A stretch of 64,000 nucleotides of DNA from a virus, in the IMG/VR virus record IMGVR_UViG_3300034064_001073, positions 1-64,000 of that record; one strand, 5' to 3'. The position numbers and the translations under genes were made by a program. Positions 1-64,000 of this stretch are shown one piece after another. Position 1 is the first letter of the stretch; the number at the start of each line of letters is the position of its first letter. The notes below the pieces were generated by a model. That model did no database searches. It was not told where the DNA came from and saw only the letters and a list, made by a program, of their open reading frames with translations.

Positions 1-239
1 GTATACTTATAGTATTTAGCTGGTAGACTTACATCTTGTTCTATGTGGAATTGCTTATTGTATTTATCAAAAATGCTAAGAGAGAACATGTCAAATTGCT
101 CAGACATGTCTGACATAATTGACTGGAAGTTACTATGCTTATCTGTTCTTGCCTTTGACCACCCAGGAAAAGAATTGGCAAGCTTTTGAGCACTTAAAGA
201 GTAGTACGGTCTTTTTCTAAATTCTTTATAGTAGCTCAT
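1..239 (-). CDS. Partial gene, probable baseplate or tail protein
   Basis: The gene runs off the left edge; 79 codons are visible from the ATG at 239-237. The start follows the TAA of the baseplate J gene with one base between, so translation is probably coupled. The visible N-terminus starts MSYYKEFRKRPYYSLSAQ and is polar, with no signal peptide or membrane segment. I recognise no family. Its place just after a baseplate J gene is where gpI-like wedge proteins or other baseplate and tail-fibre proteins usually lie, so a virion role is inferred from position only. Confidence 0.7.
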   Translation of the reverse strand, partial: MSYYKEFRKRPYYSLSAQKLANSFPGWSKARTDKHSNFQSIMSDMSEQFDMFSLSIFDKYNKQFHIEQDVSLPAKYYKY

Positions 240-240
240 A

Positions 241-1416
241 TTACTCGATTACGTTTACAATAACAGCAGGACTTCCATCAGGAGATCCTAACGTTGCTAT
301 TTGTGTTTCTAGTACTGATATTGTTTCGCCAGGGCTTCCAATGTTTTCAAACTTTGCTGTTCCCTCGTAGGCTGTATATACAACTGAATCAAAGGTATCT
401 GAGCCTAGTCCTAAGTTTTTTATGCCTGGGACGGCACTTTTAACTTGACTGACCAATGCAGAAAGAGAAACACTCTGTCCTCCACCAAGGTTATTAAAAT
501 AATTTGCAATTGCCGTCTTAACAGGGTCAATCAGATTTGATGCTGTAAATCCAGTATTTGCAGATATTGTTGTTTCAAACACAAATCCAACAGGATCATA
601 ATTTTTTACTAAGACTTTTCTTCCTGCACCTATCTGCGCCTCAAGTCTTTGCTGAATTTCTCTTATGCTTGATTCAGGATAAACGACACCTGAGTATGGT
701 TGAATGCATATCATCAAAGAACCAGGGCCATCATAGTTTTTTATTATTGTAGATTTTCCTAAACTTGGGATTTTTGAGATAGCACTATTTAGCATAAACT
801 CAGTATTTGCATTTGATTCTATTTTTTCTAGAATTCTTTCTCTTAGAACCCCCATACTCTCTGGGCTTTCACCATTTACAATTGCTCTTGTGTTTGTAAT
901 TGTTAATCCCGCATATGTTTTCTCAAATTTGTTAAGTTCACCTTTTGCAGCATTATATTCTGATCCAGATGCAAAAGCTTGGACTCCTACATACGTACTT
1001 GTCTGTGAATATCCACCTGGCTCAACTTCAGTGATAAAGTATTTTCTGTTACCAGCTAGGACAGTTAGACCTACAAGTTCAACATTATTGATTCTTAATG
1101 CATCATTAATGCTTCTCCCATTTATAGTGCTTACCAGTACACAAAGATCACCTACGTCTGCCCTTGCCTTTCGGCCAAGTCTTCTTTTTATATTGAAGTC
1201 TTCAGTATATCTGGAAATCTGATCTTCACTGATTGTATTGAAATGTATGTCTCTAAGAGTATTTTCTTGTTTTGCTTCAAGCTGTGCAACCTGAACACTT
1301 ATATCAGAGGCAAGACCATCAAGCATTGAACCAGAGCCATAGTAGGAAGCTCCTAGTCTACGCTTTGCATTGTTGATGATTTCTCTTTTAATTGCACTTT
1401 CAGATCTTATGCCCAT
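241..1416 (-). CDS. Baseplate J-like wedge protein
   Basis: 391 residues. The central and C-terminal parts fit the Baseplate_J family (P2 gpJ, Mu gp47, T4 gp6 type). They include a helical stretch around LRERILEKIESNANT, then the beta/alpha unit around residues 215-290 (PSLGKSTIIKNYDGPGS, then a segment ending in VKNYDPVGFVFETTI) and a C-terminal helix-rich part (VKTAIANYFNNLGGGQSVSL). In contractile tails this protein links wedges around the hub. It directly follows the gp25-like gene, the usual partner order in phage and contractile injection systems. The ribosome binding site GGAG lies inside the end of the gp25-like gene, and the two genes are separated by only two bases, so they should be translated together. 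The length is normal for the short form of the family. Confidence 0.85.
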   Translation of the reverse strand: MGIRSESAIKREIINNAKRRLGASYYGSGSMLDGLASDISVQVAQLEAKQENTLRDIHFNTISEDQISRYTEDFNIKRRLGRKARADVGDLCVLVSTINGRSINDALRINNVELVGLTVLAGNRKYFITEVEPGGYSQTSTYVGVQAFASGSEYNAAKGELNKFEKTYAGLTITNTRAIVNGESPESMGVLRERILEKIESNANTEFMLNSAISKIPSLGKSTIIKNYDGPGSLMICIQPYSGVVYPESSIREIQQRLEAQIGAGRKVLVKNYDPVGFVFETTISANTGFTASNLIDPVKTAIANYFNNLGGGQSVSLSALVSQVKSAVPGIKNLGLGSDTFDSVVYTAYEGTAKFENIGSPGETISVLETQIATLGSPDGSPAVIVNVIE

Positions 1417-1418
1417 GT

Positions 1419-1892
1419 TTATTCTCCGAAGCCAGTAATTGTTTTAAGTTCTTGTGTCCCATCATAGAATATTGAATTTACTATCACAGGAACTGGATTA
1501 CCATTTGTTCCTAGTATTTTCATTTCTATATGAATAATGACAGCCTCTCTGCTGATAGGATCAGGAATTATATCTACTTTTAATCCATAGTTATTTGGAT
1601 TGATATTACTATTAATTATATTCTGATAAATATAAGATTTAAGTTGTCCAATTCCCGTAGATGTAACTAGAGTTTTTCTTCCTTTTGGAGAAGCTCCAAA
1701 CTTAGGATTTGTCTTATATGAACCTACTGCTGTGTTCAAGCACATTCTAATTAGCTGTTTAAATGTATCAACATTATTCTCATCCGTAAAAGCAAGATCA
1801 GCATTTCCTTCTGGTCTTTTAGTTAATACAAAATCCCAATTAGAAGATAGCTTTATATCTTTTACGCCATATGGATCTTGTATATTAGACAT
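1419..1892 (-). CDS. gp25-like baseplate wedge protein
   Basis: 157 residues, typical length for the GPW/gp25 family of lysozyme-like baseplate wedge subunits. Family features visible by eye are the early D-I-K-L...DF segment, then VDTFKQLIRMCLNTAVGSYKTNPKFG (the usual helix ending in a 'GE/GS...P.fG' motif), a helix with QLKSYIYQNIIN, and a final beta hairpin (GLKVDIIPDPI, VIIHIEMKI). It acts as a structural adaptor between the hub, sheath and wedge. It starts at an overlapping TAATG with the preceding 105-residue gene and is followed by baseplate J, so it sits in a normal baseplate operon order. No catalytic function is expected in this family. Confidence 0.82.
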   Translation of the reverse strand: MSNIQDPYGVKDIKLSSNWDFVLTKRPEGNADLAFTDENNVDTFKQLIRMCLNTAVGSYKTNPKFGASPKGRKTLVTSTGIGQLKSYIYQNIINSNINPNNYGLKVDIIPDPISREAVIIHIEMKILGTNGNPVPVIVNSIFYDGTQELKTITGFGE

Positions 1893-2209
1893 TAGAGCAT
1901 CCCAACAGCGCCGCCAATAAGAGCGTTTACAGCAAACATGTTAGCAAATGCCAGTAATGGACCAGGACTAATTGAATACTTTGGACCGATAGGAAACATT
2001 CCAACAATAGGATTAGCGTGAGTTAGCATTCCATAGTATGTCATTTGATCTGGGCTAATTTGCCAATTAACAGAACTTGCTCCTGCATTCATTGACTTCT
2101 TATCTAGCACAAGAAATGTTTCAGTACCAGCTCCAATGCGAACATAATCTAATCCAACCTCAATAAAGGCATCACCGTCTGGAAGTTTTATAATTTTTGC
2201 CTCAGCCAT
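1892..2209 (-). CDS. Small baseplate-region protein of unknown function
   Basis: 105 residues. I do not recognise a family. The first two thirds look beta-rich (KIIKLPDGDAFIEVGL, DYVRIGAGTETFLVLD), and the last 40 residues are hydrophobic and Gly/Ala/Pro-rich (SISPGPLLAFANMFAVNALIGGAVGML). The slot between a hub gene and gp25 is where spike-tip or PAAR proteins are often encoded, but the PAAR repeat and paired histidines are absent. The start has an AAGGAACAAA site, and the stop overlaps the gp25-like ATG as TAATG, implying coupled translation. A spike, plug or hub accessory is a positional inference only. Confidence 0.65.
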   Translation of the reverse strand: MAEAKIIKLPDGDAFIEVGLDYVRIGAGTETFLVLDKKSMNAGASSVNWQISPDQMTYYGMLTHANPIVGMFPIGPKYSISPGPLLAFANMFAVNALIGGAVGML

Positions 2210-2217
2210 TTTGTTCC

Positions 2218-2793
2218 TTAAAATCCTGGGATTCTTGTGTTGTTTAACATTGATGGAAAAATCTGTATAAAGTTACCAGATCTATTTTTATTATAAGTAT
2301 AGGACCATTGCTCTGTTGAGATTGCTCCATTATTGCCGAATCTAGAATCTGATATTATGGTTGCTGTTCCAAAAAGAAAACTAGTTGGATGAAATGTATA
2401 TTCAATTACTGGCTGCAAGCGTTCGATTGTATCTCTAGACCCGAAGCTTGTAAATAATTCTTGAGGGGTAGATGTTAATCTAAAGAACACTCCATCTTTA
2501 TTTATGCTATTGCTTTCTAATATTTCGTTCCACTCAACATTAATTGATTTACCATCAGTAATACTTTTATTGCCCGCAGAGTCTAGTCCATTAATTAGAT
2601 TCAATCGAAAATCTACGTAAACACTGTTACCTATTAATTGTGTCCCATTCGGAAATATATCTCCTGGGAAATAAATTCTAGTTATATACCCCTTCATTGA
2701 AATGAGGCTATCTAACGCCGGACTCCCAACGGACTGATGATCAAAGCTTTTACTTAGCTTATAACCTATATTAGTTTTTGGTACTTTAGGCAT
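2218..2793 (-). CDS. Baseplate-region protein of unknown function
   Basis: 191 residues, beta-rich, with no transmembrane segment or recognisable catalytic motif. Aromatic and glycine-rich strands (GYITRIYFPGDIFPNG, NSVYVDFRLNLING, PVIEYTFHPTSFLFG) suggest a compact beta-sandwich structural protein. The start codon overlaps the stop of the 2666-residue hub gene (TAATG), so it is translationally coupled to the hub and probably made in similar amounts. Position between the hub and the gp25/J wedge genes makes a baseplate component likely. The family is not recognised. Confidence 0.6.
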   Translation of the reverse strand: MPKVPKTNIGYKLSKSFDHQSVGSPALDSLISMKGYITRIYFPGDIFPNGTQLIGNSVYVDFRLNLINGLDSAGNKSITDGKSINVEWNEILESNSINKDGVFFRLTSTPQELFTSFGSRDTIERLQPVIEYTFHPTSFLFGTATIISDSRFGNNGAISTEQWSYTYNKNRSGNFIQIFPSMLNNTRIPGF

Positions 2794-5700
2794 TATTGTT
2801 TCTTTACACTTGGGAATAGATACTTATCAGCCAGCACACCACCAAAGTCTTCAAACATCTTATCAACGCTAAATCCAATGCTTTTAGCCGAGAACTCAGT
2901 CTCTAGTAATGTATTATCCATCGAAGCGCCATATCTAAGCCTTGCATTTGCCATTTTCATAATAGAATCTGCACGTTCTATAGACTTACCAAGTCCACCA
3001 TCCATCCAGTACTGTCTTATGTACTGACCAGGCGATTTATACATACCACTTCCAAATCCAATATTAGTTCCTGCAACCATAGGAATTCCTTCTCTTGCTA
3101 AAGGAATCATCATATATGCTCTACCTTCTGCTATATAGTTATATATGATTGAGGTAAGTGATGATGAAGCGTAGAAGTAAGCAAGGCTTGCCGCTGCCGC
3201 TCCTCCTAGTAGAACAGCAGCTCCACTACCAAATAAGCCTTCTCCATATATAAATTTCTTTGTTGATAACCCAAGAAGGCCTCCTGCTAGTCCACCAACT
3301 ACCCCTGATCCTACCGCTATGCTCTCAACAAAGTCTTGGGCAGCATTAACTTCTTCAAAAACTTTTAATGCCTTTTGTCTATAGTTAGCAGTTGATTCTG
3401 CAAGATTGTCCAAATAATACTGACCTTCACTTGTCATATTATTGTACTCTCCCCAGTTTGGGAAAGCTGCAACCGCCAATTCCATATAGTACTCAGTTCT
3501 TGTATAGACCGAACTTTGAAGTCCATTAAAGATAATGTAAGGAGTCACATCCTCTTCAACAACAAATGTATCAGGATATATTTGAGTAATGTATCCAGTC
3601 TCTGGACTAAAGATATGGTGAACTTCTTCTACTTCAATTGGACCATAAATATTATTGTAAGTATCATTTAGAATACAAACATCATAAGGTTTAATATAAG
3701 GATTACCCATTATAGTCAAAGACCCCTTGTACATTTCCTTAGCTTGTTTTGCAAGAATAGATCTAGCATATGTATTTGCCATACCCTTGCTTTTGCAATT
3801 GGGAAATTGATAGGTAGTTCTTCTAATGAACTGTGGAGATAAATCTACATTTGCCTTTTTTACAACTACGTTGTCTTTCTGCCAGTCAATAAAAGCATTT
3901 GGATTAGTGACTGCAGCCGGAACATTATTCTTCAGACGTGAGTCACTATATTGAATTTCAACTTCTGTATACCAAGCATCAGCAGTTGCTTCAATATCAT
4001 TGCTGATAATGTCTGTATAAGAATTCAAGTTGTGCCAATTTCTAAATGGCCTAAATCTCCGTCTCGCAAGTCTTACAAAGTTTGCAAGCTCCTCAGAGCT
4101 AACTGCAGGAACCTCTCCATAGTCACCTAAATTATATTCAGCAGAAGTATCTTTTCTTTTCTCTTGAAGAAAAGGACTATCTTCCTCTAACGTTCCACCT
4201 GACTTTAATATCTTTCTAAAGATCTTGTCTTGTCGATATACATCAAGAGGATCTCCGCAGTACTCCCACATATTCTGATCTGGTAATCCAAAAAACATAG
4301 TCATACGATTACTATTCTTGTAAATTCTAGGATGCTTAACATAACTAGGATGGCGATAAGTCATTTCCTCAAAGACATCCCAGATAGTAGAGTAGTAAAC
4401 ATTGTAGATCAAAGAGTCAGGATCATAAACAGAAATTAACATTGGACTATTTACATAACCATCTTTATCGTTTGTTGCGACTTTATGTCGACTAAGTATA
4501 TCCGATTGGTACGTCTTTGCCTCCTCAATGGAGCCAATGTCTCTCTCATTTGTAAGGTAATCTATTCCATAATATCCAGCAGTGAGTACTGCTTGTGTAA
4601 TAGCCTTAAGTACAATTCCAAAACCTACTGCAGCAACAAGAAAAAACCCAATTTTTGTTTTTGTAAGTTGCCCAACTGCACCTCGGCTGCCATATAGTAG
4701 CCCAGCAGTTACTCCTGCTGATATACCTGTTGCAATACCAGGTATCCCAAGTCTTTTTGCTTTGTCTTGGAATTCTTTCAGTTGCCCATCTTCTACTTCT
4801 ACAATCCGCGCTGTTCCGTCTCTAGTTAAAGAGCCAGTCCACGTTCCAAACCAGTCATACCAATAGTACCCTTGTAGCGGTTGGTAGCTGGGAATATAGA
4901 GATTATCGTCTTGAGGGCCAGCAAATGGTTTTATAATGTAACCGCGATTTGCTTTATTTTTCCAATTTTCTAGGGCATCAACGGTCTTGTCAATTAAATT
5001 GAAATCAAGGTCGTCTCCAAGCCCATAAAGAATATTTATAAGTCCCCCTTTTCTTCTGGCATTGTGCATGCCTCCAACAGCGAACCCTTCCTTGTAAGCC
5101 AAATCCGCTACTTCAATGCTTTTATCTTCACCAAAAGAAACAACACTATCAAATTTCTTTTTGCCAAAATGGATGATTTCTGGCTCAAACATTAATCTTG
5201 CAAGCAAGTCAAAAGTATCCATATGTTCTTTTGATGTCTCTTCTTGTGTGCTTCCTTTCAACTTAGCAATTAATTCAGCACCGTAAGACTGAGCAACAAC
5301 TTCAATCTTATTGCCAGAACCATCTAGGTTTATATCGGTAATTTCCCCAAGAAATACTTCTTCAAGTTTATTAGCATCATTGCTAAAGCCTAAACAAACT
5401 TTAATTTTCATACCAGCATTAAGAACAAATCCTATATCTGATTGTTCAAACTCTGTTCCTCTAAGTAGCGCATTACTTGATTCAAAATCAAGACCAGTTC
5501 CTACATTATTCCTTCTCTCATTTATTTTATTATCAGCAATTAAATTAGAGTTAGCAGCCTTAGAGAACTGGTTGAAGCCAGTAAGTACACCATTTGGATC
5601 TACAAATGTTAAACGACAAATTGAGCTTGGACGTTTACGGCTATCTGCAATTTCCAGTCGCTCTATCTTAGAGTAAGTGTAAATCTCATCAAGTTCAATA

Positions 5701-8700
5701 TACTCTTTATTGTATATGTCATCTTCTTCAATCAAGTAAACTTTACAGACTGGATAAGCTCTTCTTGCTGCTAGTTTTCTACGGCCAATACTCTTTAGGC
5801 CATCATGTAATCGAGTTAGATTGGCATATCTTTCAGTTGAGTATTGAAGCATAATAGCAGGATCTCCTGATCCGCAATCTTCATCAAAGAAATTATAAAG
5901 ATTAAAATCTGGATAATTCTTTTTACTTTGATTTGCGTTTGGATCAGCTTCCCCAAATTTACGCCTAGGTCTTACTGCTGGCGCAATATTAGGAGGCTCA
6001 GAGGGATTACTTGGATCGACTGGATCATTGCTATCAGGAGTGGAGCCATCAAGATCAGCTTCTTCTTGAGGAGTTAGATCAGCTACAAACTCTTCATAGT
6101 CTTGCTGCAAATAAGTTTGCATTTTAATAACATAATCCTCTCCAGAAATTTCATTAAAGTCTTTAAGAGTTAAGTTAGCAAGCGTACTCATTCTTAACTT
6201 TAAATTATCTTTATCAGCTTTATCAAAGTTCATAGACATAGGAGCAAGTAAGTCTACATTGGGACCAAGCCAAAGTCTAAGGTTTTCCCACCCAGCTTTA
6301 GAGCTTTTACTCTTAGGATATTTTTTATCTAATTCTTCTTCTGTTCCTTCGCATCCGTCAAGTGCTGGAGTTTGCTTTGGAACTGCTTGGGTATTGTGAA
6401 TTTCATTGCTCCATGCTCCTATGATTGACTCTAAGTACTTTCCAGCTTCCATTGCATTTGTGTATCTATCAAAGAAATTCTTAAATGTTGCTGGCGTACC
6501 TATTTTAGTATCAGCATTCAAAGGAGAACTTGCTTTTCCTAATCTTTCAATATCACCTGCAGCAATATTAGCTTGCATATTGATTCCAAAGTTAAAGATA
6601 TCCTGAGGGGACCATCTTGCGCTTAGCTTTGTAGAGTCAATTTGTCTGTCTCTAAGAAATTCTTCATTGCCTTCAATCGAAGGATTATAAAGATAAAAAT
6701 CTGGCTCTGTGAAACTGTTGCCTCTTGAGAAGTTTGCAATAAACTTTCCATCAGTAACTACTGCGTCTTGATTAAAATTATTTACAACCGCAGGAAAACC
6801 TAAAGCATCTACTCTCTGATTCCAGTACGGATGCAGAGGTAAATCTAAGTCTTCGTAGGTAGGATCTACGAGGCTTTGCTCTTGCGCAATAAGTAGTTCT
6901 CTTGTCTTTGGAAAGAATTCTGTCTCAACAGAGATCTTATATATACTTTCAAAATCAAAAACATTATTTAGATAAGGAATAATTAAGTAGTTCCAAACAT
7001 AATCCATAAAATACTTGTTAGGTACTGTTAGCTTCATCCATCCAGTTGATGTTGGGTCATCTATTATTTCTTGGAATTCAGTTATCCAATCAGCAACCAT
7101 AGTCTTGCCATCTCTTAGTATAAGAGGACGATCCTTCGCAGCAATGTCTTTGAATATCCCGACTGGGCTACCAATGCCTATATCTTTTAGATTGAGTGAG
7201 TCTGGATGGTATTTTGCATTTCCTCCATTAATTGTTCTTTCACGATACTCATAGTAGAAACTTTCAGTTTGAAATTGGGAGTTTGTTGTTTGCAATGCAA
7301 ATCCATCAATGCCATTCTTAATATTTTTTATATTAGCCTGGATTGCCTCGCTTGATTTATTTTCCCTTGCACCATCTAGGTAAACTCCAGCAAGATCATC
7401 AAGTGCAATACTGCTTGCCGTTGTTAGGGACTGAAAACCTGCTCCTTTTCCTGCGAGAATTTTAATAGTATTGTCAAATGTTCGGCCAACAAATCCTTGG
7501 CCAGCTGATCTTTGTTTTGTAAAGAAATCTTTAGCAAGGGCCAACTTGCCACTAATAAAATCAAAAGTTCCCTGACCTGCTTTCCAAGCTCTAGTATTTG
7601 AAAACCAAGCTCTTACTGCACTTGTCTTTTGAGCAGCATTTATAACAACTGTATTGTTCTTCCAAGCAGTAGCAACTGCTCCAACTACAGCTGTAGTCTT
7701 TTGTCCTGGGGCCGTAGCTGCTACTCCTGCTACTGCTTTTTTGGTAGCGGTAGCTCCTTTGCCGATAATAAAGCTAACACCCTTACCAAGTGCTCCTACT
7801 ACACTGCCAATTACATACTCACCACCCCAAACAAGTCCAATGTCAACAATTGTATCTTTGAAGTCGTAACCTTTCCAGGGTTTGAAAAGATGCTTTGCAC
7901 CTGGCTTTATAATTGTATAAATTTGATTAAGATTTATACTTCCATCAGGCGATGTTCCTGCTGCTGCACCTATGGCGTCTTCTACCTGAACTAAGTCATT
8001 AACACTAGTTATAGGTTTAACTATCTCATAAATCTTAACGCCAAACTCTTTTGCATCTGTTGTAAAGTTTCTTAAGAAATTAGGACCAAAAGCTTCTTCT
8101 TGAAAAATTTCATCAGGAGCAAATCTCCTGACATAGTCAAAATTTTCACGAATCCAAGTATCTGATTTTATCTTATTGGCATCACCAAAAGTTATTAAAG
8201 ATCTTGGTGTTCCTTGGAAGCTAGTTCTCACAGGATCAAGAACGCTGTCATTGTAAAAATAACGTTGCATAAAGATACAACGCCACATCCAAAGAAACCA
8301 AGTATTTCTAGCTAAGCCTAGCATAGACCTATGAGACCTTATATAAGGAGCTATTGGATTTGTTGTGGTATCTCCAGATTTTGTCCAGTAGTCTAATGCA
8401 TCAGCATATGAACTTTGACCTTCTCCATCTGCAAAAGTAAAAGCTTCAATTCTGAGAGGTAATTCGCTTATGTCATATTCAATATGCTCTGCTTCTAGTT
8501 TAAAGTCCCAGTAAGCAGGAGCTATAGACTCAAACGCCATAGGAGCAATAGCTTGAAACTGCAAGAATTGATTTGCGTAAATACTTCCACCTGTTGCTAC
8601 TAAGAATTCACTTTTGTATCTATCAGTGTAGTCTTTCATCCACATGAATGGTTCATCAGTCATTAAAGTAGGGTTCAAAAATCCATGCCCATCATTATAG

Positions 8701-10793
8701 AATAAATTAATGATTGTTTTGTTTGTGGGTACTTCTAGTCTGTAGCTTCGGTCTATATATCGATAGCCATCAGGAATAATTAACCTGTTAACTAGGTTAA
8801 GAGTTCCACAGATTTTTTTCATAAACTCTCTGTGACCTTCGCTCAAGCCTTCTAGTCTATCATTAAACCAAATGCTTCTTGTTGTATTCCAATACAAAAA
8901 CAACTGGTCTTTAATATTAGCTAAACTAGATACATCTACTTTTCCTTCATTTGCATCAGTTACAGTAATTGGAGTAGGGTCACAATTGTCTGACAGACAT
9001 GCTACCTCTGTTGTTATAGGAGGATTAGACTGACCATTCTTTATATAATTAACAACTGTTCTAGACACTAATTCTTCTATAAAAGTTTTTTTAATGTCAA
9101 TTGATGAAGTAATTGATTGTCTCTTAATCCTTGCATTTTTTATATAAATATCATTTGCAGTTAAACGCATTTCTGTGGCATAAGATCCAGGAGTCTCAGG
9201 AACGGTAGCACTGTCTAATCCATTAATTACAAAGTATAAATCTCCCATTGCGTTGATAATATTATTTTCAACTCTTAGGACATAAGATTCTGGAATAAAT
9301 TTAAATTGTATTGCTTGCTTTTTAAGAGTGTCTTTTATTACCTCTATCTGCCTAACAGCATCAAGACCTAGTGATTTGAAAGATATAAGAAAGCTATTAT
9401 CAGCTCTACCCAAGAATTGGGCAGTTGGCATACTAATTCCTTGAATTGGCAGCTTCTTAAATACATTAAAGGATGTGGCAGATATAAAGTCACAACTTAT
9501 ACCCCTAGCAAGATTGGCTTTATCTAGCTCTGCATTTGGATTACTTGATGTTGGAATAACTAACGTATTGTCTTTGTAGAATAAGTCAAAGACAGTTAAG
9601 TCTTTATTGTAAAGATTCCATCCCTTTTTTCTTAGCTCTTCAATCTGAAGTTTATATCTTGTAATTGCAAGAATTAGATCACTTTGCTCAACTTTCTCGT
9701 CTTTAGGAGGAAGTGTAAGTTCTGGCTTTGGTGGTACTACAGGCTCAACAGGAGTTGGCGCTGGAACAGGTTCTGGCAGTATAGCAGCCTCTGCAGGTGG
9801 CTCTGGAGCAGGAGGTAAAGGTTCTGGTGCAGTTGCAGGAGGAGATGGTAGCACTGCAGGTGGAGGTGTAACTGGTGGCGTTGGAGGGGCAGCAGGAGGT
9901 ATCTGAGCTACTGTTGTAGGAGGTATACCTAATGCATCTCTAAACATCTCAGCGCTTTCAGCTGCTGTTTGGGGCAAGCGAAATGCACTCCAATTAGCAA
10001 TTGGCTTTGTAACGGGAAGAAGCTCTCCCATTTGATTTTTCGAATTCTTATGACGTCTTCTTAGAGCCGCTATGACGTCAGGGGCAAGGCCTTCTCTGAA
10101 AGTTCCACCACCACCTCCACCACTAGCAAAGTCAAAATGCATACAGTCGGATGATACACTTCTAAGAGAAAAGTGCCCTCCCCATCTAACACATACGCCT
10201 TCACCAGGGGGCTCTGTAAGGTTGTAGGTACTATCAAGTGCTTGTCCCATAGAATTTCTAGAACCCCAACGGTGGCCAGTGCCTCCTCTCTTTAAATCAT
10301 CCCAATTTACAGGAGTTCCATTATTGTCTATTACTAGATTTTCTTTTATACACTTAACAACAATCTGAGCAAATAACTCATAGACTCTATAGTATTTAGA
10401 ACTTCTTATATTCGGTAGAACTTTACCCTCAGGAGTTACGAGGGCAATATCGATTGCTCTTCCTCTTTTATGATGAGGGCCAGCATTTGCGTACATACTT
10501 CTAAGCAATATTCCGTTAGCGCCACGTTCTGGAGCTACATAATCAGGTGTGACCTCAAGATTTCCTTCTACAACTCCCTTGCCGTATACATGCCAGCCAT
10601 TTGGCAAATACTTACTAGCTGCCTTTATCATCAACTGCAGTCGAGGATCTGCATCAACTAGATTGTCCCACCCTCTGGGAGATGTTAGGTCTTTTTGTTC
10701 TGGAGGTATTACTGGTTTCCAATAAAATTCTCTTCTTTGGATACTGGGCTCATATCGAACAGTATTGAATTGATAGTCTTGTTCTCTGCCCAT
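2793..10793 (-). CDS. Giant baseplate hub with N-terminal M15-like peptidase domain
   Basis: 2666 residues. (a) Residues about 40-230 match an M15-type (VanY / L-Ala-D-Glu carboxypeptidase) zinc peptidase: HHKRGRAID gives H108 and D115, and CMHFDF gives H219, the expected zinc triad. (b) Residues about 285-365 are a Pro/Ala-rich linker. (c) Residues about 450-550 resemble a domain in the 447-residue gene upstream. (d) Residues about 975-1035 and 2010-2080 hold Gly/Ala hydrophobic stretches. (e) Residues about 1685-1840 fit the tail hub fold of gpD / T4 gp27 proteins (GMKIKVCLGF, then FLGEITDINLDGSGNKIEVVAQS). (f) A glycine-zipper membrane-like segment lies at about 2500-2560. It probably forms the tail tip, with a peptidase that cuts peptidoglycan and hydrophobic parts that may insert in the membrane. 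It is far longer than normal hubs. The peptidase and hub calls rest on motifs; the membrane role is inference. Confidence 0.82.
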   Translation of the reverse strand: MGREQDYQFNTVRYEPSIQRREFYWKPVIPPEQKDLTSPRGWDNLVDADPRLQLMIKAASKYLPNGWHVYGKGVVEGNLEVTPDYVAPERGANGILLRSMYANAGPHHKRGRAIDIALVTPEGKVLPNIRSSKYYRVYELFAQIVVKCIKENLVIDNNGTPVNWDDLKRGGTGHRWGSRNSMGQALDSTYNLTEPPGEGVCVRWGGHFSLRSVSSDCMHFDFASGGGGGGTFREGLAPDVIAALRRRHKNSKNQMGELLPVTKPIANWSAFRLPQTAAESAEMFRDALGIPPTTVAQIPPAAPPTPPVTPPPAVLPSPPATAPEPLPPAPEPPAEAAILPEPVPAPTPVEPVVPPKPELTLPPKDEKVEQSDLILAITRYKLQIEELRKKGWNLYNKDLTVFDLFYKDNTLVIPTSSNPNAELDKANLARGISCDFISATSFNVFKKLPIQGISMPTAQFLGRADNSFLISFKSLGLDAVRQIEVIKDTLKKQAIQFKFIPESYVLRVENNIINAMGDLYFVINGLDSATVPETPGSYATEMRLTANDIYIKNARIKRQSITSSIDIKKTFIEELVSRTVVNYIKNGQSNPPITTEVACLSDNCDPTPITVTDANEGKVDVSSLANIKDQLFLYWNTTRSIWFNDRLEGLSEGHREFMKKICGTLNLVNRLIIPDGYRYIDRSYRLEVPTNKTIINLFYNDGHGFLNPTLMTDEPFMWMKDYTDRYKSEFLVATGGSIYANQFLQFQAIAPMAFESIAPAYWDFKLEAEHIEYDISELPLRIEAFTFADGEGQSSYADALDYWTKSGDTTTNPIAPYIRSHRSMLGLARNTWFLWMWRCIFMQRYFYNDSVLDPVRTSFQGTPRSLITFGDANKIKSDTWIRENFDYVRRFAPDEIFQEEAFGPNFLRNFTTDAKEFGVKIYEIVKPITSVNDLVQVEDAIGAAAGTSPDGSINLNQIYTIIKPGAKHLFKPWKGYDFKDTIVDIGLVWGGEYVIGSVVGALGKGVSFIIGKGATATKKAVAGVAATAPGQKTTAVVGAVATAWKNNTVVINAAQKTSAVRAWFSNTRAWKAGQGTFDFISGKLALAKDFFTKQRSAGQGFVGRTFDNTIKILAGKGAGFQSLTTASSIALDDLAGVYLDGARENKSSEAIQANIKNIKNGIDGFALQTTNSQFQTESFYYEYRERTINGGNAKYHPDSLNLKDIGIGSPVGIFKDIAAKDRPLILRDGKTMVADWITEFQEIIDDPTSTGWMKLTVPNKYFMDYVWNYLIIPYLNNVFDFESIYKISVETEFFPKTRELLIAQEQSLVDPTYEDLDLPLHPYWNQRVDALGFPAVVNNFNQDAVVTDGKFIANFSRGNSFTEPDFYLYNPSIEGNEEFLRDRQIDSTKLSARWSPQDIFNFGINMQANIAAGDIERLGKASSPLNADTKIGTPATFKNFFDRYTNAMEAGKYLESIIGAWSNEIHNTQAVPKQTPALDGCEGTEEELDKKYPKSKSSKAGWENLRLWLGPNVDLLAPMSMNFDKADKDNLKLRMSTLANLTLKDFNEISGEDYVIKMQTYLQQDYEEFVADLTPQEEADLDGSTPDSNDPVDPSNPSEPPNIAPAVRPRRKFGEADPNANQSKKNYPDFNLYNFFDEDCGSGDPAIMLQYSTERYANLTRLHDGLKSIGRRKLAARRAYPVCKVYLIEEDDIYNKEYIELDEIYTYSKIERLEIADSRKRPSSICRLTFVDPNGVLTGFNQFSKAANSNLIADNKINERRNNVGTGLDFESSNALLRGTEFEQSDIGFVLNAGMKIKVCLGFSNDANKLEEVFLGEITDINLDGSGNKIEVVAQSYGAELIAKLKGSTQEETSKEHMDTFDLLARLMFEPEIIHFGKKKFDSVVSFGEDKSIEVADLAYKEGFAVGGMHNARRKGGLINILYGLGDDLDFNLIDKTVDALENWKNKANRGYIIKPFAGPQDDNLYIPSYQPLQGYYWYDWFGTWTGSLTRDGTARIVEVEDGQLKEFQDKAKRLGIPGIATGISAGVTAGLLYGSRGAVGQLTKTKIGFFLVAAVGFGIVLKAITQAVLTAGYYGIDYLTNERDIGSIEEAKTYQSDILSRHKVATNDKDGYVNSPMLISVYDPDSLIYNVYYSTIWDVFEEMTYRHPSYVKHPRIYKNSNRMTMFFGLPDQNMWEYCGDPLDVYRQDKIFRKILKSGGTLEEDSPFLQEKRKDTSAEYNLGDYGEVPAVSSEELANFVRLARRRFRPFRNWHNLNSYTDIISNDIEATADAWYTEVEIQYSDSRLKNNVPAAVTNPNAFIDWQKDNVVVKKANVDLSPQFIRRTTYQFPNCKSKGMANTYARSILAKQAKEMYKGSLTIMGNPYIKPYDVCILNDTYNNIYGPIEVEEVHHIFSPETGYITQIYPDTFVVEEDVTPYIIFNGLQSSVYTRTEYYMELAVAAFPNWGEYNNMTSEGQYYLDNLAESTANYRQKALKVFEEVNAAQDFVESIAVGSGVVGGLAGGLLGLSTKKFIYGEGLFGSGAAVLLGGAAAASLAYFYASSSLTSIIYNYIAEGRAYMMIPLAREGIPMVAGTNIGFGSGMYKSPGQYIRQYWMDGGLGKSIERADSIMKMANARLRYGASMDNTLLETEFSAKSIGFSVDKMFEDFGGVLADKYLFPSVKKQ

Positions 10794-10837
10794 TCTTCGT
10801 TTCCTTTCAAAGCTTTTTAAGCTTTAATTTAAAAGTA

Positions 10838-12214
10838 TTATTTTGTTATATAGTCAATAACTGTATTCGCAGTATTAACAGTTGCGTTCCAAGCTGCTTG
10901 GGTTCGACTAGCTTTTGCTGGTATAGCAACAGTTCCTGGCTGTGTAACTGGAATAGGTGGATATTCGGTAACGTCACGTCCATCTTGAGGCGACATAAGC
11001 GCAGTACTATCTATTTCAACCTTTGGCTTTGGCGCAACACAAGAGTTAATAACAACAGCAGGCGCAGCCGGGGGAGGTTTCGCAACTACATATCCGTCAG
11101 GAAGAGGAATACCAAGTCCTTCCTGAAATCGATCTCTGCTTTCATCTGCGCTTTGAGGCAAATTAAACTCAGACCAGTTTTTTACTGGCCGACAATCTGG
11201 GGGCTTGCCATCTGGCCTAGTAAATACTCTCTTAACATGCTCACTTAGACCCCTGCTCCAATAACCACTTGTCCTACCGGCTGTGTCACCCGCGCCACTA
11301 AAATCGAAATGCATAGAATCCAGAACAACGTTTGTCGCAAAGTCGGGTGAAAAAGGCTTACCATCAAGTTCATACACGGCTTGGAATCGCCCCGTAAACT
11401 CGGGCTTATCGTCCTTACCCCACTCAACCAGGGTTATACCATGATAACCTGGTCCGTCTGTCTTCTTTAGACTTTCCAATGTCGGTTGCTCACCTACTCT
11501 GTAAGTCTTAGCGTTTTCATTGCCAAAGTACCCGCCCCATCTTACACCTATATTCGTATCTGTATCTGGAGGGTCAACTTGTACTGTATCTTTGATTGAG
11601 GTACCTTCTTCATTTCTTGGATCTGTATTCTCTACTCCGTTCTCATCAAATTCTCTTCTATGACCAAGTTTTGATCTTTCTCTGCCTCCCTCAATGTATC
11701 GCAAATCACTCCAGTCTACCGTCTCACCATTATCATCTTTGACTATATTTGTTATGATGCACTTAGCTACACACTGGGCAAATAATTCATAAGCTCTAAA
11801 AGTTCTTACATTTCTTATATTGCCAAGGACTTTACCTTCATTCGTAATAAGATGTATATCTATAGCTCTGCCTCCGCCATGATTTGAGGTCTTCCCAGCT
11901 ACTGATCTAAGAATAGACCCGCTCGCGTCTTTTCCTTGTACCCCCGTCAGCTCTCCAGATAAAGTACTGTCACCTATACGCTCGCCAGTTGAAACTTGCC
12001 ATCCATTTGGTAAATACTTACTAGCTTCTCTTATCATTAATTCTAATCTTGGATCTGCATCAACCTTGCATCCGAATGCTTTTGGAGCAGCCCAGCCACC
12101 AGGAGGCTGTAAAAGAAAGTCTTTTCTTAGATACCGAGTTCTAGCTTCTCCGCCACGAACATACCTATCCGTACCAAAAAGATATTTTGCTTCTCTTTCG
12201 CTTTGCTTGCTCAT
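10838..12214 (-). CDS. M15-like peptidoglycan peptidase, tail-associated
   Basis: 458 residues. The core is an M15-type zinc peptidase domain: NHGGGRAID supplies H112 and D119, and SMHFDF supplies H302. The signature H-x2-G-x-A-x-D plus MHFD is that of VanY, T5 endolysin and related enzymes that cut peptide bonds in peptidoglycan. The domain is closely similar to the N-terminus of the giant hub encoded next (shared LMI(R/K)ASKYLPNGW, YELFAQ and RWGG segments), with an extra insertion of about 60 residues before the MHFD part. The C-terminus is Pro/Ala-rich. No signal peptide is present, and its place among baseplate genes argues for a virion-bound lysin rather than a holin-dependent endolysin, although an endolysin role cannot be excluded. 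The ribosome site is AAGGTG. Confidence 0.8.
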   Translation of the reverse strand: MSKQSEREAKYLFGTDRYVRGGEARTRYLRKDFLLQPPGGWAAPKAFGCKVDADPRLELMIREASKYLPNGWQVSTGERIGDSTLSGELTGVQGKDASGSILRSVAGKTSNHGGGRAIDIHLITNEGKVLGNIRNVRTFRAYELFAQCVAKCIITNIVKDDNGETVDWSDLRYIEGGRERSKLGHRREFDENGVENTDPRNEEGTSIKDTVQVDPPDTDTNIGVRWGGYFGNENAKTYRVGEQPTLESLKKTDGPGYHGITLVEWGKDDKPEFTGRFQAVYELDGKPFSPDFATNVVLDSMHFDFSGAGDTAGRTSGYWSRGLSEHVKRVFTRPDGKPPDCRPVKNWSEFNLPQSADESRDRFQEGLGIPLPDGYVVAKPPPAAPAVVINSCVAPKPKVEIDSTALMSPQDGRDVTEYPPIPVTQPGTVAIPAKASRTQAAWNATVNTANTVIDYITK

Positions 12215-12292
12215 AACAACACCTTATAAGATTAGTGTATTCTTCACATTATTTTATCTTTAATTAGAAAATTAGATTAATCTTTCTTTTTA

Positions 12293-14722
12293 CTAGGTCT
12301 TTTTTTTAGGGATAACCTCTATTGGAATTGCAGCTCCATTTGAGTTAATATATCTACCAAGAAGTTGCCCGTCGCCAATTTGACCTTCTTTTCCTGGATT
12401 CTCTGTATTGTAAGCTTCTCTTTGGGCTTTCCACGCCTCTTTTTCTGAGCTTAAATCAGGATTTAATATTTCTATAATTTGATAATTTGCTCCTGAGTAT
12501 CGACTCTTTACTGCGCCGGCAATCTTTGTGTAAGGCGGAGCTGCTGCCTTGAATGCTTCAGGCTGGTAATAGAAAGGTTCTTTACTTGTAGAAGGAGTAG
12601 TTCCCCATCCTTGCATTCCAAAATAAATTGAGAAAAAATTAAAACTATCTTCTTGTGCCCTTTGTACAAATCCATTTCCTAGTTTAGTTTCCAACACCCC
12701 TTCAATATTTTGTGACTCCATCTGATCTTCTACAGGAGCATCTACAAATCGCTCATAAGTTACACCACCTAAGGCATCTTGGTATGATTTATAAACTTTA
12801 CCGAATATAGCTTCTTGTATTTTTGGTTTAATATTAGAGTAATAATTACTAATTCTAGCAGAATAGTTCGCAAACAAATACGCAGCATTTGGCGTATTAA
12901 CAGACCCAACCGGAACCATATACAAAGGTGAATCTTTCAAATTAGTTTTTGTAGGCTCTACAAAAGAAGTATACGCCTTTTTGTAATATCCTTGAATATC
13001 CTCTTTCATTTTGTCAACAAATGTTTTCCATATACAAGCAAAGAAAAAGCGCTCGCCATCTGGCTCTTCACTTAAAATCCATCCCTTTCTCCATTCGTCA
13101 CTATTCTCATGAACTTTATTTTGTACTTCTTTTTTTGAATATCTTTTTGTATATAAAAATGGATGTGCGTCTAAGTTGCAGTTTTTAAACCAATCTCCAT
13201 ATCCTGTTCCTAGGTGTATCTCAGGTCTTATTTCCTGATCATCCCACGAGGCAACCGCTGGATCAGTCCACTGATATTTATCAGTTATTTTTGCTGCTTG
13301 TAAGAAAGCATCAGTCTTGATAACCCACTTAGAACCAGACTGCCCAGCAAAATGAGTTACATAAAAAAGATAATAAGGAAAAGTAATAGGATTTTCTGCT
13401 AATCTTTCATTGTCTGTTCGTAATGTCTTATCTATTAATCCAATTCTTGCACGCTCAGCTGCTTCAGATTCTTCTCTTTTTTGAACACTTTTAAGATTTT
13501 CGGCTCTTGCTTCTTCTGCGCTTGTCTTTCCAACCGCTACTGTAACTGGGAAAATTCCTTTTACTCCCCCCAGCTTGTAAGCGTCTTGTATAAGTGAAAA
13601 TCGACTTAACATCTCTCCGCCATAAGCAATAATAAAAGCTATTTCATCTGGATAATATCTACAATCAATAAAAAATCTTTTATCAGTGCGTTTCGTTCCT
13701 ATCGCTTCTTTTGTGACTGGATCTATTATTGCTCTATTTTTAGCTCTTGGAAGGAAATAGAAAGGAAAAAAACTGTACTCTGGATTTATTTTTAAAATTT
13801 CTTTTCCATCTATGTTTACTTTAATAGTCAAAGGAAATTTATGAGAATTTGGAAGTTCCTTTACTAACGCTGCAAGGTCTGAGTCATTCTCATAAATTTC
13901 TCTTTGTCGGTTATATTCAGTTATATATTCTGGCTTAAGTAATTCTTTATATTTTTTAGCTGCAACCACTACAGCTTCATACGTAATATTAGTATATTGT
14001 AATTGTCCACTGGCACTACTTGCTGTATTAAAACTAAAGAATTTATTTCCGGACTCACGAGTTGCCATAGCTGCCATTAAAACTGGGAAACAAAAATTAG
14101 GAATAAAACTATACTCAGCCGACATTTTTGTTAAGTCTAGGTTTAGATGAGTCATATTAAAAGTTAGGATTCCGCTTGAACTTGAGACTTGTAAGTCGGG
14201 GGCACTTCCTGCTGCTCCTGCGGGAGGAACATAACCAGGAGCACCTGGAACAGGAGGTCCACCTGGCCTAGGTGGTGTCGCTGCTCTAGGACCTGGTACT
14301 ACTGGTGTAGTAGGCGGAGTCGTTGGATTTGGGCGCGCTCGACGTCGTGCTTCTTCGTCACGCATTACTTGATCTCTTTGTTGCATTGCTTTTCGTGCCT
14401 GATCAACGTCTGCGTCATGTGCCTCCTCTTCTTCTAATGTCCAACCGCGGTAAGCTGCTTGTCCTCTATTAACCAACCTTGTACCTTGGTCAATTGGCCA
14501 CGAAACAATATCATTGCCTACGCTGGCTAGACGTGAATACCAAGGCTGAGGAGGAATTGCTGGCAAATTAGGATTAAGAGGTGGTAATCCAGGAGTAGGA
14601 GTAGCCAAAGATGTAGCACCAGGAGGCGCTAAAAATGCTGCGTTGCCAGCAGGTGCTGGTTGAGGACTAGCGGCAGCAGGTCGTCTTGTAGGTGTGCTTG
14701 GACTTCTTTGTCTATCTCCCAT
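12293..14722 (-). CDS. Proline-rich tail or baseplate protein of unknown function
   Basis: 809 residues. Residues 1-65 and about 125-180 are low-complexity Pro/Ala/Thr-rich, with an Arg/Glu/Asp-rich charged helix between them (EEEEAHDADVDQARKAMQ). From about residue 185 onward the protein is folded, aromatic-rich and mixed alpha/beta (GILTFNMTHLNLDLTKM, YSFFPFYFLPRAKNR, RFFIDCRYYPDEIAF). No catalytic motif is recognised. It ends in a lysine-rich tail. It lies between the 447-residue baseplate-type gene and the M15 peptidase gene, so a tail-tip or baseplate role is likely. The Pro-rich N-terminus resembles the linker style in the hub protein, suggesting a flexible tether. Function is not assigned. 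Confidence 0.6.
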   Translation of the reverse strand: MGDRQRSPSTPTRRPAAASPQPAPAGNAAFLAPPGATSLATPTPGLPPLNPNLPAIPPQPWYSRLASVGNDIVSWPIDQGTRLVNRGQAAYRGWTLEEEEAHDADVDQARKAMQQRDQVMRDEEARRRARPNPTTPPTTPVVPGPRAATPPRPGGPPVPGAPGYVPPAGAAGSAPDLQVSSSSGILTFNMTHLNLDLTKMSAEYSFIPNFCFPVLMAAMATRESGNKFFSFNTASSASGQLQYTNITYEAVVVAAKKYKELLKPEYITEYNRQREIYENDSDLAALVKELPNSHKFPLTIKVNIDGKEILKINPEYSFFPFYFLPRAKNRAIIDPVTKEAIGTKRTDKRFFIDCRYYPDEIAFIIAYGGEMLSRFSLIQDAYKLGGVKGIFPVTVAVGKTSAEEARAENLKSVQKREESEAAERARIGLIDKTLRTDNERLAENPITFPYYLFYVTHFAGQSGSKWVIKTDAFLQAAKITDKYQWTDPAVASWDDQEIRPEIHLGTGYGDWFKNCNLDAHPFLYTKRYSKKEVQNKVHENSDEWRKGWILSEEPDGERFFFACIWKTFVDKMKEDIQGYYKKAYTSFVEPTKTNLKDSPLYMVPVGSVNTPNAAYLFANYSARISNYYSNIKPKIQEAIFGKVYKSYQDALGGVTYERFVDAPVEDQMESQNIEGVLETKLGNGFVQRAQEDSFNFFSIYFGMQGWGTTPSTSKEPFYYQPEAFKAAAPPYTKIAGAVKSRYSGANYQIIEILNPDLSSEKEAWKAQREAYNTENPGKEGQIGDGQLLGRYINSNGAAIPIEVIPKKKT

Positions 14723-14746
14723 AGCTTTTCCTTTTATAATTAATAA

Positions 14747-16090
14747 TTAAGGGCCAATACCTGCAGCACCAGATGCTGTCATACTCGCAGCCATTGTTGT
14801 TTCTAGCTCTGCGAACGCGGCTATCTCTTCTTCAGTATATCCTTCTTTGATTAACTGCATATCACCTTGCATTCTAATCTTAAATAAGCGTGCACGATCA
14901 AGCGCTAACTTTCTTTTGTAATAGGTTCTTATAGTATCTGCGACTACCGGATCAATTTGAATAGATTTAAATTCTTTCCACTTTAATACAATAGCATCAC
15001 CAAGGTCATGATTCTGTGAATTATATGGACTAATTTTTGTAAAGTCATATCTATTAAGAGTTACATCTTGTTCATTATTAACAATTTTTTGTGCCCATCT
15101 TGCATGTAGCCAGTCGATATATTGCTTATACAGAGTACTCTCATATGGAAATTGTGTAATATCACTTGTTACCATAAAGTCCCTATCAAGACTATTTATA
15201 GAGTCTACAGTTTGATATGCAGGATTAACAACTGAGCAATCACTTTCTGTCGTTGTTGCTGTTGCTCTATCTCTTAATTTGGGATTCACATACCAACTTT
15301 TTGAACCAAAATAATACGTTCTTGACTCAGGTGTATCTTCTGACTCATCAAGTCGAGTTGGATATTTATGCCAGTCAGGAAGTTTACGTAGTATTCCTTC
15401 GTAGTTCATATTCACATCAAAGAAAGAAGACCCATTCTTGGCATCCCAATTCTTTTTGAAAAGCCACTTATCACTATAAGGCGTATAGCCAAGAGGACTC
15501 ATAGTCAAGGACGCAACAAGCGTACCAGGTTCTCCTGGGCTAGTTGACATTGCTAAGTTATGCATACAAAAAACCATATTGTGAGTAAGTGGAATTTTAA
15601 GCTTTGCTCTTAGATATGCATTCTCAACAACAGAAAAAGGAATATGTTTAAACTGAATAATTAAGTCTAATATTCCTCCACGTTTTTGCGTATTATTATT
15701 TTCATAATCATTTGTGTATTTTGCTGGACCTACCTCGCTAGTTCTATCATCAATATTAACAATTGAATTTTTACTTACAATATTCAAGTTAATTGTAAAG
15801 ATTTCACTTGCAATCCCAACAGGTATCTTAGAAGCTGAATTACTTCTTAAGCTTTGAAATTCCGCATAAGAATTTTCTTCCTGCGAACTTATTCTTTCAG
15901 GTGGAACTTCAAAATACAGATCATTAATCCAAAAGGCATGATTGAACTTATCACCATACTCTTGGTATCCAGTATTTAGCAAAGCATCGCTAACTGTTTC
16001 TCCATCAACATTTTCATCTAAGTAATTCTTAGCAGCATAAGAGTCTATTCTAGCTCTTCCACCACCAGCGTTATATCTATTATCAGCCAT
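14747..16090 (-). CDS. Baseplate/tail structural protein sharing a domain with the hub
   Basis: 447 residues. Residues about 45-205 look like a beta-rich domain with the motifs FWINDLYFEVPPERI, IIQFKHIPFSVV and GEPGTLVASLTMSPLGY. A similar order (IQFKFIPESYV, a strand with an N-G/N-L turn, then PETPGSYATEMRLT) appears at about residues 450-550 of the giant hub, so the two probably share a fold. The C-terminal part is helical and charged (YYKRKLALDRARLFKIRMQ) and ends in an Ala/Gly-rich tail. The start codon overlaps the stop of the 2330-residue polymerase-like gene (TAATG). A baseplate or distal tube role is inferred from position and the shared domain; no family name is claimed. Confidence 0.6.
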   Translation of the reverse strand: MADNRYNAGGGRARIDSYAAKNYLDENVDGETVSDALLNTGYQEYGDKFNHAFWINDLYFEVPPERISSQEENSYAEFQSLRSNSASKIPVGIASEIFTINLNIVSKNSIVNIDDRTSEVGPAKYTNDYENNNTQKRGGILDLIIQFKHIPFSVVENAYLRAKLKIPLTHNMVFCMHNLAMSTSPGEPGTLVASLTMSPLGYTPYSDKWLFKKNWDAKNGSSFFDVNMNYEGILRKLPDWHKYPTRLDESEDTPESRTYYFGSKSWYVNPKLRDRATATTTESDCSVVNPAYQTVDSINSLDRDFMVTSDITQFPYESTLYKQYIDWLHARWAQKIVNNEQDVTLNRYDFTKISPYNSQNHDLGDAIVLKWKEFKSIQIDPVVADTIRTYYKRKLALDRARLFKIRMQGDMQLIKEGYTEEEIAAFAELETTMAASMTASGAAGIGP

Positions 16091-19000
16091 TATAGTTGCC
16101 TCTCCAAATCCGAAGGGATATTGTAATTGTGATTAATTTTTACGCCAACTTGTGCACCTGGAATTATTCCCTGAATAGATCTTGCATATTCAACAGGATT
16201 AGTTTTATCAACAATCATTCCTCTGTTAGATATTCTTACAGCCGCGTTATTCAAATAAGATTTAGAAGCAATAGAGTTAGGAGAACTCATAGCGCCAGAC
16301 ATCTCAGCAGAGCCGGCACTTCTTGCCATTTCTTCATCTTGGGTTTGATTATAATTCGAGTAGTTATCACTAAGAAGATTTCCACTATTGATAAGTTTCA
16401 TATCTGCATTAGTTGGGGTCATCATCATTCTACCAGGTGGCGGTGGTGGGACATCTACTAATGGTTCGTCGTCGTATCCTGAGTTAAACAAAGCATAGGC
16501 TCCTGCTGTTACAGCTGCACCAACCATACCTGCTCTCGCAAATTTATTAGCAAAAAGAGACTTAGCAGATTCCTTGTTTTCTTTAAGCTCTTTCTGGGCT
16601 AACTGTTTTGCTACTGAGTTTTTACCTCTGCCAGCTGCTTTTGCTTTTTCTGTTGCATTTAAACGTGCGAGATCTTCTGCTCCAAAGCTAGAAGCATTAG
16701 CGCCAGTTAATGCGTCTTTAAACTCAGTGACTTTTTTCTTAAACTCTTGACGCTTTGCTTCTGGTAATGCAGACATAGCAAAATCAATAAGCATATCGCT
16801 TCTGCCAGAGTCAAGTTGATGTAAAGCAAACTCAGAGTCTGCACTACCTGATAGGTAAGAATTCAATATATCTCCTGCTGTTGTCTTTTCTGATTTCTTA
16901 CCACCGCCAGCTAGAATAGAAGCTCTTGCTAATGAGAACGAACCTAACGTGGCATCGCTGGTTTCATCAATCTTGTCTGCATCTCTAAATCCAAAATCTT
17001 TCAAAAGACTCTTATACTCAGCTAAACCTTTTGTTAAATCTTCATTTTCCAACGCAGAATGGAAACGACTGTATAGAAGTTTTCTAGGTGACATAGCCAT
17101 ATGCTTGAAACCAACAGCTTTCTGCTCTAGAGCTTGCAAGAAGTTTGACATCTCTTCTGACGAGCCTCGATCAATGCCACCTGTGCTTCTCATAACATAG
17201 TTTATTTTATGTAGTGCTCTAGCTGTATTTGAAATAATACCGACATCTTCTTGTCCAACTTGTCTCATGAAAGCGGTTTGTTTTCTAGTTAACTTGACGC
17301 TACCACCAGTAAGTAACTTCTGTAGACTTTCATCAATTGCTTTTTCGTTTGCCATACTTCTCATATCATAGTTCTTTTGTCTTTGATATTGAGTTGAAAG
17401 ATTTGGCGCGCTAATTAAATCTGAGATTCCCTCCCAGTAATCTTTAATGTTCTTACCACTTCTATTTCTATTACCTGCACCTACAGCCATAACAGCAGCT
17501 GTGTCTCCGTCAAAGTCAGATGAAGTTTTACCAGATATAAAAGCACCAATTCTTTTCCAGATTTCCTGACCATCTATGTCGACTTTCTCACCTAGAATAT
17601 TAGCTGTATATCCTCCAGTCTTGTCTCTTCGAGGATCGTAATACCCAGCCATCGTAGAAACTGACTCTACGCTAATCTGAGGATTTTGCCAACCCATAAC
17701 AGCGTATTTCTTTCCTTCTTCTAAGACTCCTCGTTTCATTTTCTTTAAATAGTTTTTCTCACTAGCAGAAGCACCTCTCATCATTTCGTCAAAGTGGCCT
17801 TCAATAACTCTTTTACTCATACCTATTCCATAGCCTTGAGTTTCCTTTGCTACTTTATCATCTAAGTTTGCAATGACCATGCCATACTCAGCACCACGTA
17901 GTCTTCCTTCAAAGGGGGCGTTAAAGGCTTCCATGCCTTTTCTCGCCCCAACATCCATCAACTTTCTACGTAGGTCTAGAAAGGCCTTCTTATCCACGTC
18001 TGCAATGTTTGTTTCAACTGTATTTAATACTTCAGTTATCATTTCTTGCAAGTCTGTGTCTTCTACATTTCTACCAGCTCTGCTATCTCTTAGAGATAAC
18101 TTCTTAACATCATCAGCAGATGGTATGTAAATATGGCCGCCTTCATGCTTTAAGAATCCGCCTTTAGTTTTAATCCTGTTAAAAGCTGTTCTTCGTGCAG
18201 GTTCAGCTTCTTGTTTTGTAAAATCCAAAACGCGGTCTTGTTTTACTATTTCTCTATTTGAGTTCTTTGCAAAGCTAGCTAACTGAGATACATAACTAGG
18301 ATCAAAAGTTTGTATTCTTTGTTGTATTGTTTCCCATACTTTTTTCATATGTCCATGTCTTTCGTTTTGCGAATCCATCAATTGATAAAAGATATGGTCA
18401 ATAAAACGACGTTCCATTCTTGCATCATTACCAGGTGTTATTGATGAAGAATCTGCAACTCCATGCAAAGATAAATTGAATACCATTTTTGAGTTTTTAA
18501 TCCCAGACTGAACAGAGGATACGAAATCTTTATCTATACCTAAGTCAACAAGAGCTTGAACTCCTTCATTCGAATTTAACATTGTTTCAAATGTACTTCC
18601 CTGCTCAAAGCCAAATACATTACCAAGTAACTGTTCACGTTCAGCCATTAGACTTGGATCTTCTATGAAAGCATCCTCTGCCCTTTTCAAGAAACCAATC
18701 AATGCGTTAGTATCTTCCATTGAGTAGCTTTCGCCCATTCCCTTTTTCATACCCGCATGAAATGCTTTATAGCCAGCTTCCATTGTAGCTGTATCCCCGC
18801 CTGCAACTGAGTACATAGCATCGCTAGTTATATCTCCTGCGTAATTTCTAATATCACGTAAACCTAGTAACGGATTACCAGAAGCGTCAAACTTGTTAAG
18901 AAGAAATCCTATTGCGGATTCTTGCTGAGTTCTAACATTTCTAATGTTGTCTCCCTTTATAAAGTTACGTCCTTCTCCAATGAAGGTTGTATGAGGCAAA

Positions 19001-22000
19001 GTTCTTGCTTCTGCGGTAGAGCCAGCAAAACTAGGATCCACTGCCGCAAAAGCCCCAGCAATTGCAGATGCATTTCTTGTTCCAAGTATTTCATTAGCTT
19101 TCCCTGTTCTAACAGAGTCTCGCATTGAGCTCCAGGCACTATGAGTTGCATCAGAATCATATCCAGGAAGTTGATCTTTGAAATCTGCAAGCTCTTCTTT
19201 TATCTGCTTCAAAGCAGCTATATGTGCATCTCTCTGTGGCTTTAGATCTGTCTGAGCAGCAACTGTTCCAAACTGTTTAACAGTCTCTTCTTCAGCTTTT
19301 TTGCCAGCAATTGCTTTATATGCAATTGTTTTTCCTTTTCCAATCATTCTATTTAATTGTCTAAGTCTATCTGCATTTGCAAGTTTCTCTTCTTCAAAAA
19401 CTTCCCTCTCTTTTAGGCGCGGCATAAGAGATTTATTTCTCTCTATCCTAGGAATACCTGGTCCCCCTAAAGACATTCCAAAAGGTGAAACTTTGGCATC
19501 ATTCTCCATTGCCATAGTCCAGCCGCCTACGCCACCTTGCTCAAGCAAAGTAAAAGGATTCTTACCAGAGAAAAAAGATTGTAGTCCTTTTCTTTGAGAA
19601 CCACTAATACCTAGTAATTCTTCCACCATAGCAGAACTACCACCAGACGCTCCTAAATATTTATTTATAGTTTTTTTAATAACTTGCTCTGAGAATGCTC
19701 CAGGCCCATTATATGATGACGTAAGACTTTTTTGTAAATTAGGTCTTTTACCTTGCATCCAACTAGGGGCGTTTGCTTGTTTACCCTTTGTCTTCATTAA
19801 GGCTGAGCGAAATGAACTTTCAGCATCACCTAGACTTCCTAGGCCTCTTCTCTCAAATTCCTCTTGAAGACCTTTAACTTTCTTTTGTTGTCTGCTAAGT
19901 CTACTTGAAATGCTATTTTTAAGCATTTCTTTGCCATCTGGAATGCCTCCAAAATAACGATACATATTAGTAAAAACATCTCTATCTTGCTCTGGTAAAG
20001 ATTTTGTACCTGCCATATACTTAATAGTATCTTGATTTCTTTCCCAGAACTTTGCTTCTTCTTCTAAGTTGAAAAGAGCTTGGACTTCTCCAATTGCTCT
20101 TGCTTGGAAATCTTCATTCTTTACTCTTGGAGGTTTTTGTTTTCTACTTTTTAATAGCTGATCTCTTTCAGCCATTAAATCAAATAATGAAACAGATCCA
20201 GTTTCTGTTCCTTTACCAAAGCTTGGTCTAGTTGGAAAAACAGCATCAAGCAATTCAGATTCTGGGACTGTATATCTTTCTCTCTGGGACCTTAAACCAG
20301 CCTCAAGATCTGCTGTGCTTTTTTTATTCTTATTGACTCTTTTTGTCATAGAAGGACCTTTAGGTCCAGTTGGGAAAATCTCAGGCAGTCCCTCTAACAA
20401 TTCCCTTTCTTGATCAAGCGGAACTCTCTCACCTAGGGATGTTTTATAATTTTCATAAGCTTTCTCAAGAGCTCCACCCCTCAAGTTCCCCATAATTTTT
20501 CGCTCTTCGCCTCTAGTAAACTTTCTTCGTTCCCCTACTATTTTTTTCTGAGCAGCAGCCGCTTTCTTTTTGTCTGTTAACTGATCCAAAGCTTTCTTTA
20601 GCGCATCAACTTCTGGAGCACGTCTTTGCACTTCTTGATCATAAAGAGTATTTCTATTAGTTTTTGCTAATTGTTTTGCATTAGTAAAGAATTCATCTTT
20701 CTGTGCTTTTTCAAAATCTTTAACTGATTGATACTCGTCATTGGTTAATTGTTCATCAAATAAAGAACTTTCAGTGCTAGTCGTAGCACCAAAGGTCTTA
20801 GTACCTTCACCAAAGCCGCTTACTCTGCCAATGCTAAATGTATAGTCATCAGTTCCGGGAATGACATCTAAAATAGCAAGTCTTCCTTGACCAGGAACAT
20901 CTACAGTAACGTCTGTAAGGTTGTCTCCTTCGACACTCTTACCAAGCCAATCACCTTGATCTAAGAAGATTGGGTTATCTTGTAACTCTTGTCTTATAGC
21001 AGCTTGTCTGGCCGCTGCATCTCCTGTTCCTGCTTTCTCTGCAATGTCAATAATGCCTTTGAATTTCTCGTTATACTGAAATGGTTGACGAGTTGCAGGT
21101 GCACCCTTGGTTGATTTATCAATTGTAAAATGTCTTCCAGGATGTACAACTTCTTCACCTTCACTCGCGCCAACTCTAATTCTTGTACCTTCAGGAACTG
21201 CCTGTGGATTTTCTTTCATAGATCTTTTAGTAGTTAGCCAACTGCCATGTACAAAACCTATCATGCCAGATTTTTCCATATCAGCAAAAGCACCTGATCC
21301 TCTAAACGCATAGAGATCACCTAACGTAGCGCGCATGTGCTTGAGTGCTCTCTGTGAGCCTCTATTCTGTACGTTATATGCGCTAATAATATGTCTACCA
21401 GGTCGACGTCCTATATCATTTGTAGAATAAAATTGACCAGTATCAGGATTAACTTCTCCTAGAGCTGCTCTTACATAGTCTGGTGTTTGGGTATTGATAA
21501 CTTGCCCACTCGGACCTCTTTGCACTGTTCTATAGTTAAAGATATCTTTCTTAGTTTGGTTAGGACTAGTGAGTGGTTCAATTACGTAACCATGCCCCTC
21601 TGCTTGTCTTTGGAACTCATCAAACTCTCCAACTCTTGAAGAATCATCTGGGCTGAATTCATCACTCAACTGAAGATCCTCATCCATAGGGTTCATAGTT
21701 CGAACAACTTTCATCTGAGCCGCTTTAAGAGACAAGGCTCTAGACGGAGTTCTTACAGGATCTATGTACTGTAGGATTTTATATTGATCATCAGCGTCAA
21801 CATCTTTGCCACCAAACAAAGACGAACTAAGACGCCTGCCACTTTGAAGACTCTTATCAATCATTCCCATGATTGCGCCGCCTTCACGCCCATACTTACC
21901 GTTCTTGTAAACATCTCTGCCAAATAAATACTCAAGCCCAGTCATAACTTCACTGGTTTTGTCTTTATTGATTTGCATCACTCTGCCAGTTGGACTGTAC

Positions 22001-23082
22001 ATAACCGAACCAGCAGCATCTCTATGGTAAATCTCAGCGCCTGTTGAAGCATCTTTATAATGTGACAGTTCTTGGATTGGCATCATAATGCTCTCAGCGT
22101 TTTCTCCGCTACCAACTCTGTACTGAGCATATCTAAATTTTTTACTAGCACTGTCCCCAATCTTCTGATCAATCTCTACAATGTTTGACCTATTGTAGGT
22201 CATATCAACGCCTCTTCTACCTACTCGCTTTTCAAAGTTTTTTATTCGTTGAGCTTCTTCTTCCGTTAGATCAGAATCTGAAAGAAATTTAACATTGGAT
22301 AGAGTGTTGTTTCCTGTTCCAAAATTAAGTAAACCTCTTGTTCCAGTTGCAGTCATTGCTCTGTTACCATGTAATCTTTTTGAGAAAACATCAGCCATAC
22401 CATCTACTCCGCCATACAAACTACTGAATGTATTAAGAAGAGGATTTAAAGCACGTCTTGCACCCTTAACATCCATGGGACCAAAGCTAGACCCCTGCAA
22501 TTTGGCAAGTAAACTTTGATAGGTTTTCTGTTTATGAGTTCCTTGAAACACTCCTGAGAATCTTTTATTTTGCATAATGTCAAGAAGCGTAAGTCTTGTA
22601 GCCTCAGCTTGTTGTCCATAGAATGAATTAGGATCTGCCGCAAAATTAAAATTGTTTACATTAAGAGGCCCATTAACAATGGGAATTCCTCCTGGAACTC
22701 CTTGGGCACCCATAGGAGTACTTGTTACCATCTGATTGGCTACAACAAGACCGCCACCCTTTAGTCTCTTTCCTTCAAACTTATTTTTTTGCTGACTCCA
22801 TAAGTACTGAAGTTGCTGAGCATTCATTGCATTTTCAATTGCAAACTGAAGACTTTTATTACTATCAGGTCGCATATTATTTGCTTTATACTGATTACTT
22901 AATGTCTCAAAGAAAGTTCCATTCTCATACTCGCCTAATGTATTTCCGATATATGAATCGGTAGTAGTGCCAGTTAGCATTTGCTTAACTGCACTAAGTG
23001 TTAAATCGCTGCCTTTTGCTTTTCCAAAAGCTAAAGCGCCTAACCCTATGCTTAGTAAGTTAAAAATCTTATCGCTAATCAT
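16090..23082 (-). CDS. Giant virion protein with RNA polymerase beta-prime-like catalytic domain
   Basis: 2330 residues. Residues 1856-1860 are DFDGD, the absolutely conserved metal-binding motif of the catalytic double-psi beta-barrel of cellular RNA polymerase beta-prime and of single-chain relatives (YonO of SPbeta, crAss-like phage virion polymerase, QDE-1-type enzymes). The context also fits by eye: RLRGAEYGMVIA then GYGIGMSKRVIEGHF (compare the beta-prime GR...RV and QCGLPKKMALELF segments); YAVMGWQNPQIS, like the R-A-P-T-L segment; and, after DFDGD, DVGIISNTARALH and FLQALEQKAVGFKH, like the G-x-I-x-N and A-V-D-x-x-K motifs. The N-terminus (IFNLLSIGLGALAFG) and residues about 2180-2197 are hydrophobic. 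The gene lies between the tape-measure candidate and baseplate genes, so the enzyme is probably packaged and ejected to transcribe early genes. RNAP activity is a family inference; virion location is positional. Confidence 0.82.
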   Translation of the reverse strand: MISDKIFNLLSIGLGALAFGKAKGSDLTLSAVKQMLTGTTTDSYIGNTLGEYENGTFFETLSNQYKANNMRPDSNKSLQFAIENAMNAQQLQYLWSQQKNKFEGKRLKGGGLVVANQMVTSTPMGAQGVPGGIPIVNGPLNVNNFNFAADPNSFYGQQAEATRLTLLDIMQNKRFSGVFQGTHKQKTYQSLLAKLQGSSFGPMDVKGARRALNPLLNTFSSLYGGVDGMADVFSKRLHGNRAMTATGTRGLLNFGTGNNTLSNVKFLSDSDLTEEEAQRIKNFEKRVGRRGVDMTYNRSNIVEIDQKIGDSASKKFRYAQYRVGSGENAESIMMPIQELSHYKDASTGAEIYHRDAAGSVMYSPTGRVMQINKDKTSEVMTGLEYLFGRDVYKNGKYGREGGAIMGMIDKSLQSGRRLSSSLFGGKDVDADDQYKILQYIDPVRTPSRALSLKAAQMKVVRTMNPMDEDLQLSDEFSPDDSSRVGEFDEFQRQAEGHGYVIEPLTSPNQTKKDIFNYRTVQRGPSGQVINTQTPDYVRAALGEVNPDTGQFYSTNDIGRRPGRHIISAYNVQNRGSQRALKHMRATLGDLYAFRGSGAFADMEKSGMIGFVHGSWLTTKRSMKENPQAVPEGTRIRVGASEGEEVVHPGRHFTIDKSTKGAPATRQPFQYNEKFKGIIDIAEKAGTGDAAARQAAIRQELQDNPIFLDQGDWLGKSVEGDNLTDVTVDVPGQGRLAILDVIPGTDDYTFSIGRVSGFGEGTKTFGATTSTESSLFDEQLTNDEYQSVKDFEKAQKDEFFTNAKQLAKTNRNTLYDQEVQRRAPEVDALKKALDQLTDKKKAAAAQKKIVGERRKFTRGEERKIMGNLRGGALEKAYENYKTSLGERVPLDQERELLEGLPEIFPTGPKGPSMTKRVNKNKKSTADLEAGLRSQRERYTVPESELLDAVFPTRPSFGKGTETGSVSLFDLMAERDQLLKSRKQKPPRVKNEDFQARAIGEVQALFNLEEEAKFWERNQDTIKYMAGTKSLPEQDRDVFTNMYRYFGGIPDGKEMLKNSISSRLSRQQKKVKGLQEEFERRGLGSLGDAESSFRSALMKTKGKQANAPSWMQGKRPNLQKSLTSSYNGPGAFSEQVIKKTINKYLGASGGSSAMVEELLGISGSQRKGLQSFFSGKNPFTLLEQGGVGGWTMAMENDAKVSPFGMSLGGPGIPRIERNKSLMPRLKEREVFEEEKLANADRLRQLNRMIGKGKTIAYKAIAGKKAEEETVKQFGTVAAQTDLKPQRDAHIAALKQIKEELADFKDQLPGYDSDATHSAWSSMRDSVRTGKANEILGTRNASAIAGAFAAVDPSFAGSTAEARTLPHTTFIGEGRNFIKGDNIRNVRTQQESAIGFLLNKFDASGNPLLGLRDIRNYAGDITSDAMYSVAGGDTATMEAGYKAFHAGMKKGMGESYSMEDTNALIGFLKRAEDAFIEDPSLMAEREQLLGNVFGFEQGSTFETMLNSNEGVQALVDLGIDKDFVSSVQSGIKNSKMVFNLSLHGVADSSSITPGNDARMERRFIDHIFYQLMDSQNERHGHMKKVWETIQQRIQTFDPSYVSQLASFAKNSNREIVKQDRVLDFTKQEAEPARRTAFNRIKTKGGFLKHEGGHIYIPSADDVKKLSLRDSRAGRNVEDTDLQEMITEVLNTVETNIADVDKKAFLDLRRKLMDVGARKGMEAFNAPFEGRLRGAEYGMVIANLDDKVAKETQGYGIGMSKRVIEGHFDEMMRGASASEKNYLKKMKRGVLEEGKKYAVMGWQNPQISVESVSTMAGYYDPRRDKTGGYTANILGEKVDIDGQEIWKRIGAFISGKTSSDFDGDTAAVMAVGAGNRNRSGKNIKDYWEGISDLISAPNLSTQYQRQKNYDMRSMANEKAIDESLQKLLTGGSVKLTRKQTAFMRQVGQEDVGIISNTARALHKINYVMRSTGGIDRGSSEEMSNFLQALEQKAVGFKHMAMSPRKLLYSRFHSALENEDLTKGLAEYKSLLKDFGFRDADKIDETSDATLGSFSLARASILAGGGKKSEKTTAGDILNSYLSGSADSEFALHQLDSGRSDMLIDFAMSALPEAKRQEFKKKVTEFKDALTGANASSFGAEDLARLNATEKAKAAGRGKNSVAKQLAQKELKENKESAKSLFANKFARAGMVGAAVTAGAYALFNSGYDDEPLVDVPPPPPGRMMMTPTNADMKLINSGNLLSDNYSNYNQTQDEEMARSAGSAEMSGAMSSPNSIASKSYLNNAAVRISNRGMIVDKTNPVEYARSIQGIIPGAQVGVKINHNYNIPSDLERQL

Positions 23083-23090
23083 AGTAAAAC

Positions 23091-26000
23091 TTACATAAAC
23101 GGATTAAGAGTATTGTACTCATTAAATGTTAGGTCAACAAAATCTTGGTTCCTATTAGGCCCTTGAATATTATAACTATTTACACCATACCCACTGTACA
23201 TCTTAGCAGCATTAGCCATTCCATTCAGTCCATTTCTAAAACTTAAGTTATTCAGATCTTGCATAGCTTTTTCATCTACATATGGTTTTCTAGGCATATA
23301 CGAGGCCCGGCTTGGATATATTCCAAAGTCATGATAGTCCATACCTTCAGACTGAATATATTTAAGCTTAACATCTTCTAGGTCTACTGCTGGATTAAAT
23401 CCAATCCAGTCTACAGCTGGCATTGATCTATGATTAAAGAATTGAGATACTTCTTGTAACTTTGCGCTTTCTACCATTTGAGGATCTGCTACATCAAATC
23501 CTTCTTTTTGTTTCTTTATAATAAGATCAGCTGCATAGTCCATACCATAAGTGGACATAGGCCCAGCCGTTGCTGCACGATTAATAGCCTCTAAGTCTTG
23601 GTTAAGATAAAAGCCTTCCATTAGTCTTGCCTTGTAATCTGGTAAAGCATCTATGATTTCGCCTTGGCGACCAGGATTCATCTCTCTCGCAAATCCTGCG
23701 GCAAACATAGATTCTCTTCCACCTAAAACATTTGCTAATCTATCTTCAGATACATAACCTGTTCCACCAACATAAGTATCTTGTGCTATATTCTGATATT
23801 GATTTGCTAGTTGGCCATTACCTTCCATGCTTGCCGCTTGAGACAAAGATGAATATTTAACATATTTAAGCTTGTCAAAGTACTCTTCAGTCTGTCTTTT
23901 CTCTCTTAGTCCTGGGGACTCAAAATTAAAACCAAGCCAATTATGTAACGCTGACTTTACAGCAGGAGCTATCCAGTCTGCAACTGGACTATCCCATCCT
24001 TTCATTTCGGTACCGTAAAGTTCCCTTGATTCATACTCTTCTAGAGCATCTCGAAATGGCAATAGCTTATTTACAGGAGACATACCAAACATTCCAATAT
24101 GCTCTATTGGCTGTGCAACTCTATTTGCAATATGTGTTGTAGCTTCCCATGCTCTGCCAAACATTCTTCCAATAGGATTAGTCATTGCATAGCTAGAGAT
24201 TTGAGAATCATCTCTAGCGAAGTCACCTTCTTCTCTTATATCTTGGTTAACATTAAAACCATTATTACTTACAGCGCCCCTAATAATACCTGAAGAGTCA
24301 ACTGCTTGACCAATACTAGCAGGAACATCTACTGATACTCCTTGTCCAACTTGAATCTTACTAGAGAACGCAGATTCATTTTTGCCTTTTAATTTCGCAG
24401 CTTGTTTGATTGATAAGTTGTAATCGCTAATTAAAGCATCAACATCATTAGATATGCCAGCCACACCGAATCTACCACCGTATCCTTCAAGAGTAAAGCT
24501 CATAGTCGAAGCATCAACTGATGAAACTCTTCCACTTATGTTGTCGTAAGTGCTTGGCTTGAATTGATACGTGTCGTATTCCATGTCATTCTTTTTGTTT
24601 TCTATCATTTGTTTATGGCGATAGAAGAATTTTCTTTCTTCCTGCGTCATATCTCCGCCAGCCTTCATTAGTTCGGCTTGCCTTAAGTATCCTTTGTACT
24701 GAGGAGATTGAGGAGCAACATCTCCAAGAATATTAAGTTTGTGAAGCAAAGGGTAATCTTCTGGATTGACACCTTTCAATTCTTTATGCAAAGCTACATA
24801 TCCCTTGCCTGGCATTCTATACTCACCTTCGCCATATCTGGTGCTAGTATATTGGTTGCCAAACTTAAAACTATCTGGCATCCAACTTGGCATAGCATTT
24901 TGAATAGGATTGTATTGCTTTAAATCATCTTTGTGGAGGAATCGTCTAATAGGCTCTGATACAAATGGAACACCAAGGAATGAACCACCACCCTGAAGAT
25001 CATGGAATCTACTTGCCATATCCATATTACGAGAGAAGGACTCTAGCTCTTGTCTTTGATCAGCAAATCCAGGAGTGCCAGTTAAGTAATTCTTAGCAGT
25101 CTTCGCATAGAAACCAACTAGTCCTCCAAGTGAAGTTGTTTGCTCCCAGAAGTCTCCAAGTACTCTTCCTGGAGAATACGGCGAATAGGGTGCAGGCAAA
25201 CCAAGTCCACCAATCTGTAAGTCTGGAATCTCATCAAGTCCAGTAGATCTTTCTAGTAGCTTTACATTTCCTTCTTCATCACTTCGAGCCCACTCACCTA
25301 CATGCATAAGTCTTGGCTTTTTGATAAGATCTGCAAAAGGTTGAATTAGCGGATATATAAATGGAACTTGATCAAACGCAGCACCTGTTATTGGCGCTGG
25401 CCTAGTCCAGTAGTTTTCTCTCTCAAGCTTGTATGTGAAATTCTTTAATACCATTTCCGTCAATTGACCGTGACCGCCAGATGCCCCAGCCTGAGTTGCA
25501 CCTGAACTTAAACGAGCTGTCAATGTAGGGCGGTAATAAAGAATATCAGTACCCTCATAACCTGTTTGACCCATTTCCCATTTTTGACCACGCTTAACAG
25601 CTTCTAGTCTTTTGCCTTGATTAAGCTCTCTAAGCTCAGCTGGGCGCTCTAGGGTACCCATACTGCCAGTTGCTGTGTACCATGCTGCTGCTGCTACAGT
25701 AGAAGCATACAGGATACTTCTCATTCTAGGCGCTACTCTTATTGCTTCTCTTAATCTACCAAATGCACCTTTCTCACTTGCAAAAATTCTCTCTTTTGCT
25801 TCAGCGTAAGTATGCTCAGTAATGTGTTCTGCTATTTCATCAAAGTTTGATTCATCTGCAACTTTGCCAATTGGGTTATTAAGTAATCCATATTCATTTT
25901 TTCTTTCAAGAGAGGCAATATAAGAATTTACATTACGCTCTACAACATCAGCCTGCTTAGATGATAGACCTCCTGTGTCGCCTCTTGCTATTGTAATAGC

Positions 26001-27968
26001 AGTTTCAAGTCTAGATCTTGCTGCGACTTTTTCTCTATCTGAAAGACCAGAGTAAGCATCCGCATGTTGTTTATTTAGAATTAGTACACGTGCAGATTGC
26101 TCTCTGACTTCTTGCGCCATTTCAGCAAGAGTAATATTATTTCTATCTTTAAACTTTGCTCTTAGGAATTTTGCCCGCTCATCTTGCTCAACTAAAACGT
26201 CACTCGATAGACCAGGAATCTTTAAAGTACTAGAAAGTCTTACTCCTCTGGTGGCTGTGACATACCCCGCACCAGCTAGGAAGCCAATACCCAAAGATGA
26301 AACTACACCAGTAGAGCCAGGCATCATTTCATTAACTGCACGTCTCCATGAGTTAACGCCAAGCGCTTCTCCTGTATAGCTTCTAATTTCATTTCCTCTT
26401 GCTGCAAGGTTTGCAAAGCCAGGTATTGGACCTGCTGCAAACGGACCAACTCCAGCCATACCAAGAACACCAAGAGCTGCTCCAATTCCCGCTCCAACAA
26501 GAGTACGTTTTTGAGAATTGCTTGTTATCTCCATGCCCATTTTTTTAAAGACATCAGAAAAGCCAAGATCATCTGATATCATTTCAGGTATTTTCTTTCC
26601 AAGGTAAGCACCTAGTACAGTTAATCCGACTGTCTGTAAACCTCCAGAAATGCCCCCTGTAATAGGGTCGGCATTCATCATGTTCCATCCTAGCTGATTG
26701 ACCGTAGCCATGGTTAATGCTACCTTTGCGGCCATGCCAGCATACCTCATAAGCATTGCAGCACCATGGCCATGGTCCAATCTTGGAGCTAGATTGTTTC
26801 TAGCTAAGAAGTTATAAATTTTCTTTTTTGGAGATGGAGATATATACTCAAGAAAATCTCCAGCTTGTCCATATAATTCAGAAAACAATCTTGAAGTTCT
26901 CTGCAAGGCCATAGAAGCATATGCCTCAGTTAATAACGCAGTTGTTGCATACTTCTTTAAGTTCATTCTTTTGCCAGGAGAAAGCATACCGAGACTTCCT
27001 GTAGCTATGCCCTTCCTTGTTAAAGTTTGCATTCTACCCATCATACGGGTTAACTCTGGATCCATATTCTTTTCTGCCAGTAATATAAATCCTTCTCTTC
27101 CTCCGATGCCTTCTGCAAAGGTTGCACCGGTCTTCCTATCTTTTAAACCTAGGCTAGGTTCTATAATTCCAAGCAAAGCTTCAGTGAACAAACCTTTATC
27201 AACTAGACGTGCTGTCTTCTTGTTAAGCTTCTTCTTAGGCCCAGCCATATTGGTGACTTCTCCGTACATGTTAAGTGTACCAGAGAAAACGTCTCCATTC
27301 TCAAAGATTAGGTAATCTAGAAGATTTAATTTTCTTCGACTAATACCTAATTGCTTTGAATATAAATCCAATGTTCTAGATCTATTAGTTGCTCCTAAGG
27401 AATTCATACTAATGTTTAAAACAGTTTTACCTTGTCTTTTTGTCGTATAAGACAAGACATCGCTCATGTAAGTAGCTCTAGCAAATAACTTAACAACATT
27501 ATCAAATATTGGTAAATTCAATCCACTTTGTTCTACTTTCTTAATTCCGGCATACCAAAAACTTTGAGGATCATCACTAGATCTAATGTTCATTAATTCT
27601 TGAGTTGCACGAAAAGTAACAGCCCTTAAAGTCTTCATTGCTTCTTTGCCAGTCTTTAAATTAAAGACATCGCTTACTTTATTAACATGGCTAAAACTTC
27701 CAGACAATTGCCACTTCTGGAACTTTGTACTCTTTGAGAGTTCACCTGCTCCTCGAATAGCACTTGGACCCATATAAAAAACAAGACCACCTGCAGCCGT
27801 TTTCATTGCAAGATTCAATGCTTGATCAGCTGCAGTAACTTCTTCTCCTGCTGCACCAGAACTCTCAGCCCATGTTTGCTTATCCTCGGAATACTGAGAT
27901 CTCTCAACCGACTGGGTAAGATCATGGTATTCTGCAAGTTGTTCTGCAATTGCATTAGGAAGTGGCAT
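23091..27968 (-). CDS. Probable tape measure protein
   Basis: 1625 residues, starting directly after two tail-assembly chaperone genes, the classic tape-measure position. It is largely helical with several Gly/Ala hydrophobic segments, at about residues 50-70, 403-426, 440-456, 486-516, 553-571 and 750-768, as expected for tape measures that form or enter membrane channels. Using the usual rule of roughly 0.15 nm per residue it would specify a tail near 240 nm. No lytic transglycosylase or peptidase motif is seen. The C-terminal third is polar and Tyr/Asn-rich and ends YNTLNPFM. The alternative is that the neighbouring 2330-residue protein is the ruler and this one is ejected cargo; context favours the call given here. 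Confidence 0.68.
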   Translation of the reverse strand: MPLPNAIAEQLAEYHDLTQSVERSQYSEDKQTWAESSGAAGEEVTAADQALNLAMKTAAGGLVFYMGPSAIRGAGELSKSTKFQKWQLSGSFSHVNKVSDVFNLKTGKEAMKTLRAVTFRATQELMNIRSSDDPQSFWYAGIKKVEQSGLNLPIFDNVVKLFARATYMSDVLSYTTKRQGKTVLNISMNSLGATNRSRTLDLYSKQLGISRRKLNLLDYLIFENGDVFSGTLNMYGEVTNMAGPKKKLNKKTARLVDKGLFTEALLGIIEPSLGLKDRKTGATFAEGIGGREGFILLAEKNMDPELTRMMGRMQTLTRKGIATGSLGMLSPGKRMNLKKYATTALLTEAYASMALQRTSRLFSELYGQAGDFLEYISPSPKKKIYNFLARNNLAPRLDHGHGAAMLMRYAGMAAKVALTMATVNQLGWNMMNADPITGGISGGLQTVGLTVLGAYLGKKIPEMISDDLGFSDVFKKMGMEITSNSQKRTLVGAGIGAALGVLGMAGVGPFAAGPIPGFANLAARGNEIRSYTGEALGVNSWRRAVNEMMPGSTGVVSSLGIGFLAGAGYVTATRGVRLSSTLKIPGLSSDVLVEQDERAKFLRAKFKDRNNITLAEMAQEVREQSARVLILNKQHADAYSGLSDREKVAARSRLETAITIARGDTGGLSSKQADVVERNVNSYIASLERKNEYGLLNNPIGKVADESNFDEIAEHITEHTYAEAKERIFASEKGAFGRLREAIRVAPRMRSILYASTVAAAAWYTATGSMGTLERPAELRELNQGKRLEAVKRGQKWEMGQTGYEGTDILYYRPTLTARLSSGATQAGASGGHGQLTEMVLKNFTYKLERENYWTRPAPITGAAFDQVPFIYPLIQPFADLIKKPRLMHVGEWARSDEEGNVKLLERSTGLDEIPDLQIGGLGLPAPYSPYSPGRVLGDFWEQTTSLGGLVGFYAKTAKNYLTGTPGFADQRQELESFSRNMDMASRFHDLQGGGSFLGVPFVSEPIRRFLHKDDLKQYNPIQNAMPSWMPDSFKFGNQYTSTRYGEGEYRMPGKGYVALHKELKGVNPEDYPLLHKLNILGDVAPQSPQYKGYLRQAELMKAGGDMTQEERKFFYRHKQMIENKKNDMEYDTYQFKPSTYDNISGRVSSVDASTMSFTLEGYGGRFGVAGISNDVDALISDYNLSIKQAAKLKGKNESAFSSKIQVGQGVSVDVPASIGQAVDSSGIIRGAVSNNGFNVNQDIREEGDFARDDSQISSYAMTNPIGRMFGRAWEATTHIANRVAQPIEHIGMFGMSPVNKLLPFRDALEEYESRELYGTEMKGWDSPVADWIAPAVKSALHNWLGFNFESPGLREKRQTEEYFDKLKYVKYSSLSQAASMEGNGQLANQYQNIAQDTYVGGTGYVSEDRLANVLGGRESMFAAGFAREMNPGRQGEIIDALPDYKARLMEGFYLNQDLEAINRAATAGPMSTYGMDYAADLIIKKQKEGFDVADPQMVESAKLQEVSQFFNHRSMPAVDWIGFNPAVDLEDVKLKYIQSEGMDYHDFGIYPSRASYMPRKPYVDEKAMQDLNNLSFRNGLNGMANAAKMYSGYGVNSYNIQGPNRNQDFVDLTFNEYNTLNPFM

Positions 27969-28019
27969 AGTAACTTACTATAAAAAGAGTATATTCTTAT
28001 TTTCTCTTAAACACCTATC

Positions 28020-29081
28020 CTATGGTTTAGTTTTAAACCTCTTTTTGAAATTAGGCTTTTGTTTTTCTACTTTTGCCGCTTCTTCTCGCTCTTTTTCTTG
28101 TTTCTCAATTATAAGTTCATATCCAGCAGGCATAAGTCCCATCTCCATTTGCATTGCGAGAGCTTCTGCGTCTGTCATACCTGGACCATTAAAGTCTCCT
28201 GACTCAAATCCTCCAAGTTGATTCTGTCTATTAATTGTAATGCCAGGAACATTAACAGCAACTCCATTAGATATAGCAACACTGTCCTTCGGAGGAATAT
28301 AATCTGTCTTTGAAATCTTCTCTTTTACTTTATTCCTATTCTCGTCTTCCTTGCTTATTTTGTTTTGTTGCTCTCTGATAATATTCTCTTTTCTCCTTTT
28401 CTCAAGATCTTGCTTCTCTTGTTGTTCTCTTACTTTAAGCAATTCTTTCAAGAAGCTTCCTTCTTCAGAATCAGGAGGTACATTTGTTTTAACTGGTTCC
28501 TTAGCAGAAGCTACCTCTTTATTCATCTCTTCTTGGTCTTCTGGGTTATATATTTCGAGTGGCTGCTTAAGCATTCCATTCTCAAGTAGGTAACGCTCAG
28601 CACTAGCAAAAAGACTAGAGATCTTATCAAATGGCAACTTATCTAGCATCTCAAATGTGTATGCTTTAAAGACTAAACAAATAACAGTATACATCTGATA
28701 CTCAACGTTAGTTCTTGCAATGCTTCTATACATATTTAATCTATATGTAAAAGAACCAATATCAATTCTTCCGTTCTTATCAGGAATAATGCCAGAATCG
28801 CTAACATACATAATCAAGTCAGAGATAGTATCAACTACGCCAGCAGGTAGAAGATCTATCTCCATGTCTGTCCAACTCGGATCTCTAAGTGTATAGTCTC
28901 TAAAGATTTTCATCTTCAAATCCCATGGAGGAATGCTTTGGACCCGTTCAGCAAAACGAATCCTCTTGTACTCTCCCCATGGGATACGAGTATAGAACAC
29001 AGTCAACTTACTAGATAAGTTGTAAGGAATATCTATAACATATAAGGGGATATCTTTGTAGTTAAAGATATCTATATCCAT
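28020..29081 (-). CDS. Tail assembly chaperone paralogue with long charged C-terminus
   Basis: 353 residues. The N-terminal 150 residues have a tail-assembly-chaperone pattern: a beta strand then WGEYKRIRF, a helix pair, and DLLPAGVVDTISDLIMYVSD. This parallels the neighbouring 171-residue protein (LRVREMKMI then DLPAGLPDLLVNMISRLSA). From about residue 190 to 255 it is a highly charged Lys/Glu/Gln coiled coil, and the C-terminus is basic. Proteins of this type hold the tape measure and recruit tube subunits during tail assembly and are not usually in the mature virion. It lies immediately before the tape-measure candidate. Unlike lambda G/GT, the longer form is a separate ORF with its own ATG rather than a frameshift extension. 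Confidence 0.65.
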   Translation of the reverse strand: MDIDIFNYKDIPLYVIDIPYNLSSKLTVFYTRIPWGEYKRIRFAERVQSIPPWDLKMKIFRDYTLRDPSWTDMEIDLLPAGVVDTISDLIMYVSDSGIIPDKNGRIDIGSFTYRLNMYRSIARTNVEYQMYTVICLVFKAYTFEMLDKLPFDKISSLFASAERYLLENGMLKQPLEIYNPEDQEEMNKEVASAKEPVKTNVPPDSEEGSFLKELLKVREQQEKQDLEKRRKENIIREQQNKISKEDENRNKVKEKISKTDYIPPKDSVAISNGVAVNVPGITINRQNQLGGFESGDFNGPGMTDAEALAMQMEMGLMPAGYELIIEKQEKEREEAAKVEKQKPNFKKRFKTKP

Positions 29082-29098
29082 TTTTTATCTTATTATGT

Positions 29099-29614
29099 TT
29101 AGAGTTCTTTGCTCAGAGAGAAAGCTAGCTCAACAGGAATAAACGCGCTTAGACGGCTAATCATGTTAACAAGTAGGTCTGGAAGACCAGCTGGAAGATC
29201 TGAGATTGCTTCTTCTGAGAGAAGAGGAAACACGCAACCAGCCTCAAGGATTTCCTTGTTAAGCTTCTCTGCGTCTTGGCCAGCAATTTCTCTAATCATT
29301 TTCATCTCACGAACTCTGAGAGGGCGAACAACAAACCACTTGCCATCCTCATGAGGATAGACAATGACTGTGCCATGTCGCTCTTTCATCTTTGTAAGGT
29401 ATGACTTTGAGCATCCAAGCTTTTCAAGCGAACTATAAAGAAGTTCCTTTTCGTCAGCTGGCTCAGAATCTGGAGAATTATCTGGAAGGTCTTCTTCAGT
29501 TATTGAAGCCGAAATTTCTGCTTCCTTCTTTTCTTTTTCCTTTCTTGCCTTGTCTAGCTTTGCTGCTAGTTTAAGATCACTGTCATCTTGTAAAGTATCA
29601 TCTAGGTCGACCAT
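29099..29614 (-). CDS. Tail assembly chaperone
   Basis: 171 residues. The first 60 residues are acidic/lysine-rich and disordered-looking (DKARKEKEKKEAEI, DNSPDSEPADEKE). The folded part (about 85-171) has WFVVRPLRVREMKMIREIAG, then GCVFPLLSEEAISDLPAGLPD, then a helix (LLVNMISRLSA), which is the usual layout of phage tail assembly chaperones: a beta strand with an R-P-L motif, a modified Cys-Val position and an L-x-A-G motif. It has a strong AGGAG site before the ATG and sits two genes upstream of the tape measure. A second, longer paralogue follows after 17 bases. The call rests on motif layout and gene order. Confidence 0.68.
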   Translation of the reverse strand: MVDLDDTLQDDSDLKLAAKLDKARKEKEKKEAEISASITEEDLPDNSPDSEPADEKELLYSSLEKLGCSKSYLTKMKERHGTVIVYPHEDGKWFVVRPLRVREMKMIREIAGQDAEKLNKEILEAGCVFPLLSEEAISDLPAGLPDLLVNMISRLSAFIPVELAFSLSKEL

Positions 29615-29622
29615 AAAAACTC

Positions 29623-30504
29623 CTAAGGACTTGCTTCAGTTTCGGGTTTAATTAACGTAAATTTATCTCTGGCTATGAACTTATAAACCTCCATAACAGG
29701 TTGGTCATCCGCCATAACTTGGTGACTTTCACCAATAAAATGAACTCCTTTTAATATTGTTGAAAAGGAATTACTATAATCTAAGATACCAGTTTGTTTT
29801 CCGTTTAATTTAGGATCACCATATGTAATAACAATATCTAGCCCAGGCCAAGTTGCTGCACTAGAATTATTAGAAAATTGGTCTGGTCTTTTATATATTG
29901 AATTCTTATCTTTTAGATCTATAGAAGTTTGTAGATTTCTAGGATCTACTTGGGTACTCGGACCATATTGAAAAGAGCCATTTGCTGTATCAATGCTTAC
30001 TCCATTTAATTGACGTTCACTTGGAGAAAATGCTGATCTATAGTCTTTTAACGCACTAGGATTATTAAATAAATCATTTAATAGCTGATCATAGTTATCT
30101 TCTTGTCTTGCCCCTGATCCATATGTTGCATTACTCATAATCGTGCGAATCGCCTCTGCCGCCGCCCCAGGTGCTTCTTCATCATTCTGAGTAAAAGCAT
30201 TTCTGCCTATAGGTCTACTTATTACGTCTTTCTTGTATTCAGCTGATAAATTGCTTGGGTAGTTATGGTAGTCTCTAATTATCTTAGAAAGATAATTTGC
30301 ATGTTGGTATGTCAAATATAATTGCCCAATAACAATAACTTGTCCTGTTGCAATTGCATCAAACACCATACTATTGTATCCATATATAGGTCTTTTATTC
30401 TGTGACAGTTCATAGGAAATGCCAAATGCATTACCAATTAAACTTTCACCAATAGTAAGTGAAATATTAGATCCAGTATATATACTTGCAACTTGTCTTG
30501 ACAT
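29623..30504 (-). CDS. Tail tube-fold protein, third paralogue
   Basis: 293 residues. The start (TGSNISLTIGESLIGNAFG, then ISYELSQNKRPIYGYNS) parallels the tube protein's SGADIKAVFGAKEVGNL then VSYAIQREKAPIYVLGE. The end (GVHFIGESHQVMADDQPVMEVYKFIARDKFT) parallels its C-terminal strand block ending in TTYLARAVTRW. A variable, polar, probably disordered insertion lies in the middle (about residues 90-200). This is the pattern of a tail-tube fold protein, probably a minor tube, tube-initiator or terminal ring component. It has a GGAG ribosome site and follows the second paralogue directly. Confidence 0.62.
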   Translation of the reverse strand: MSRQVASIYTGSNISLTIGESLIGNAFGISYELSQNKRPIYGYNSMVFDAIATGQVIVIGQLYLTYQHANYLSKIIRDYHNYPSNLSAEYKKDVISRPIGRNAFTQNDEEAPGAAAEAIRTIMSNATYGSGARQEDNYDQLLNDLFNNPSALKDYRSAFSPSERQLNGVSIDTANGSFQYGPSTQVDPRNLQTSIDLKDKNSIYKRPDQFSNNSSAATWPGLDIVITYGDPKLNGKQTGILDYSNSFSTILKGVHFIGESHQVMADDQPVMEVYKFIARDKFTLIKPETEASP

Positions 30505-30518
30505 TAAATCTCCAGAGT

Positions 30519-31295
30519 TTAGTTCATCGTAGTAGGAGCTTGACTACCAGCTGGAGCCTGAAGTGGTGGCGCTAACTGCTCATCTTCAGTCTCTGCCTCT
30601 TGTGGTCCATTGAACTGACTTCGCCATGCTTTTGTTTCGTCCATATTTACTGCATGGAAATACTCAATGTCTCTTGCGATGTACTGATATTGTACTTCAG
30701 TATATATATCTTCTACTGACATTGTTTGAGAATCATGCACAATATCAACACCATATAGAATAATTTTCCCGACATCATTGTCTTCATTCAAAAACAAAAT
30801 AATAATGTCAAAAGGGGGTAAGTCTGATGGCTTAGTTATTTCTCCGAATAAACTAGTATCCCATGAGAAGTCCCATTGCTTTTTTAACTTTTCTTTATTT
30901 ATCTCACTGGTTTTTTCTGGGATTACATACTCTACATCCCCAGAACTATAGGTAAGAAAGCCGCCTTTGTCACTTACGCTAGTAATGCCAGTTGCAAACT
31001 TATTCTCATTCAAAACATGCAAATGCATTTGATTAAAGATTAAGGTTCCAGCAATAGTTCTTCCACCCCTTGCAATACCAATTGGGTTTTTAAACCCTAA
31101 TGCCTTAACAGGAGTCTTTGAATTGTATGTTGAGATACTGATGGTCTGAAGAGTTCCAATCTTGAAAACCTTCTCTTCATTCAATTGCTCTGTACCTCTC
31201 ATATACTGAGGTAGGCGTATTATTGCGTTTATATCGCAACCAGAGAAGCCCATTCTTCCGCCTCTGGAGTATCCTGCACTGAATGATCCCGACAT
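30519..31295 (-). CDS. Tail tube-fold protein, second paralogue
   Basis: 258 residues. It aligns by eye with the 212-residue tube protein: SGCDINAIIRLP against SGADIKAVFG; ISISTYNSKTPVKALGFKNP against VSYAIQREKAPIYVLGEANP; ARGGRTIAGTLIFNQMHLHVL against SRGKRGIAGSLIFIQFDTHAI; then DLPPFDIIILFLNE, GVDIVHDSQTMSVEDIYTEV and QYQYIARDIEYFHAV. The C-terminus is Pro/Gln-rich. It is probably a less abundant tube-like protein, for example a tube initiator or distal ring. The start follows the stop of the 42-residue membrane ORF by one base, so it lies downstream of the tube terminator and should be expressed at a lower level. Confidence 0.7.
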   Translation of the reverse strand: MSGSFSAGYSRGGRMGFSGCDINAIIRLPQYMRGTEQLNEEKVFKIGTLQTISISTYNSKTPVKALGFKNPIGIARGGRTIAGTLIFNQMHLHVLNENKFATGITSVSDKGGFLTYSSGDVEYVIPEKTSEINKEKLKKQWDFSWDTSLFGEITKPSDLPPFDIIILFLNEDNDVGKIILYGVDIVHDSQTMSVEDIYTEVQYQYIARDIEYFHAVNMDETKAWRSQFNGPQEAETEDEQLAPPLQAPAGSQAPTTMN

Positions 31296-31296
31296 G

Positions 31297-31425
31297 TTAC
31301 CTTTTTAAGTGAGACTCAAATTTATTTAGTATGTCTGTAAAATAGACATAAGCAAGAAACGCCACAACAAGTACGACTATTGCTGCAGATATTTTTATTC
31401 TATCAGTTAAAGATTGTTTGTCCAT
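31297..31425 (-). CDS. Small single-pass membrane protein, 42 residues
   Basis: This short ORF lies between the tube terminator and the second tube-like gene. It starts at ATG 31425-31423 with a strong ATGGAGG ribosome site seven bases upstream and ends at TAA 31299-31297, one base before the next ATG. The product has a short charged N-terminus (MDKQSLTDRIK), one transmembrane segment (ISAAIVVLVVAFLAYVYF) and a charged tail. It does not look like a typical holin, which usually has two or more segments, but small one-segment holins or spanins exist. Function unknown. The strong start signal and the coupling to the next gene make it a credible gene. Confidence 0.6.
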   Translation of the reverse strand: MDKQSLTDRIKISAAIVVLVVAFLAYVYFTDILNKFESHLKR

Positions 31426-31442
31426 AAGCAATCCTCCATAAA

Positions 31443-31475
31443 TAAAAAACCCACGTATATATTATATACGTGGGC
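31443..31475 (-). terminator. Intrinsic terminator after the tail tube gene
   Basis: On the minus strand, a perfect 11-bp hairpin (stem CCCACGTATAT, 3-base loop, centred near 31462) is followed at once by six T residues at 31449-31444. It lies 26 bases after the tube gene stop. It should end or reduce transcription after sheath and tube, so that downstream tail genes are made at lower levels. Confidence 0.88.
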
Positions 31476-31500
31476 TTCTTAGGAGGTTTAACTAATACTC

Positions 31501-32139
31501 TTAGGCGATTGTAATGCTACCACCGTCGCGAGTAATAGTACCGATGTTGGAGATACCCGAACCTTCGTCTCTGCTAGCAGTCCAACGAGTAACCGCACGG
31601 GCGAGATACGTTGTCTGCATGTCAGCTTGACGATCTTCAATACCCATGCCCCAACCTTCGTTCATGAGCTCACACCCGTGAATGACGCAACGAGCTTGGA
31701 TACCAAACTCATTACAGGCTGCAACAGTAATATCAAATGGAGGAATCTGGTCCGCATAGAAAGCTCTGCTGACAGCACCAAGTGCCTCAGGGTTAACATC
31801 CGCAGTGATTGCTCCGATTGCCGCATCGTCCTGCTTAAGATCAGACGGAGAGATTTCATACTTCTTCTTTACGAAGTTACCAAGGTTGCCCGTTGAGAAC
31901 TGCTCAAGAATAGCATGTGTATCAAACTGAATGAAGATAAGTGAACCAGCAATACCACGCTTGCCACGTGAGAAACCACGAGGGTTGGCCTCACCTAGCA
32001 CGTAGATAGGAGCCTTTTCACGCTGAATAGCATAAGAGACTGCCATTAGGTTACCGACTTCCTTGGCGCCAAAGACAGCTTTGATGTCTGCGCCAGAGAA
32101 GCTATTAAATGATCTTGTTGTAAAATCTGCTGCGGCCAT
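31501..32139 (-). CDS. Tail tube protein
   Basis: 212 residues, encoded directly after the sheath gene, as is usual for contractile tails. Features are an N-terminal SFSGADIKAVFG strand, VSYAIQREKAPIYVLGE, SRGKRGIAGSLIFIQFDTHA and the late QIPPFDITVAACNE and TTYLARAVTRW strands, giving an all-beta protein of the size of phage tube subunits (gp19-like / Hcp fold). It polymerises as stacked hexamers inside the sheath. The gene has an AAAGGAGAAC ribosome site, GC-richer codons than its neighbours and its own terminator, all consistent with one of the most abundant products. Two divergent paralogues follow. Confidence 0.8.
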   Translation of the reverse strand: MAAADFTTRSFNSFSGADIKAVFGAKEVGNLMAVSYAIQREKAPIYVLGEANPRGFSRGKRGIAGSLIFIQFDTHAILEQFSTGNLGNFVKKKYEISPSDLKQDDAAIGAITADVNPEALGAVSRAFYADQIPPFDITVAACNEFGIQARCVIHGCELMNEGWGMGIEDRQADMQTTYLARAVTRWTASRDEGSGISNIGTITRDGGSITIA

Positions 32140-32157
32140 TTTTGTTCTCCTTTAGAA

Positions 32158-35100
32158 TTACTGTGCGCTTAAGTTGACTGAGAAGGTAATCTGACGAAGC
32201 TCAAACACCGGAGTGATTGTAAGCTTAACTTTCATCTTACCAAGAACACGGTCTGAAGCGCTTTGCTCAATCTTGAACGAAGCACTAGTAACCGTCTGGA
32301 TCGGCTCACCAGAGATGTTATCCTTAAGGACTTCACCAATAGCGGATTCAAGAGCAGCTCTCATTGGAGCAGAAAGACCTTTACCAACGAATGGACGAGT
32401 TGCAGTTCTTAGCTGGTCAACTAGTCTTGAGATGATTCTGACTGTTGTAAGTCTGGTATAGTCAGAAGTTGGTGAAGCAAACGTCGGTGAATCTGCGATT
32501 GAGGCAGTTGTACCGTTTGGCTCGCTCTTAGCAAGGACAAGACCAAGACCACAGCCTGCGTCAACAACCTTTGTCTCCACTCTGTAGTCAATGGTAAGCT
32601 GAGGAAGCTTTTCATTGATTAGTGAGTTTGCAACTGAGATGTTAGGAAGAAGACCAGCAACCATTGTAGCTGCGTTTAAGATGTAGTTAGGACGGCGAGG
32701 ATTTAGGTCATCGGTTGTTCTGCCAAAGAAGGCAACAACGCTAATGTACTTACCAAGATCAACCTTGCGGTTGTTCTCATCAAGAACAAGATTGACCTCA
32801 GCATAGTCAATTAGACCATCCTTCGTAAGGAAGAGTCCACCATGCTTTAAGCCGTTGTTGAAGTCGCTGCGACCACCAACAAACTTATGACCAAGTAGGC
32901 CATTGCCATCTTCTGTAACATAGTAAGCATTCTCTTCGCCGTCAAAGACGTACGTAGGAGCTTTGCCATAATAAGCTCTGATTGCACGAGGATTGAGACC
33001 CTCTGGAATCGTAGTGCCAATTACACCATGAACAAACTTGTAATCGCTTGAGTTCTCATGGCAATACTTAGCAAGAAGATGAGCAAAGTTTACCTCAGAA
33101 TAAAGAGCAGTAGCAGGCGCCTCACTCGCAAGACCAGCACTGGATATCTTTGCAGCAAGACCATCATCTGACCAGTAATAGGTATATGTATAGTCGCCGT
33201 TATTGACAACTGATAGATAACCCAAGACATCCTTTGCGGAGCCAGGAACAGGATATGTATCTGTTGTGAAAGTTGACTCTAGGCCATCAGCAATGTTAGC
33301 GCTATTCAAGTGGACCGAGAGAGGAACGATAAAGTCAAAAGCAGCAAGATCAAGATCTTCAAAAGCAGTATGAAGCTTTTCGTATCTCTTAAGAAGAGAA
33401 AGACTTTGTCCAGCATCACCAGCGTCAAATGTAACCTGAGAAGGTCCAAAGCCAGCGTGGGCAGCCATATAAGCCGCAGATCCTAGCTCACCAAACAAAG
33501 CTCCACGAAGACCATAAGAACTAACAACACCTCCACTTGCAACCTTTGAAAGAGGCATATAGACGCCACCTTGCACATTACCAAAGGCTCTATCAATGGA
33601 AATAGGATAGAGACCAAGGTTGCGGCTTCTACCATGAGCAGATGAATTAACAGTTATGCCAATACCTGCACCATTCACAGACGCCGCAGAAGTCATAAAC
33701 GGTCTAGCTGTATAACCAGCGTAAGGATGACCAACTGGGTAGACAAGAACGCCATTCGCATTCGTAACGCCATTAGCGGTAATTGTTACCACATTGTCAG
33801 CACGAGTAATACTAAACGGAAGGTCTGTTGCAATAAGAGCTACTCTAATTTCCTCAGCAACATCGGCGGCGGTTATAGCTTGAATTCCAGCTGTGCCTGC
33901 CTTCGAAACCTGTGAAATTAGACCAAGAGAAGTAACCGCTGTAACAGTTAGTGTAAGGTCATCGGTGCCATCACCACCAAGATCTTCACCTGCAATAACA
34001 AGTGTATCACCAGTGCTGAATGGCTTATGAATACGTCTTGTACCAGAAACACTAAAGCCTGTAACTGCATTACCGCTACCAGCGCCAGAAACTTCTGTTA
34101 CTGTAAGAATAAGATTATTCAAGCTAGTACCACCAAGGGACTCGCCATCGAAGTAGAAAACATCGCCTACCATATAGTCTTGGCCGCCTTCTACAAGCGT
34201 TATCATGCTAGTTGTGTATGCACCACTTGTTGCATAAGGCACTTCAACGTCTATTTCTAGACCTGTACCTTCATCGCCGCCGTCACGGTCAACAAAGAAG
34301 TCATCTGTAATGTCAGTAGTTGTAAGACCGTATAACATTACTTGGGCGCTTGCTGCGCTACCACCGTCAACAATTGAGACTACCGCAGCAGCAGCCGTAT
34401 AGCTCACAGGAGTGCTTCCAGTCGGAAGAGTGACATTAAACTCAGGCATCGAACGGAAAGTCCAAGTCTCGCCGTCACCTGGCTGGTTCTGCACAGTGCC
34501 GCTCTCAGCTGTAAGACCAGTGTAGTCGTTTGAAGATAAGTCACCTTCAATGGCCTGACCTGAAACCGCAAGTGAATAAGTACCACCGGTGTATGATCCG
34601 CCAACTGAAGTTGTGATTCTAAGAGTCTCTACATTACCATCAGCAGTGCCAGGGTCAACGTCAGCGATATCAAAAGAAACATCAACTTCACCATTATCGG
34701 TTGTTGCGCCATCAAAAGCATTACCCATCCAGACAATTGAATCTGTTGCAAGATTAACAACAACAAGCTCAGCAACAATGCGGCTTTGATCTGCTGCGGC
34801 TCCGGGCACTTCTGAGTAGTTCTCAGCATGCTTATAAGCAACAGCATAGTTTGCAGCAGCTTCAGGCGACTGTTGAATTGGAGTTATCTTAAAGCCAGCA
34901 GGCGCGTCGTCATAGTCGGCACCAATGCCAGACACTGAAGGAGCAGTACCAGGAAGACGATAAAGATAAATGTTAGAACCGCCGCCCTTCTTAACTTCTG
35001 ATGCACCACGAGTTAGCTCGGAGGTTGCACCAAATTCACGAACGACAGAAGCAATATCAGTCACTAGATAGGGCTCACTTGTTAGACCTTTACCAGCTGT

Positions 35101-35199
35101 GCCAATGACTAGAACAGACTGGCTAGTATTAGTCGTCATTTGGCCGAGGTTTCCGTCCTGAAGCTCTACATAACTACCAGGTAAATTTACATATGGCAT
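32158..35199 (-). CDS. Contractile tail sheath protein with large insertions
   Basis: 1013 residues. The N-terminus (GSYVELQDGN; SVLVIGTAGKGLTSEPYLV; VREFGATSELTRGASEVKK) and the C-terminus (RTATRPFVGKGLSAPMRAAL, then KDNISGEPIQTVTS and KMKVKLTITPVFELRQI) match phage tail sheath proteins. Typical sheaths are 400-700 residues. The extra length lies mainly at about residues 120-470, a Gly/Thr/Asp-rich beta region with a repeated unit (VGD...G..LGG...NLILTVTEV, then TGDTLVIAG..LGG...DLTLTVTAV). These inserts probably form outward-facing decorations. The AAAGGAGAAAAT ribosome site and GC-richer codons indicate high expression. The sheath contracts to drive the tube into the host envelope. Confidence 0.9.
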   Translation of the reverse strand: MPYVNLPGSYVELQDGNLGQMTTNTSQSVLVIGTAGKGLTSEPYLVTDIASVVREFGATSELTRGASEVKKGGGSNIYLYRLPGTAPSVSGIGADYDDAPAGFKITPIQQSPEAAANYAVAYKHAENYSEVPGAAADQSRIVAELVVVNLATDSIVWMGNAFDGATTDNGEVDVSFDIADVDPGTADGNVETLRITTSVGGSYTGGTYSLAVSGQAIEGDLSSNDYTGLTAESGTVQNQPGDGETWTFRSMPEFNVTLPTGSTPVSYTAAAAVVSIVDGGSAASAQVMLYGLTTTDITDDFFVDRDGGDEGTGLEIDVEVPYATSGAYTTSMITLVEGGQDYMVGDVFYFDGESLGGTSLNNLILTVTEVSGAGSGNAVTGFSVSGTRRIHKPFSTGDTLVIAGEDLGGDGTDDLTLTVTAVTSLGLISQVSKAGTAGIQAITAADVAEEIRVALIATDLPFSITRADNVVTITANGVTNANGVLVYPVGHPYAGYTARPFMTSAASVNGAGIGITVNSSAHGRSRNLGLYPISIDRAFGNVQGGVYMPLSKVASGGVVSSYGLRGALFGELGSAAYMAAHAGFGPSQVTFDAGDAGQSLSLLKRYEKLHTAFEDLDLAAFDFIVPLSVHLNSANIADGLESTFTTDTYPVPGSAKDVLGYLSVVNNGDYTYTYYWSDDGLAAKISSAGLASEAPATALYSEVNFAHLLAKYCHENSSDYKFVHGVIGTTIPEGLNPRAIRAYYGKAPTYVFDGEENAYYVTEDGNGLLGHKFVGGRSDFNNGLKHGGLFLTKDGLIDYAEVNLVLDENNRKVDLGKYISVVAFFGRTTDDLNPRRPNYILNAATMVAGLLPNISVANSLINEKLPQLTIDYRVETKVVDAGCGLGLVLAKSEPNGTTASIADSPTFASPTSDYTRLTTVRIISRLVDQLRTATRPFVGKGLSAPMRAALESAIGEVLKDNISGEPIQTVTSASFKIEQSASDRVLGKMKVKLTITPVFELRQITFSVNLSAQ
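33920..34220 (-). repeat. Internal protein repeat in the sheath insertion
   Basis: Two consecutive copies of a beta-rich unit in the sheath protein. The first reads YMVGDVFYFDGESLGG...NNLILTVTEV and the second PFSTGDTLVIAGEDLGG...DDLTLTVTAV, each followed by a GFSVSG or VSKAG turn. Similar 'VGDTI...G..LGG...NDLT.TVTAV' units are familiar from marine phage structural proteins. The DNA copies are diverged, so this is a protein-level rather than a recent nucleotide repeat. Confidence 0.6.
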
Positions 35200-35219
35200 A
35201 TTTTCTCCTTTGAATTAAA

Positions 35220-35963
35220 TTAACTTGAGGGTGTTATCTGTAGAATAATTTGTTTGAGGACAAGAATACTGGTCCAAGTAAGTTTTTCAATTGAAACAGC
35301 ATATTTTAAAGTTCTTTTGTGCCTAAGTGCTTCCGTATCATCTCCTGTGTCCTCAACAAATGTGAAGTCTAGGACCCCACTGTATTTAACATACCATAGA
35401 TAAGTCTTTATAATATCTGCAATCCATTCCTTGATTTGGTCAGCTTCATGTGCAGTTTTTGCATAGACACTTAAGCCAATATTGTAGTCTAATCTCTGGC
35501 CATAAATATAAACCTCAGAACTGTCGTCTTGAGGGTCAATGTACTTCCCAAGAAGAATACTTGTAACCATTCTACGAGAAGGCGAATTTACTGGGCCAGA
35601 GCCTGCAGCGCCTGGTTTCCCATCTGAAACTTTAAATATAATTGTTGGTGTCTCACTCTCAACGTTGATAATTGGACGCTGAATTATAAGACGATCGTTA
35701 TTCAGCCAAGCAGGTTTCATTGTGGAAGTTGCCATATCTATAACTTGCTGGAGTATTTCCATTACTTCATAGATTGTGTTAACTTTGAATTTCTCGTTCT
35801 GAAGTTTAACTATAGCACGCCCGCCAGGCTCAAGGATTATGTTATTAGGAATAGGCTGTAAGACTACATTACCTAAGTTCTCAGACTCCATAATATTTAC
35901 AAGTGTTGTCTGTTGAGCTTCACTCAGATCTTTCAGTAGCTGTGGAGTTAATGGATTTAACAT
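35220..35963 (-). CDS. Probable tail terminator or tail completion protein
   Basis: 247 residues from ATG 35963-35961. The open frame could start five codons earlier at a TTG, but the ATG has an AGGAA site six bases upstream and overlaps the previous stop as TAATG, so I chose it. The N-terminus is helical; residues about 60-190 form a beta/alpha part with TPTIIFKVSDG, VTSILLGKYI and VYIYGQRLDYNIGLSVYAKT followed by a helix (AHEADQIKEWIADIIKTYL), which resembles tail completion/terminator proteins that cap the tube end. It lies directly before the sheath gene and after a connector-type gene, the usual place for such proteins. Family assignment is tentative. Confidence 0.55.
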   Translation of the reverse strand: MLNPLTPQLLKDLSEAQQTTLVNIMESENLGNVVLQPIPNNIILEPGGRAIVKLQNEKFKVNTIYEVMEILQQVIDMATSTMKPAWLNNDRLIIQRPIINVESETPTIIFKVSDGKPGAAGSGPVNSPSRRMVTSILLGKYIDPQDDSSEVYIYGQRLDYNIGLSVYAKTAHEADQIKEWIADIIKTYLWYVKYSGVLDFTFVEDTGDDTEALRHKRTLKYAVSIEKLTWTSILVLKQIILQITPSS

Positions 35964-36511
35964 TAGTATTTCCTGCAATATAAGATTATGTATTCTATCC
36001 GGCCAGTGTCTGAGCGTTTTTCATTCAAAGTATTAATTGTCCAAGTAATCCCTCTTCTTTCTGGCTTTAAAAGATTCCCATCTACGTCCAAGGAAAGCTC
36101 TATTACTTTGTCTTCATAGTCTACTTTGATTGTGTTTTGAAAATAAAACTTACAGAATTGTTTTTTGCTTCTACCAATCTCAGTAAGCAAAGAGGCGCCT
36201 GCCTTTTCCTGGTCACTACCAATCTCAACTTTGAAAGTGTCGACATAATGCTCATCCCATAGATAGCCTTCACCCAGACAAATTGTACATCTTTGGTGGC
36301 CTTGTCCTTCTTTTGCCACATTGCAAGAACAAGGAATTCTGTACCTATTGTCATTGCGTCTAAATTTACGAAGCATTACTTTGAATGCTTTTGGGATTTC
36401 ATAGACTGAACCTTCAAAAGTATCCTTGGTTTCTTTGCGCAAGTCTACTTCTTTTTGTGTAATCTTTGGACCTGAACTTGTGCGGTAAAAGCGACTTCTT
36501 CCTACTGACAT
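35963..36511 (-). CDS. Zinc-knuckle head-tail connector-type protein
   Basis: 182 residues. It has a cysteine cluster, CSCN then CTICLGEGY (about residues 61-83), of the CxC...CxxCxGxG kind seen in DnaJ-like zinc fingers, flanked by beta-rich sequence (WTINTLN, RIEYIILYCRKY at the end). A role in head completion or head-tail joining is inferred from the position between head genes and the tail terminator/sheath genes. The zinc site probably stabilises a small fold. The start has a perfect GGAGG site four bases upstream, and the stop overlaps the next ATG. Metal binding is inferred from the cysteine spacing. Confidence 0.6.
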   Translation of the reverse strand: MSVGRSRFYRTSSGPKITQKEVDLRKETKDTFEGSVYEIPKAFKVMLRKFRRNDNRYRIPCSCNVAKEGQGHQRCTICLGEGYLWDEHYVDTFKVEIGSDQEKAGASLLTEIGRSKKQFCKFYFQNTIKVDYEDKVIELSLDVDGNLLKPERRGITWTINTLNEKRSDTGRIEYIILYCRKY

Positions 36512-36520
36512 TAGTCCTCC

Positions 36521-37609
36521 TTAACTTCCAGTATCTGGCCAGTTCCCATTTATATTTCTATAGATGTACCGGTAACGATAACGATTTTGGTACGCATAGT
36601 CTGGGTAGTATCTGTAAGATCCAGGTAGCCTGGTCTTGACGTTAACACTAGGGGCGAATCTAGGCATGTTATCAATTGATCTACCAAAGGCAGGATAGTC
36701 TGCTCCCATATATCCTTTTATAGCCATACCAGCATTAAGGCTAGCACCATAAGAAAGGTTGCCATTGCTATGAAGAATTCTATGTAAGTCTTCATCACGC
36801 TTTCTCATCTGCTCAATCTTAACTTTTAATGCAGCAGCGTTGTCAGCCCATTCAACTTTAAGATCGCCAAGTTGCTTGGCACGAGGTGCTCCAAGCGCAA
36901 GTGAAATATTCTCTATAAGATCAATTGAGCTATTAATAATTACATATTCACTCTTAACATAGTTAAGCCATTTTTCTGTGCCATTCTGTCTTGGCATGTC
37001 AAAAATCATAGCGTCTACAACTTTTGAATATCTATAGATAAGATAGTTAACAGTGTCTGCGTCGACGTCGCCTACGATACTACCAACGCTAGATAAGACT
37101 TGGTCATAGGTTGCATACATAGGAGTGTATCTACTAGTAAACCAAGACTCATCCTCTATGCCAATGGAACCAACATCAGCCCCAACTTCTTTGATACCTC
37201 TGATCTCAATGACATATTGATTATTATTAAGTAAAGTATCAAACCCTTCATCTTGAGAATAGGAATTAGATACGTCATCACTTGGAGTAATAGTAAACGG
37301 GATAAGACTTGTGAACATGATAGGAACAAGTGCTGTACCAACATTTATTTCAAAGTAAGCCCACCACTCACCAACTTGCGCATCATCAGCAGTCAGGTAA
37401 CTATAAGTATATTGACCATATTTACTTGGCGCGCCAGGATCGTCTTGGTAGACAATTGCATCATCTTCAAGGTTCACACCAGGAAGTCCTGGCTTTCTAC
37501 CATAAGGATAGATAGACACAAGAGGATTAAGTCCATTAGCTAGATAGCCATTGCCATCTCTAACTTGGCAAACAATATCAACTGTTTCTCCTTGTATTAC
37601 GGTTAACAT
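36521..37609 (-). CDS. Neck or connector protein with beta-sandwich N-terminus
   Basis: 362 residues. The first 120 residues look like a beta-sandwich domain (QGETVDIVCQVRDGNGYLANG, then SIYPYG, GQYTYSYLTADDAQVGEWWAYFEI), similar in style to the N-terminal domains of neck or fibre-attachment proteins. Residues about 140-285 are helical (VNYLIYRYSKVVDAMIFDM; AALKVKIEQMRKRDEDL). The C-terminus is very rich in Tyr, Arg and Asn (residues about 325-355). No enzyme motif is seen. The gene lies between an Ig-domain protein and the zinc-knuckle connector, so a head-tail interface role is likely. AAGGGA precedes the ATG. Confidence 0.55.
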   Translation of the reverse strand: MLTVIQGETVDIVCQVRDGNGYLANGLNPLVSIYPYGRKPGLPGVNLEDDAIVYQDDPGAPSKYGQYTYSYLTADDAQVGEWWAYFEINVGTALVPIMFTSLIPFTITPSDDVSNSYSQDEGFDTLLNNNQYVIEIRGIKEVGADVGSIGIEDESWFTSRYTPMYATYDQVLSSVGSIVGDVDADTVNYLIYRYSKVVDAMIFDMPRQNGTEKWLNYVKSEYVIINSSIDLIENISLALGAPRAKQLGDLKVEWADNAAALKVKIEQMRKRDEDLHRILHSNGNLSYGASLNAGMAIKGYMGADYPAFGRSIDNMPRFAPSVNVKTRLPGSYRYYPDYAYQNRYRYRYIYRNINGNWPDTGS

Positions 37610-37610
37610 A

Positions 37611-38717
37611 TTATTCCCTTATTATGTTAATGATAATTTTTTTGCCATTAACAATCCAAGAGTAGCCAACGCCGACCGCATCTTGATTGCCATCCATAAC
37701 ATTTCTAAACAACTTAATTGTATCTGCCGTAACAGAACTTGGATCAATGTTCTTATTAAAAGTAAGAATAATTTGTTTAGTTTTCAAGGATATATTACTA
37801 GAGCCATATTCTGGTTCAATTTTTACCAATTGAAACTCAGTTGCTGCTTCATTAATCTCTGCTTGAGTAGGAGCATCAAGCCCAATAGGGCTTTGTGAAA
37901 CCGTACTCGGCAACTCTTTGACTTGGTTAACAGCAGTAGAGAAGTCTATCTTATAAGTATCAGCCAAGTATTCAATTGGTCGTAAGTTTATAGTCCAAAC
38001 ATCACCAATCTTAAAGGAGTCGTTTGCGCCTCCTAGGAATTCAAGATAGATGTCTTTATCTTTTGATATTTTATTTCTTCCAGTAAGAGGAAACAAATCA
38101 AAATATATATCTGGCTCGCTTTCAAAAGACCATCTTACTTTACAAGAAGAAGAGTTACCTGCTTTGATTACTTCGACAACAATAACATCATTAAGCTCAC
38201 CTACATAGTAGCCAGACGCTTTTAATGTTCCGTCTCCTGTAGAAGTAATAAGGTCTTTCTCTGCATCAAACACAGTTCGAGATCCAATATAACTCCACTC
38301 ATTACCAGGAGTAGCGGAGCCACTAATCAGTAAACGATAATCTGTTTTTTCTTGTAAGAAAGACTTTGGTCTAATAATAATTTTGCTTTTAACATCAACG
38401 TCATAGGCATAACTCATTTGCTCTTCAAGAGGTTCGCCCGAGGCGTCACATCTTATAACCTCTAGCTCAACTGGAACTTCACCTTTTAGATGCAAGCTCT
38501 CAAGGACTTTAGAGTAAGAAGTCTCATTGGAGAATCTGTAAAGCTTTTCTTCAAACTCAATACCCGTAACAATATGGTTATCTGGGCCAACTAAACTAAT
38601 ACTATTCTCAGCAAGAAACTCAGAGACTTCTTGATTAAAAAGAATTTCAATCTTTTCCCCTGTGGGAAAAACATTAAAGCCATCATCTGGCCAGACTGAA
38701 TGAATAGTAAAAGCCAT
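37611..38717 (-). CDS. Virion protein with Ig-like (Big_5/SbsA type) domains
   Basis: 368 residues. The N-terminus (VWPDDGFNVFPTGEKIEILF) and the C-terminal part (IEPEYGSSNISLKTKQIILTF then NKNIDPSSV) both show the pattern of SbsA/Big_5 Ig-like domains: P-x-x-G at the start, then I-x-I/L-x-F-N, then a strand and an S/D turn. The middle (about 160-255) is another beta domain with a KASGYYVGELND and GDVWTIN framing. Ig-like domains in phage proteins usually bind weakly to cell-surface sugars or decorate the particle. The gene follows the promoter downstream of the capsid terminator and precedes connector genes. Decoration of neck or head is inferred. Confidence 0.6.
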   Translation of the reverse strand: MAFTIHSVWPDDGFNVFPTGEKIEILFNQEVSEFLAENSISLVGPDNHIVTGIEFEEKLYRFSNETSYSKVLESLHLKGEVPVELEVIRCDASGEPLEEQMSYAYDVDVKSKIIIRPKSFLQEKTDYRLLISGSATPGNEWSYIGSRTVFDAEKDLITSTGDGTLKASGYYVGELNDVIVVEVIKAGNSSSCKVRWSFESEPDIYFDLFPLTGRNKISKDKDIYLEFLGGANDSFKIGDVWTINLRPIEYLADTYKIDFSTAVNQVKELPSTVSQSPIGLDAPTQAEINEAATEFQLVKIEPEYGSSNISLKTKQIILTFNKNIDPSSVTADTIKLFRNVMDGNQDAVGVGYSWIVNGKKIIINIIRE

Positions 38718-38719
38718 CT

Positions 38720-38938
38720 CTAGAACTCCTCAATGTAAGATTCAAGAGTGCACTCAACCTCGCAACCAGTAACTAGTGTAATTTGCTGAGTTTCAAGACT
38801 CTCCGCCTCTATAGCACAATCCTCACTTTCCATAATAGCCTGATGCTCTTCAAAGGCTAGCCTTCTAAATAGGGCATCCATGTCTTTGCTGGATGTAACA
38901 GTTGCAAGCGCAAGGGCAATTTTATCTTCTAAACTCAT
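38720..38938 (-). CDS. Small acidic protein of unknown function
   Basis: 72 residues starting MSLEDKIALALATVTSSKDMD. A GTG two codons upstream is also in frame, but AGGAG lies five bases before the ATG at 38938-38936, so the ATG is chosen. The protein is helical at first (MDALFRRLAFEEHQAIMESEDC) and strongly acidic, with three cysteines in the second half. It is the first gene after the capsid terminator and the candidate extended -10 promoter, so it probably leads a new transcription unit. I recognise no family. Confidence 0.65.
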   Translation of the reverse strand: MSLEDKIALALATVTSSKDMDALFRRLAFEEHQAIMESEDCAIEAESLETQQITLVTGCEVECTLESYIEEF

Positions 38939-38971
38939 ATGCACTCCTAGTAATAATATCTGGCTACGGAC

Positions 38972-38980
38972 ATTATAACA
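38972..38980 (-). promoter_or_regulatory. Candidate extended -10 promoter
   Basis: The minus strand reads TGTTATAAT, a perfect TGn plus TATAAT extended -10 box. It lies immediately after the T tract of the capsid terminator and 34 bases before the next ATG. No clear -35 box is seen at 17 bases, as is usual for extended -10 promoters. It would restart transcription of connector and tail genes by host sigma-70-type RNA polymerase. Confidence 0.6.
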
Positions 38981-39019
38981 AAAGAAAGCCCCCAGGCCTT
39001 TCGACCCAGGGGCTTTTTA
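38978..39019 (-). terminator. Intrinsic terminator after the major capsid gene
   Basis: The minus strand carries a GC-rich hairpin (arm AAAGCCCCTGG, loop including CGAAAG, arm CCTGGGGGCTTT) followed by CTTTTGTT. It lies about 27 bases after the capsid stop. On the plus strand the same hairpin is followed by TTTTT, so it may work in both directions. Confidence 0.87.
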
Positions 39020-39045
39020 TCTATTAGCTATTAGCTAGTGGTTAA

Positions 39046-40332
39046 TTAGTAACCAACGACTGGCTTAGTACCTGGAACAACCGCAGCAAAGTTACCACCC
39101 ACTGTAGGATCGTAGACAGGACGTGCAATCTCAGGAGAGTAGTAGTTCTGATCGCAGAAGACATTCTTAAGCGTGATTGAACCCTGACCTTCGTTGTACA
39201 TGAAGATACCCCACTTCTCTGACCACTTCATCTTGAAGGTCTCAAAGTACTTGTCCTCCCACTCATCAGCAACAATGCCTGAGCCAACAATTAGAGCACC
39301 AAGTGACTTGCTATCGCAAAGAACGATATCGGTAAGCTTAGTAGCAGGATCGTAAGGCATAAAGCGTGAAGTGACAATGCGGAGACCAAACGGAAGACCA
39401 AGAGGAAGCTGAGGAGCAGCTGTAATGGCGTTAACGTTGAAGTCCTTAAGAGTAGCAGGATTGCCACCTGCAACAGGTGAAGCACCAAGCTGGCCGCGTG
39501 AATAACCCTTTGAAAGAACACCCTTAACGGCGTCAGGAACACCACTAACGTTAGCAGCCGAACCCGAATAGTTACCAAATAGATTGGAGCTACCGCTCTG
39601 CATGGCAAATGCACGAAGGACGGGGTCGCGGACAAACATAAGGTAAGTAAGAGGATGGCAGATTAGCGTATCAGGTGTAAAGCCTCTCTGAATGAGAAGG
39701 TGATATGCATTGAAAATATCATCCATGGTAAGGGTACCATTGGTCTTCATCGTGATGTCACGACCAGTCGTGATACCAAGAGCTGACTGCTGAGGATTGA
39801 CGTTATCAAATGCAGGAACGCTGATGTTCGTGATATGCTTGGCGATTTCGGTCTCCTTGCGGCGAGCGAAAGCACGACCAGCCTCACGGGCAAGGTAACC
39901 AAGGAGATTCCAATTGGAAGCCTTGATAGCCTCTTGCGTAAGGGAGATCATAACACCCCACTTGTCAATGGCGGCCGTAGCCATACCACCGCCAGTTGTC
40001 ACACGCTCTTCACGGTAACCTTCAAGCTCAGTGACCTTATGGACAGTGAAAGCTGAAAGGGCAGGAAGGCGGAACTCAGTGATACCATCCGGTGCAGGAA
40101 TGGTGTCAAGGAGTGGGGTAAGATTGAGCATAGGCTCCATCGGCTCCATCATAATCTCAACAATTGAGTGCTTGACCCAGGGCCCAAGCTCAGCTGATGT
40201 AATCGCGTCTTCGATTGAAAGACGTGAGTCGCTGCTATGGTCTGAGCCAGGAAGCCAACCGTTGTTCTTGATGAGCGCTGTAAGCTCACTCTGATCAGCA
40301 ATTTCTAGGTTCTTATGCTTTAGTCTTGACAT
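39046..40332 (-). CDS. Major capsid protein (HK97-fold type)
   Basis: 428 residues. The layout fits large myovirus capsid proteins: an N-terminal arm, an E-loop-like stretch after TEFRLPALSAFTVHKVTELEGYREE, a long helical segment (SNWNLLGYLAREAGRAFARRKETEIAK), the P-domain/A-domain region with TPDTLICHPLTYLMFVRDP, and a late GIFMYNEGQGSITLKN strand. It is the shell subunit. Gene order (protease, then other head proteins, then this gene) and a strong AAGGAGAAC ribosome site, GC-rich codons and a dedicated terminator all mark it as the most expressed head gene. The N-terminal 60 residues may be cut by the prohead protease, but no site is claimed. Confidence 0.88.
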   Translation of the reverse strand: MSRLKHKNLEIADQSELTALIKNNGWLPGSDHSSDSRLSIEDAITSAELGPWVKHSIVEIMMEPMEPMLNLTPLLDTIPAPDGITEFRLPALSAFTVHKVTELEGYREERVTTGGGMATAAIDKWGVMISLTQEAIKASNWNLLGYLAREAGRAFARRKETEIAKHITNISVPAFDNVNPQQSALGITTGRDITMKTNGTLTMDDIFNAYHLLIQRGFTPDTLICHPLTYLMFVRDPVLRAFAMQSGSSNLFGNYSGSAANVSGVPDAVKGVLSKGYSRGQLGASPVAGGNPATLKDFNVNAITAAPQLPLGLPFGLRIVTSRFMPYDPATKLTDIVLCDSKSLGALIVGSGIVADEWEDKYFETFKMKWSEKWGIFMYNEGQGSITLKNVFCDQNYYSPEIARPVYDPTVGGNFAAVVPGTKPVVGY

Positions 40333-40366
40333 TTTTCGGTTCTCCTTATTGAGATTATGATTTTAA

Positions 40367-41857
40367 TTAGAGTAGGACGCGCACGATGGCAGCGAACTGA
40401 CCACCGAATGACTGATGAATTTCTGCAGGATGACCATCGTTAGCCGAACCAGGAGTACGATCAGCAAGTGACACGCCTTCGTAATCATGGAAAGTCTTAA
40501 CAGCAGCAAGATCAGCCTTAGGTGAACGGTCAAGTGTATAGCACTTACCAACAATGTCCTCTGGACGATGGAACGCAGTAGTAGCCATGTCTACTGAGCC
40601 AGTAGTGCCTTCGGTATCGGTCTCGTCAGGACGGGCAATGTAAGGAACAAAGTTAGAATACTTGTCATAAGCAAGATAATCGCCAGGCCTGACTGTACCA
40701 GTCACTGAGGCAAAAACCTTAGCAGGAGCTGCGGCTGTATCAACTGCAGGAGCAGGTGAGTACGAAAACTTAACAAGATCTGTTGCAACTAGACCAGTAG
40801 GAATAGCGTCGCCGCCAGCCTCATAAAGGAAAAGAATGCCAAGGTCACGGTCAAGGAACCAATCACCAGCCGCTTTTAGCGCGTTGGGGCTATTCTTCTC
40901 TTTCTTAAGAAGACCAGTGGTCTTTATGGTAGTAGAAGTACTGTTAGTCACAACTAGCGGATTATAAACATTGCTTTCAACACCCTTTGTGCCAAGAGCA
41001 AGAGCAACCCAGTCTGTAGCAGTAAGATCTGCATAACGATCTGCAAGTAATGTTGTCTTTAGAACTGATTCACTTCCAAGGAACCACTTAGCCGAACCAC
41101 TTTCAAGGTGAGAAAGAGCGGAGACTTTATTCCCAGAAATAGCAGGAACAGCCTCTGAGCCATTTGTTGCAGGAGCAACAGGAAGACGAAGAGTATGATC
41201 CTGGCCAGTCCAGAAGGTTGACTTATTCTCACGACGATAGTTCATGAAACGAAGTTTATTAGGCTGAGTACCATCGCCGCCAGCCCAAGCGTAAACCACG
41301 TTAGCAGCAATACCAATGGGACGAGAAACAAGAGCATCGCAAGTCTCAGCTCCACCAATAAGACCACGGCTACGAAGTCGCTTGGTAAGATTAAGCTCGG
41401 GGAAGGCATCGCCCGCTCCGTCGCTGCTCTTTAAATATGTTTTGGCCGCAGTAACAGGAAGACCAGTACCAAGGTCTTCAATCTGCTCTTCCACGTCCTC
41501 TGCCGTATACTGAAGAATTGCGTCGCCATCTGCAGCCGCCTTCCAAGCAAGACGAATACCAGCAGGAACAAGACGACCTACAGTGCCATGATTAATGGTT
41601 GAGGTGGCATTCTCTCCGTTAAGGGTCTCGCGGGTGAGGGCGACAAGCTTACCAGGCATAACAACAACCTTATCGGTGAAGACGTGACGCTGATAGTCGT
41701 AAGTGAAATAGCCAGCGGCTGAGTTAGTCGCAGTAGCGCTGACAGGAAGCCAAGCCGCTGCGGCAAGGTCATTTTGAGGAGCAACCGTGTCGCCGTGCGT
41801 AGGGGCGATAATCGGCTTACCGTAATCGATATCTCTAAACTTTCTGTATGTTGCCAT
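40367..41857 (-). CDS. Abundant virion protein, probable capsid decoration or cement protein
   Basis: 496 residues. Beta-rich and Ala/Thr/Gly-rich with few charged helices. It starts MATYRKFRDIDYGKPI and ends QSFGGQFAAIVRVLL. I recognise no family motif. It sits immediately before the major capsid gene, the usual place for decoration or cement proteins. It shares that gene's high-expression features: a TAGGAGAAAA ribosome site and GC-richer codons than surrounding genes. Repeated strand-turn segments (VVVMPGKLVALTRETLNG; SVTGTVRPGDYLAYDK) suggest surface beta domains. Cement or head-stabilising function is inferred from context. It could also be a second shell or vertex protein. Confidence 0.6.
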   Translation of the reverse strand: MATYRKFRDIDYGKPIIAPTHGDTVAPQNDLAAAAWLPVSATATNSAAGYFTYDYQRHVFTDKVVVMPGKLVALTRETLNGENATSTINHGTVGRLVPAGIRLAWKAAADGDAILQYTAEDVEEQIEDLGTGLPVTAAKTYLKSSDGAGDAFPELNLTKRLRSRGLIGGAETCDALVSRPIGIAANVVYAWAGGDGTQPNKLRFMNYRRENKSTFWTGQDHTLRLPVAPATNGSEAVPAISGNKVSALSHLESGSAKWFLGSESVLKTTLLADRYADLTATDWVALALGTKGVESNVYNPLVVTNSTSTTIKTTGLLKKEKNSPNALKAAGDWFLDRDLGILFLYEAGGDAIPTGLVATDLVKFSYSPAPAVDTAAAPAKVFASVTGTVRPGDYLAYDKYSNFVPYIARPDETDTEGTTGSVDMATTAFHRPEDIVGKCYTLDRSPKADLAAVKTFHDYEGVSLADRTPGSANDGHPAEIHQSFGGQFAAIVRVLL

Positions 41858-41879
41858 AATTTTCTCCTATAATTTGGGG

Positions 41880-42695
41880 TTAGACTTTCACGTCTAGTGG
41901 GTTAAACTTTCCTGAAACAAAGCCAGAACGCACTTGTTGAACAAGATAGTTCTCAGCTTTATTTATATCATGATTTCGTAATTCTTTGTATTTACTAGCC
42001 ACTCTTCGCTCTACAGATGTCCAGTATTCTGGTGTAATATCCATTGCATCTTCAATGGTATTTACATCAAGCTTCTTACCAAGCTCTTTAGGCTCAGCAG
42101 AATCTTCAATGATAATCTCTTCTGACTCTGAACTATCGGCAACCTCAGTTGTCGCTTCTTCGGCCGAATCCATTGGGCCACTCATTTCTTCTTCAATTTC
42201 CTCACCGGAAGATTCACTTGGAATTTCCATGCCAGCAGTCTGAAGAGAGGAACCAAGTTGCCACTGCCACTTCTGATGCATATCAATACGCTCAGCTACG
42301 AAGTTTGCAACACCTTGCTCATTGGCAGCATTAGCCATGTCAAAGACATCCTTAAGCATAGCAAGCATCACCACATTCTTCTTGTACATATCAAGAGCAA
42401 GTTCACTTGCTTCAGTAGTCATAGAATCATCTTTGATTGATGCAGTCTCGACCATGTAAGTAAGAGAGTGAGGAAATGAACCAAGCTTGCGGATATTTTC
42501 AGCAAGTGGGTCTACTGAACTAGAGTAGATGTCATCATAGATATTTCCAAATAGCTCATGATACTGAGCAAAATCAGGGCCAGCAACATTCCAATGTGCA
42601 CGATGTGCAGTAGAGTACAGAGCAATTACATTGCTAAGCAGGCCTTTGAGGGCATCAGCCACTTGAGCTGTACTAGTTGTCATTTCAGTTTCCAT
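41880..42695 (-). CDS. Dps/ferritin-like protein with acidic C-terminal extension
   Basis: 271 residues. Residues about 10-160 match the Dps four-helix family: LKGLLSNVIALYSTAHRAHWNV, GPDFAQYHELFG, DPLAENIRKLGSFP and a late helix with AERIDMHQKWQWQLGSSL. Ferroxidase positions of E. coli Dps (H51, H63, D67, D78, E82) map to H34, H46, G50, D62 and E66 with a one-residue insertion, so four of five are kept and D67 is lost. Residues about 165-215 are very acidic Ser/Glu-rich, followed by a helical C-terminal domain (PEYWTSVERRVASKYKEL). It lies between the prohead protease and the capsid genes, the normal scaffold position, with a perfect GGAGG site and a candidate promoter. It may be an internal head, DNA-protecting or scaffold-like protein; iron oxidation is uncertain. 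Confidence 0.82.
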   Translation of the reverse strand: METEMTTSTAQVADALKGLLSNVIALYSTAHRAHWNVAGPDFAQYHELFGNIYDDIYSSSVDPLAENIRKLGSFPHSLTYMVETASIKDDSMTTEASELALDMYKKNVVMLAMLKDVFDMANAANEQGVANFVAERIDMHQKWQWQLGSSLQTAGMEIPSESSGEEIEEEMSGPMDSAEEATTEVADSSESEEIIIEDSAEPKELGKKLDVNTIEDAMDITPEYWTSVERRVASKYKELRNHDINKAENYLVQQVRSGFVSGKFNPLDVKV

Positions 42696-42740
42696 ATTAT
42701 TCCTCCAAAAGGATTAAGTTAAATTAATAATTACATAGTG

Positions 42741-42749
42741 ATTCTAGCA
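42741..42749 (-). promoter_or_regulatory. Candidate extended -10 promoter
   Basis: The minus strand reads TGCTAGAAT, a TGn element plus TAGAAT, in the intergenic gap upstream of the Dps-like gene, 46 bases before its ATG. There is no clear -35 box. It has the same architecture as the candidate promoter after the capsid terminator, and would give extra transcription of the Dps-like, cement and capsid genes. Confidence 0.45.
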
Positions 42750-42762
42750 TAATTTCTATACT

Positions 42763-45513
42763 TTAGCCACCTATACCAGGAGCAGGATAAGCGCCGAGGG
42801 GAGGAGTCTCTTTCTTGCTCCACACAATAGGAGCCATAATCTTTTTTAGCTCAGACCTCTTCTTGACAGTTACTTCTTCAGTCTTGTCATATAGGCCATC
42901 CTCACCCATTTTAGCAATAGTAAGAATAGTAGCAGGATCTTCCTCTGATGCATCTACACTTAAACCAAGACCATGAGTAACAGTTCCTTTGCTATGCATA
43001 GCATCAATGACTCCATATCCTTCTTTCATTTCAGCTGCGTCGTCCTGCTCACCAAGTGAACCTGAACTAACACCAACTTCATTACCTTTGCTATCAAGAC
43101 GATAAGAAACAAAGTCACCTACAGCAAAAGTTGGCGTTGACGGAGTTGTATAAGTTTTCTCAGGAGTATAAGTATCTTCGACTGAAGACTTAACACTTTC
43201 CTCAATGGCAGTTTCAACAACTGGCTCATTGTAAACAAAGTCACCCATCACCCAAGGACCCTTAACTGAATCTTCAGTTCTCATACGTTCAATTTGTGCA
43301 GCTTTGGCATTTGCCCAGCTCTTGCCGCCATCGCCACCCCAAAGATCCCAAGCAATACGACCAGGAGAGGGAAAGCCTTCTTCGCCTTGGTTGAAGCCAG
43401 AAGCTTTCTTGTCAACCTCATGACGTGCAAAGAAACTCTTCATACGCATAACGGTAGAAGGAGAAAGCTCTTTCTTGTTCATAATGTCTCTAGCGCGCGC
43501 TACTCCAACGCCGGTACCACCGCGCTTGAACTCTGCACGCCACTCAAGAGCACGTTTTGCAGCTGACGCCATACCAGGTGTTGGAACAAATCCCTCAGCG
43601 GCATCATCAATTTCTGGAGCAAATAAGTCTTGAATTTCTTCACCAAACTCACTCTCGTCCATCTTGGACTTGCCGGCATCTTGCATACGTGCAAGCATCT
43701 TCTGGGCACGAGCCTGGATTGACTTAACCTTATCCTCAGCAAGACCCTTAACCTGACCAGCCCTAGCAATAGCATTACGAAGATGAGGAAGGTCAACCTT
43801 GCCATCCTCTCCTTTGTACGGTAAATGGCGAAGTGAGCGAGGTTTAGTTTTGCCCTCTTCATCCTTCTCGCCACCTGACTCAACATAAAAGAAAGAACTA
43901 TCTGGAAGATTGTTAACGTAAGCAGTCGACCAAACAGCATCGTCAATGCTGATTGTTTTTACCATCTCAGAGAACATCTCAGCCGACATATTATCGGCTA
44001 GCTCTACATTAAAGTTGTTAGCAAGGAACTCTTTAACAGAGTCTAGCAATGACTTACTATCAAGCTCAACTTTGGCAAGCTTCTCATCTGTGATAGCCTT
44101 ATCAGAGCGTAGCTCTTTAAGTTCTGACATTACCTCTACAGAAGCAATAGATTTTGACTTAATGTATTCGTCAACAATCGAAAGAATTTCCTTCTTATTG
44201 TCGTCTGATAGTACGCTTGGCATTTCTTGCTCCTCTTCATTGGTTGAGTTAGTTTGGTCTTCCATAGATTCTGTCTTGTTTGCTGAGACTAGTCCGTCTG
44301 GAATAACAGCAAATCTGCAGTAACCATTAGGCTCTATGGTTTGGGAAATAATTTTACAACGACTCTCACTGGCATGAAGAGCGCAATTGCCGCACTTAAC
44401 CCCAATGCTTAGATTTTCATTCTCTGGCCCACTTTCATAGCCAACCCAAATACCAGGAGCCTTATCAAGAGGTCCAACTTTACTAGCAAGAGTCATTAGT
44501 GAATCGGCTAGAGCCTTTTCCTCTTCTGAAAGTTGACTGTAAAGATCAATATAGTCATCTGCTATTTCAACTGGAACTGTAGCAACTGGACCGTTATCAA
44601 AGCTGGCCATAATCTCTGAGTCACTAATATCAGTAGCCGCATTTTTAAAGCAGTCGGTCACAACCATAGTAGTCTTGAAATTTTCTAGGTATTGCTGAAG
44701 GGCGTCGCCACCAACCTCTTTATAATTCATTACTCTAGCATGAACATCAGCAGGATGTGTAACATAAGCATAGCCACGATAGCGAAGACCGCTTGGGACG
44801 CCATACGCTTTGGTCCCATCAATATCGTCGCCAATGTCCCATTCCATCTCGTCAGTCTTGTAAGACTTACCGCTAATAGAATCGTAAAGATCATTAGGAG
44901 TCATCTCAACACTAACTGTAAGATAGCGCCCATCAAGGGTTTTCTCTACAGCCTCTGGATCTGTAACAAGTCCTTTGACAAGTACCCATCCAAGGCCCTC
45001 AAAATCCTCATCAGTCATCATTCCAGACTTGGCAAGCTTCTTCATATAGGGAGCCATAGCAACGTCAGGAGCCTTAAGTATAAGGCCATCCTTGATCATT
45101 GTAGAGCTAACATTATAGGCAGCCTTAGGGTTGTCTACCCAAGTTCCACCAATAGCACGACCAACAGCTCCAACCTCTCTATTCTCAATTTTCTTACCAT
45201 CAACAACAGCAACTTCCTTATGCATAGGCTTAATAGGGATGTTGTATGGATTAGTAAGTGTAGGAATTGCATCTTTCAAGTCAGATGGCATATAGATAAG
45301 GTTATTCTGAGTAGGTCTCATTCCATGAGTAACCTTTGTAAGAGTTACTAGACCAACCTTGTTTTCTGCCACACCATCACTGATAAAGTATTTGAAGTCA
45401 AGAAAGTGTGGGCTCTTCTTGTCCCAAACTTCATGGGTGAAATCGCCCTTAACACTACTAACAAAATAGTCCTGAACAATACCTTCTTGTAATAGTCTCT
45501 TACTTATCTTCAT
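42763..45513 (-). CDS. Multidomain prohead protease
   Basis: 916 residues. The first 270 residues fit a prohead protease of the S78/assemblin type: PMHKEV (H about 98) then REVGAVGRAIG, KGLVTDPEAVEKTLDGRYLTVSVEM (S about 201), and RYRGYAYVTHPADV. Residues about 375-400 hold a CxxC...C...C cluster (CGNCALHASESRC then GYC), like iron-sulfur or zinc motifs in other phage proteins. Residues about 420-500 are acidic and helical (scaffold-like). Residues about 545-615 (PRSLRHLPYKGEDGKVDLPHLRNA) and 660-750 (VARARDIMNKKELSPSTVMRM, then IAWDLWGGDGG) are two further domains known mainly from phage proteins. The C-terminus is an SH3-like part (FAVGDFVSYRLD). The protease matures the head. The extra domains are unusual. 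It overlaps the MuF-like ORF by 14 bases. Confidence 0.8.
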   Translation of the reverse strand: MKISKRLLQEGIVQDYFVSSVKGDFTHEVWDKKSPHFLDFKYFISDGVAENKVGLVTLTKVTHGMRPTQNNLIYMPSDLKDAIPTLTNPYNIPIKPMHKEVAVVDGKKIENREVGAVGRAIGGTWVDNPKAAYNVSSTMIKDGLILKAPDVAMAPYMKKLAKSGMMTDEDFEGLGWVLVKGLVTDPEAVEKTLDGRYLTVSVEMTPNDLYDSISGKSYKTDEMEWDIGDDIDGTKAYGVPSGLRYRGYAYVTHPADVHARVMNYKEVGGDALQQYLENFKTTMVVTDCFKNAATDISDSEIMASFDNGPVATVPVEIADDYIDLYSQLSEEEKALADSLMTLASKVGPLDKAPGIWVGYESGPENENLSIGVKCGNCALHASESRCKIISQTIEPNGYCRFAVIPDGLVSANKTESMEDQTNSTNEEEQEMPSVLSDDNKKEILSIVDEYIKSKSIASVEVMSELKELRSDKAITDEKLAKVELDSKSLLDSVKEFLANNFNVELADNMSAEMFSEMVKTISIDDAVWSTAYVNNLPDSSFFYVESGGEKDEEGKTKPRSLRHLPYKGEDGKVDLPHLRNAIARAGQVKGLAEDKVKSIQARAQKMLARMQDAGKSKMDESEFGEEIQDLFAPEIDDAAEGFVPTPGMASAAKRALEWRAEFKRGGTGVGVARARDIMNKKELSPSTVMRMKSFFARHEVDKKASGFNQGEEGFPSPGRIAWDLWGGDGGKSWANAKAAQIERMRTEDSVKGPWVMGDFVYNEPVVETAIEESVKSSVEDTYTPEKTYTTPSTPTFAVGDFVSYRLDSKGNEVGVSSGSLGEQDDAAEMKEGYGVIDAMHSKGTVTHGLGLSVDASEEDPATILTIAKMGEDGLYDKTEEVTVKKRSELKKIMAPIVWSKKETPPLGAYPAPGIGG

Positions 45514-46147
45514 TAGCCTTCCTTATAATGACTTTGCTATTAGGATGATCAGGCGGTAAATCATAATATTTACTATCTAGGATTTTCCTATTATCTATTA
45601 TAGACTTACTACTTTGATTATATACCTGGTATGATTCTTCGCCATTATCCTTTAAAGCATTGAAAACACCCCAGTTATAACTTCTCATTCTTTCTGTCTC
45701 GTAGATAGTCATCATCCTATGACCAATCGTCTTAGCTGTATCTGTTATAGTGCTACCTTGTCGATTGCGCATCTCAATGTGTAGCTTGTCTATGAAAAAC
45801 TTCTGGACCTTTAACTGAAACTCTATGTTTCCTGTATGAGTCTCAGAAGTTAAATTAGATGAATCAGCATATTCAGAGTAGCCTTTTATGTAGGCCTTTA
45901 TGCTGTTGTCTTTAAGCATGATAGAGAAGCGCTCAAAAGCAGCGTCAACAGTAAACTCAGGATGAACTTCATAGTCAGCCTTTTCTCTTAGATGACTAAC
46001 TAACCCATTTACATCTTCTCTGTACTCGTCAAAGTCCAGAATCTTATCTGTTACTAGACTACCTGGACCACTTTTAGTACCATACTGGTTTGATGGCCTA
46101 ACAGCATTCGCATTAGCTTTGCCACTAGGCGGCGTTACTGAATTTTT
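45500..46147 (-). CDS. MuF-like head morphogenesis domain, probable -1 frameshift extension of portal
   Basis: This open frame runs without a stop from the portal's A10 run to TAA at 45502-45500, about 215 codons. The first ATG in it is at 45919, 76 codons in, and has no ribosome binding site. The end has the MuF layout: a helix with IGHRMMTIYETERMRSYNWG (like the I-x-R-T-E-x-x-R-x-x-N motif) and LPPDHPNSKVIIR (like L-P-P-x-H-P-N-C-R-C, with Ser in place of Cys). MuF proteins aid head assembly and are sometimes fused to portals. I infer it is made as a portal C-terminal extension by -1 slippage. The alternative is a 139-residue protein from ATG 45919, or a homopolymer error in the assembly. 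Confidence 0.68.
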   Translation of the reverse strand, partial: KNSVTPPSGKANANAVRPSNQYGTKSGPGSLVTDKILDFDEYREDVNGLVSHLREKADYEVHPEFTVDAAFERFSIMLKDNSIKAYIKGYSEYADSSNLTSETHTGNIEFQLKVQKFFIDKLHIEMRNRQGSTITDTAKTIGHRMMTIYETERMRSYNWGVFNALKDNGEESYQVYNQSSKSIIDNRKILDSKYYDLPPDHPNSKVIIRKANEDK

Positions 46148-47679
46148 TTTTTAATATCGCGTGAATCTTTCTCAGGTGCCACTGGCTTTTTTGCAATATT
46201 ACCAGCTGCTAGATCTCTAGCCTTTTGTAAATCACCAGAAGACATAGGAGTTTTATCGCTCTTAGCAGAAGTCTCAGCCAACGGAGACATTGGATTTGCT
46301 CCAAGTCTAAGAAGCTCTTGAGCCTCAGTAATCATCTTGTAATATGAATGATCCCAATCGTTATCTGTAGAGCTTGACATACCAATGCGGTCTCTTAACT
46401 CATCATGGCTAATTGCGCTATTCAACCATAACTGGATAGCCGCATTCTCTTTCTTTATTTGATTTTCAACATCTATTTCCTTGAATCTAAGAACAACTTT
46501 ATTCTCTGGTTCAAGCCAGTCAAAGCTATTGTCCTCTGAACTTTCTTGGAGCATAGGAACAATAAGATGAGCATAAATTTGTTCTTCAAGAACAAGCTGA
46601 TCACTTTTAACTGCATTAATAAGACTACTAGACATAGTAGCTGCAGTTGACCTATTAGCAGTATCACCTTCGCCAATGTCTACCGTTGATAGACCAAGCG
46701 CGGCAAGAACACGCTTCTTGAAATAATCAAGATAGCTTTCAGCTCTAAGTGAGCGTCCTTCCGCTCCAATCATTTTAATCTCATGGCGCTCAGGAGTAAC
46801 AAAGAAACCTTCTGGTGGTTGATTATTAATAATCTCAGTAACCATACTAATTTCATCTCTTCCGTCTGGAAGTATAGTTGCAGGCATTGCTTCTGTTCCA
46901 ATCTTATACTGGACAATAGGAAAGATTGTTTGATGTAGTAGAACTTCTACGTCAGTCTCAATTCGACGTAAAGCCTTGATATCTTCAATTGCTGCACTGC
47001 ATCTTGGGGTACCAACAATAAAGCCTTCAAGCTTATTAACATGAAAATGAATAATTTCATTAGGCTCATATATAGTAGTAGGACGAGTATTCTCGGTCCA
47101 GTCTTCTTCGCTGTATTGTCGATACTTTATGGGCTGTTTAAGGTCGTTGACCTTAACCTGGATCATACTGGTAGGAAGTATATGAAGTGAGCTAATTGGG
47201 GCTATTTTGCGCCCCTTAGAGTCAGTTCTAGTATAGCCTCCAGATGTCTTGTCATTGCGCTTAACAAGAACAAAACAATTGCTATATCTAATAATGTTCT
47301 TAGCTATATCAGTTATAAACTGGCGAGGTGTAGTGCGACTAACATAGCAAACTTCTTTAAAGCGCCGCTCTATGTACTCTACAAGATCAGGGTCTTTTCC
47401 TATAACCTCATACCCCTCTTTCATAAACAAAGAAAGCTTCTTGTCAAAGCTAATCTGTAAGTAAGCCTCAATCGTAGCAACTTTATCTATTTCTTTGAAG
47501 TCATGCTCTAGCTTTTGCCAGTCATTCATAAAGTACGGACGAGTAGTCCTATAGTTAAATACTGGATCCTTAGTCTTTTCCAAGCTAGGTCCAGGCATCT
47601 TACTCTCAGCATCATCTATTACTTTAATCGATGAAGCAAGATTCTTAAGATTAATAACTTGTGCTTTTAATTTAAACAT
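46135..47679 (-). CDS. Portal protein
   Basis: 514 residues to the in-frame TAA at 46137-46135. Portal-family features are a clip/stem layout with PRQFITDIAKNIIRYSNCFVLVKRN, ISSLHILPTSMIQVKV, TIYEPNEIIHFHVNKLEGFIVGTP, then a tail/crown helix AESYLDYFKKRVLAALGLST and TAATMSSSLINAVKSDQ. Twelve copies would form the DNA channel at one vertex that docks terminase and the neck. The C-terminus is lysine-rich (DSRDIKKKIQ) and encoded by an A10 run, at which a -1 shift would continue into a MuF-like domain. The start overlaps the preceding 760-residue gene by eight bases. Confidence 0.87.
   Translation of the reverse strand: MFKLKAQVINLKNLASSIKVIDDAESKMPGPSLEKTKDPVFNYRTTRPYFMNDWQKLEHDFKEIDKVATIEAYLQISFDKKLSLFMKEGYEVIGKDPDLVEYIERRFKEVCYVSRTTPRQFITDIAKNIIRYSNCFVLVKRNDKTSGGYTRTDSKGRKIAPISSLHILPTSMIQVKVNDLKQPIKYRQYSEEDWTENTRPTTIYEPNEIIHFHVNKLEGFIVGTPRCSAAIEDIKALRRIETDVEVLLHQTIFPIVQYKIGTEAMPATILPDGRDEISMVTEIINNQPPEGFFVTPERHEIKMIGAEGRSLRAESYLDYFKKRVLAALGLSTVDIGEGDTANRSTAATMSSSLINAVKSDQLVLEEQIYAHLIVPMLQESSEDNSFDWLEPENKVVLRFKEIDVENQIKKENAAIQLWLNSAISHDELRDRIGMSSSTDNDWDHSYYKMITEAQELLRLGANPMSPLAETSAKSDKTPMSSGDLQKARDLAAGNIAKKPVAPEKDSRDIKKKIQ
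46143..46152 (-). promoter_or_regulatory. A10 slippery run at the end of the portal gene (candidate -1 frameshift site)
   Basis: The minus strand has ten consecutive A residues spanning three lysine codons of the portal, five codons before the stop. The run contains A-AAA-AAA, a classic -1 slippery heptamer that also favours transcriptional slippage. A -1 shift leads into an open frame of about 215 codons that lacks a good start. I did not identify a stimulatory structure. Confidence 0.6.
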
Positions 47680-49954
47680 TGTCTACGTTTGCTCCTAATG
47701 CAACTCGACGCCAGAACTCTAGGCTTTCACCTTTGCTTATTATAGACGATTTTGCTCTGTCACAATTTATAAGATTAAATCTACTGTCTGTGGCCGGATT
47801 TATTAGATATTTAATAGGAGTGGTTCTCTGAAAACCTTTATTTCTGTTCTGTCTTGCCTTTTCCTCGTAAACAGGTTGACTATTAAAGTATTCCTTCATT
47901 GGGAAATCACTATTAGGATCTGGATCCCAAGGATCCCAAGGACTCTCATTAGTTGAGTTGCCATTCTCATCTTTCATAGGTATACAAGGCTCAATGCCCT
48001 TAGAGGTAGCAGCCTTATAGAGGCCAAGAGCAAAAGATAGTAACTGAGAGACTGCCATAATTTTTGTGCAAAGAACAATATTAGAATCAGTCTTCTCACC
48101 AAATAAAGTCTTAATAACATCCGAACCATATTCTACAATTTTTGTTTGAGCCCCAACATATTCAATAAAGTCATAGATTGCAGTTTTAATCATTTCAAGA
48201 GAGTCCAACGCATCCCCTCGGCCCATCAAAGGATTGGTAATCGTTGATAGAAATTTCATTCCATTAGAGTTCAATGCTCCCTCCAAGGCTTTGCCAACCT
48301 CTTGTTGATCTATGCCTATTTCTCCATTGGCGTTATTAAAATATTTCTGACTCCATTTAGTCAGCGCACTTATTTTGTTATCTTCTCCTGTTCCTGAGTT
48401 TACCCAGTTTGACAGTTCTTCTGTAGTAAATCCATACTGCTTCCCAGCCTTATCAATGTCCTGAATACTTACAAGACTATTAATTGTGCATAGTGCGTAG
48501 TTTGGAAGGGGAGAGATATTGGCACGAATACTCATTTGTAACAAGTTGAGTAGAGGCTCAATAATTCCTCTCATAACTAAATCTCTTAGAAAGTTTAGAC
48601 CAAAGTTTGCATTTGCCGAGAACACTTCCGCCCAAGTATAGACTAAAAGACCACCAAGCGTAGCAATAACAAATAGTAGCTCTAACGGACACAGAGATCC
48701 AAGTCTTAGTAGGGAGCAGTAGTTAGCTTTTAGATGGAACTCAAGATCACTAGCAAATCTTATCTTGTCCCATAGAGCTTTCGTAATACGTAATTGCTCT
48801 TTCATTTTCAATTCAAGATCTACACCAAAAACAAAATCGCTGCCTTTGAATAGATCACCTGGACCTTTCATATTTCCAAGATCGTCTTTCAGCTTTTGCC
48901 ATTCGCCGCCAAAGCACTCATAGCATCCGTCCCAACCACGAATTAAGTCACCAAGATCTTTAGCTGGTTCTCCAATTGCTCTTGCCTTGAGCTTAGAAGG
49001 CTCCTTGCCTCTAAATAGAACGTCTATGGCACTATTTTGCTTGTCTATTCCATTAAGAGTACTCTCTATGCTGTGGACCACTTCCCTGGTCTTCTCAGCC
49101 TCATTAAACAAAGGTATAAGGCCAACTTTCTGAGAGACATTATCTTCACTAAGTTTTATTTCGTTCTGAGCTAAGGAAGTTTCTAGTCCAAACATATCTC
49201 TGAAAATATCAAACTCTTCATAGACTTTCCATCTCTTATCTTCTCCTAGATTGTTCAACCAGTCAGAGGTCATCTTGCCTAAAGTTTCTTTAGGCTTAGA
49301 GTCATAGTCTTTTTTAATTGTTTTTTGAGCTTGGTATGCAAAAGCAAGAGCAACAAGCGGGCCAAACTTAGTTGACATATCTTCGTCTTCTGTTATGCCA
49401 GACATTGCGTCTTTCTGTAACTCTTTAGTTGTAGAGTTTATTTGGTTTTTTGCTTTTAATTCTGTGTAAAGCTTTGTATGCTTTTTTAACTCTTGTATCT
49501 CTTGATAGGTTAACTTGCCTTTTTGATGATTAGGAAAAAGAAAATCTGCGACTAAGCATTCGTCATGATCCTCACTAGTATAAGGAACACTATAGTTTAT
49601 ATCCTTTAACCTATCAGCAGTCTCTGCAAGAAACTTATCTAAAGTTGCTGCTTGTATAGCTGCTTCTTCTCTGTTTTCTTTTCTAAGGGCTTCAACTGCA
49701 AGAGAACTAATGTCTCTTGCTTTACCATTGTAAAGCTCAGAATCTAGTATCTGGTTGTATTCTTTGTTTGAGTTTAGATTAGATAGTAAGTCTTGTATCA
49801 GACTATTCAGCTCTGTTGCAGAGAGTTTATTTACGTCCCTGTTCTCTACTTTATTACCAGGCCCTTCATCTCTGCTTACTTCTTCTAGTTGAATACCTTG
49901 GTTCGTGCTATTACTTTGAATAAAGAACTTTTTGTTTAAAGGAAGCTTTTCCAT
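47672..49954 (-). CDS. Head-region protein of unknown function with a hydrophobic segment
   Basis: 760 residues. Mostly helical and charged in the first half (KENREEAAIQAATLDKFLAE; KLTYQEIQELKKHTKLYTEL). One strongly hydrophobic segment (LCPLELLFVIATLGGLLVYTW, near residue 430) and a second milder one (KIMAVSQLLSFALGLYKAA, near residue 645) suggest membrane contact. Several cysteines lie around GCYECFGG and CSLLRLGSLCP. I recognise no family. It sits between a small protein and the portal gene and overlaps the portal start, so a head-vertex or ejected-protein role is possible but unproven. The start ATG follows the 149-residue gene by 11 bases. Confidence 0.6.
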   Translation of the reverse strand: MEKLPLNKKFFIQSNSTNQGIQLEEVSRDEGPGNKVENRDVNKLSATELNSLIQDLLSNLNSNKEYNQILDSELYNGKARDISSLAVEALRKENREEAAIQAATLDKFLAETADRLKDINYSVPYTSEDHDECLVADFLFPNHQKGKLTYQEIQELKKHTKLYTELKAKNQINSTTKELQKDAMSGITEDEDMSTKFGPLVALAFAYQAQKTIKKDYDSKPKETLGKMTSDWLNNLGEDKRWKVYEEFDIFRDMFGLETSLAQNEIKLSEDNVSQKVGLIPLFNEAEKTREVVHSIESTLNGIDKQNSAIDVLFRGKEPSKLKARAIGEPAKDLGDLIRGWDGCYECFGGEWQKLKDDLGNMKGPGDLFKGSDFVFGVDLELKMKEQLRITKALWDKIRFASDLEFHLKANYCSLLRLGSLCPLELLFVIATLGGLLVYTWAEVFSANANFGLNFLRDLVMRGIIEPLLNLLQMSIRANISPLPNYALCTINSLVSIQDIDKAGKQYGFTTEELSNWVNSGTGEDNKISALTKWSQKYFNNANGEIGIDQQEVGKALEGALNSNGMKFLSTITNPLMGRGDALDSLEMIKTAIYDFIEYVGAQTKIVEYGSDVIKTLFGEKTDSNIVLCTKIMAVSQLLSFALGLYKAATSKGIEPCIPMKDENGNSTNESPWDPWDPDPNSDFPMKEYFNSQPVYEEKARQNRNKGFQRTTPIKYLINPATDSRFNLINCDRAKSSIISKGESLEFWRRVALGANVDNV

Positions 49955-49965
49955 TTTTTATCTTA

Positions 49966-50415
49966 CTAAGCAGCTAAAGTTGTCTCTGTTGCATTAATTT
50001 TAATTGTTGCTTCACTAAAAAAATTAACGCCATTCCCTTTAGGAACGAATGTCTTTAGCATAAGATACCTACTTCTAATTGCTCCAGGCTCTATATTCGG
50101 AAGGATAACTGTGTTGTTGTATGGTAAATTCTCCCAGTTCTGAGCTCTTATATCTGCAGTAACAGACTCCATAGGCATTAACTGATAGATAATTCCATTG
50201 TTTGAAATAGGTCCATTAGTCACACCATTGATAGCAATAGAAACTGTAATGTTTGTATAGCCAAGATCTTCATTGTCATTTTGCAATGTTAAAGTCTGAT
50301 AGCGATATGAACCATCTGTAGTGTCATGGAAGGCTATTATTTTTGTATTTAAATTTTCTACTAGTTGGTCTGAAAGACCAGTCACTGGATCATTGATATA
50401 AAGTGCAAGTCCCAT
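49966..50415 (-). CDS. Small beta-rich virion-type protein of unknown function
   Basis: 149 residues. It begins MGLALYINDPVTGLSDQLVEN and is rich in Thr, Asn and Val with alternating strands (NITVSIAINGVTNGPIS; TIKINATETTLAA at the end). This is typical of small phage beta-sandwich structural proteins, for instance decoration or stabilising proteins. There is no catalytic motif, membrane segment or cysteine pair. It lies just after terminase large subunit and before the 760-residue gene. AAGGAAATCCT precedes the ATG. No specific family is recognised. Confidence 0.6.
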   Translation of the reverse strand: MGLALYINDPVTGLSDQLVENLNTKIIAFHDTTDGSYRYQTLTLQNDNEDLGYTNITVSIAINGVTNGPISNNGIIYQLMPMESVTADIRAQNWENLPYNNTVILPNIEPGAIRSRYLMLKTFVPKGNGVNFFSEATIKINATETTLAA

Positions 50416-50424
50416 AGGATTTCC

Positions 50425-52593
50425 TTATTTAATAGTTCGACCACTTGGTCGTTGGTAGTTATGCCGTGAGTTAAACACTGGAGCTATTGCTTGTCCCATG
50501 TTTCCCTTGCCGTCTCTAGTAACAATCATATCTCTTTCCCAAGCTCTTCTATCTAAGTCACTGTAGTGTTCTGTTGTTTTCTGGTAAGGACCAGAACCAT
50601 TTTTTCTACCTTCTATAGCAGAAGTCCTTTCATTTTGCAAGTGTTTAAGTAATTCTCCTCCTGTTAATTTCCTAGCATGAGGATCTTGTAGCTGCTCACC
50701 AAGCATTGAATGTCCAACAGTCTCTGTTATTCCAAAGCTAGAAATCATACCCTTAGACATAGCAAGAGGACCTTCCTCTATGGTAAAGGCTACTAAGCTT
50801 AGCATGAAGGCGTCTAAGGCGTGATCACCAATGCTTGTGTTGTCTTGTCCAAACACAGGAGTTCCATTTGGTTGACGAGATTTAATTATATAGTTTAGAA
50901 GTTGCTTTCTTAGCAAGTCATCCTCAAAGGAAAACTTAACAATTCTATCTTCAAATCTACGGACTGCATTTTCTACTAGAAAAGGTTTGGCTGGATGTTC
51001 AATAACTCTACCAGTTGAAGGCTCTCTGATTGAGACCTTACTTCCAAAGTCATAAGCTTTAATTCTTCTTTGAACATTAAACTCATAAGTCCCTGGCTTC
51101 TGCTGAGAGGACCACATTTTTAGAGTCTCCCATTGAGTAGCACCGTGTCCTTTGTCAACATAGATATGTTGTGGTTGCCAAAAAGTAAGAAGTTCTGTTA
51201 TCTTCTGAAGACCTTGTAGCTGTGTAAAGTTTTGCTTTGGAACATTTATAATTTCCATTACTTGTAACCCAATCTGAGGATGAAATCCTGTAATACATAT
51301 CCAAGTACCAAAGCTAGTATTCCAGTCAACTCCTAAACTATATCTAAAGCCAGGAAGTTGGCCGTCTATCTTCGCTTCGCGCATTTGCGCATAAGTATAT
51401 CCATCCATAGCGCTAGTAACTAATGGAGCAGCAAACACGCCATCGGCATTGCTAATAAACATTGCCATAACTTCTTGTAGCCAACCGTCACTCGTATATT
51501 CTCTACGCATCTCATTGCGTAATGATTTCCAGTTAATCTTTGTCTGGGCAAACGGCGTTTCATCAATAACTGCTGTTGGAAAATAGAATTCTTTCCAGTC
51601 TGGAGCTTCTTGGCACCATTCATAAAACTTACTACGAAGACCACTTGGAGTAGATGCAACTCTTATTAGACAATCACTGTGAGACTGCGCAATCGGTAAG
51701 ATTGTTGTAAAGTCTTTTTCAGTCATATAGTCAACCTCATCTAGAACTATAACGTGCGCGTCCTGACCACGAACAGCACTAGCACCATTACTACCAGTCG
51801 TGAAGCCAGAAATTATAGCTCCATTATCAAGTCTTAGTTGATGATAAGGAGATTGCTTATATCTAAATTCTTTTTTTAAACTAATATTGCTATTTAGCAA
51901 TTCAAGAATTCTGTTAAATATAGCTGTAACTTGCGAGTCAAAAGGACAACAAATAAGAATTTTAATTCCATTCACGTTCTCTTTTATCTCATCGTCAAAG
52001 TATTCTCTAATTCTAGTAAAGGCATGGAATAGTATCTCAATAGCAAGCGCGTCTGATTTACCTGAACGTCTTCCAAACCTAAAGACCTTTTTCTTACTCT
52101 GGCAACGAAGAGCAATCTCTTGATGTGCTCTAGGTTTCCATCCAAACATTTTATTAGCAAAGGTAACTGGATCTGTATTAATAATTAATGCGTCTTTCTC
52201 TTCAGGAGAAAGTTCATTAGCAAACTCCGAGTATTGCTCTAGATAGTCCTTTGGAATCAAAGGACAGCTAATTTGAAAGGCATGAGTTGGAAAAGCTTTT
52301 GGATCAGCTTTAACTTTCCTTTTACTTTCAATGGGATGAGTTGGGTAGTCTTTTTTATATTTTTCAATATGAGAAATCTGACAATTCTCGCAACCTGAAG
52401 AACACTTTGCACCAGTCTTTGTTTTTGTTTTCAGCCCATAATTATTAATATAATCTCGGACAATAGTAGAAGCAAAAGGAGTCCAGTAGTCTACATAAGA
52501 CACGTCTGAACTTTCTGTTTCTACTTTTTTATATAGATTTTCTATTGCAAGTATTTCATTCATATTAGTAAGATAGCATTGAAGACGTCCCAT
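50425..52593 (-). CDS. terL: Terminase large subunit
   Basis: Up to 722 residues. The ATPase has Walker A FGRRSGKS (about 173-181) and Walker B VIVLDEVDYM (about 280-288). The nuclease has GVDWN (D about 420), VDKGHG (D about 483) and GDHALDAF (D about 594), the three acidic clusters of the RNase H-like nuclease. The motor cuts and packages DNA into the head. A CxxxCxxC cluster (KCSSGCENC) near residue 65 is an unusual N-terminal zinc-binding-like element. The start is uncertain: ATG 52593 overlaps the upstream gene by 29 bases, while ATG 52563, in the same frame, lies one base after that gene's stop. Neither has a strong ribosome site. The small subunit is not seen in the window. Confidence 0.92.
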   Translation of the reverse strand: MGRLQCYLTNMNEILAIENLYKKVETESSDVSYVDYWTPFASTIVRDYINNYGLKTKTKTGAKCSSGCENCQISHIEKYKKDYPTHPIESKRKVKADPKAFPTHAFQISCPLIPKDYLEQYSEFANELSPEEKDALIINTDPVTFANKMFGWKPRAHQEIALRCQSKKKVFRFGRRSGKSDALAIEILFHAFTRIREYFDDEIKENVNGIKILICCPFDSQVTAIFNRILELLNSNISLKKEFRYKQSPYHQLRLDNGAIISGFTTGSNGASAVRGQDAHVIVLDEVDYMTEKDFTTILPIAQSHSDCLIRVASTPSGLRSKFYEWCQEAPDWKEFYFPTAVIDETPFAQTKINWKSLRNEMRREYTSDGWLQEVMAMFISNADGVFAAPLVTSAMDGYTYAQMREAKIDGQLPGFRYSLGVDWNTSFGTWICITGFHPQIGLQVMEIINVPKQNFTQLQGLQKITELLTFWQPQHIYVDKGHGATQWETLKMWSSQQKPGTYEFNVQRRIKAYDFGSKVSIREPSTGRVIEHPAKPFLVENAVRRFEDRIVKFSFEDDLLRKQLLNYIIKSRQPNGTPVFGQDNTSIGDHALDAFMLSLVAFTIEEGPLAMSKGMISSFGITETVGHSMLGEQLQDPHARKLTGGELLKHLQNERTSAIEGRKNGSGPYQKTTEHYSDLDRRAWERDMIVTRDGKGNMGQAIAPVFNSRHNYQRPSGRTIK

Positions 52594-53471
52594 ATATAGC
52601 AGTTGAACCTGAGTATCTTGCTTTTGGAGCGCTCATCATATAACTCTCATTTCCTATAGCTTTCATTGCACTGAATCTAGAATTTTCCATTGCATTTATA
52701 GAACGTTGCCTAATGCTTGCGCCCATTGAGCTAGACATACCTGGAGTTGGACCTCTATTCCAAGAAATACCGCCCATTCTGCCAGACCTAATATACTGTG
52801 CACCTTGGTTTCTAACATCAAAAATCTTAAAAGCAGTATAGCCTGCAGCAGCAGCAACTGCGGCTCCAGTTAATCCAACCATAGGATTAAGCAAGGCCCC
52901 AGCAATAACTTTGTTTTGAACAAGCCCAGTAGCAATGCCAAGAGCTGTATTGCCTACGCCTCCGACTATACCTGCTTGCCTATAGCCTGATTTAAAGTCG
53001 CCAATAGCACCGTGCGCCATAAGAGCAGGAGCAATAATCGTAGATAGACCTCCCATCTTGACTAACTGTTTGTTTAGCCAGCCATCTCCAACTTGATCAA
53101 GAAGTTTAAAGCCATGATATCGGGCACCATGAAAAAACTTTGAAATGCCACTCGAATTGCTATGTGCCGCAGAGATATAGTTTTTCCAACCTTGGTAAGC
53201 GTCATCTAAATTATTAGCCACTTGCCAAAAAGCTTCTTCAGCCCTATATACTGGATGTACATATCCAGTTGAGCCTAAGGCTCTGCCAAAGAAAGAGTCA
53301 ATAAACCCTGATGCTTTACCACTTTGGTCAAAACCAGTAACTCTACGGTTTAAACCAAAGTCATTGATTACTGAACCTAAGCCTGCAAAAAAACCTCTAG
53401 TAGTTAAGTCTAGTTCGTTTTGAACAAAACCACTATTATAGATTCTTGAACCGTAGTTCCTATTTACAGAC
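52565..53471 (-). repeat. C-terminal paralogous module, copy 2
   Basis: About 300 codons shared with 55815-56715. Protein identity is high while synonymous sites are clearly diverged (compare 53391-53450 with 56641-56700), so the duplication is old and under purifying selection. The shared end contains two hydrophobic Gly/Ala stretches and the SWNRGPTPGMS motif, which suggests a common docking, packaging or membrane-insertion tail. Confidence 0.85.
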
Positions 53472-55801
53472 CCTGGTGGTGCCATTGGACTTCCTAAGAC
53501 AGCTGGACTAGTACCTGTTTTTAATCCTTGAAGGGCTTTGTAAGTACCTACAGCAGCACCTGCTCCTCCTATTATAGCAGCGCCTGTTATCAGTGCCCCT
53601 GAAAGACTTGACGGACCCGCTGGGGCTCCTGTCGCAGCAGATGCTATGCTTGGGAAAGCTGCTGCAGCCGCTCCTACGGCAATGCCTATTCCAAGGCCTT
53701 TTAATGATTTAAGTCTTCTTATTCTGTCAGGGGTAAGTTTAAATCTAGCTTTAATTTCTTTTTCTGCGGTTTGCAGTATTTTTCGAGACTTAGCGTTGTC
53801 AGATCTAGAATGAAAATTTAAAGTTCTAGGCCTATCTAAGTGTCCAAATGGAAGTCCAGTTTCTGGGTCATTTTTTTTAATACCTAGCATCTTCGTAAGA
53901 TGCTCTCGGGCCTTGTGTGGCTGTGAAGCTTCTTGAGTTCCAAAAAATTGTCTAAAAGTTTCAAAGAATGAAGAAATTTCTCTAGTTCTTCCAAGTGGAG
54001 TAGCAGCGTCTCCGTTTGATGGAAATGCTTGTTGAATTTCTTTTACAAAAGGATGACTAGCATGAGTACTATTTAACTGTTTGTACCCCCAGTCAAAAAA
54101 GCCATTGCCTCTGCTTAAGGCAAAGCCTATATCCTCCGGAGTACCCTCTTCGCTTATAAGATAGCCAAATTCCGCTCCTACCTTCATCTCTCGTTGGTGA
54201 GCGCCATTTCCAACGCAAAAATTGCCACCATATTTAATATTTATTGCATTAGCTCCTATTTGGGCTTCTTCAGCCGTGGCTAATCTAAGCTTTAATTTTT
54301 TACCTAAAAATTCACCAGAAGTTTCAATCTCTCTAGGCATATTAGTAGAAACATCGGTAGGAAGACCCGCTCTTAACCCAATCCAAGAATCTACAACATC
54401 ATTTATATTTTTAATTCCTCCTAAAATACTTTGTTCATTCTTGCCCTTATTTTCAAAATAATAACTTAAAAATTGCCCATACCCACCAGCAAGAAAAGGT
54501 TTAATTGCAGCAGCTACCTCTCTGCCGGTTGAAGCATCTATTTTTGCCAGAATAGGATGTAATCCTTCTTCAACTGCAGCCATTGCTGATGGAGATTTAA
54601 ATAAGAAATCTTGTAGTCCTGGGCTTGCACTAGGAAGAAAATGTGCAGCAGCAAGATCTACGTCAGAAACACCTATAAAATCTCTACCAGTTGCGAGAGA
54701 AGTTCTATTTATCAAAGAATCCCCTGGAGATTTGCCAGCCCGTAAAGGCGCAGGCCTTCGACCTGCTACTGCTCCTATATCCCATTGGGAATCCGTAACT
54801 GAAGGTAGGACTTCTCGATCGCTAAAACCTTTCAAAACAAAAGGTAAATTTTTTCCCTTAACAAAAGGAAGTATAGCCTTGATTTCTCCCGGTAAAGAAT
54901 CAATATTTTGTCCAATTTTATTTGCTCTTCCAGCAAAGTCTGAGAATTCCATGAGAGAAAGATCTATTTGTCTACTCTCAGGTACAATTCCGAAAGCTTT
55001 AGCTTTTTTTGTTCTTTCTGGAACAGCTGCTGCAGTTTGAGACCACTGAAGCAAGTCCTCATCTGTCACCGGAGTTTGCCAATATCTTTTTGCTGCTTTT
55101 AATTCTTCAGTATGATATGTTCTGCCTAAATGCTCAGCTTTTAGAGTCAATCCAACAGGTAACGCAGGAATTCTTTTTTCTGCAGTGCGAGGGTAGTCAA
55201 GTAACGCTTTTCCTGCATGATTTAGGCCAGCTCCACCTTCATCATATATCTGATCACTATTAGAAGGATCTATATATTCAAAAACTTTCATTACCGCTTC
55301 CATAGCGGGTCTATCATGGTAATCTAAAATAGCATCTGACATTCTCATGACTGGATTTGGGTCACCTAGTCCAGCAGATGAAATAGAAAACCTTGAAGTT
55401 TGCTTAAACGCGGTGTCATTAAAATGATACAAGGCACTAAAAACTCTATCCGCAGTTAAACCTTCTTCAGCCATCATAGGCGCAAATCTACGCCAATTTA
55501 TTTCAAAATTGTTTCGAACGGATTGTCCATCTATCTGACCTGTTCTAGAAACTAAATTTCTATTTTGGCTTGTTTGTATTTCTTTAAAATTACTATCTGT
55601 AATAGCACCTTGCTCAAGATCATAAATATCTTTAATGCTGCTTGCATTAAGTGTGTTAGAGGCGTTACTATATCTAGGGGATTTTGTTGCATCAGTAACC
55701 GTTTCCGCTATATCTGGAAAAATATTTTGCAAACGACTAATGTCTGCATTGCCAAGATACATCTCATCTATAACTTTTTTAAGATCTGGATTTTCAGCCA
55801 T
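52565..55801 (-). CDS. Large cargo-type virion protein with duplicated C-terminal module
   Basis: 1078 residues. The last 300 residues or so (from NRNYGSRIYN, about residue 778) are strongly similar to the C-terminus of the 948-residue protein encoded immediately upstream, roughly two thirds identical by eye without gaps. Both include KIFDVRN(E/Q)GA, YIRSGRMGG, SWNRGPTPGMS and a final LSY. Before the module is a hydrophobic Gly/Ala stretch (GLGIGIAVGAAAAAF) and a Gly-rich linker. Residues about 510-600 (LRLATAEEAQIGANA, then GNFCVGNG, then GYLISEEG and ALSRGNGFFDWGYKQLN) weakly resemble PcfJ-like polyvalent-protein domains. An ejected or internal protein is likely. Function is not assigned. 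Confidence 0.65.
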   Translation of the reverse strand: MAENPDLKKVIDEMYLGNADISRLQNIFPDIAETVTDATKSPRYSNASNTLNASSIKDIYDLEQGAITDSNFKEIQTSQNRNLVSRTGQIDGQSVRNNFEINWRRFAPMMAEEGLTADRVFSALYHFNDTAFKQTSRFSISSAGLGDPNPVMRMSDAILDYHDRPAMEAVMKVFEYIDPSNSDQIYDEGGAGLNHAGKALLDYPRTAEKRIPALPVGLTLKAEHLGRTYHTEELKAAKRYWQTPVTDEDLLQWSQTAAAVPERTKKAKAFGIVPESRQIDLSLMEFSDFAGRANKIGQNIDSLPGEIKAILPFVKGKNLPFVLKGFSDREVLPSVTDSQWDIGAVAGRRPAPLRAGKSPGDSLINRTSLATGRDFIGVSDVDLAAAHFLPSASPGLQDFLFKSPSAMAAVEEGLHPILAKIDASTGREVAAAIKPFLAGGYGQFLSYYFENKGKNEQSILGGIKNINDVVDSWIGLRAGLPTDVSTNMPREIETSGEFLGKKLKLRLATAEEAQIGANAINIKYGGNFCVGNGAHQREMKVGAEFGYLISEEGTPEDIGFALSRGNGFFDWGYKQLNSTHASHPFVKEIQQAFPSNGDAATPLGRTREISSFFETFRQFFGTQEASQPHKAREHLTKMLGIKKNDPETGLPFGHLDRPRTLNFHSRSDNAKSRKILQTAEKEIKARFKLTPDRIRRLKSLKGLGIGIAVGAAAAAFPSIASAATGAPAGPSSLSGALITGAAIIGGAGAAVGTYKALQGLKTGTSPAVLGSPMAPPGSVNRNYGSRIYNSGFVQNELDLTTRGFFAGLGSVINDFGLNRRVTGFDQSGKASGFIDSFFGRALGSTGYVHPVYRAEEAFWQVANNLDDAYQGWKNYISAAHSNSSGISKFFHGARYHGFKLLDQVGDGWLNKQLVKMGGLSTIIAPALMAHGAIGDFKSGYRQAGIVGGVGNTALGIATGLVQNKVIAGALLNPMVGLTGAAVAAAAGYTAFKIFDVRNQGAQYIRSGRMGGISWNRGPTPGMSSSMGASIRQRSINAMENSRFSAMKAIGNESYMMSAPKARYSGSTAIYGTSSMLSY

Positions 55802-55814
55802 GTTAGCCTCTTGT

Positions 55815-56715
55815 TTAATAGGATAGTACTGGAGTTATCCCATGGATTCCAGTTGAATTAGCATATCTGCTTTTTGGAACATTCATCATGTAGCTTTCAT
55901 TGCCCATTGCTTTCATTGCATTAAATTTCGAGTTGTTCATAGAGTTAAGTGCCCGCTGTCTTGCCGTTGCTGCCATTGAGCCTGACATACCAGGTGTTGG
56001 GCCACGATTCCAAGACAAGCCACCCATTCTACCTGATCTTATATAGTTAGCACCTTCATTCCTGACATCAAAGATTTTGAATGCAGCATAGCCAGCTGCA
56101 GCTGTAATACCTGCGCCTAATAGGCCAGTAAGTGGATTAAGCAAAATACCAGCAATAACTTTATTCTGAACAAGACCACTTATAAGACCAGTCACAGTCT
56201 TAAGAGCGCCACCAATCAGTCCACCTCTTCTGTAACCTTCTTTAAAGTCAGTTAAAGCTCCATGTGCCATTAATGCGGGCGCTACTACAGTGCTAAATCC
56301 GCCTGCTTTAACTAGTTGTTTATTTAGCCATCCGTCTCCAACTGAATCTAAGGCTCTGAAGCCATGATATCTAACTCCCTGAAAAAGCTTGCTAATTCCA
56401 CTTGAGTTCTTATATGAAGTATTGATATAGTCTTTCCATCCCTGGTAAGCATCATCTATGTTATGTGCAACTTTCCAGAAGGCTTCTTCTTTCCTAAAAA
56501 CAGGATGAACATATCCGTCTCCTTTTAATGACTTACCAAAAAGAGAATCAATAAAGCTATCAGGAGCGCCACTAGTATCAAAGCTACCTGTTCTTCTATT
56601 AAAACCAAAGTCGTTAATAACTGATCCAAGACCAGCAAAGAAACCTCTTGTAGTAAGATCAAGTTCGTTCTGAACAAAACTGCTGTTATAGATACGAGAT
56701 CCTCTGTTTCTATTT
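55815..56715 (-). repeat. C-terminal paralogous module, copy 1
   Basis: This is the partner of 52565-53471, in the 948-residue protein. It is joined to the unique N-terminal part by a long Ala/Gly linker (about 56713-56805). The two copies sit in neighbouring genes, so they probably arose by tandem duplication followed by replacement or divergence of the N-terminal parts. Confidence 0.85.
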
Positions 56716-58661
56716 ACCGCACCTGCTGCTCCAGCGGCACCAGCGGCTCCTGCGCCACCTCCTGCACCACCACCAGCCGCACCTGCGGCCGCCGCCCCAG
56801 TCTTTCCTATCTTAGTGAATAAGTAAGCACCAACACCTGCTGCAGTAGCAACTCCAGCCCCAATAGCCAATGTACTACCAAGTCCACCATCTGTAGGACT
56901 AGTCCCCGTTGAAGCTGATGCAGCAGCAGGAAGACCAATACCCAACGCCCCTATCAGGCCTATTATGCCAAAAGTTTTACCATGTTTGTTTATAGCCTTG
57001 ACTGCCCTCTCAATGCCTGTTTCAACATTTTTAAGACTTTTACCTCCAGGAAGAAGTTCCGCAGGAACATCAGCATAGAATAGTTCTGCCTGCTTAGCTA
57101 ATTGTTCGTGTATCTCTCTAGGACTAAATCCAAACATAAGGGCAGCATCTGGAGCCATTGCAGTCTTCCGAGTGGGACCCCTGCCAAAAAGAGGATAATC
57201 AAAACCCGCATCAAGAGCCTCTTCATAGTATTTTGACTTTACAAAATTATGTAAATCAATAGCCTCATCAGTATACCCTAAAGCTTTACCAATTTCTTTG
57301 TGATATTCAATAGTGCCTTCTGTTCCAGCTTCAGCGTGTTTCTTTATAATCTCAATAGCCTTATCAACCGTTTCTCTGGGTCCATAAAGGTATTCTGATG
57401 CATTAGATGCATTTGGAACTAAAGAACCAATTTCAACTTCAATATTGGGTGGTGTGCCTCTAGGCTCCCACCCGGGAGCACCTGTATCTCTTTCAAAGTC
57501 ATGTTTTATTCTTCCACGGAGATACACGTCTTTGGGATTTTGGTCTTCTAAATCATTAAGTAATCTTGTAGGGCTACTTCCCATGTAAAGAGGTTTTTTG
57601 CCTTTTGTTACTAGATCTATTTCACTAGCCTCATCGAGTACGCCCATGCCGTGAGGTGCAAGCTTTGTTTTTATTTCTAGGGCCTCAGGTAACCCCTCAT
57701 CAAACATAGCGTGGGTCGCTGCATAGTACCGGAGTGGCCCATTGTAACCATTGCCTCCATATGTGAAATGACTCATCTGCGTTGGAAGTCTAGAACCTGA
57801 ATTCTGTATGCTCAAAAAAGGATAGTTCTTCTGGACTTGGGCAGGAGAACAACAATTAAGATACAAATCTTTAATTTTACCTAATTCCTCAACGCTTTCA
57901 TCACTCCACTGCCTCCACCCGCCGTCACCACCGCCTGGGGAGTTCCAGTGACTATGTAAAGTTCCATCTGTGCCTCCATGTATAGTTCCGAGGAATATTT
58001 GTTGTCCACTGGTTGTACCAGGCTTCAGCTTTCCAGACAACTGTACAGCATAAGAACCCGCCGAACCTTCTTGGTTAAACAACCTGGAGTGGTCTTGACT
58101 TACACTGAAAACATTATGTTGAGAAAGAAAATTCTGCGCACCTGCTCTTGTTTGCTTCTGATGAGGCTGCCCCTGCGACGTTGGATGGCTATGCGCATCT
58201 CTTACTTGTCTTACTAGGCCATAAAAATCATCGTCCTCAAGAGTTTTCTTACCCCAATCCGTTGCATCATATGCCTCAAATATAGCTCCATCTCTATGCC
58301 ACTGCGCGTCATCATAATTTAAACCTTCTATTTTTTTCAAAAACTCAGGCGAGCGCACAGCAGCTCTACCTTCTGGGCTGTCTCTAAACTGCTCTTGGCT
58401 TAAGAATCTAGGGCCTCGGCCAGCTGCTTTATCTGCGTTCCACTGTCTTAATTCTTCCTGTTCTTTTTTCTCGTAAGCTCTGTTTCCTTCTACAACTCTA
58501 TTACTCTCGTAACTAGCACGTCTTTTCTCGTTACTATCATTTTCTGCGCCAAACCAATGCTTATCAACTTTCAGAGGCGGCAATACTCCACCATGAGTGC
58601 CAAAGAAATCATGCAGCTTATCCGCTGCAGTATTAAGGAAATCGTAAATCTTCTCAGACAT
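55815..58661 (-). CDS. Large cargo-type virion protein with duplicated C-terminal module
   Basis: 948 residues. The unique N-terminal 650 residues are hydrophilic with many His, Gly and Trp. The sequence around GTIHGGTDG (about 225) and KDLYLNCCSPAQV (about 265-275) has the look of a His-Gly / Cys pair of caspase or CHAT-type peptidases, but the match is weak. A hydrophobic segment (IIGLIGALGIGLPAAAS) and an Ala/Gly low-complexity linker precede the C-terminal 300-residue module shared with the next protein. With its neighbours it forms a set of large proteins encoded before terminase, best explained as internal or ejected proteins. Enzymatic function is not established. Confidence 0.62.
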   Translation of the reverse strand: MSEKIYDFLNTAADKLHDFFGTHGGVLPPLKVDKHWFGAENDSNEKRRASYESNRVVEGNRAYEKKEQEELRQWNADKAAGRGPRFLSQEQFRDSPEGRAAVRSPEFLKKIEGLNYDDAQWHRDGAIFEAYDATDWGKKTLEDDDFYGLVRQVRDAHSHPTSQGQPHQKQTRAGAQNFLSQHNVFSVSQDHSRLFNQEGSAGSYAVQLSGKLKPGTTSGQQIFLGTIHGGTDGTLHSHWNSPGGGDGGWRQWSDESVEELGKIKDLYLNCCSPAQVQKNYPFLSIQNSGSRLPTQMSHFTYGGNGYNGPLRYYAATHAMFDEGLPEALEIKTKLAPHGMGVLDEASEIDLVTKGKKPLYMGSSPTRLLNDLEDQNPKDVYLRGRIKHDFERDTGAPGWEPRGTPPNIEVEIGSLVPNASNASEYLYGPRETVDKAIEIIKKHAEAGTEGTIEYHKEIGKALGYTDEAIDLHNFVKSKYYEEALDAGFDYPLFGRGPTRKTAMAPDAALMFGFSPREIHEQLAKQAELFYADVPAELLPGGKSLKNVETGIERAVKAINKHGKTFGIIGLIGALGIGLPAAASASTGTSPTDGGLGSTLAIGAGVATAAGVGAYLFTKIGKTGAAAAGAAGGGAGGGAGAAGAAGAAGAVNRNRGSRIYNSSFVQNELDLTTRGFFAGLGSVINDFGFNRRTGSFDTSGAPDSFIDSLFGKSLKGDGYVHPVFRKEEAFWKVAHNIDDAYQGWKDYINTSYKNSSGISKLFQGVRYHGFRALDSVGDGWLNKQLVKAGGFSTVVAPALMAHGALTDFKEGYRRGGLIGGALKTVTGLISGLVQNKVIAGILLNPLTGLLGAGITAAAGYAAFKIFDVRNEGANYIRSGRMGGLSWNRGPTPGMSGSMAATARQRALNSMNNSKFNAMKAMGNESYMMNVPKSRYANSTGIHGITPVLSY

Positions 58662-58665
58662 AAGC

Positions 58666-61014
58666 TTATCCTCTTCTTAGCGCACTCAAGGCAAGTGTCA
58701 AATTACCATCATCATTGTACTGCCCCGGCCTAGATCTACTTCTAGTAGGCTTAAGACTTGGGTTTTGGAAGTACAACTCATCTGCGTCATTTAATCCAAC
58801 CATAGAAGGATTAGTCATTCTAACTCTATTAGATTGATCTGCCTGCATCTGTGCTTCTGCGCTGATGTTTTGTTTTGTTGCTCCAGCTAGTGCATTAATA
58901 GGGTGGTCAGCAGGTGCTCCATACGCAGAAGCTTTAGCTGCTGCCCCTACAAATCCAACTGCAGCACCTGCGCCACCTAATCCAAACATTAATGCATTAT
59001 CAGACATAAAACCTGTATTCATTGCAGGTCGAATAGGCACGCCAGCAGGAGCTGCAGGAGCTGTTGCAGGTTGTCCAGGTTTCGCAGGCTTAGCAGCAGG
59101 AGTAACAGTGTGAATGCCAGGTTTTGCAGGATCAAATTCATATGATCTATTAATTCTATGTGCACCTCCAAAGAAATTGTCTTTCTTATACTGCTGAAGA
59201 ACTTGCCGCTCATTCTGTTCAGCGGGCGTCATTCTTGCTGGTAAATTACCTTTCTGAGTTTTCTTTGGGGCTAATTGCTCTAATCTTTCATTGACAGTTG
59301 GAGTAGCAACATCTTTTTCTCTGTAAGGAGTCAATACATCTTTCTCATATGAATTCGCTGCATATCTACCAAGATAAACTGGAGCACCTGCCGCCATACC
59401 AGCTGCACCGGCACCAATTCTACCTATGTCTTGAAATAGAGAACCTGCCATATCTTTTTGGCCTGGCTCAATCATTGCATCTTTTTCTGTCTGGCTAAAA
59501 CGTCTTCTTAAGTCGCTAACTTGCTGATTCTCTGCAGTTGGTTTAAGTTTTGCTTCCTGTTTAAGTAACTCCTGCTTGTTTGATTGTAAAGCACCTATTT
59601 CATCTGTTGCTGCAGCTTCTGCTTTCTGAGCAACTGAATGCGCATTATAGTCTTCTACAAACTGATCAGCTCCTTTCCCAGTTGGAACGGGAGTAGGGGG
59701 AGTAGGAAGATTATACACACCAAAAGAGCCATGATTAGCAGGATAGACACCACGGGACTTAGCTTGCTGAGTTTGTTGACGAGTTGCAGGAGGCGCTGAG
59801 TATTTTATTCCAGCAGCCGCTTGTGCTTTCTCCTCAGGAGTTCCATTCAGTTGCGCATTCAGTCTGGCTCTTTCAGCTCTTGCTTGTGCTGGAGTCATGC
59901 TTGCAAAAGGATTAGTACTTGTTGCTCCTTTAAAATTCTCTGGATTCTTAGGGTCTAATCTTTTGTCTAAGTTTGCCATCTCTTCTAGTCTCTCATCATA
60001 AACGTCATCAGCAACAGGCTTTGCTCCTGCTTTCACACTGTCATCATAAGCCATTTTTTTTTCACCATTTTTCCATCTTTGATCTCTGAGACTTTGGAGT
60101 CTTTCATTCAAACTATGTCTATTGGTGCTTAATTCAGTATGAATAGCATCAAACTCAGTCTGCAAAGCGGGATCAGTCAATGCAGCTTTTACATCTGCTT
60201 GCGGTGATCGCCCAGTCATTCCTACTGTTTTTGCAATTTCGCCTCTTCTAACTCTTAGTTGCCTAGCTCTTTCTCTCTCTGCAGCTTGTTGAGCTTTTGT
60301 TAGTTGTGGCATTCCCCCAAGAGTGGTCTCTAGTCCTGTAATTTCTGCCTCTAGCCTAGTATCCTCTGCAGCTAAACGAGGACCCTCCGATTGACGTACA
60401 ATTTGAGGTCCAGTTGCTGGCTTTGCGGGAGTTCCTTGCCATTTTCCAACCAAAGCCTCTTGCTGTTCTCTTGCGGCAGTCTGTTTTTTTGCAGCCTCGT
60501 CTATTGCTGTGTCAATCCTAGTTACAGCTTCTTTATTTCCTTTTACTGCTGTTCTTGCTTGTCTTTGTCTTTGTACTGCCATAGTAGGAGTAGCAGTTAC
60601 TGTGTCCATTACAGAATCTGTATAAGCTTCAAAGTCGTCAACATTTCCACCTGCAACTGTTTGAAATCCTTGTCTCAGCGCACCAAAAAGAGTCTTTGGT
60701 CTGTTTGGATTAACTGCGTCATAGGCTTTTAATCCGTCAGGGGTCATCATTGAGCGACCAATTGCTCTTAAACCGTAGTCAGCACCCTGAGCTGCAATAC
60801 CAACTGCTCCTCCTACCATAGCTCCAGTAGCCGCTGCTCCTACTCTGCCTGCAACAGGAGTTTCTCCTAGGTATTCATCCTCTTCTGGATTATAACTATA
60901 GGCTCCCTTGATACCACCAGCAATAGCACCTACACCACCAATTCCTAAAGTCCCACCAACGTGGGAAGCAGCTCCACTCATTGACTTGAAAAAATTAACA
61001 ATTGCGTTTGCCAT
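58666..61014 (-). CDS. Glycine-zipper and coiled-coil protein, probable ejected virion protein
   Basis: 782 residues. The N-terminus has repeated glycine-zipper membrane-like stretches (GGTLGIGGVGAIAGGIKGAY; GAAATGAMVGGAVGIAAQGA). Residues about 130-520 are Ala/Gln/Glu/Arg-rich and coiled-coil-like (KAQQAAERERARQLRVRRG) with Pro-rich breaks. Two more Gly/Ala hydrophobic stretches follow (IGRIGAGAAGMAAGAPVYLG and MFGLGGAGAAVGFVGAAAKA). The C-terminus is basic (PTRSRSRPG). This composition is like phage internal proteins that form an envelope channel on ejection. No enzyme motif is seen. The start overlaps the stop of the upstream nuclease-domain gene as TAATG. Confidence 0.6.
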   Translation of the reverse strand: MANAIVNFFKSMSGAASHVGGTLGIGGVGAIAGGIKGAYSYNPEEDEYLGETPVAGRVGAAATGAMVGGAVGIAAQGADYGLRAIGRSMMTPDGLKAYDAVNPNRPKTLFGALRQGFQTVAGGNVDDFEAYTDSVMDTVTATPTMAVQRQRQARTAVKGNKEAVTRIDTAIDEAAKKQTAAREQQEALVGKWQGTPAKPATGPQIVRQSEGPRLAAEDTRLEAEITGLETTLGGMPQLTKAQQAAERERARQLRVRRGEIAKTVGMTGRSPQADVKAALTDPALQTEFDAIHTELSTNRHSLNERLQSLRDQRWKNGEKKMAYDDSVKAGAKPVADDVYDERLEEMANLDKRLDPKNPENFKGATSTNPFASMTPAQARAERARLNAQLNGTPEEKAQAAAGIKYSAPPATRQQTQQAKSRGVYPANHGSFGVYNLPTPPTPVPTGKGADQFVEDYNAHSVAQKAEAAATDEIGALQSNKQELLKQEAKLKPTAENQQVSDLRRRFSQTEKDAMIEPGQKDMAGSLFQDIGRIGAGAAGMAAGAPVYLGRYAANSYEKDVLTPYREKDVATPTVNERLEQLAPKKTQKGNLPARMTPAEQNERQVLQQYKKDNFFGGAHRINRSYEFDPAKPGIHTVTPAAKPAKPGQPATAPAAPAGVPIRPAMNTGFMSDNALMFGLGGAGAAVGFVGAAAKASAYGAPADHPINALAGATKQNISAEAQMQADQSNRVRMTNPSMVGLNDADELYFQNPSLKPTRSRSRPGQYNDDGNLTLALSALRRG

Positions 61015-63962
61015 TATCTGCGCTCCTTGCGTCTGCCTCTGTTGCGTTCTAAGCCACCAGCCATTGCCATAATTTGCATATCAGCCATACCGTTTTTCCT
61101 GCCTCTAGAAGCTGCGTTCACAGACTGAAAAATTTCATTATAGTCATTATAAGACATATCCATAGCATAGGTCATTTCTTCGTTTCTGGCTTGTGAGGCG
61201 TCTACAGCCTGCTGCTTAGAGGTGCCAGGACTTCTATCAAAGTGGAACTTAAAAGCACTTGCAGGACTTAAAACGTTATAGCCTTTTCTTTCTTTGCCAG
61301 GAATACCAGTATGTACACCTGCATAAAATGGATCCGAAAACATCCCCTTATCCGATGCTCTGGCTATTCTTTCTGCTGCGTTAAATTGCTTCTGGTTTAC
61401 AAGATCTTCTTGGGCAGTATTTCTATATAGTACAGTTGCTAAGCCTTGATTGACCATTTCATATGAATAGTTGATTCCAGAGTCGTCAGTTACAATACCA
61501 ACTGAACGACCAAATGTACTACCCTGGCCAGTTACAACTTGGGCTCCAGTTCTAGCCGAAAGTACGTTCGTTAAGTATTGCTTGCCTCTTTGAGCAAATG
61601 GCATTTCGCCAGGACCACCAAAGCCTTCGTGAGCAGTTTCAGGAGCATCCATACCAGAAAGACGAACGCTACCAAGATTACGCCTACCTAAACCCATAAA
61701 TCCTTTACTGATAATTTCTACTGTATCCGCGTCGCCAACTGCGTAATCAACTTTACTAGAATCAATGGCAGACACAGCAAAACCTGCAGGATTCATCTTA
61801 TCAATACCAGTATTAGTGGGAGTCATGACATTTCGCATTGCCCCTCTTCCGCCTCTCTCCCTGACATCCTCAGGGTTAAGTATTTCTCTTTCATCGCCAG
61901 ACATTTTCAGTATATCTTTTGTTGTAGGCTTGTAGCTTGGCATATCTACCATATAATTAGCAGAAGCTCCAGTGACAAATGCGCCAGCTGCGCCAGCCAT
62001 ACCAAGTCCTCTTCTTGCATTCTTCATAATGTACTCAGAAATCTCTGGGCTTGCTCCAGATATCCTGCTCATTAATCCACTGTCTAGTCCTCTTGGGCTA
62101 AAGAGAACAGAGCCAACTGTATCTACTCCTAATTTTAACTTATCTTTTGCAGAAACTGCAAAATTATAAGCAGATCCGATTGTTTCATAATTAGGAGTAA
62201 CAACCTTAGGAGTACTGTAATCGCCTGTCGCGACTAACTCTTTTTTTCTTTCAGATATAGCTTCATATATAAAATCTGCAGAAGAAGCAAGTCTTTCAGC
62301 TCCTGAGCCCCTATTAAGTCTTGATCTAATCCCTTGGATTGTTGGAGCCAAAGAAGTATCTAGAGCGCTTCTAAAGCCGTCACCGCCTGACATTCTTAAA
62401 GCTAAAGAAGCACGAGACACTTCATCTTCTGTCATAGATGGAGTAACAGCTATTCCTTGTTCTGAAAGCCTATCAACTTCATCTTGACTAAAAAGTCTTC
62501 CTGCCTGGTTTTCCTGATGAAGATGAGACTTAAGATCTAGAAGTCTACTGCCCAAATCTCTTGCTTTGATTCCTCTTGCTGTAAAGTTATCACCTTCAGC
62601 ATACCTTCTAATGACAGTGCTCTTCACCCTATTTCTAGCAACGGTCTTCAACTCATCTACGCTGACAGGTAAATCCGTACCCATTTGATGTCCTAGCTGA
62701 CTCTTGATTATATCTTCAATTGGCATATTGCCTGCTTTCAACGCAGCAAAAGACCCACTACCATAACGCTTATCAACGTGCATTCTTGTCGCTTCATCTA
62801 ACTCTTTAGTGTATTCATCTTTGATGAAGTCTTGAATATTCCAGTCAGACTGACTCTTTAATACACTTACTTCCGCACCAGTCGCAGTTACCATTGTATG
62901 CTTTATTCTGCCAACAGCCATTGGCATAGAAAATGCTTCATGCATTGCTGGGTTTACATTTATTGTCTGCAATTTTCCAGCTTCATCGGTGTAACTGTGA
63001 GTAATCATATTTGCAGGATTTGGAGCGTATAGCCCCTCTGCGACACCTGTGTAGCTGTCAACCGTTTCATTAATTCTTAATAACTCTTTGTCTAGGTTAT
63101 AAGCTCTTGTTATGTCAGAGTGCGTTCCTTTTATAGTGCCTTTAGTGGCATCTCTACTTAGTTGGCCTTGCTTAATTCCAATAGGTGTATCTCCAAACCA
63201 TTTTTCATCAAGTTCCAATTCCGTATCTTTAATTTTTGCTAACTCAAGCCATCCCAGCTTTTTCTCGTCTCCTAAAATTGACAAGGATGAGAACAAGGAG
63301 CGCACTTGGTCTAGTGCAGACGCAGATTCCTTAGCACGGTAAATATTTGCAACATCATTTAGTACTTCAGGTAACTTACCTTCTTGCAGTAGTCTACCCT
63401 GAACCATAACGTCAGATAAGGCTTGGTGAGCCTCATCAAAGCCAAGAATAACCTGTGAAGCTAAGTTAATATTCGTTCCAGATGTTAAGTCTCCACTAGT
63501 CTCTATCAGACCAGTCTGCATTAGCCCTGAGAATAACATCTTTGTAAGATCAAGCTGATCTCGGGTATTTAACCCAGCTGATACATTCTTAACATAAGCA
63601 GGCAATAAAGAAATAACGTCTTCATTCTTACCTTGTTGTCTTAGTATTCTTGCTTGTTCCGTGAAGAAGAAGTTATTAGCATCAAGAATATTTCTTTTTC
63701 TTTCGCTTTTCCAAGTAGCAGAAAGCATGCTACGCATGTCTCTCAAACTTGTAATTGTTCCACCAAAAGCTCTAGACATGTCCCTGTCAGAGTTTAAGTA
63801 GTTACCGTGGTCTTCGAGTGAAGGCTCAAAAGCATCCGCAACGCCACTGCGTTTCTGCGTTAAGAAATGTTCCCAAAGTTTACCTACACGAAAAGACTCA
63901 TATGGTAAATTTGCAGCCATAAGTGTTCTTCCTTCTTTGCTTGCCTGTTTGGCAAAAAGCAT
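61014..63962 (-). CDS. Large virion-type protein with staphylococcal-nuclease-like domain
   Basis: 982 residues as drawn. Residues about 738-880 match the SNase/thermonuclease fold: VGDADTVEI (calcium-binding Asp region), VRLSGMDAPET (Arg and Glu at the R35 and E43 positions of staphylococcal nuclease), FGRSVGIV (R87 position) and a final helix NAAERIARASDKGMFSDP. All catalytic positions appear kept. A Gly/Ala hydrophobic segment at about 653-672 precedes it. The N-terminal 650 residues are helical and unknown. It may degrade host DNA or RNA after ejection, or process phage DNA. Starts are possible at 63962 (AAGGAG 11 bases upstream) or 63920 (GAAGGA nine bases upstream). The frame is also open to the window edge, so the true start may lie outside. 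Confidence 0.78.
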   Translation of the reverse strand: MLFAKQASKEGRTLMAANLPYESFRVGKLWEHFLTQKRSGVADAFEPSLEDHGNYLNSDRDMSRAFGGTITSLRDMRSMLSATWKSERKRNILDANNFFFTEQARILRQQGKNEDVISLLPAYVKNVSAGLNTRDQLDLTKMLFSGLMQTGLIETSGDLTSGTNINLASQVILGFDEAHQALSDVMVQGRLLQEGKLPEVLNDVANIYRAKESASALDQVRSLFSSLSILGDEKKLGWLELAKIKDTELELDEKWFGDTPIGIKQGQLSRDATKGTIKGTHSDITRAYNLDKELLRINETVDSYTGVAEGLYAPNPANMITHSYTDEAGKLQTINVNPAMHEAFSMPMAVGRIKHTMVTATGAEVSVLKSQSDWNIQDFIKDEYTKELDEATRMHVDKRYGSGSFAALKAGNMPIEDIIKSQLGHQMGTDLPVSVDELKTVARNRVKSTVIRRYAEGDNFTARGIKARDLGSRLLDLKSHLHQENQAGRLFSQDEVDRLSEQGIAVTPSMTEDEVSRASLALRMSGGDGFRSALDTSLAPTIQGIRSRLNRGSGAERLASSADFIYEAISERKKELVATGDYSTPKVVTPNYETIGSAYNFAVSAKDKLKLGVDTVGSVLFSPRGLDSGLMSRISGASPEISEYIMKNARRGLGMAGAAGAFVTGASANYMVDMPSYKPTTKDILKMSGDEREILNPEDVRERGGRGAMRNVMTPTNTGIDKMNPAGFAVSAIDSSKVDYAVGDADTVEIISKGFMGLGRRNLGSVRLSGMDAPETAHEGFGGPGEMPFAQRGKQYLTNVLSARTGAQVVTGQGSTFGRSVGIVTDDSGINYSYEMVNQGLATVLYRNTAQEDLVNQKQFNAAERIARASDKGMFSDPFYAGVHTGIPGKERKGYNVLSPASAFKFHFDRSPGTSKQQAVDASQARNEEMTYAMDMSYNDYNEIFQSVNAASRGRKNGMADMQIMAMAGGLERNRGRRKERR

Positions 63963-64000
63963 AGAATGTTTAGCTCCTTCTTTCTGGCTGTATACTCTTT

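Follow-up and report, generated by a model that had tools for sequence, protein, structure and literature searches.

Phage Dps has so far been read as a helper of host stress tolerance. The Dps genes of Gratiaviridae phages (PMC8008677) and of Lactobacillus phages (PMC6669764) were interpreted as host oxidative-stress genes, and the ferritin of freshwater phages likewise as a host stress gene (PMC6802176). The Dps genes of the isolated phages S-SRM01, LAh_8, BUCT695 and BS162P1 are located outside the annotated head modules; in LAh_8 and BUCT695 they are surrounded by DNA-metabolism genes. In the phiEco32-like phage SU10, mass spectrometry of phage particles yielded 6 peptides of CDS67, a protein with a Dps domain, but the experiment also picked up DNA polymerase, so that contamination is possible (PMC4281155). 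Ferritin-like proteins inside an HK97-fold shell are known from the encapsulins, whose cargo includes the Dps-like IMEF (PMC6668986, PMC11202242). Our search of the open-access literature found no paper on a Dps fused or linked to capsid, prohead protease or scaffold, and the arrangement described here, Dps adjoining or fused into the head protease/scaffold in a large set of uncultured phages, appears to be undescribed.

The window, i.e. the whole stretch of 64,000 nucleotides analyzed (positions 1 to 64,000 of IMG/VR record IMGVR_UViG_3300034064_001073), encodes a Dps-like protein with the following features.

41880..42695, minus strand: Dps-like head-operon protein of 271 aa (open reading frame; Pfam and PHROG; AlphaFold; Foldseek)
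42225..42695, minus strand: Dps four-helix bundle domain, residues 1-157 (profiles, AlphaFold, dN/dS)
42033..42224, minus strand: acidic linker, predicted to be disordered, residues 158-221 (AlphaFold, composition, dN/dS)
41883..42032, minus strand: small helical C-terminal domain, residues 222-271 (AlphaFold; conserved in relatives)
42702..42706, minus strand: ribosome-binding site GGAGG, 6 nt upstream of the Dps ATG (read from the sequence)

The protein matches Pfam Ferritin over residues 14-153 (E 2e-11) and PHROG 3636 over residues 8-152 (E 6e-22), and its top phmmer matches in the PDB are Dps proteins (best E 5e-18). A monomer prediction by AlphaFold, based on an alignment of 91 relatives, gives a pLDDT of ~98 across the bundle, with Dps-type helices at 9-36, 42-70, 96-123 and 127-153 and a short helix at 78-84 in the BC loop, as is found in Dps. 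Residues 163-221 are predicted to be disordered, and two further helices follow at 227-242 and 244-257 (pLDDT ~91-94). In a Foldseek search against the PDB, Dps proteins rank first (E 8e-8), MrgA superimposing with an rmsd of 1.4 A. The earlier note, made from the sequence alone, had proposed a Dps domain with a strongly acidic linker, an extra helical C-terminal domain and a strong ribosome site. The profiles and the model confirm the domain, including the four-helix ferritin bundle that structure prediction had been suggested to check, as well as the C-terminal helices; the linker contains 19 D/E vs 3 K/R in residues 158-210, and GGAGG lies at the expected place. The promoter candidate assigned to the gene did not hold up: no minus-strand sigma-70-like site was found between the genes, and such sites are no commoner in the region than in shuffled sequence.

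The Dps domain itself is acidic (10 K/R vs 21 D/E), and a basic tail was looked for and is absent at both the N-terminus (METEMTTSTAQ) and the C-terminus. The C-terminal domain is kept in relatives of 53-96% identity, and its conservation is limited to the window-type family; sequence and profile searches found no homologue outside that family, nor any match to the tails of the KLEB27-3 and MTATph1 proteins discussed below or to other fused tails. A weak tblastn extension into locus L019 had hinted at a divergent DUF5824, which was rejected (hhalign P 0.2).

The predicted fold resembles that of dodecameric Dps proteins (MrgA of B. subtilis, 2chp; V. cholerae, 3iq1; PA0962 of P. aeruginosa, 8ff9), with a TM-score to target of 0.85-0.93 and ~27-32% identity. 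The four core ferroxidase ligands H34, H46, D62 and E66 are shared with these three proteins and also with the Dps of S-SRM01, LAh_8, BUCT695 and BS162P1, which are phage-encoded like the window protein but distant from it in the tree. In contrast to the dodecameric proteins, the window protein belongs to a virus-only subfamily with a RIDMHQKWQWQL-type signature and has Gly for the fifth carboxylate, an acidic linker, an extra helical domain and a head-gene context.

The alignment thus agrees with the ligand assignment of the earlier note, in which Gly occupied the D67 position. The four ligands are invariant in 91/91 sequences whose mean column identity is 32% overall, while Gly50 takes the position of D67 (E. 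coli) or D47 (Listeria). Because of this Gly in place of Asp/Glu, the window protein is classed as a divergent Dps-domain protein rather than a classical five-ligand Dps, and its ferroxidase site may be weakened. S-SRM01 Dps also has Gly there, so the fifth ligand varies among clear Dps homologues. D/E is found in 17/24 standalone copies vs 4/55 head-linked copies (Fisher p 1.6e-8); since the tree offers only 1-3 phylogenetically independent pairs, we do not claim this association as an independent correlation. In cellular Dps, the ferroxidase ligands are contributed by two subunits. Their joint conservation in the 91 sequences argues that the dimer interface and metal binding have been kept.

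The gene is part of a minus-strand head module, read in the order portal, 139-aa gene, p916, Dps, p496, major capsid and terminator-like hairpin.

46135..47679, minus strand: portal protein (PHROG 9232, E 8e-37; isolates)
45500-45919, minus strand: 139-aa open reading frame before p916
42763..45513, minus strand: p916, prohead-protease homologue (profile match to isolated-phage prohead proteases)
40367..41857, minus strand: p496, fast-evolving, between Dps and capsid (homologous to ME3_21)
39046..40332, minus strand: major capsid protein, HK97-type (Pfam Phage_capsid_4, E 4e-10; homologous to ME3, KLEB27-3 and MTATph1 capsids)
38985-39016, minus strand: strong terminator-like hairpin directly after the capsid gene

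Wherever their contigs cover the module, phages of the window-type family invariably have portal, small gene, protease, Dps, p496 and capsid in this order, and both portal and capsid of the window are homologous to those of KLEB27-3, MTATph1 and ME3. The earlier note had placed Dps between protease and capsid genes. The protease homologue p916 does adjoin it, but the 496-aa gene p496 separates it from the capsid; as p916 matches isolate proteases and p496 matches ME3_21, which immediately precedes the capsid gene of phage ME3, the order protease, Dps, capsid is correct once p496 is inserted before the capsid. Identity of p496 between sister phages is ~60%, vs >90% for protease and capsid, and this fast evolution might fit an exposed head protein. 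The 139-aa reading frame has 166-179 aa in relatives owing to an N-terminal extension, and in the window the true start may lie further upstream or the gene may be damaged. Beside the portal, p760 (47672-49954, minus strand) is a mosaic gene, its identity being 77% to the copies of some sister phages but ~30% to those of others.

The layout of p916 comprises protease homology at ~50-280, a HiPIP-like Cys4 domain at ~328-411 and a PHROG 2859 domain at 644-743. Alone it matches MTATph1 CDS0006 (hhalign P 96.3, E 2e-9; BLASTP E 7e-10), and aligned jointly with metagenomic protease-Dps proteins it matches KLEB27-3 gp14, annotated as 'prohead protease' (hhalign P 99.2). Single-sequence Pfam/PHROG scans, PDB profile searches and AlphaFold/Foldseek gave no informative match to a protease. 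With an uninformative model (pLDDT 38), the assignment rests on sequence profiles, by which p916 qualifies as an S78-like prohead protease homologue. The Cys4 domain (44281-44532, minus strand, residues 328-411) has the spacing C-x2-C-x8-C-x11-C; Pfam HiPIP is matched by 14/21 members of its family (best E 3e-4), and the family matches PDB HiPIPs at E 0.01. The HiPIP-like domain recurs beside Dps in several other phages (L028, L106, L127, L155), in L155 within the same protein. A redox partnership with Dps is only a suggestion.

To place the window protein among its relatives, IMG/VR was scanned with the Dps-domain alignment. At least 599 stretches matched and at least 595 were confirmed, so that relatives are present in at least 595 IMG/VR contigs. 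The same scan of ~85,000 cellular genomes left 2 confirmed matches, both MAG contigs, one of which (L117) is itself a Dps-prohead-protease fusion. Among 50,697 phage records there is no close relative, the best matches having 25-38% identity over partial length. Together with a pattern scan, which involves no ranking by similarity to the window, the alignment scan gave 215 loci in 86 clusters with one representative each. The observation is real and not confined to a single phage: a virus-specific Dps lineage has become part of the head-assembly genes. The Dps domain is under purifying selection (dN/dS 0.04-0.18 against relatives); in most comparisons it is exceeded in dN/dS by the linker, and the C-terminal domain is constrained too. 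Compared with the sister phages L043 and L044, the Dps domain (42225-42695) has 80-83% protein identity, with high dS in L044, whereas protease and capsid are less divergent and the C-terminal domain stays close. It looks like the Dps module has been swapped by recombination.

In 54 of the 86 clusters Dps either forms a fusion with a head gene or is its immediate neighbor, and about half of these are fused to head-protease sequence. Of the 53 clusters with a pattern-scan member, 27 are head-linked. Another 24/86 are standalone, with no head gene adjoining Dps, which indicates that the domain also works outside the head context and that the head link belongs to lineages, not to all members. In the tree, the window Dps falls in a 25-row group (SH-aLRT 94) made up almost wholly of protease/scaffold-linked copies, fused or adjacent, fusion being the commonest state. 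The architectures are as follows.

L046 and relatives: protease, Dps and a long tail, between portal and capsid (PHROG 9427)
L064, L080, L088, L112 and L117: Dps and then S78 protease, between portal and capsid where covered
L073 and L094: protease and then Dps
L023, L065 and L087: polyproteins, 1.7-2.4 thousand aa long, that precede the capsid gene and match PHROGs of head protease and portal
21 clusters: Dps directly after the portal gene

The S78-type prohead protease is thus fused to Dps on either side, depending on the phage. The Dps-S78 fusions scanned match Pfam PF04586 at E 1e-39 to 1e-41, and PHROG 9427/80 are matched across the fusions. A structure search independently returned BFVD proteins named 'Prohead protease' as matches to the Dps fold of the window.

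The insertion of Dps is clearest in comparison with KLEB27-3 and MTATph1, which have a single protease-scaffold protein, without Dps, between portal and capsid. L063, L096, L109 and their relatives share homologous portal and capsid proteins with the window. Their corresponding protein has a protease half that matches the KLEB27-3/MTATph1 proteins (hhalign P 99.0-99.7) and a tail that matches their coiled-coil, scaffold-like C-terminus (P 89, E 2e-6); in the alignment, the Dps domain sits between the two. From its place and make-up, and by analogy with known protease-scaffold fusions, we infer that this tail is a scaffold. The window shares with KLEB27-3 and MTATph1 the homologous protease half, portal and capsid, but holds Dps as the next gene, a split version of the arrangement. 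The comparison with related scaffold genes that the earlier note had suggested bears out its reading in part: Dps does lie inside the protease-scaffold of relatives, but the C-terminal domain of the window is unlike their tails. HK97-type proteases and scaffolds are procapsid-internal proteins (review PMC3185693), so Dps domains fused to them are expected to get into the procapsid, and by analogy with these relatives the separate window Dps presumably does as well.

At the sequence level, the protease fusions and protease-scaffold insertions in related phages strongly support a link of Dps to head assembly, and we consider the window-type Dps probably to be a procapsid-internal component of some kind. 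The reading we favor, though at no more than even odds, is that it is an internal head cargo with ferroxidase chemistry, loaded alongside protease and scaffold. The virus-specific Dps would enter the procapsid with the protease/scaffold core, covalently as part of it in relatives, and in the window presumably recruited via its C-terminal domain and acidic linker. Once the head had matured by proteolysis, it would stay inside the shell as small internal cargo, where its intersubunit metal site, if the protein oligomerizes, would bind and slowly oxidize Fe(II), the HiPIP-like domain of the neighboring protease serving as a possible electron partner, and iron/peroxide chemistry would be kept off the packaged genome. 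We count in its favor the fusions, the insertion, the fixed gene order, the tree group, the invariant ligands, the low dN/dS and the adjacent HiPIP domain, as well as the position of Dps outside the head module in the four inspected isolates and the BFVD 'Prohead protease' matches. Against it are the space that a 9-nm dodecamer takes inside a DNA-filled head, the fifth-ligand Gly, the 24/86 representatives with no adjoining head gene, the assignment of p916 as protease from sequence profiles, and the fact that Dps is a separate gene in the window.

The earlier note had proposed three roles: protecting packaged DNA, lining the head or acting as a scaffold. The head-assembly link common to them stands, whereas direct DNA binding is disfavored. 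E. coli Dps condenses and protects DNA by binding it directly, and the family name and head-module position would suit such a role at the packaged genome; the acidic domain and linker, the absence of a basic tail and the negative net charge of all groups examined, head-linked ones included, speak against it and make it very improbable. A scaffold role agrees with the place and linkage of the gene: the bundle, with its linker and helical tail, would be an oligomerizing core module that gives the procapsid its shape and disappears by removal or degradation during maturation, metal only stabilizing the dimer. The embedding of Dps in the protease-scaffold of relatives fits this, as does the fact that head-linked copies have mostly lost the fifth ligand, but a pure scaffold leaves the four ligands, invariant in 91 diverse sequences, unexplained, and isolates with homologous portal and capsid do without Dps, so that we regard it as rather unlikely. 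The protein could also be a late cytoplasmic ferroxidase that lowers iron/peroxide toxicity in the infected host, the head operon setting only its timing and dose. This would follow the published reading of other phage Dps and ferritin genes cited above, and S-SRM01, LAh_8 and BUCT695 as well as the standalone family members are in line with it. It seems doubtful to us because the repeated prohead-protease fusion and protease-scaffold insertion would have no explanation and the window Dps belongs to the tree group in which fusion is commonest. SU10 CDS67, a middle gene that is not head-linked, differs from the window Dps in this respect.

Returning to the internal-cargo proposal, the encapsulin/IMEF system is similar in pairing an HK97-fold shell with a Dps-resembling protein of the ferritin superfamily, as the window phage may do. 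It differs in that the phage shell is a DNA-filled head, that Dps is coupled to protease/scaffold and that the fold matches dodecameric Dps. Encapsulin cargo binds its shell through a short terminal targeting peptide, and the window protein has a conserved C-terminal domain that may or may not act similarly; we use the parallel as a working analogy, not as homology of the cargo system. More broadly, and only tentatively, the heads of a widespread lineage of aquatic phages may be HK97 shells that carry a ferritin-like ferroxidase and have converged on the ferritin-loading encapsulins. The virion would act as an iron-handling nanocompartment that guards the genome from Fenton damage or carries iron to the next host, and the protease with its HiPIP domain would be the redox partner. 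That so large a virus-specific Dps lineage is tied to capsid protease/scaffold predicts an iron-binding protein in the procapsid, perhaps in the virion too. Should this prove correct, phage heads would also serve to protect or to carry iron, encapsulin-ferritin compartments would have a natural counterpart in them, and iron inside phage particles would have a genetic basis.

At L085:9593-11989, near a MuF-type head gene, a 798-aa protein combines Dps with a zeta-toxin-like domain (Pfam E 6e-19). Downstream of portal-Dps, L098:11172-19322 encodes a very long protein of 2717 aa in which DUF5824 is combined with a stretch resembling a DNA-polymerase exonuclease, and similar genes follow Dps elsewhere.
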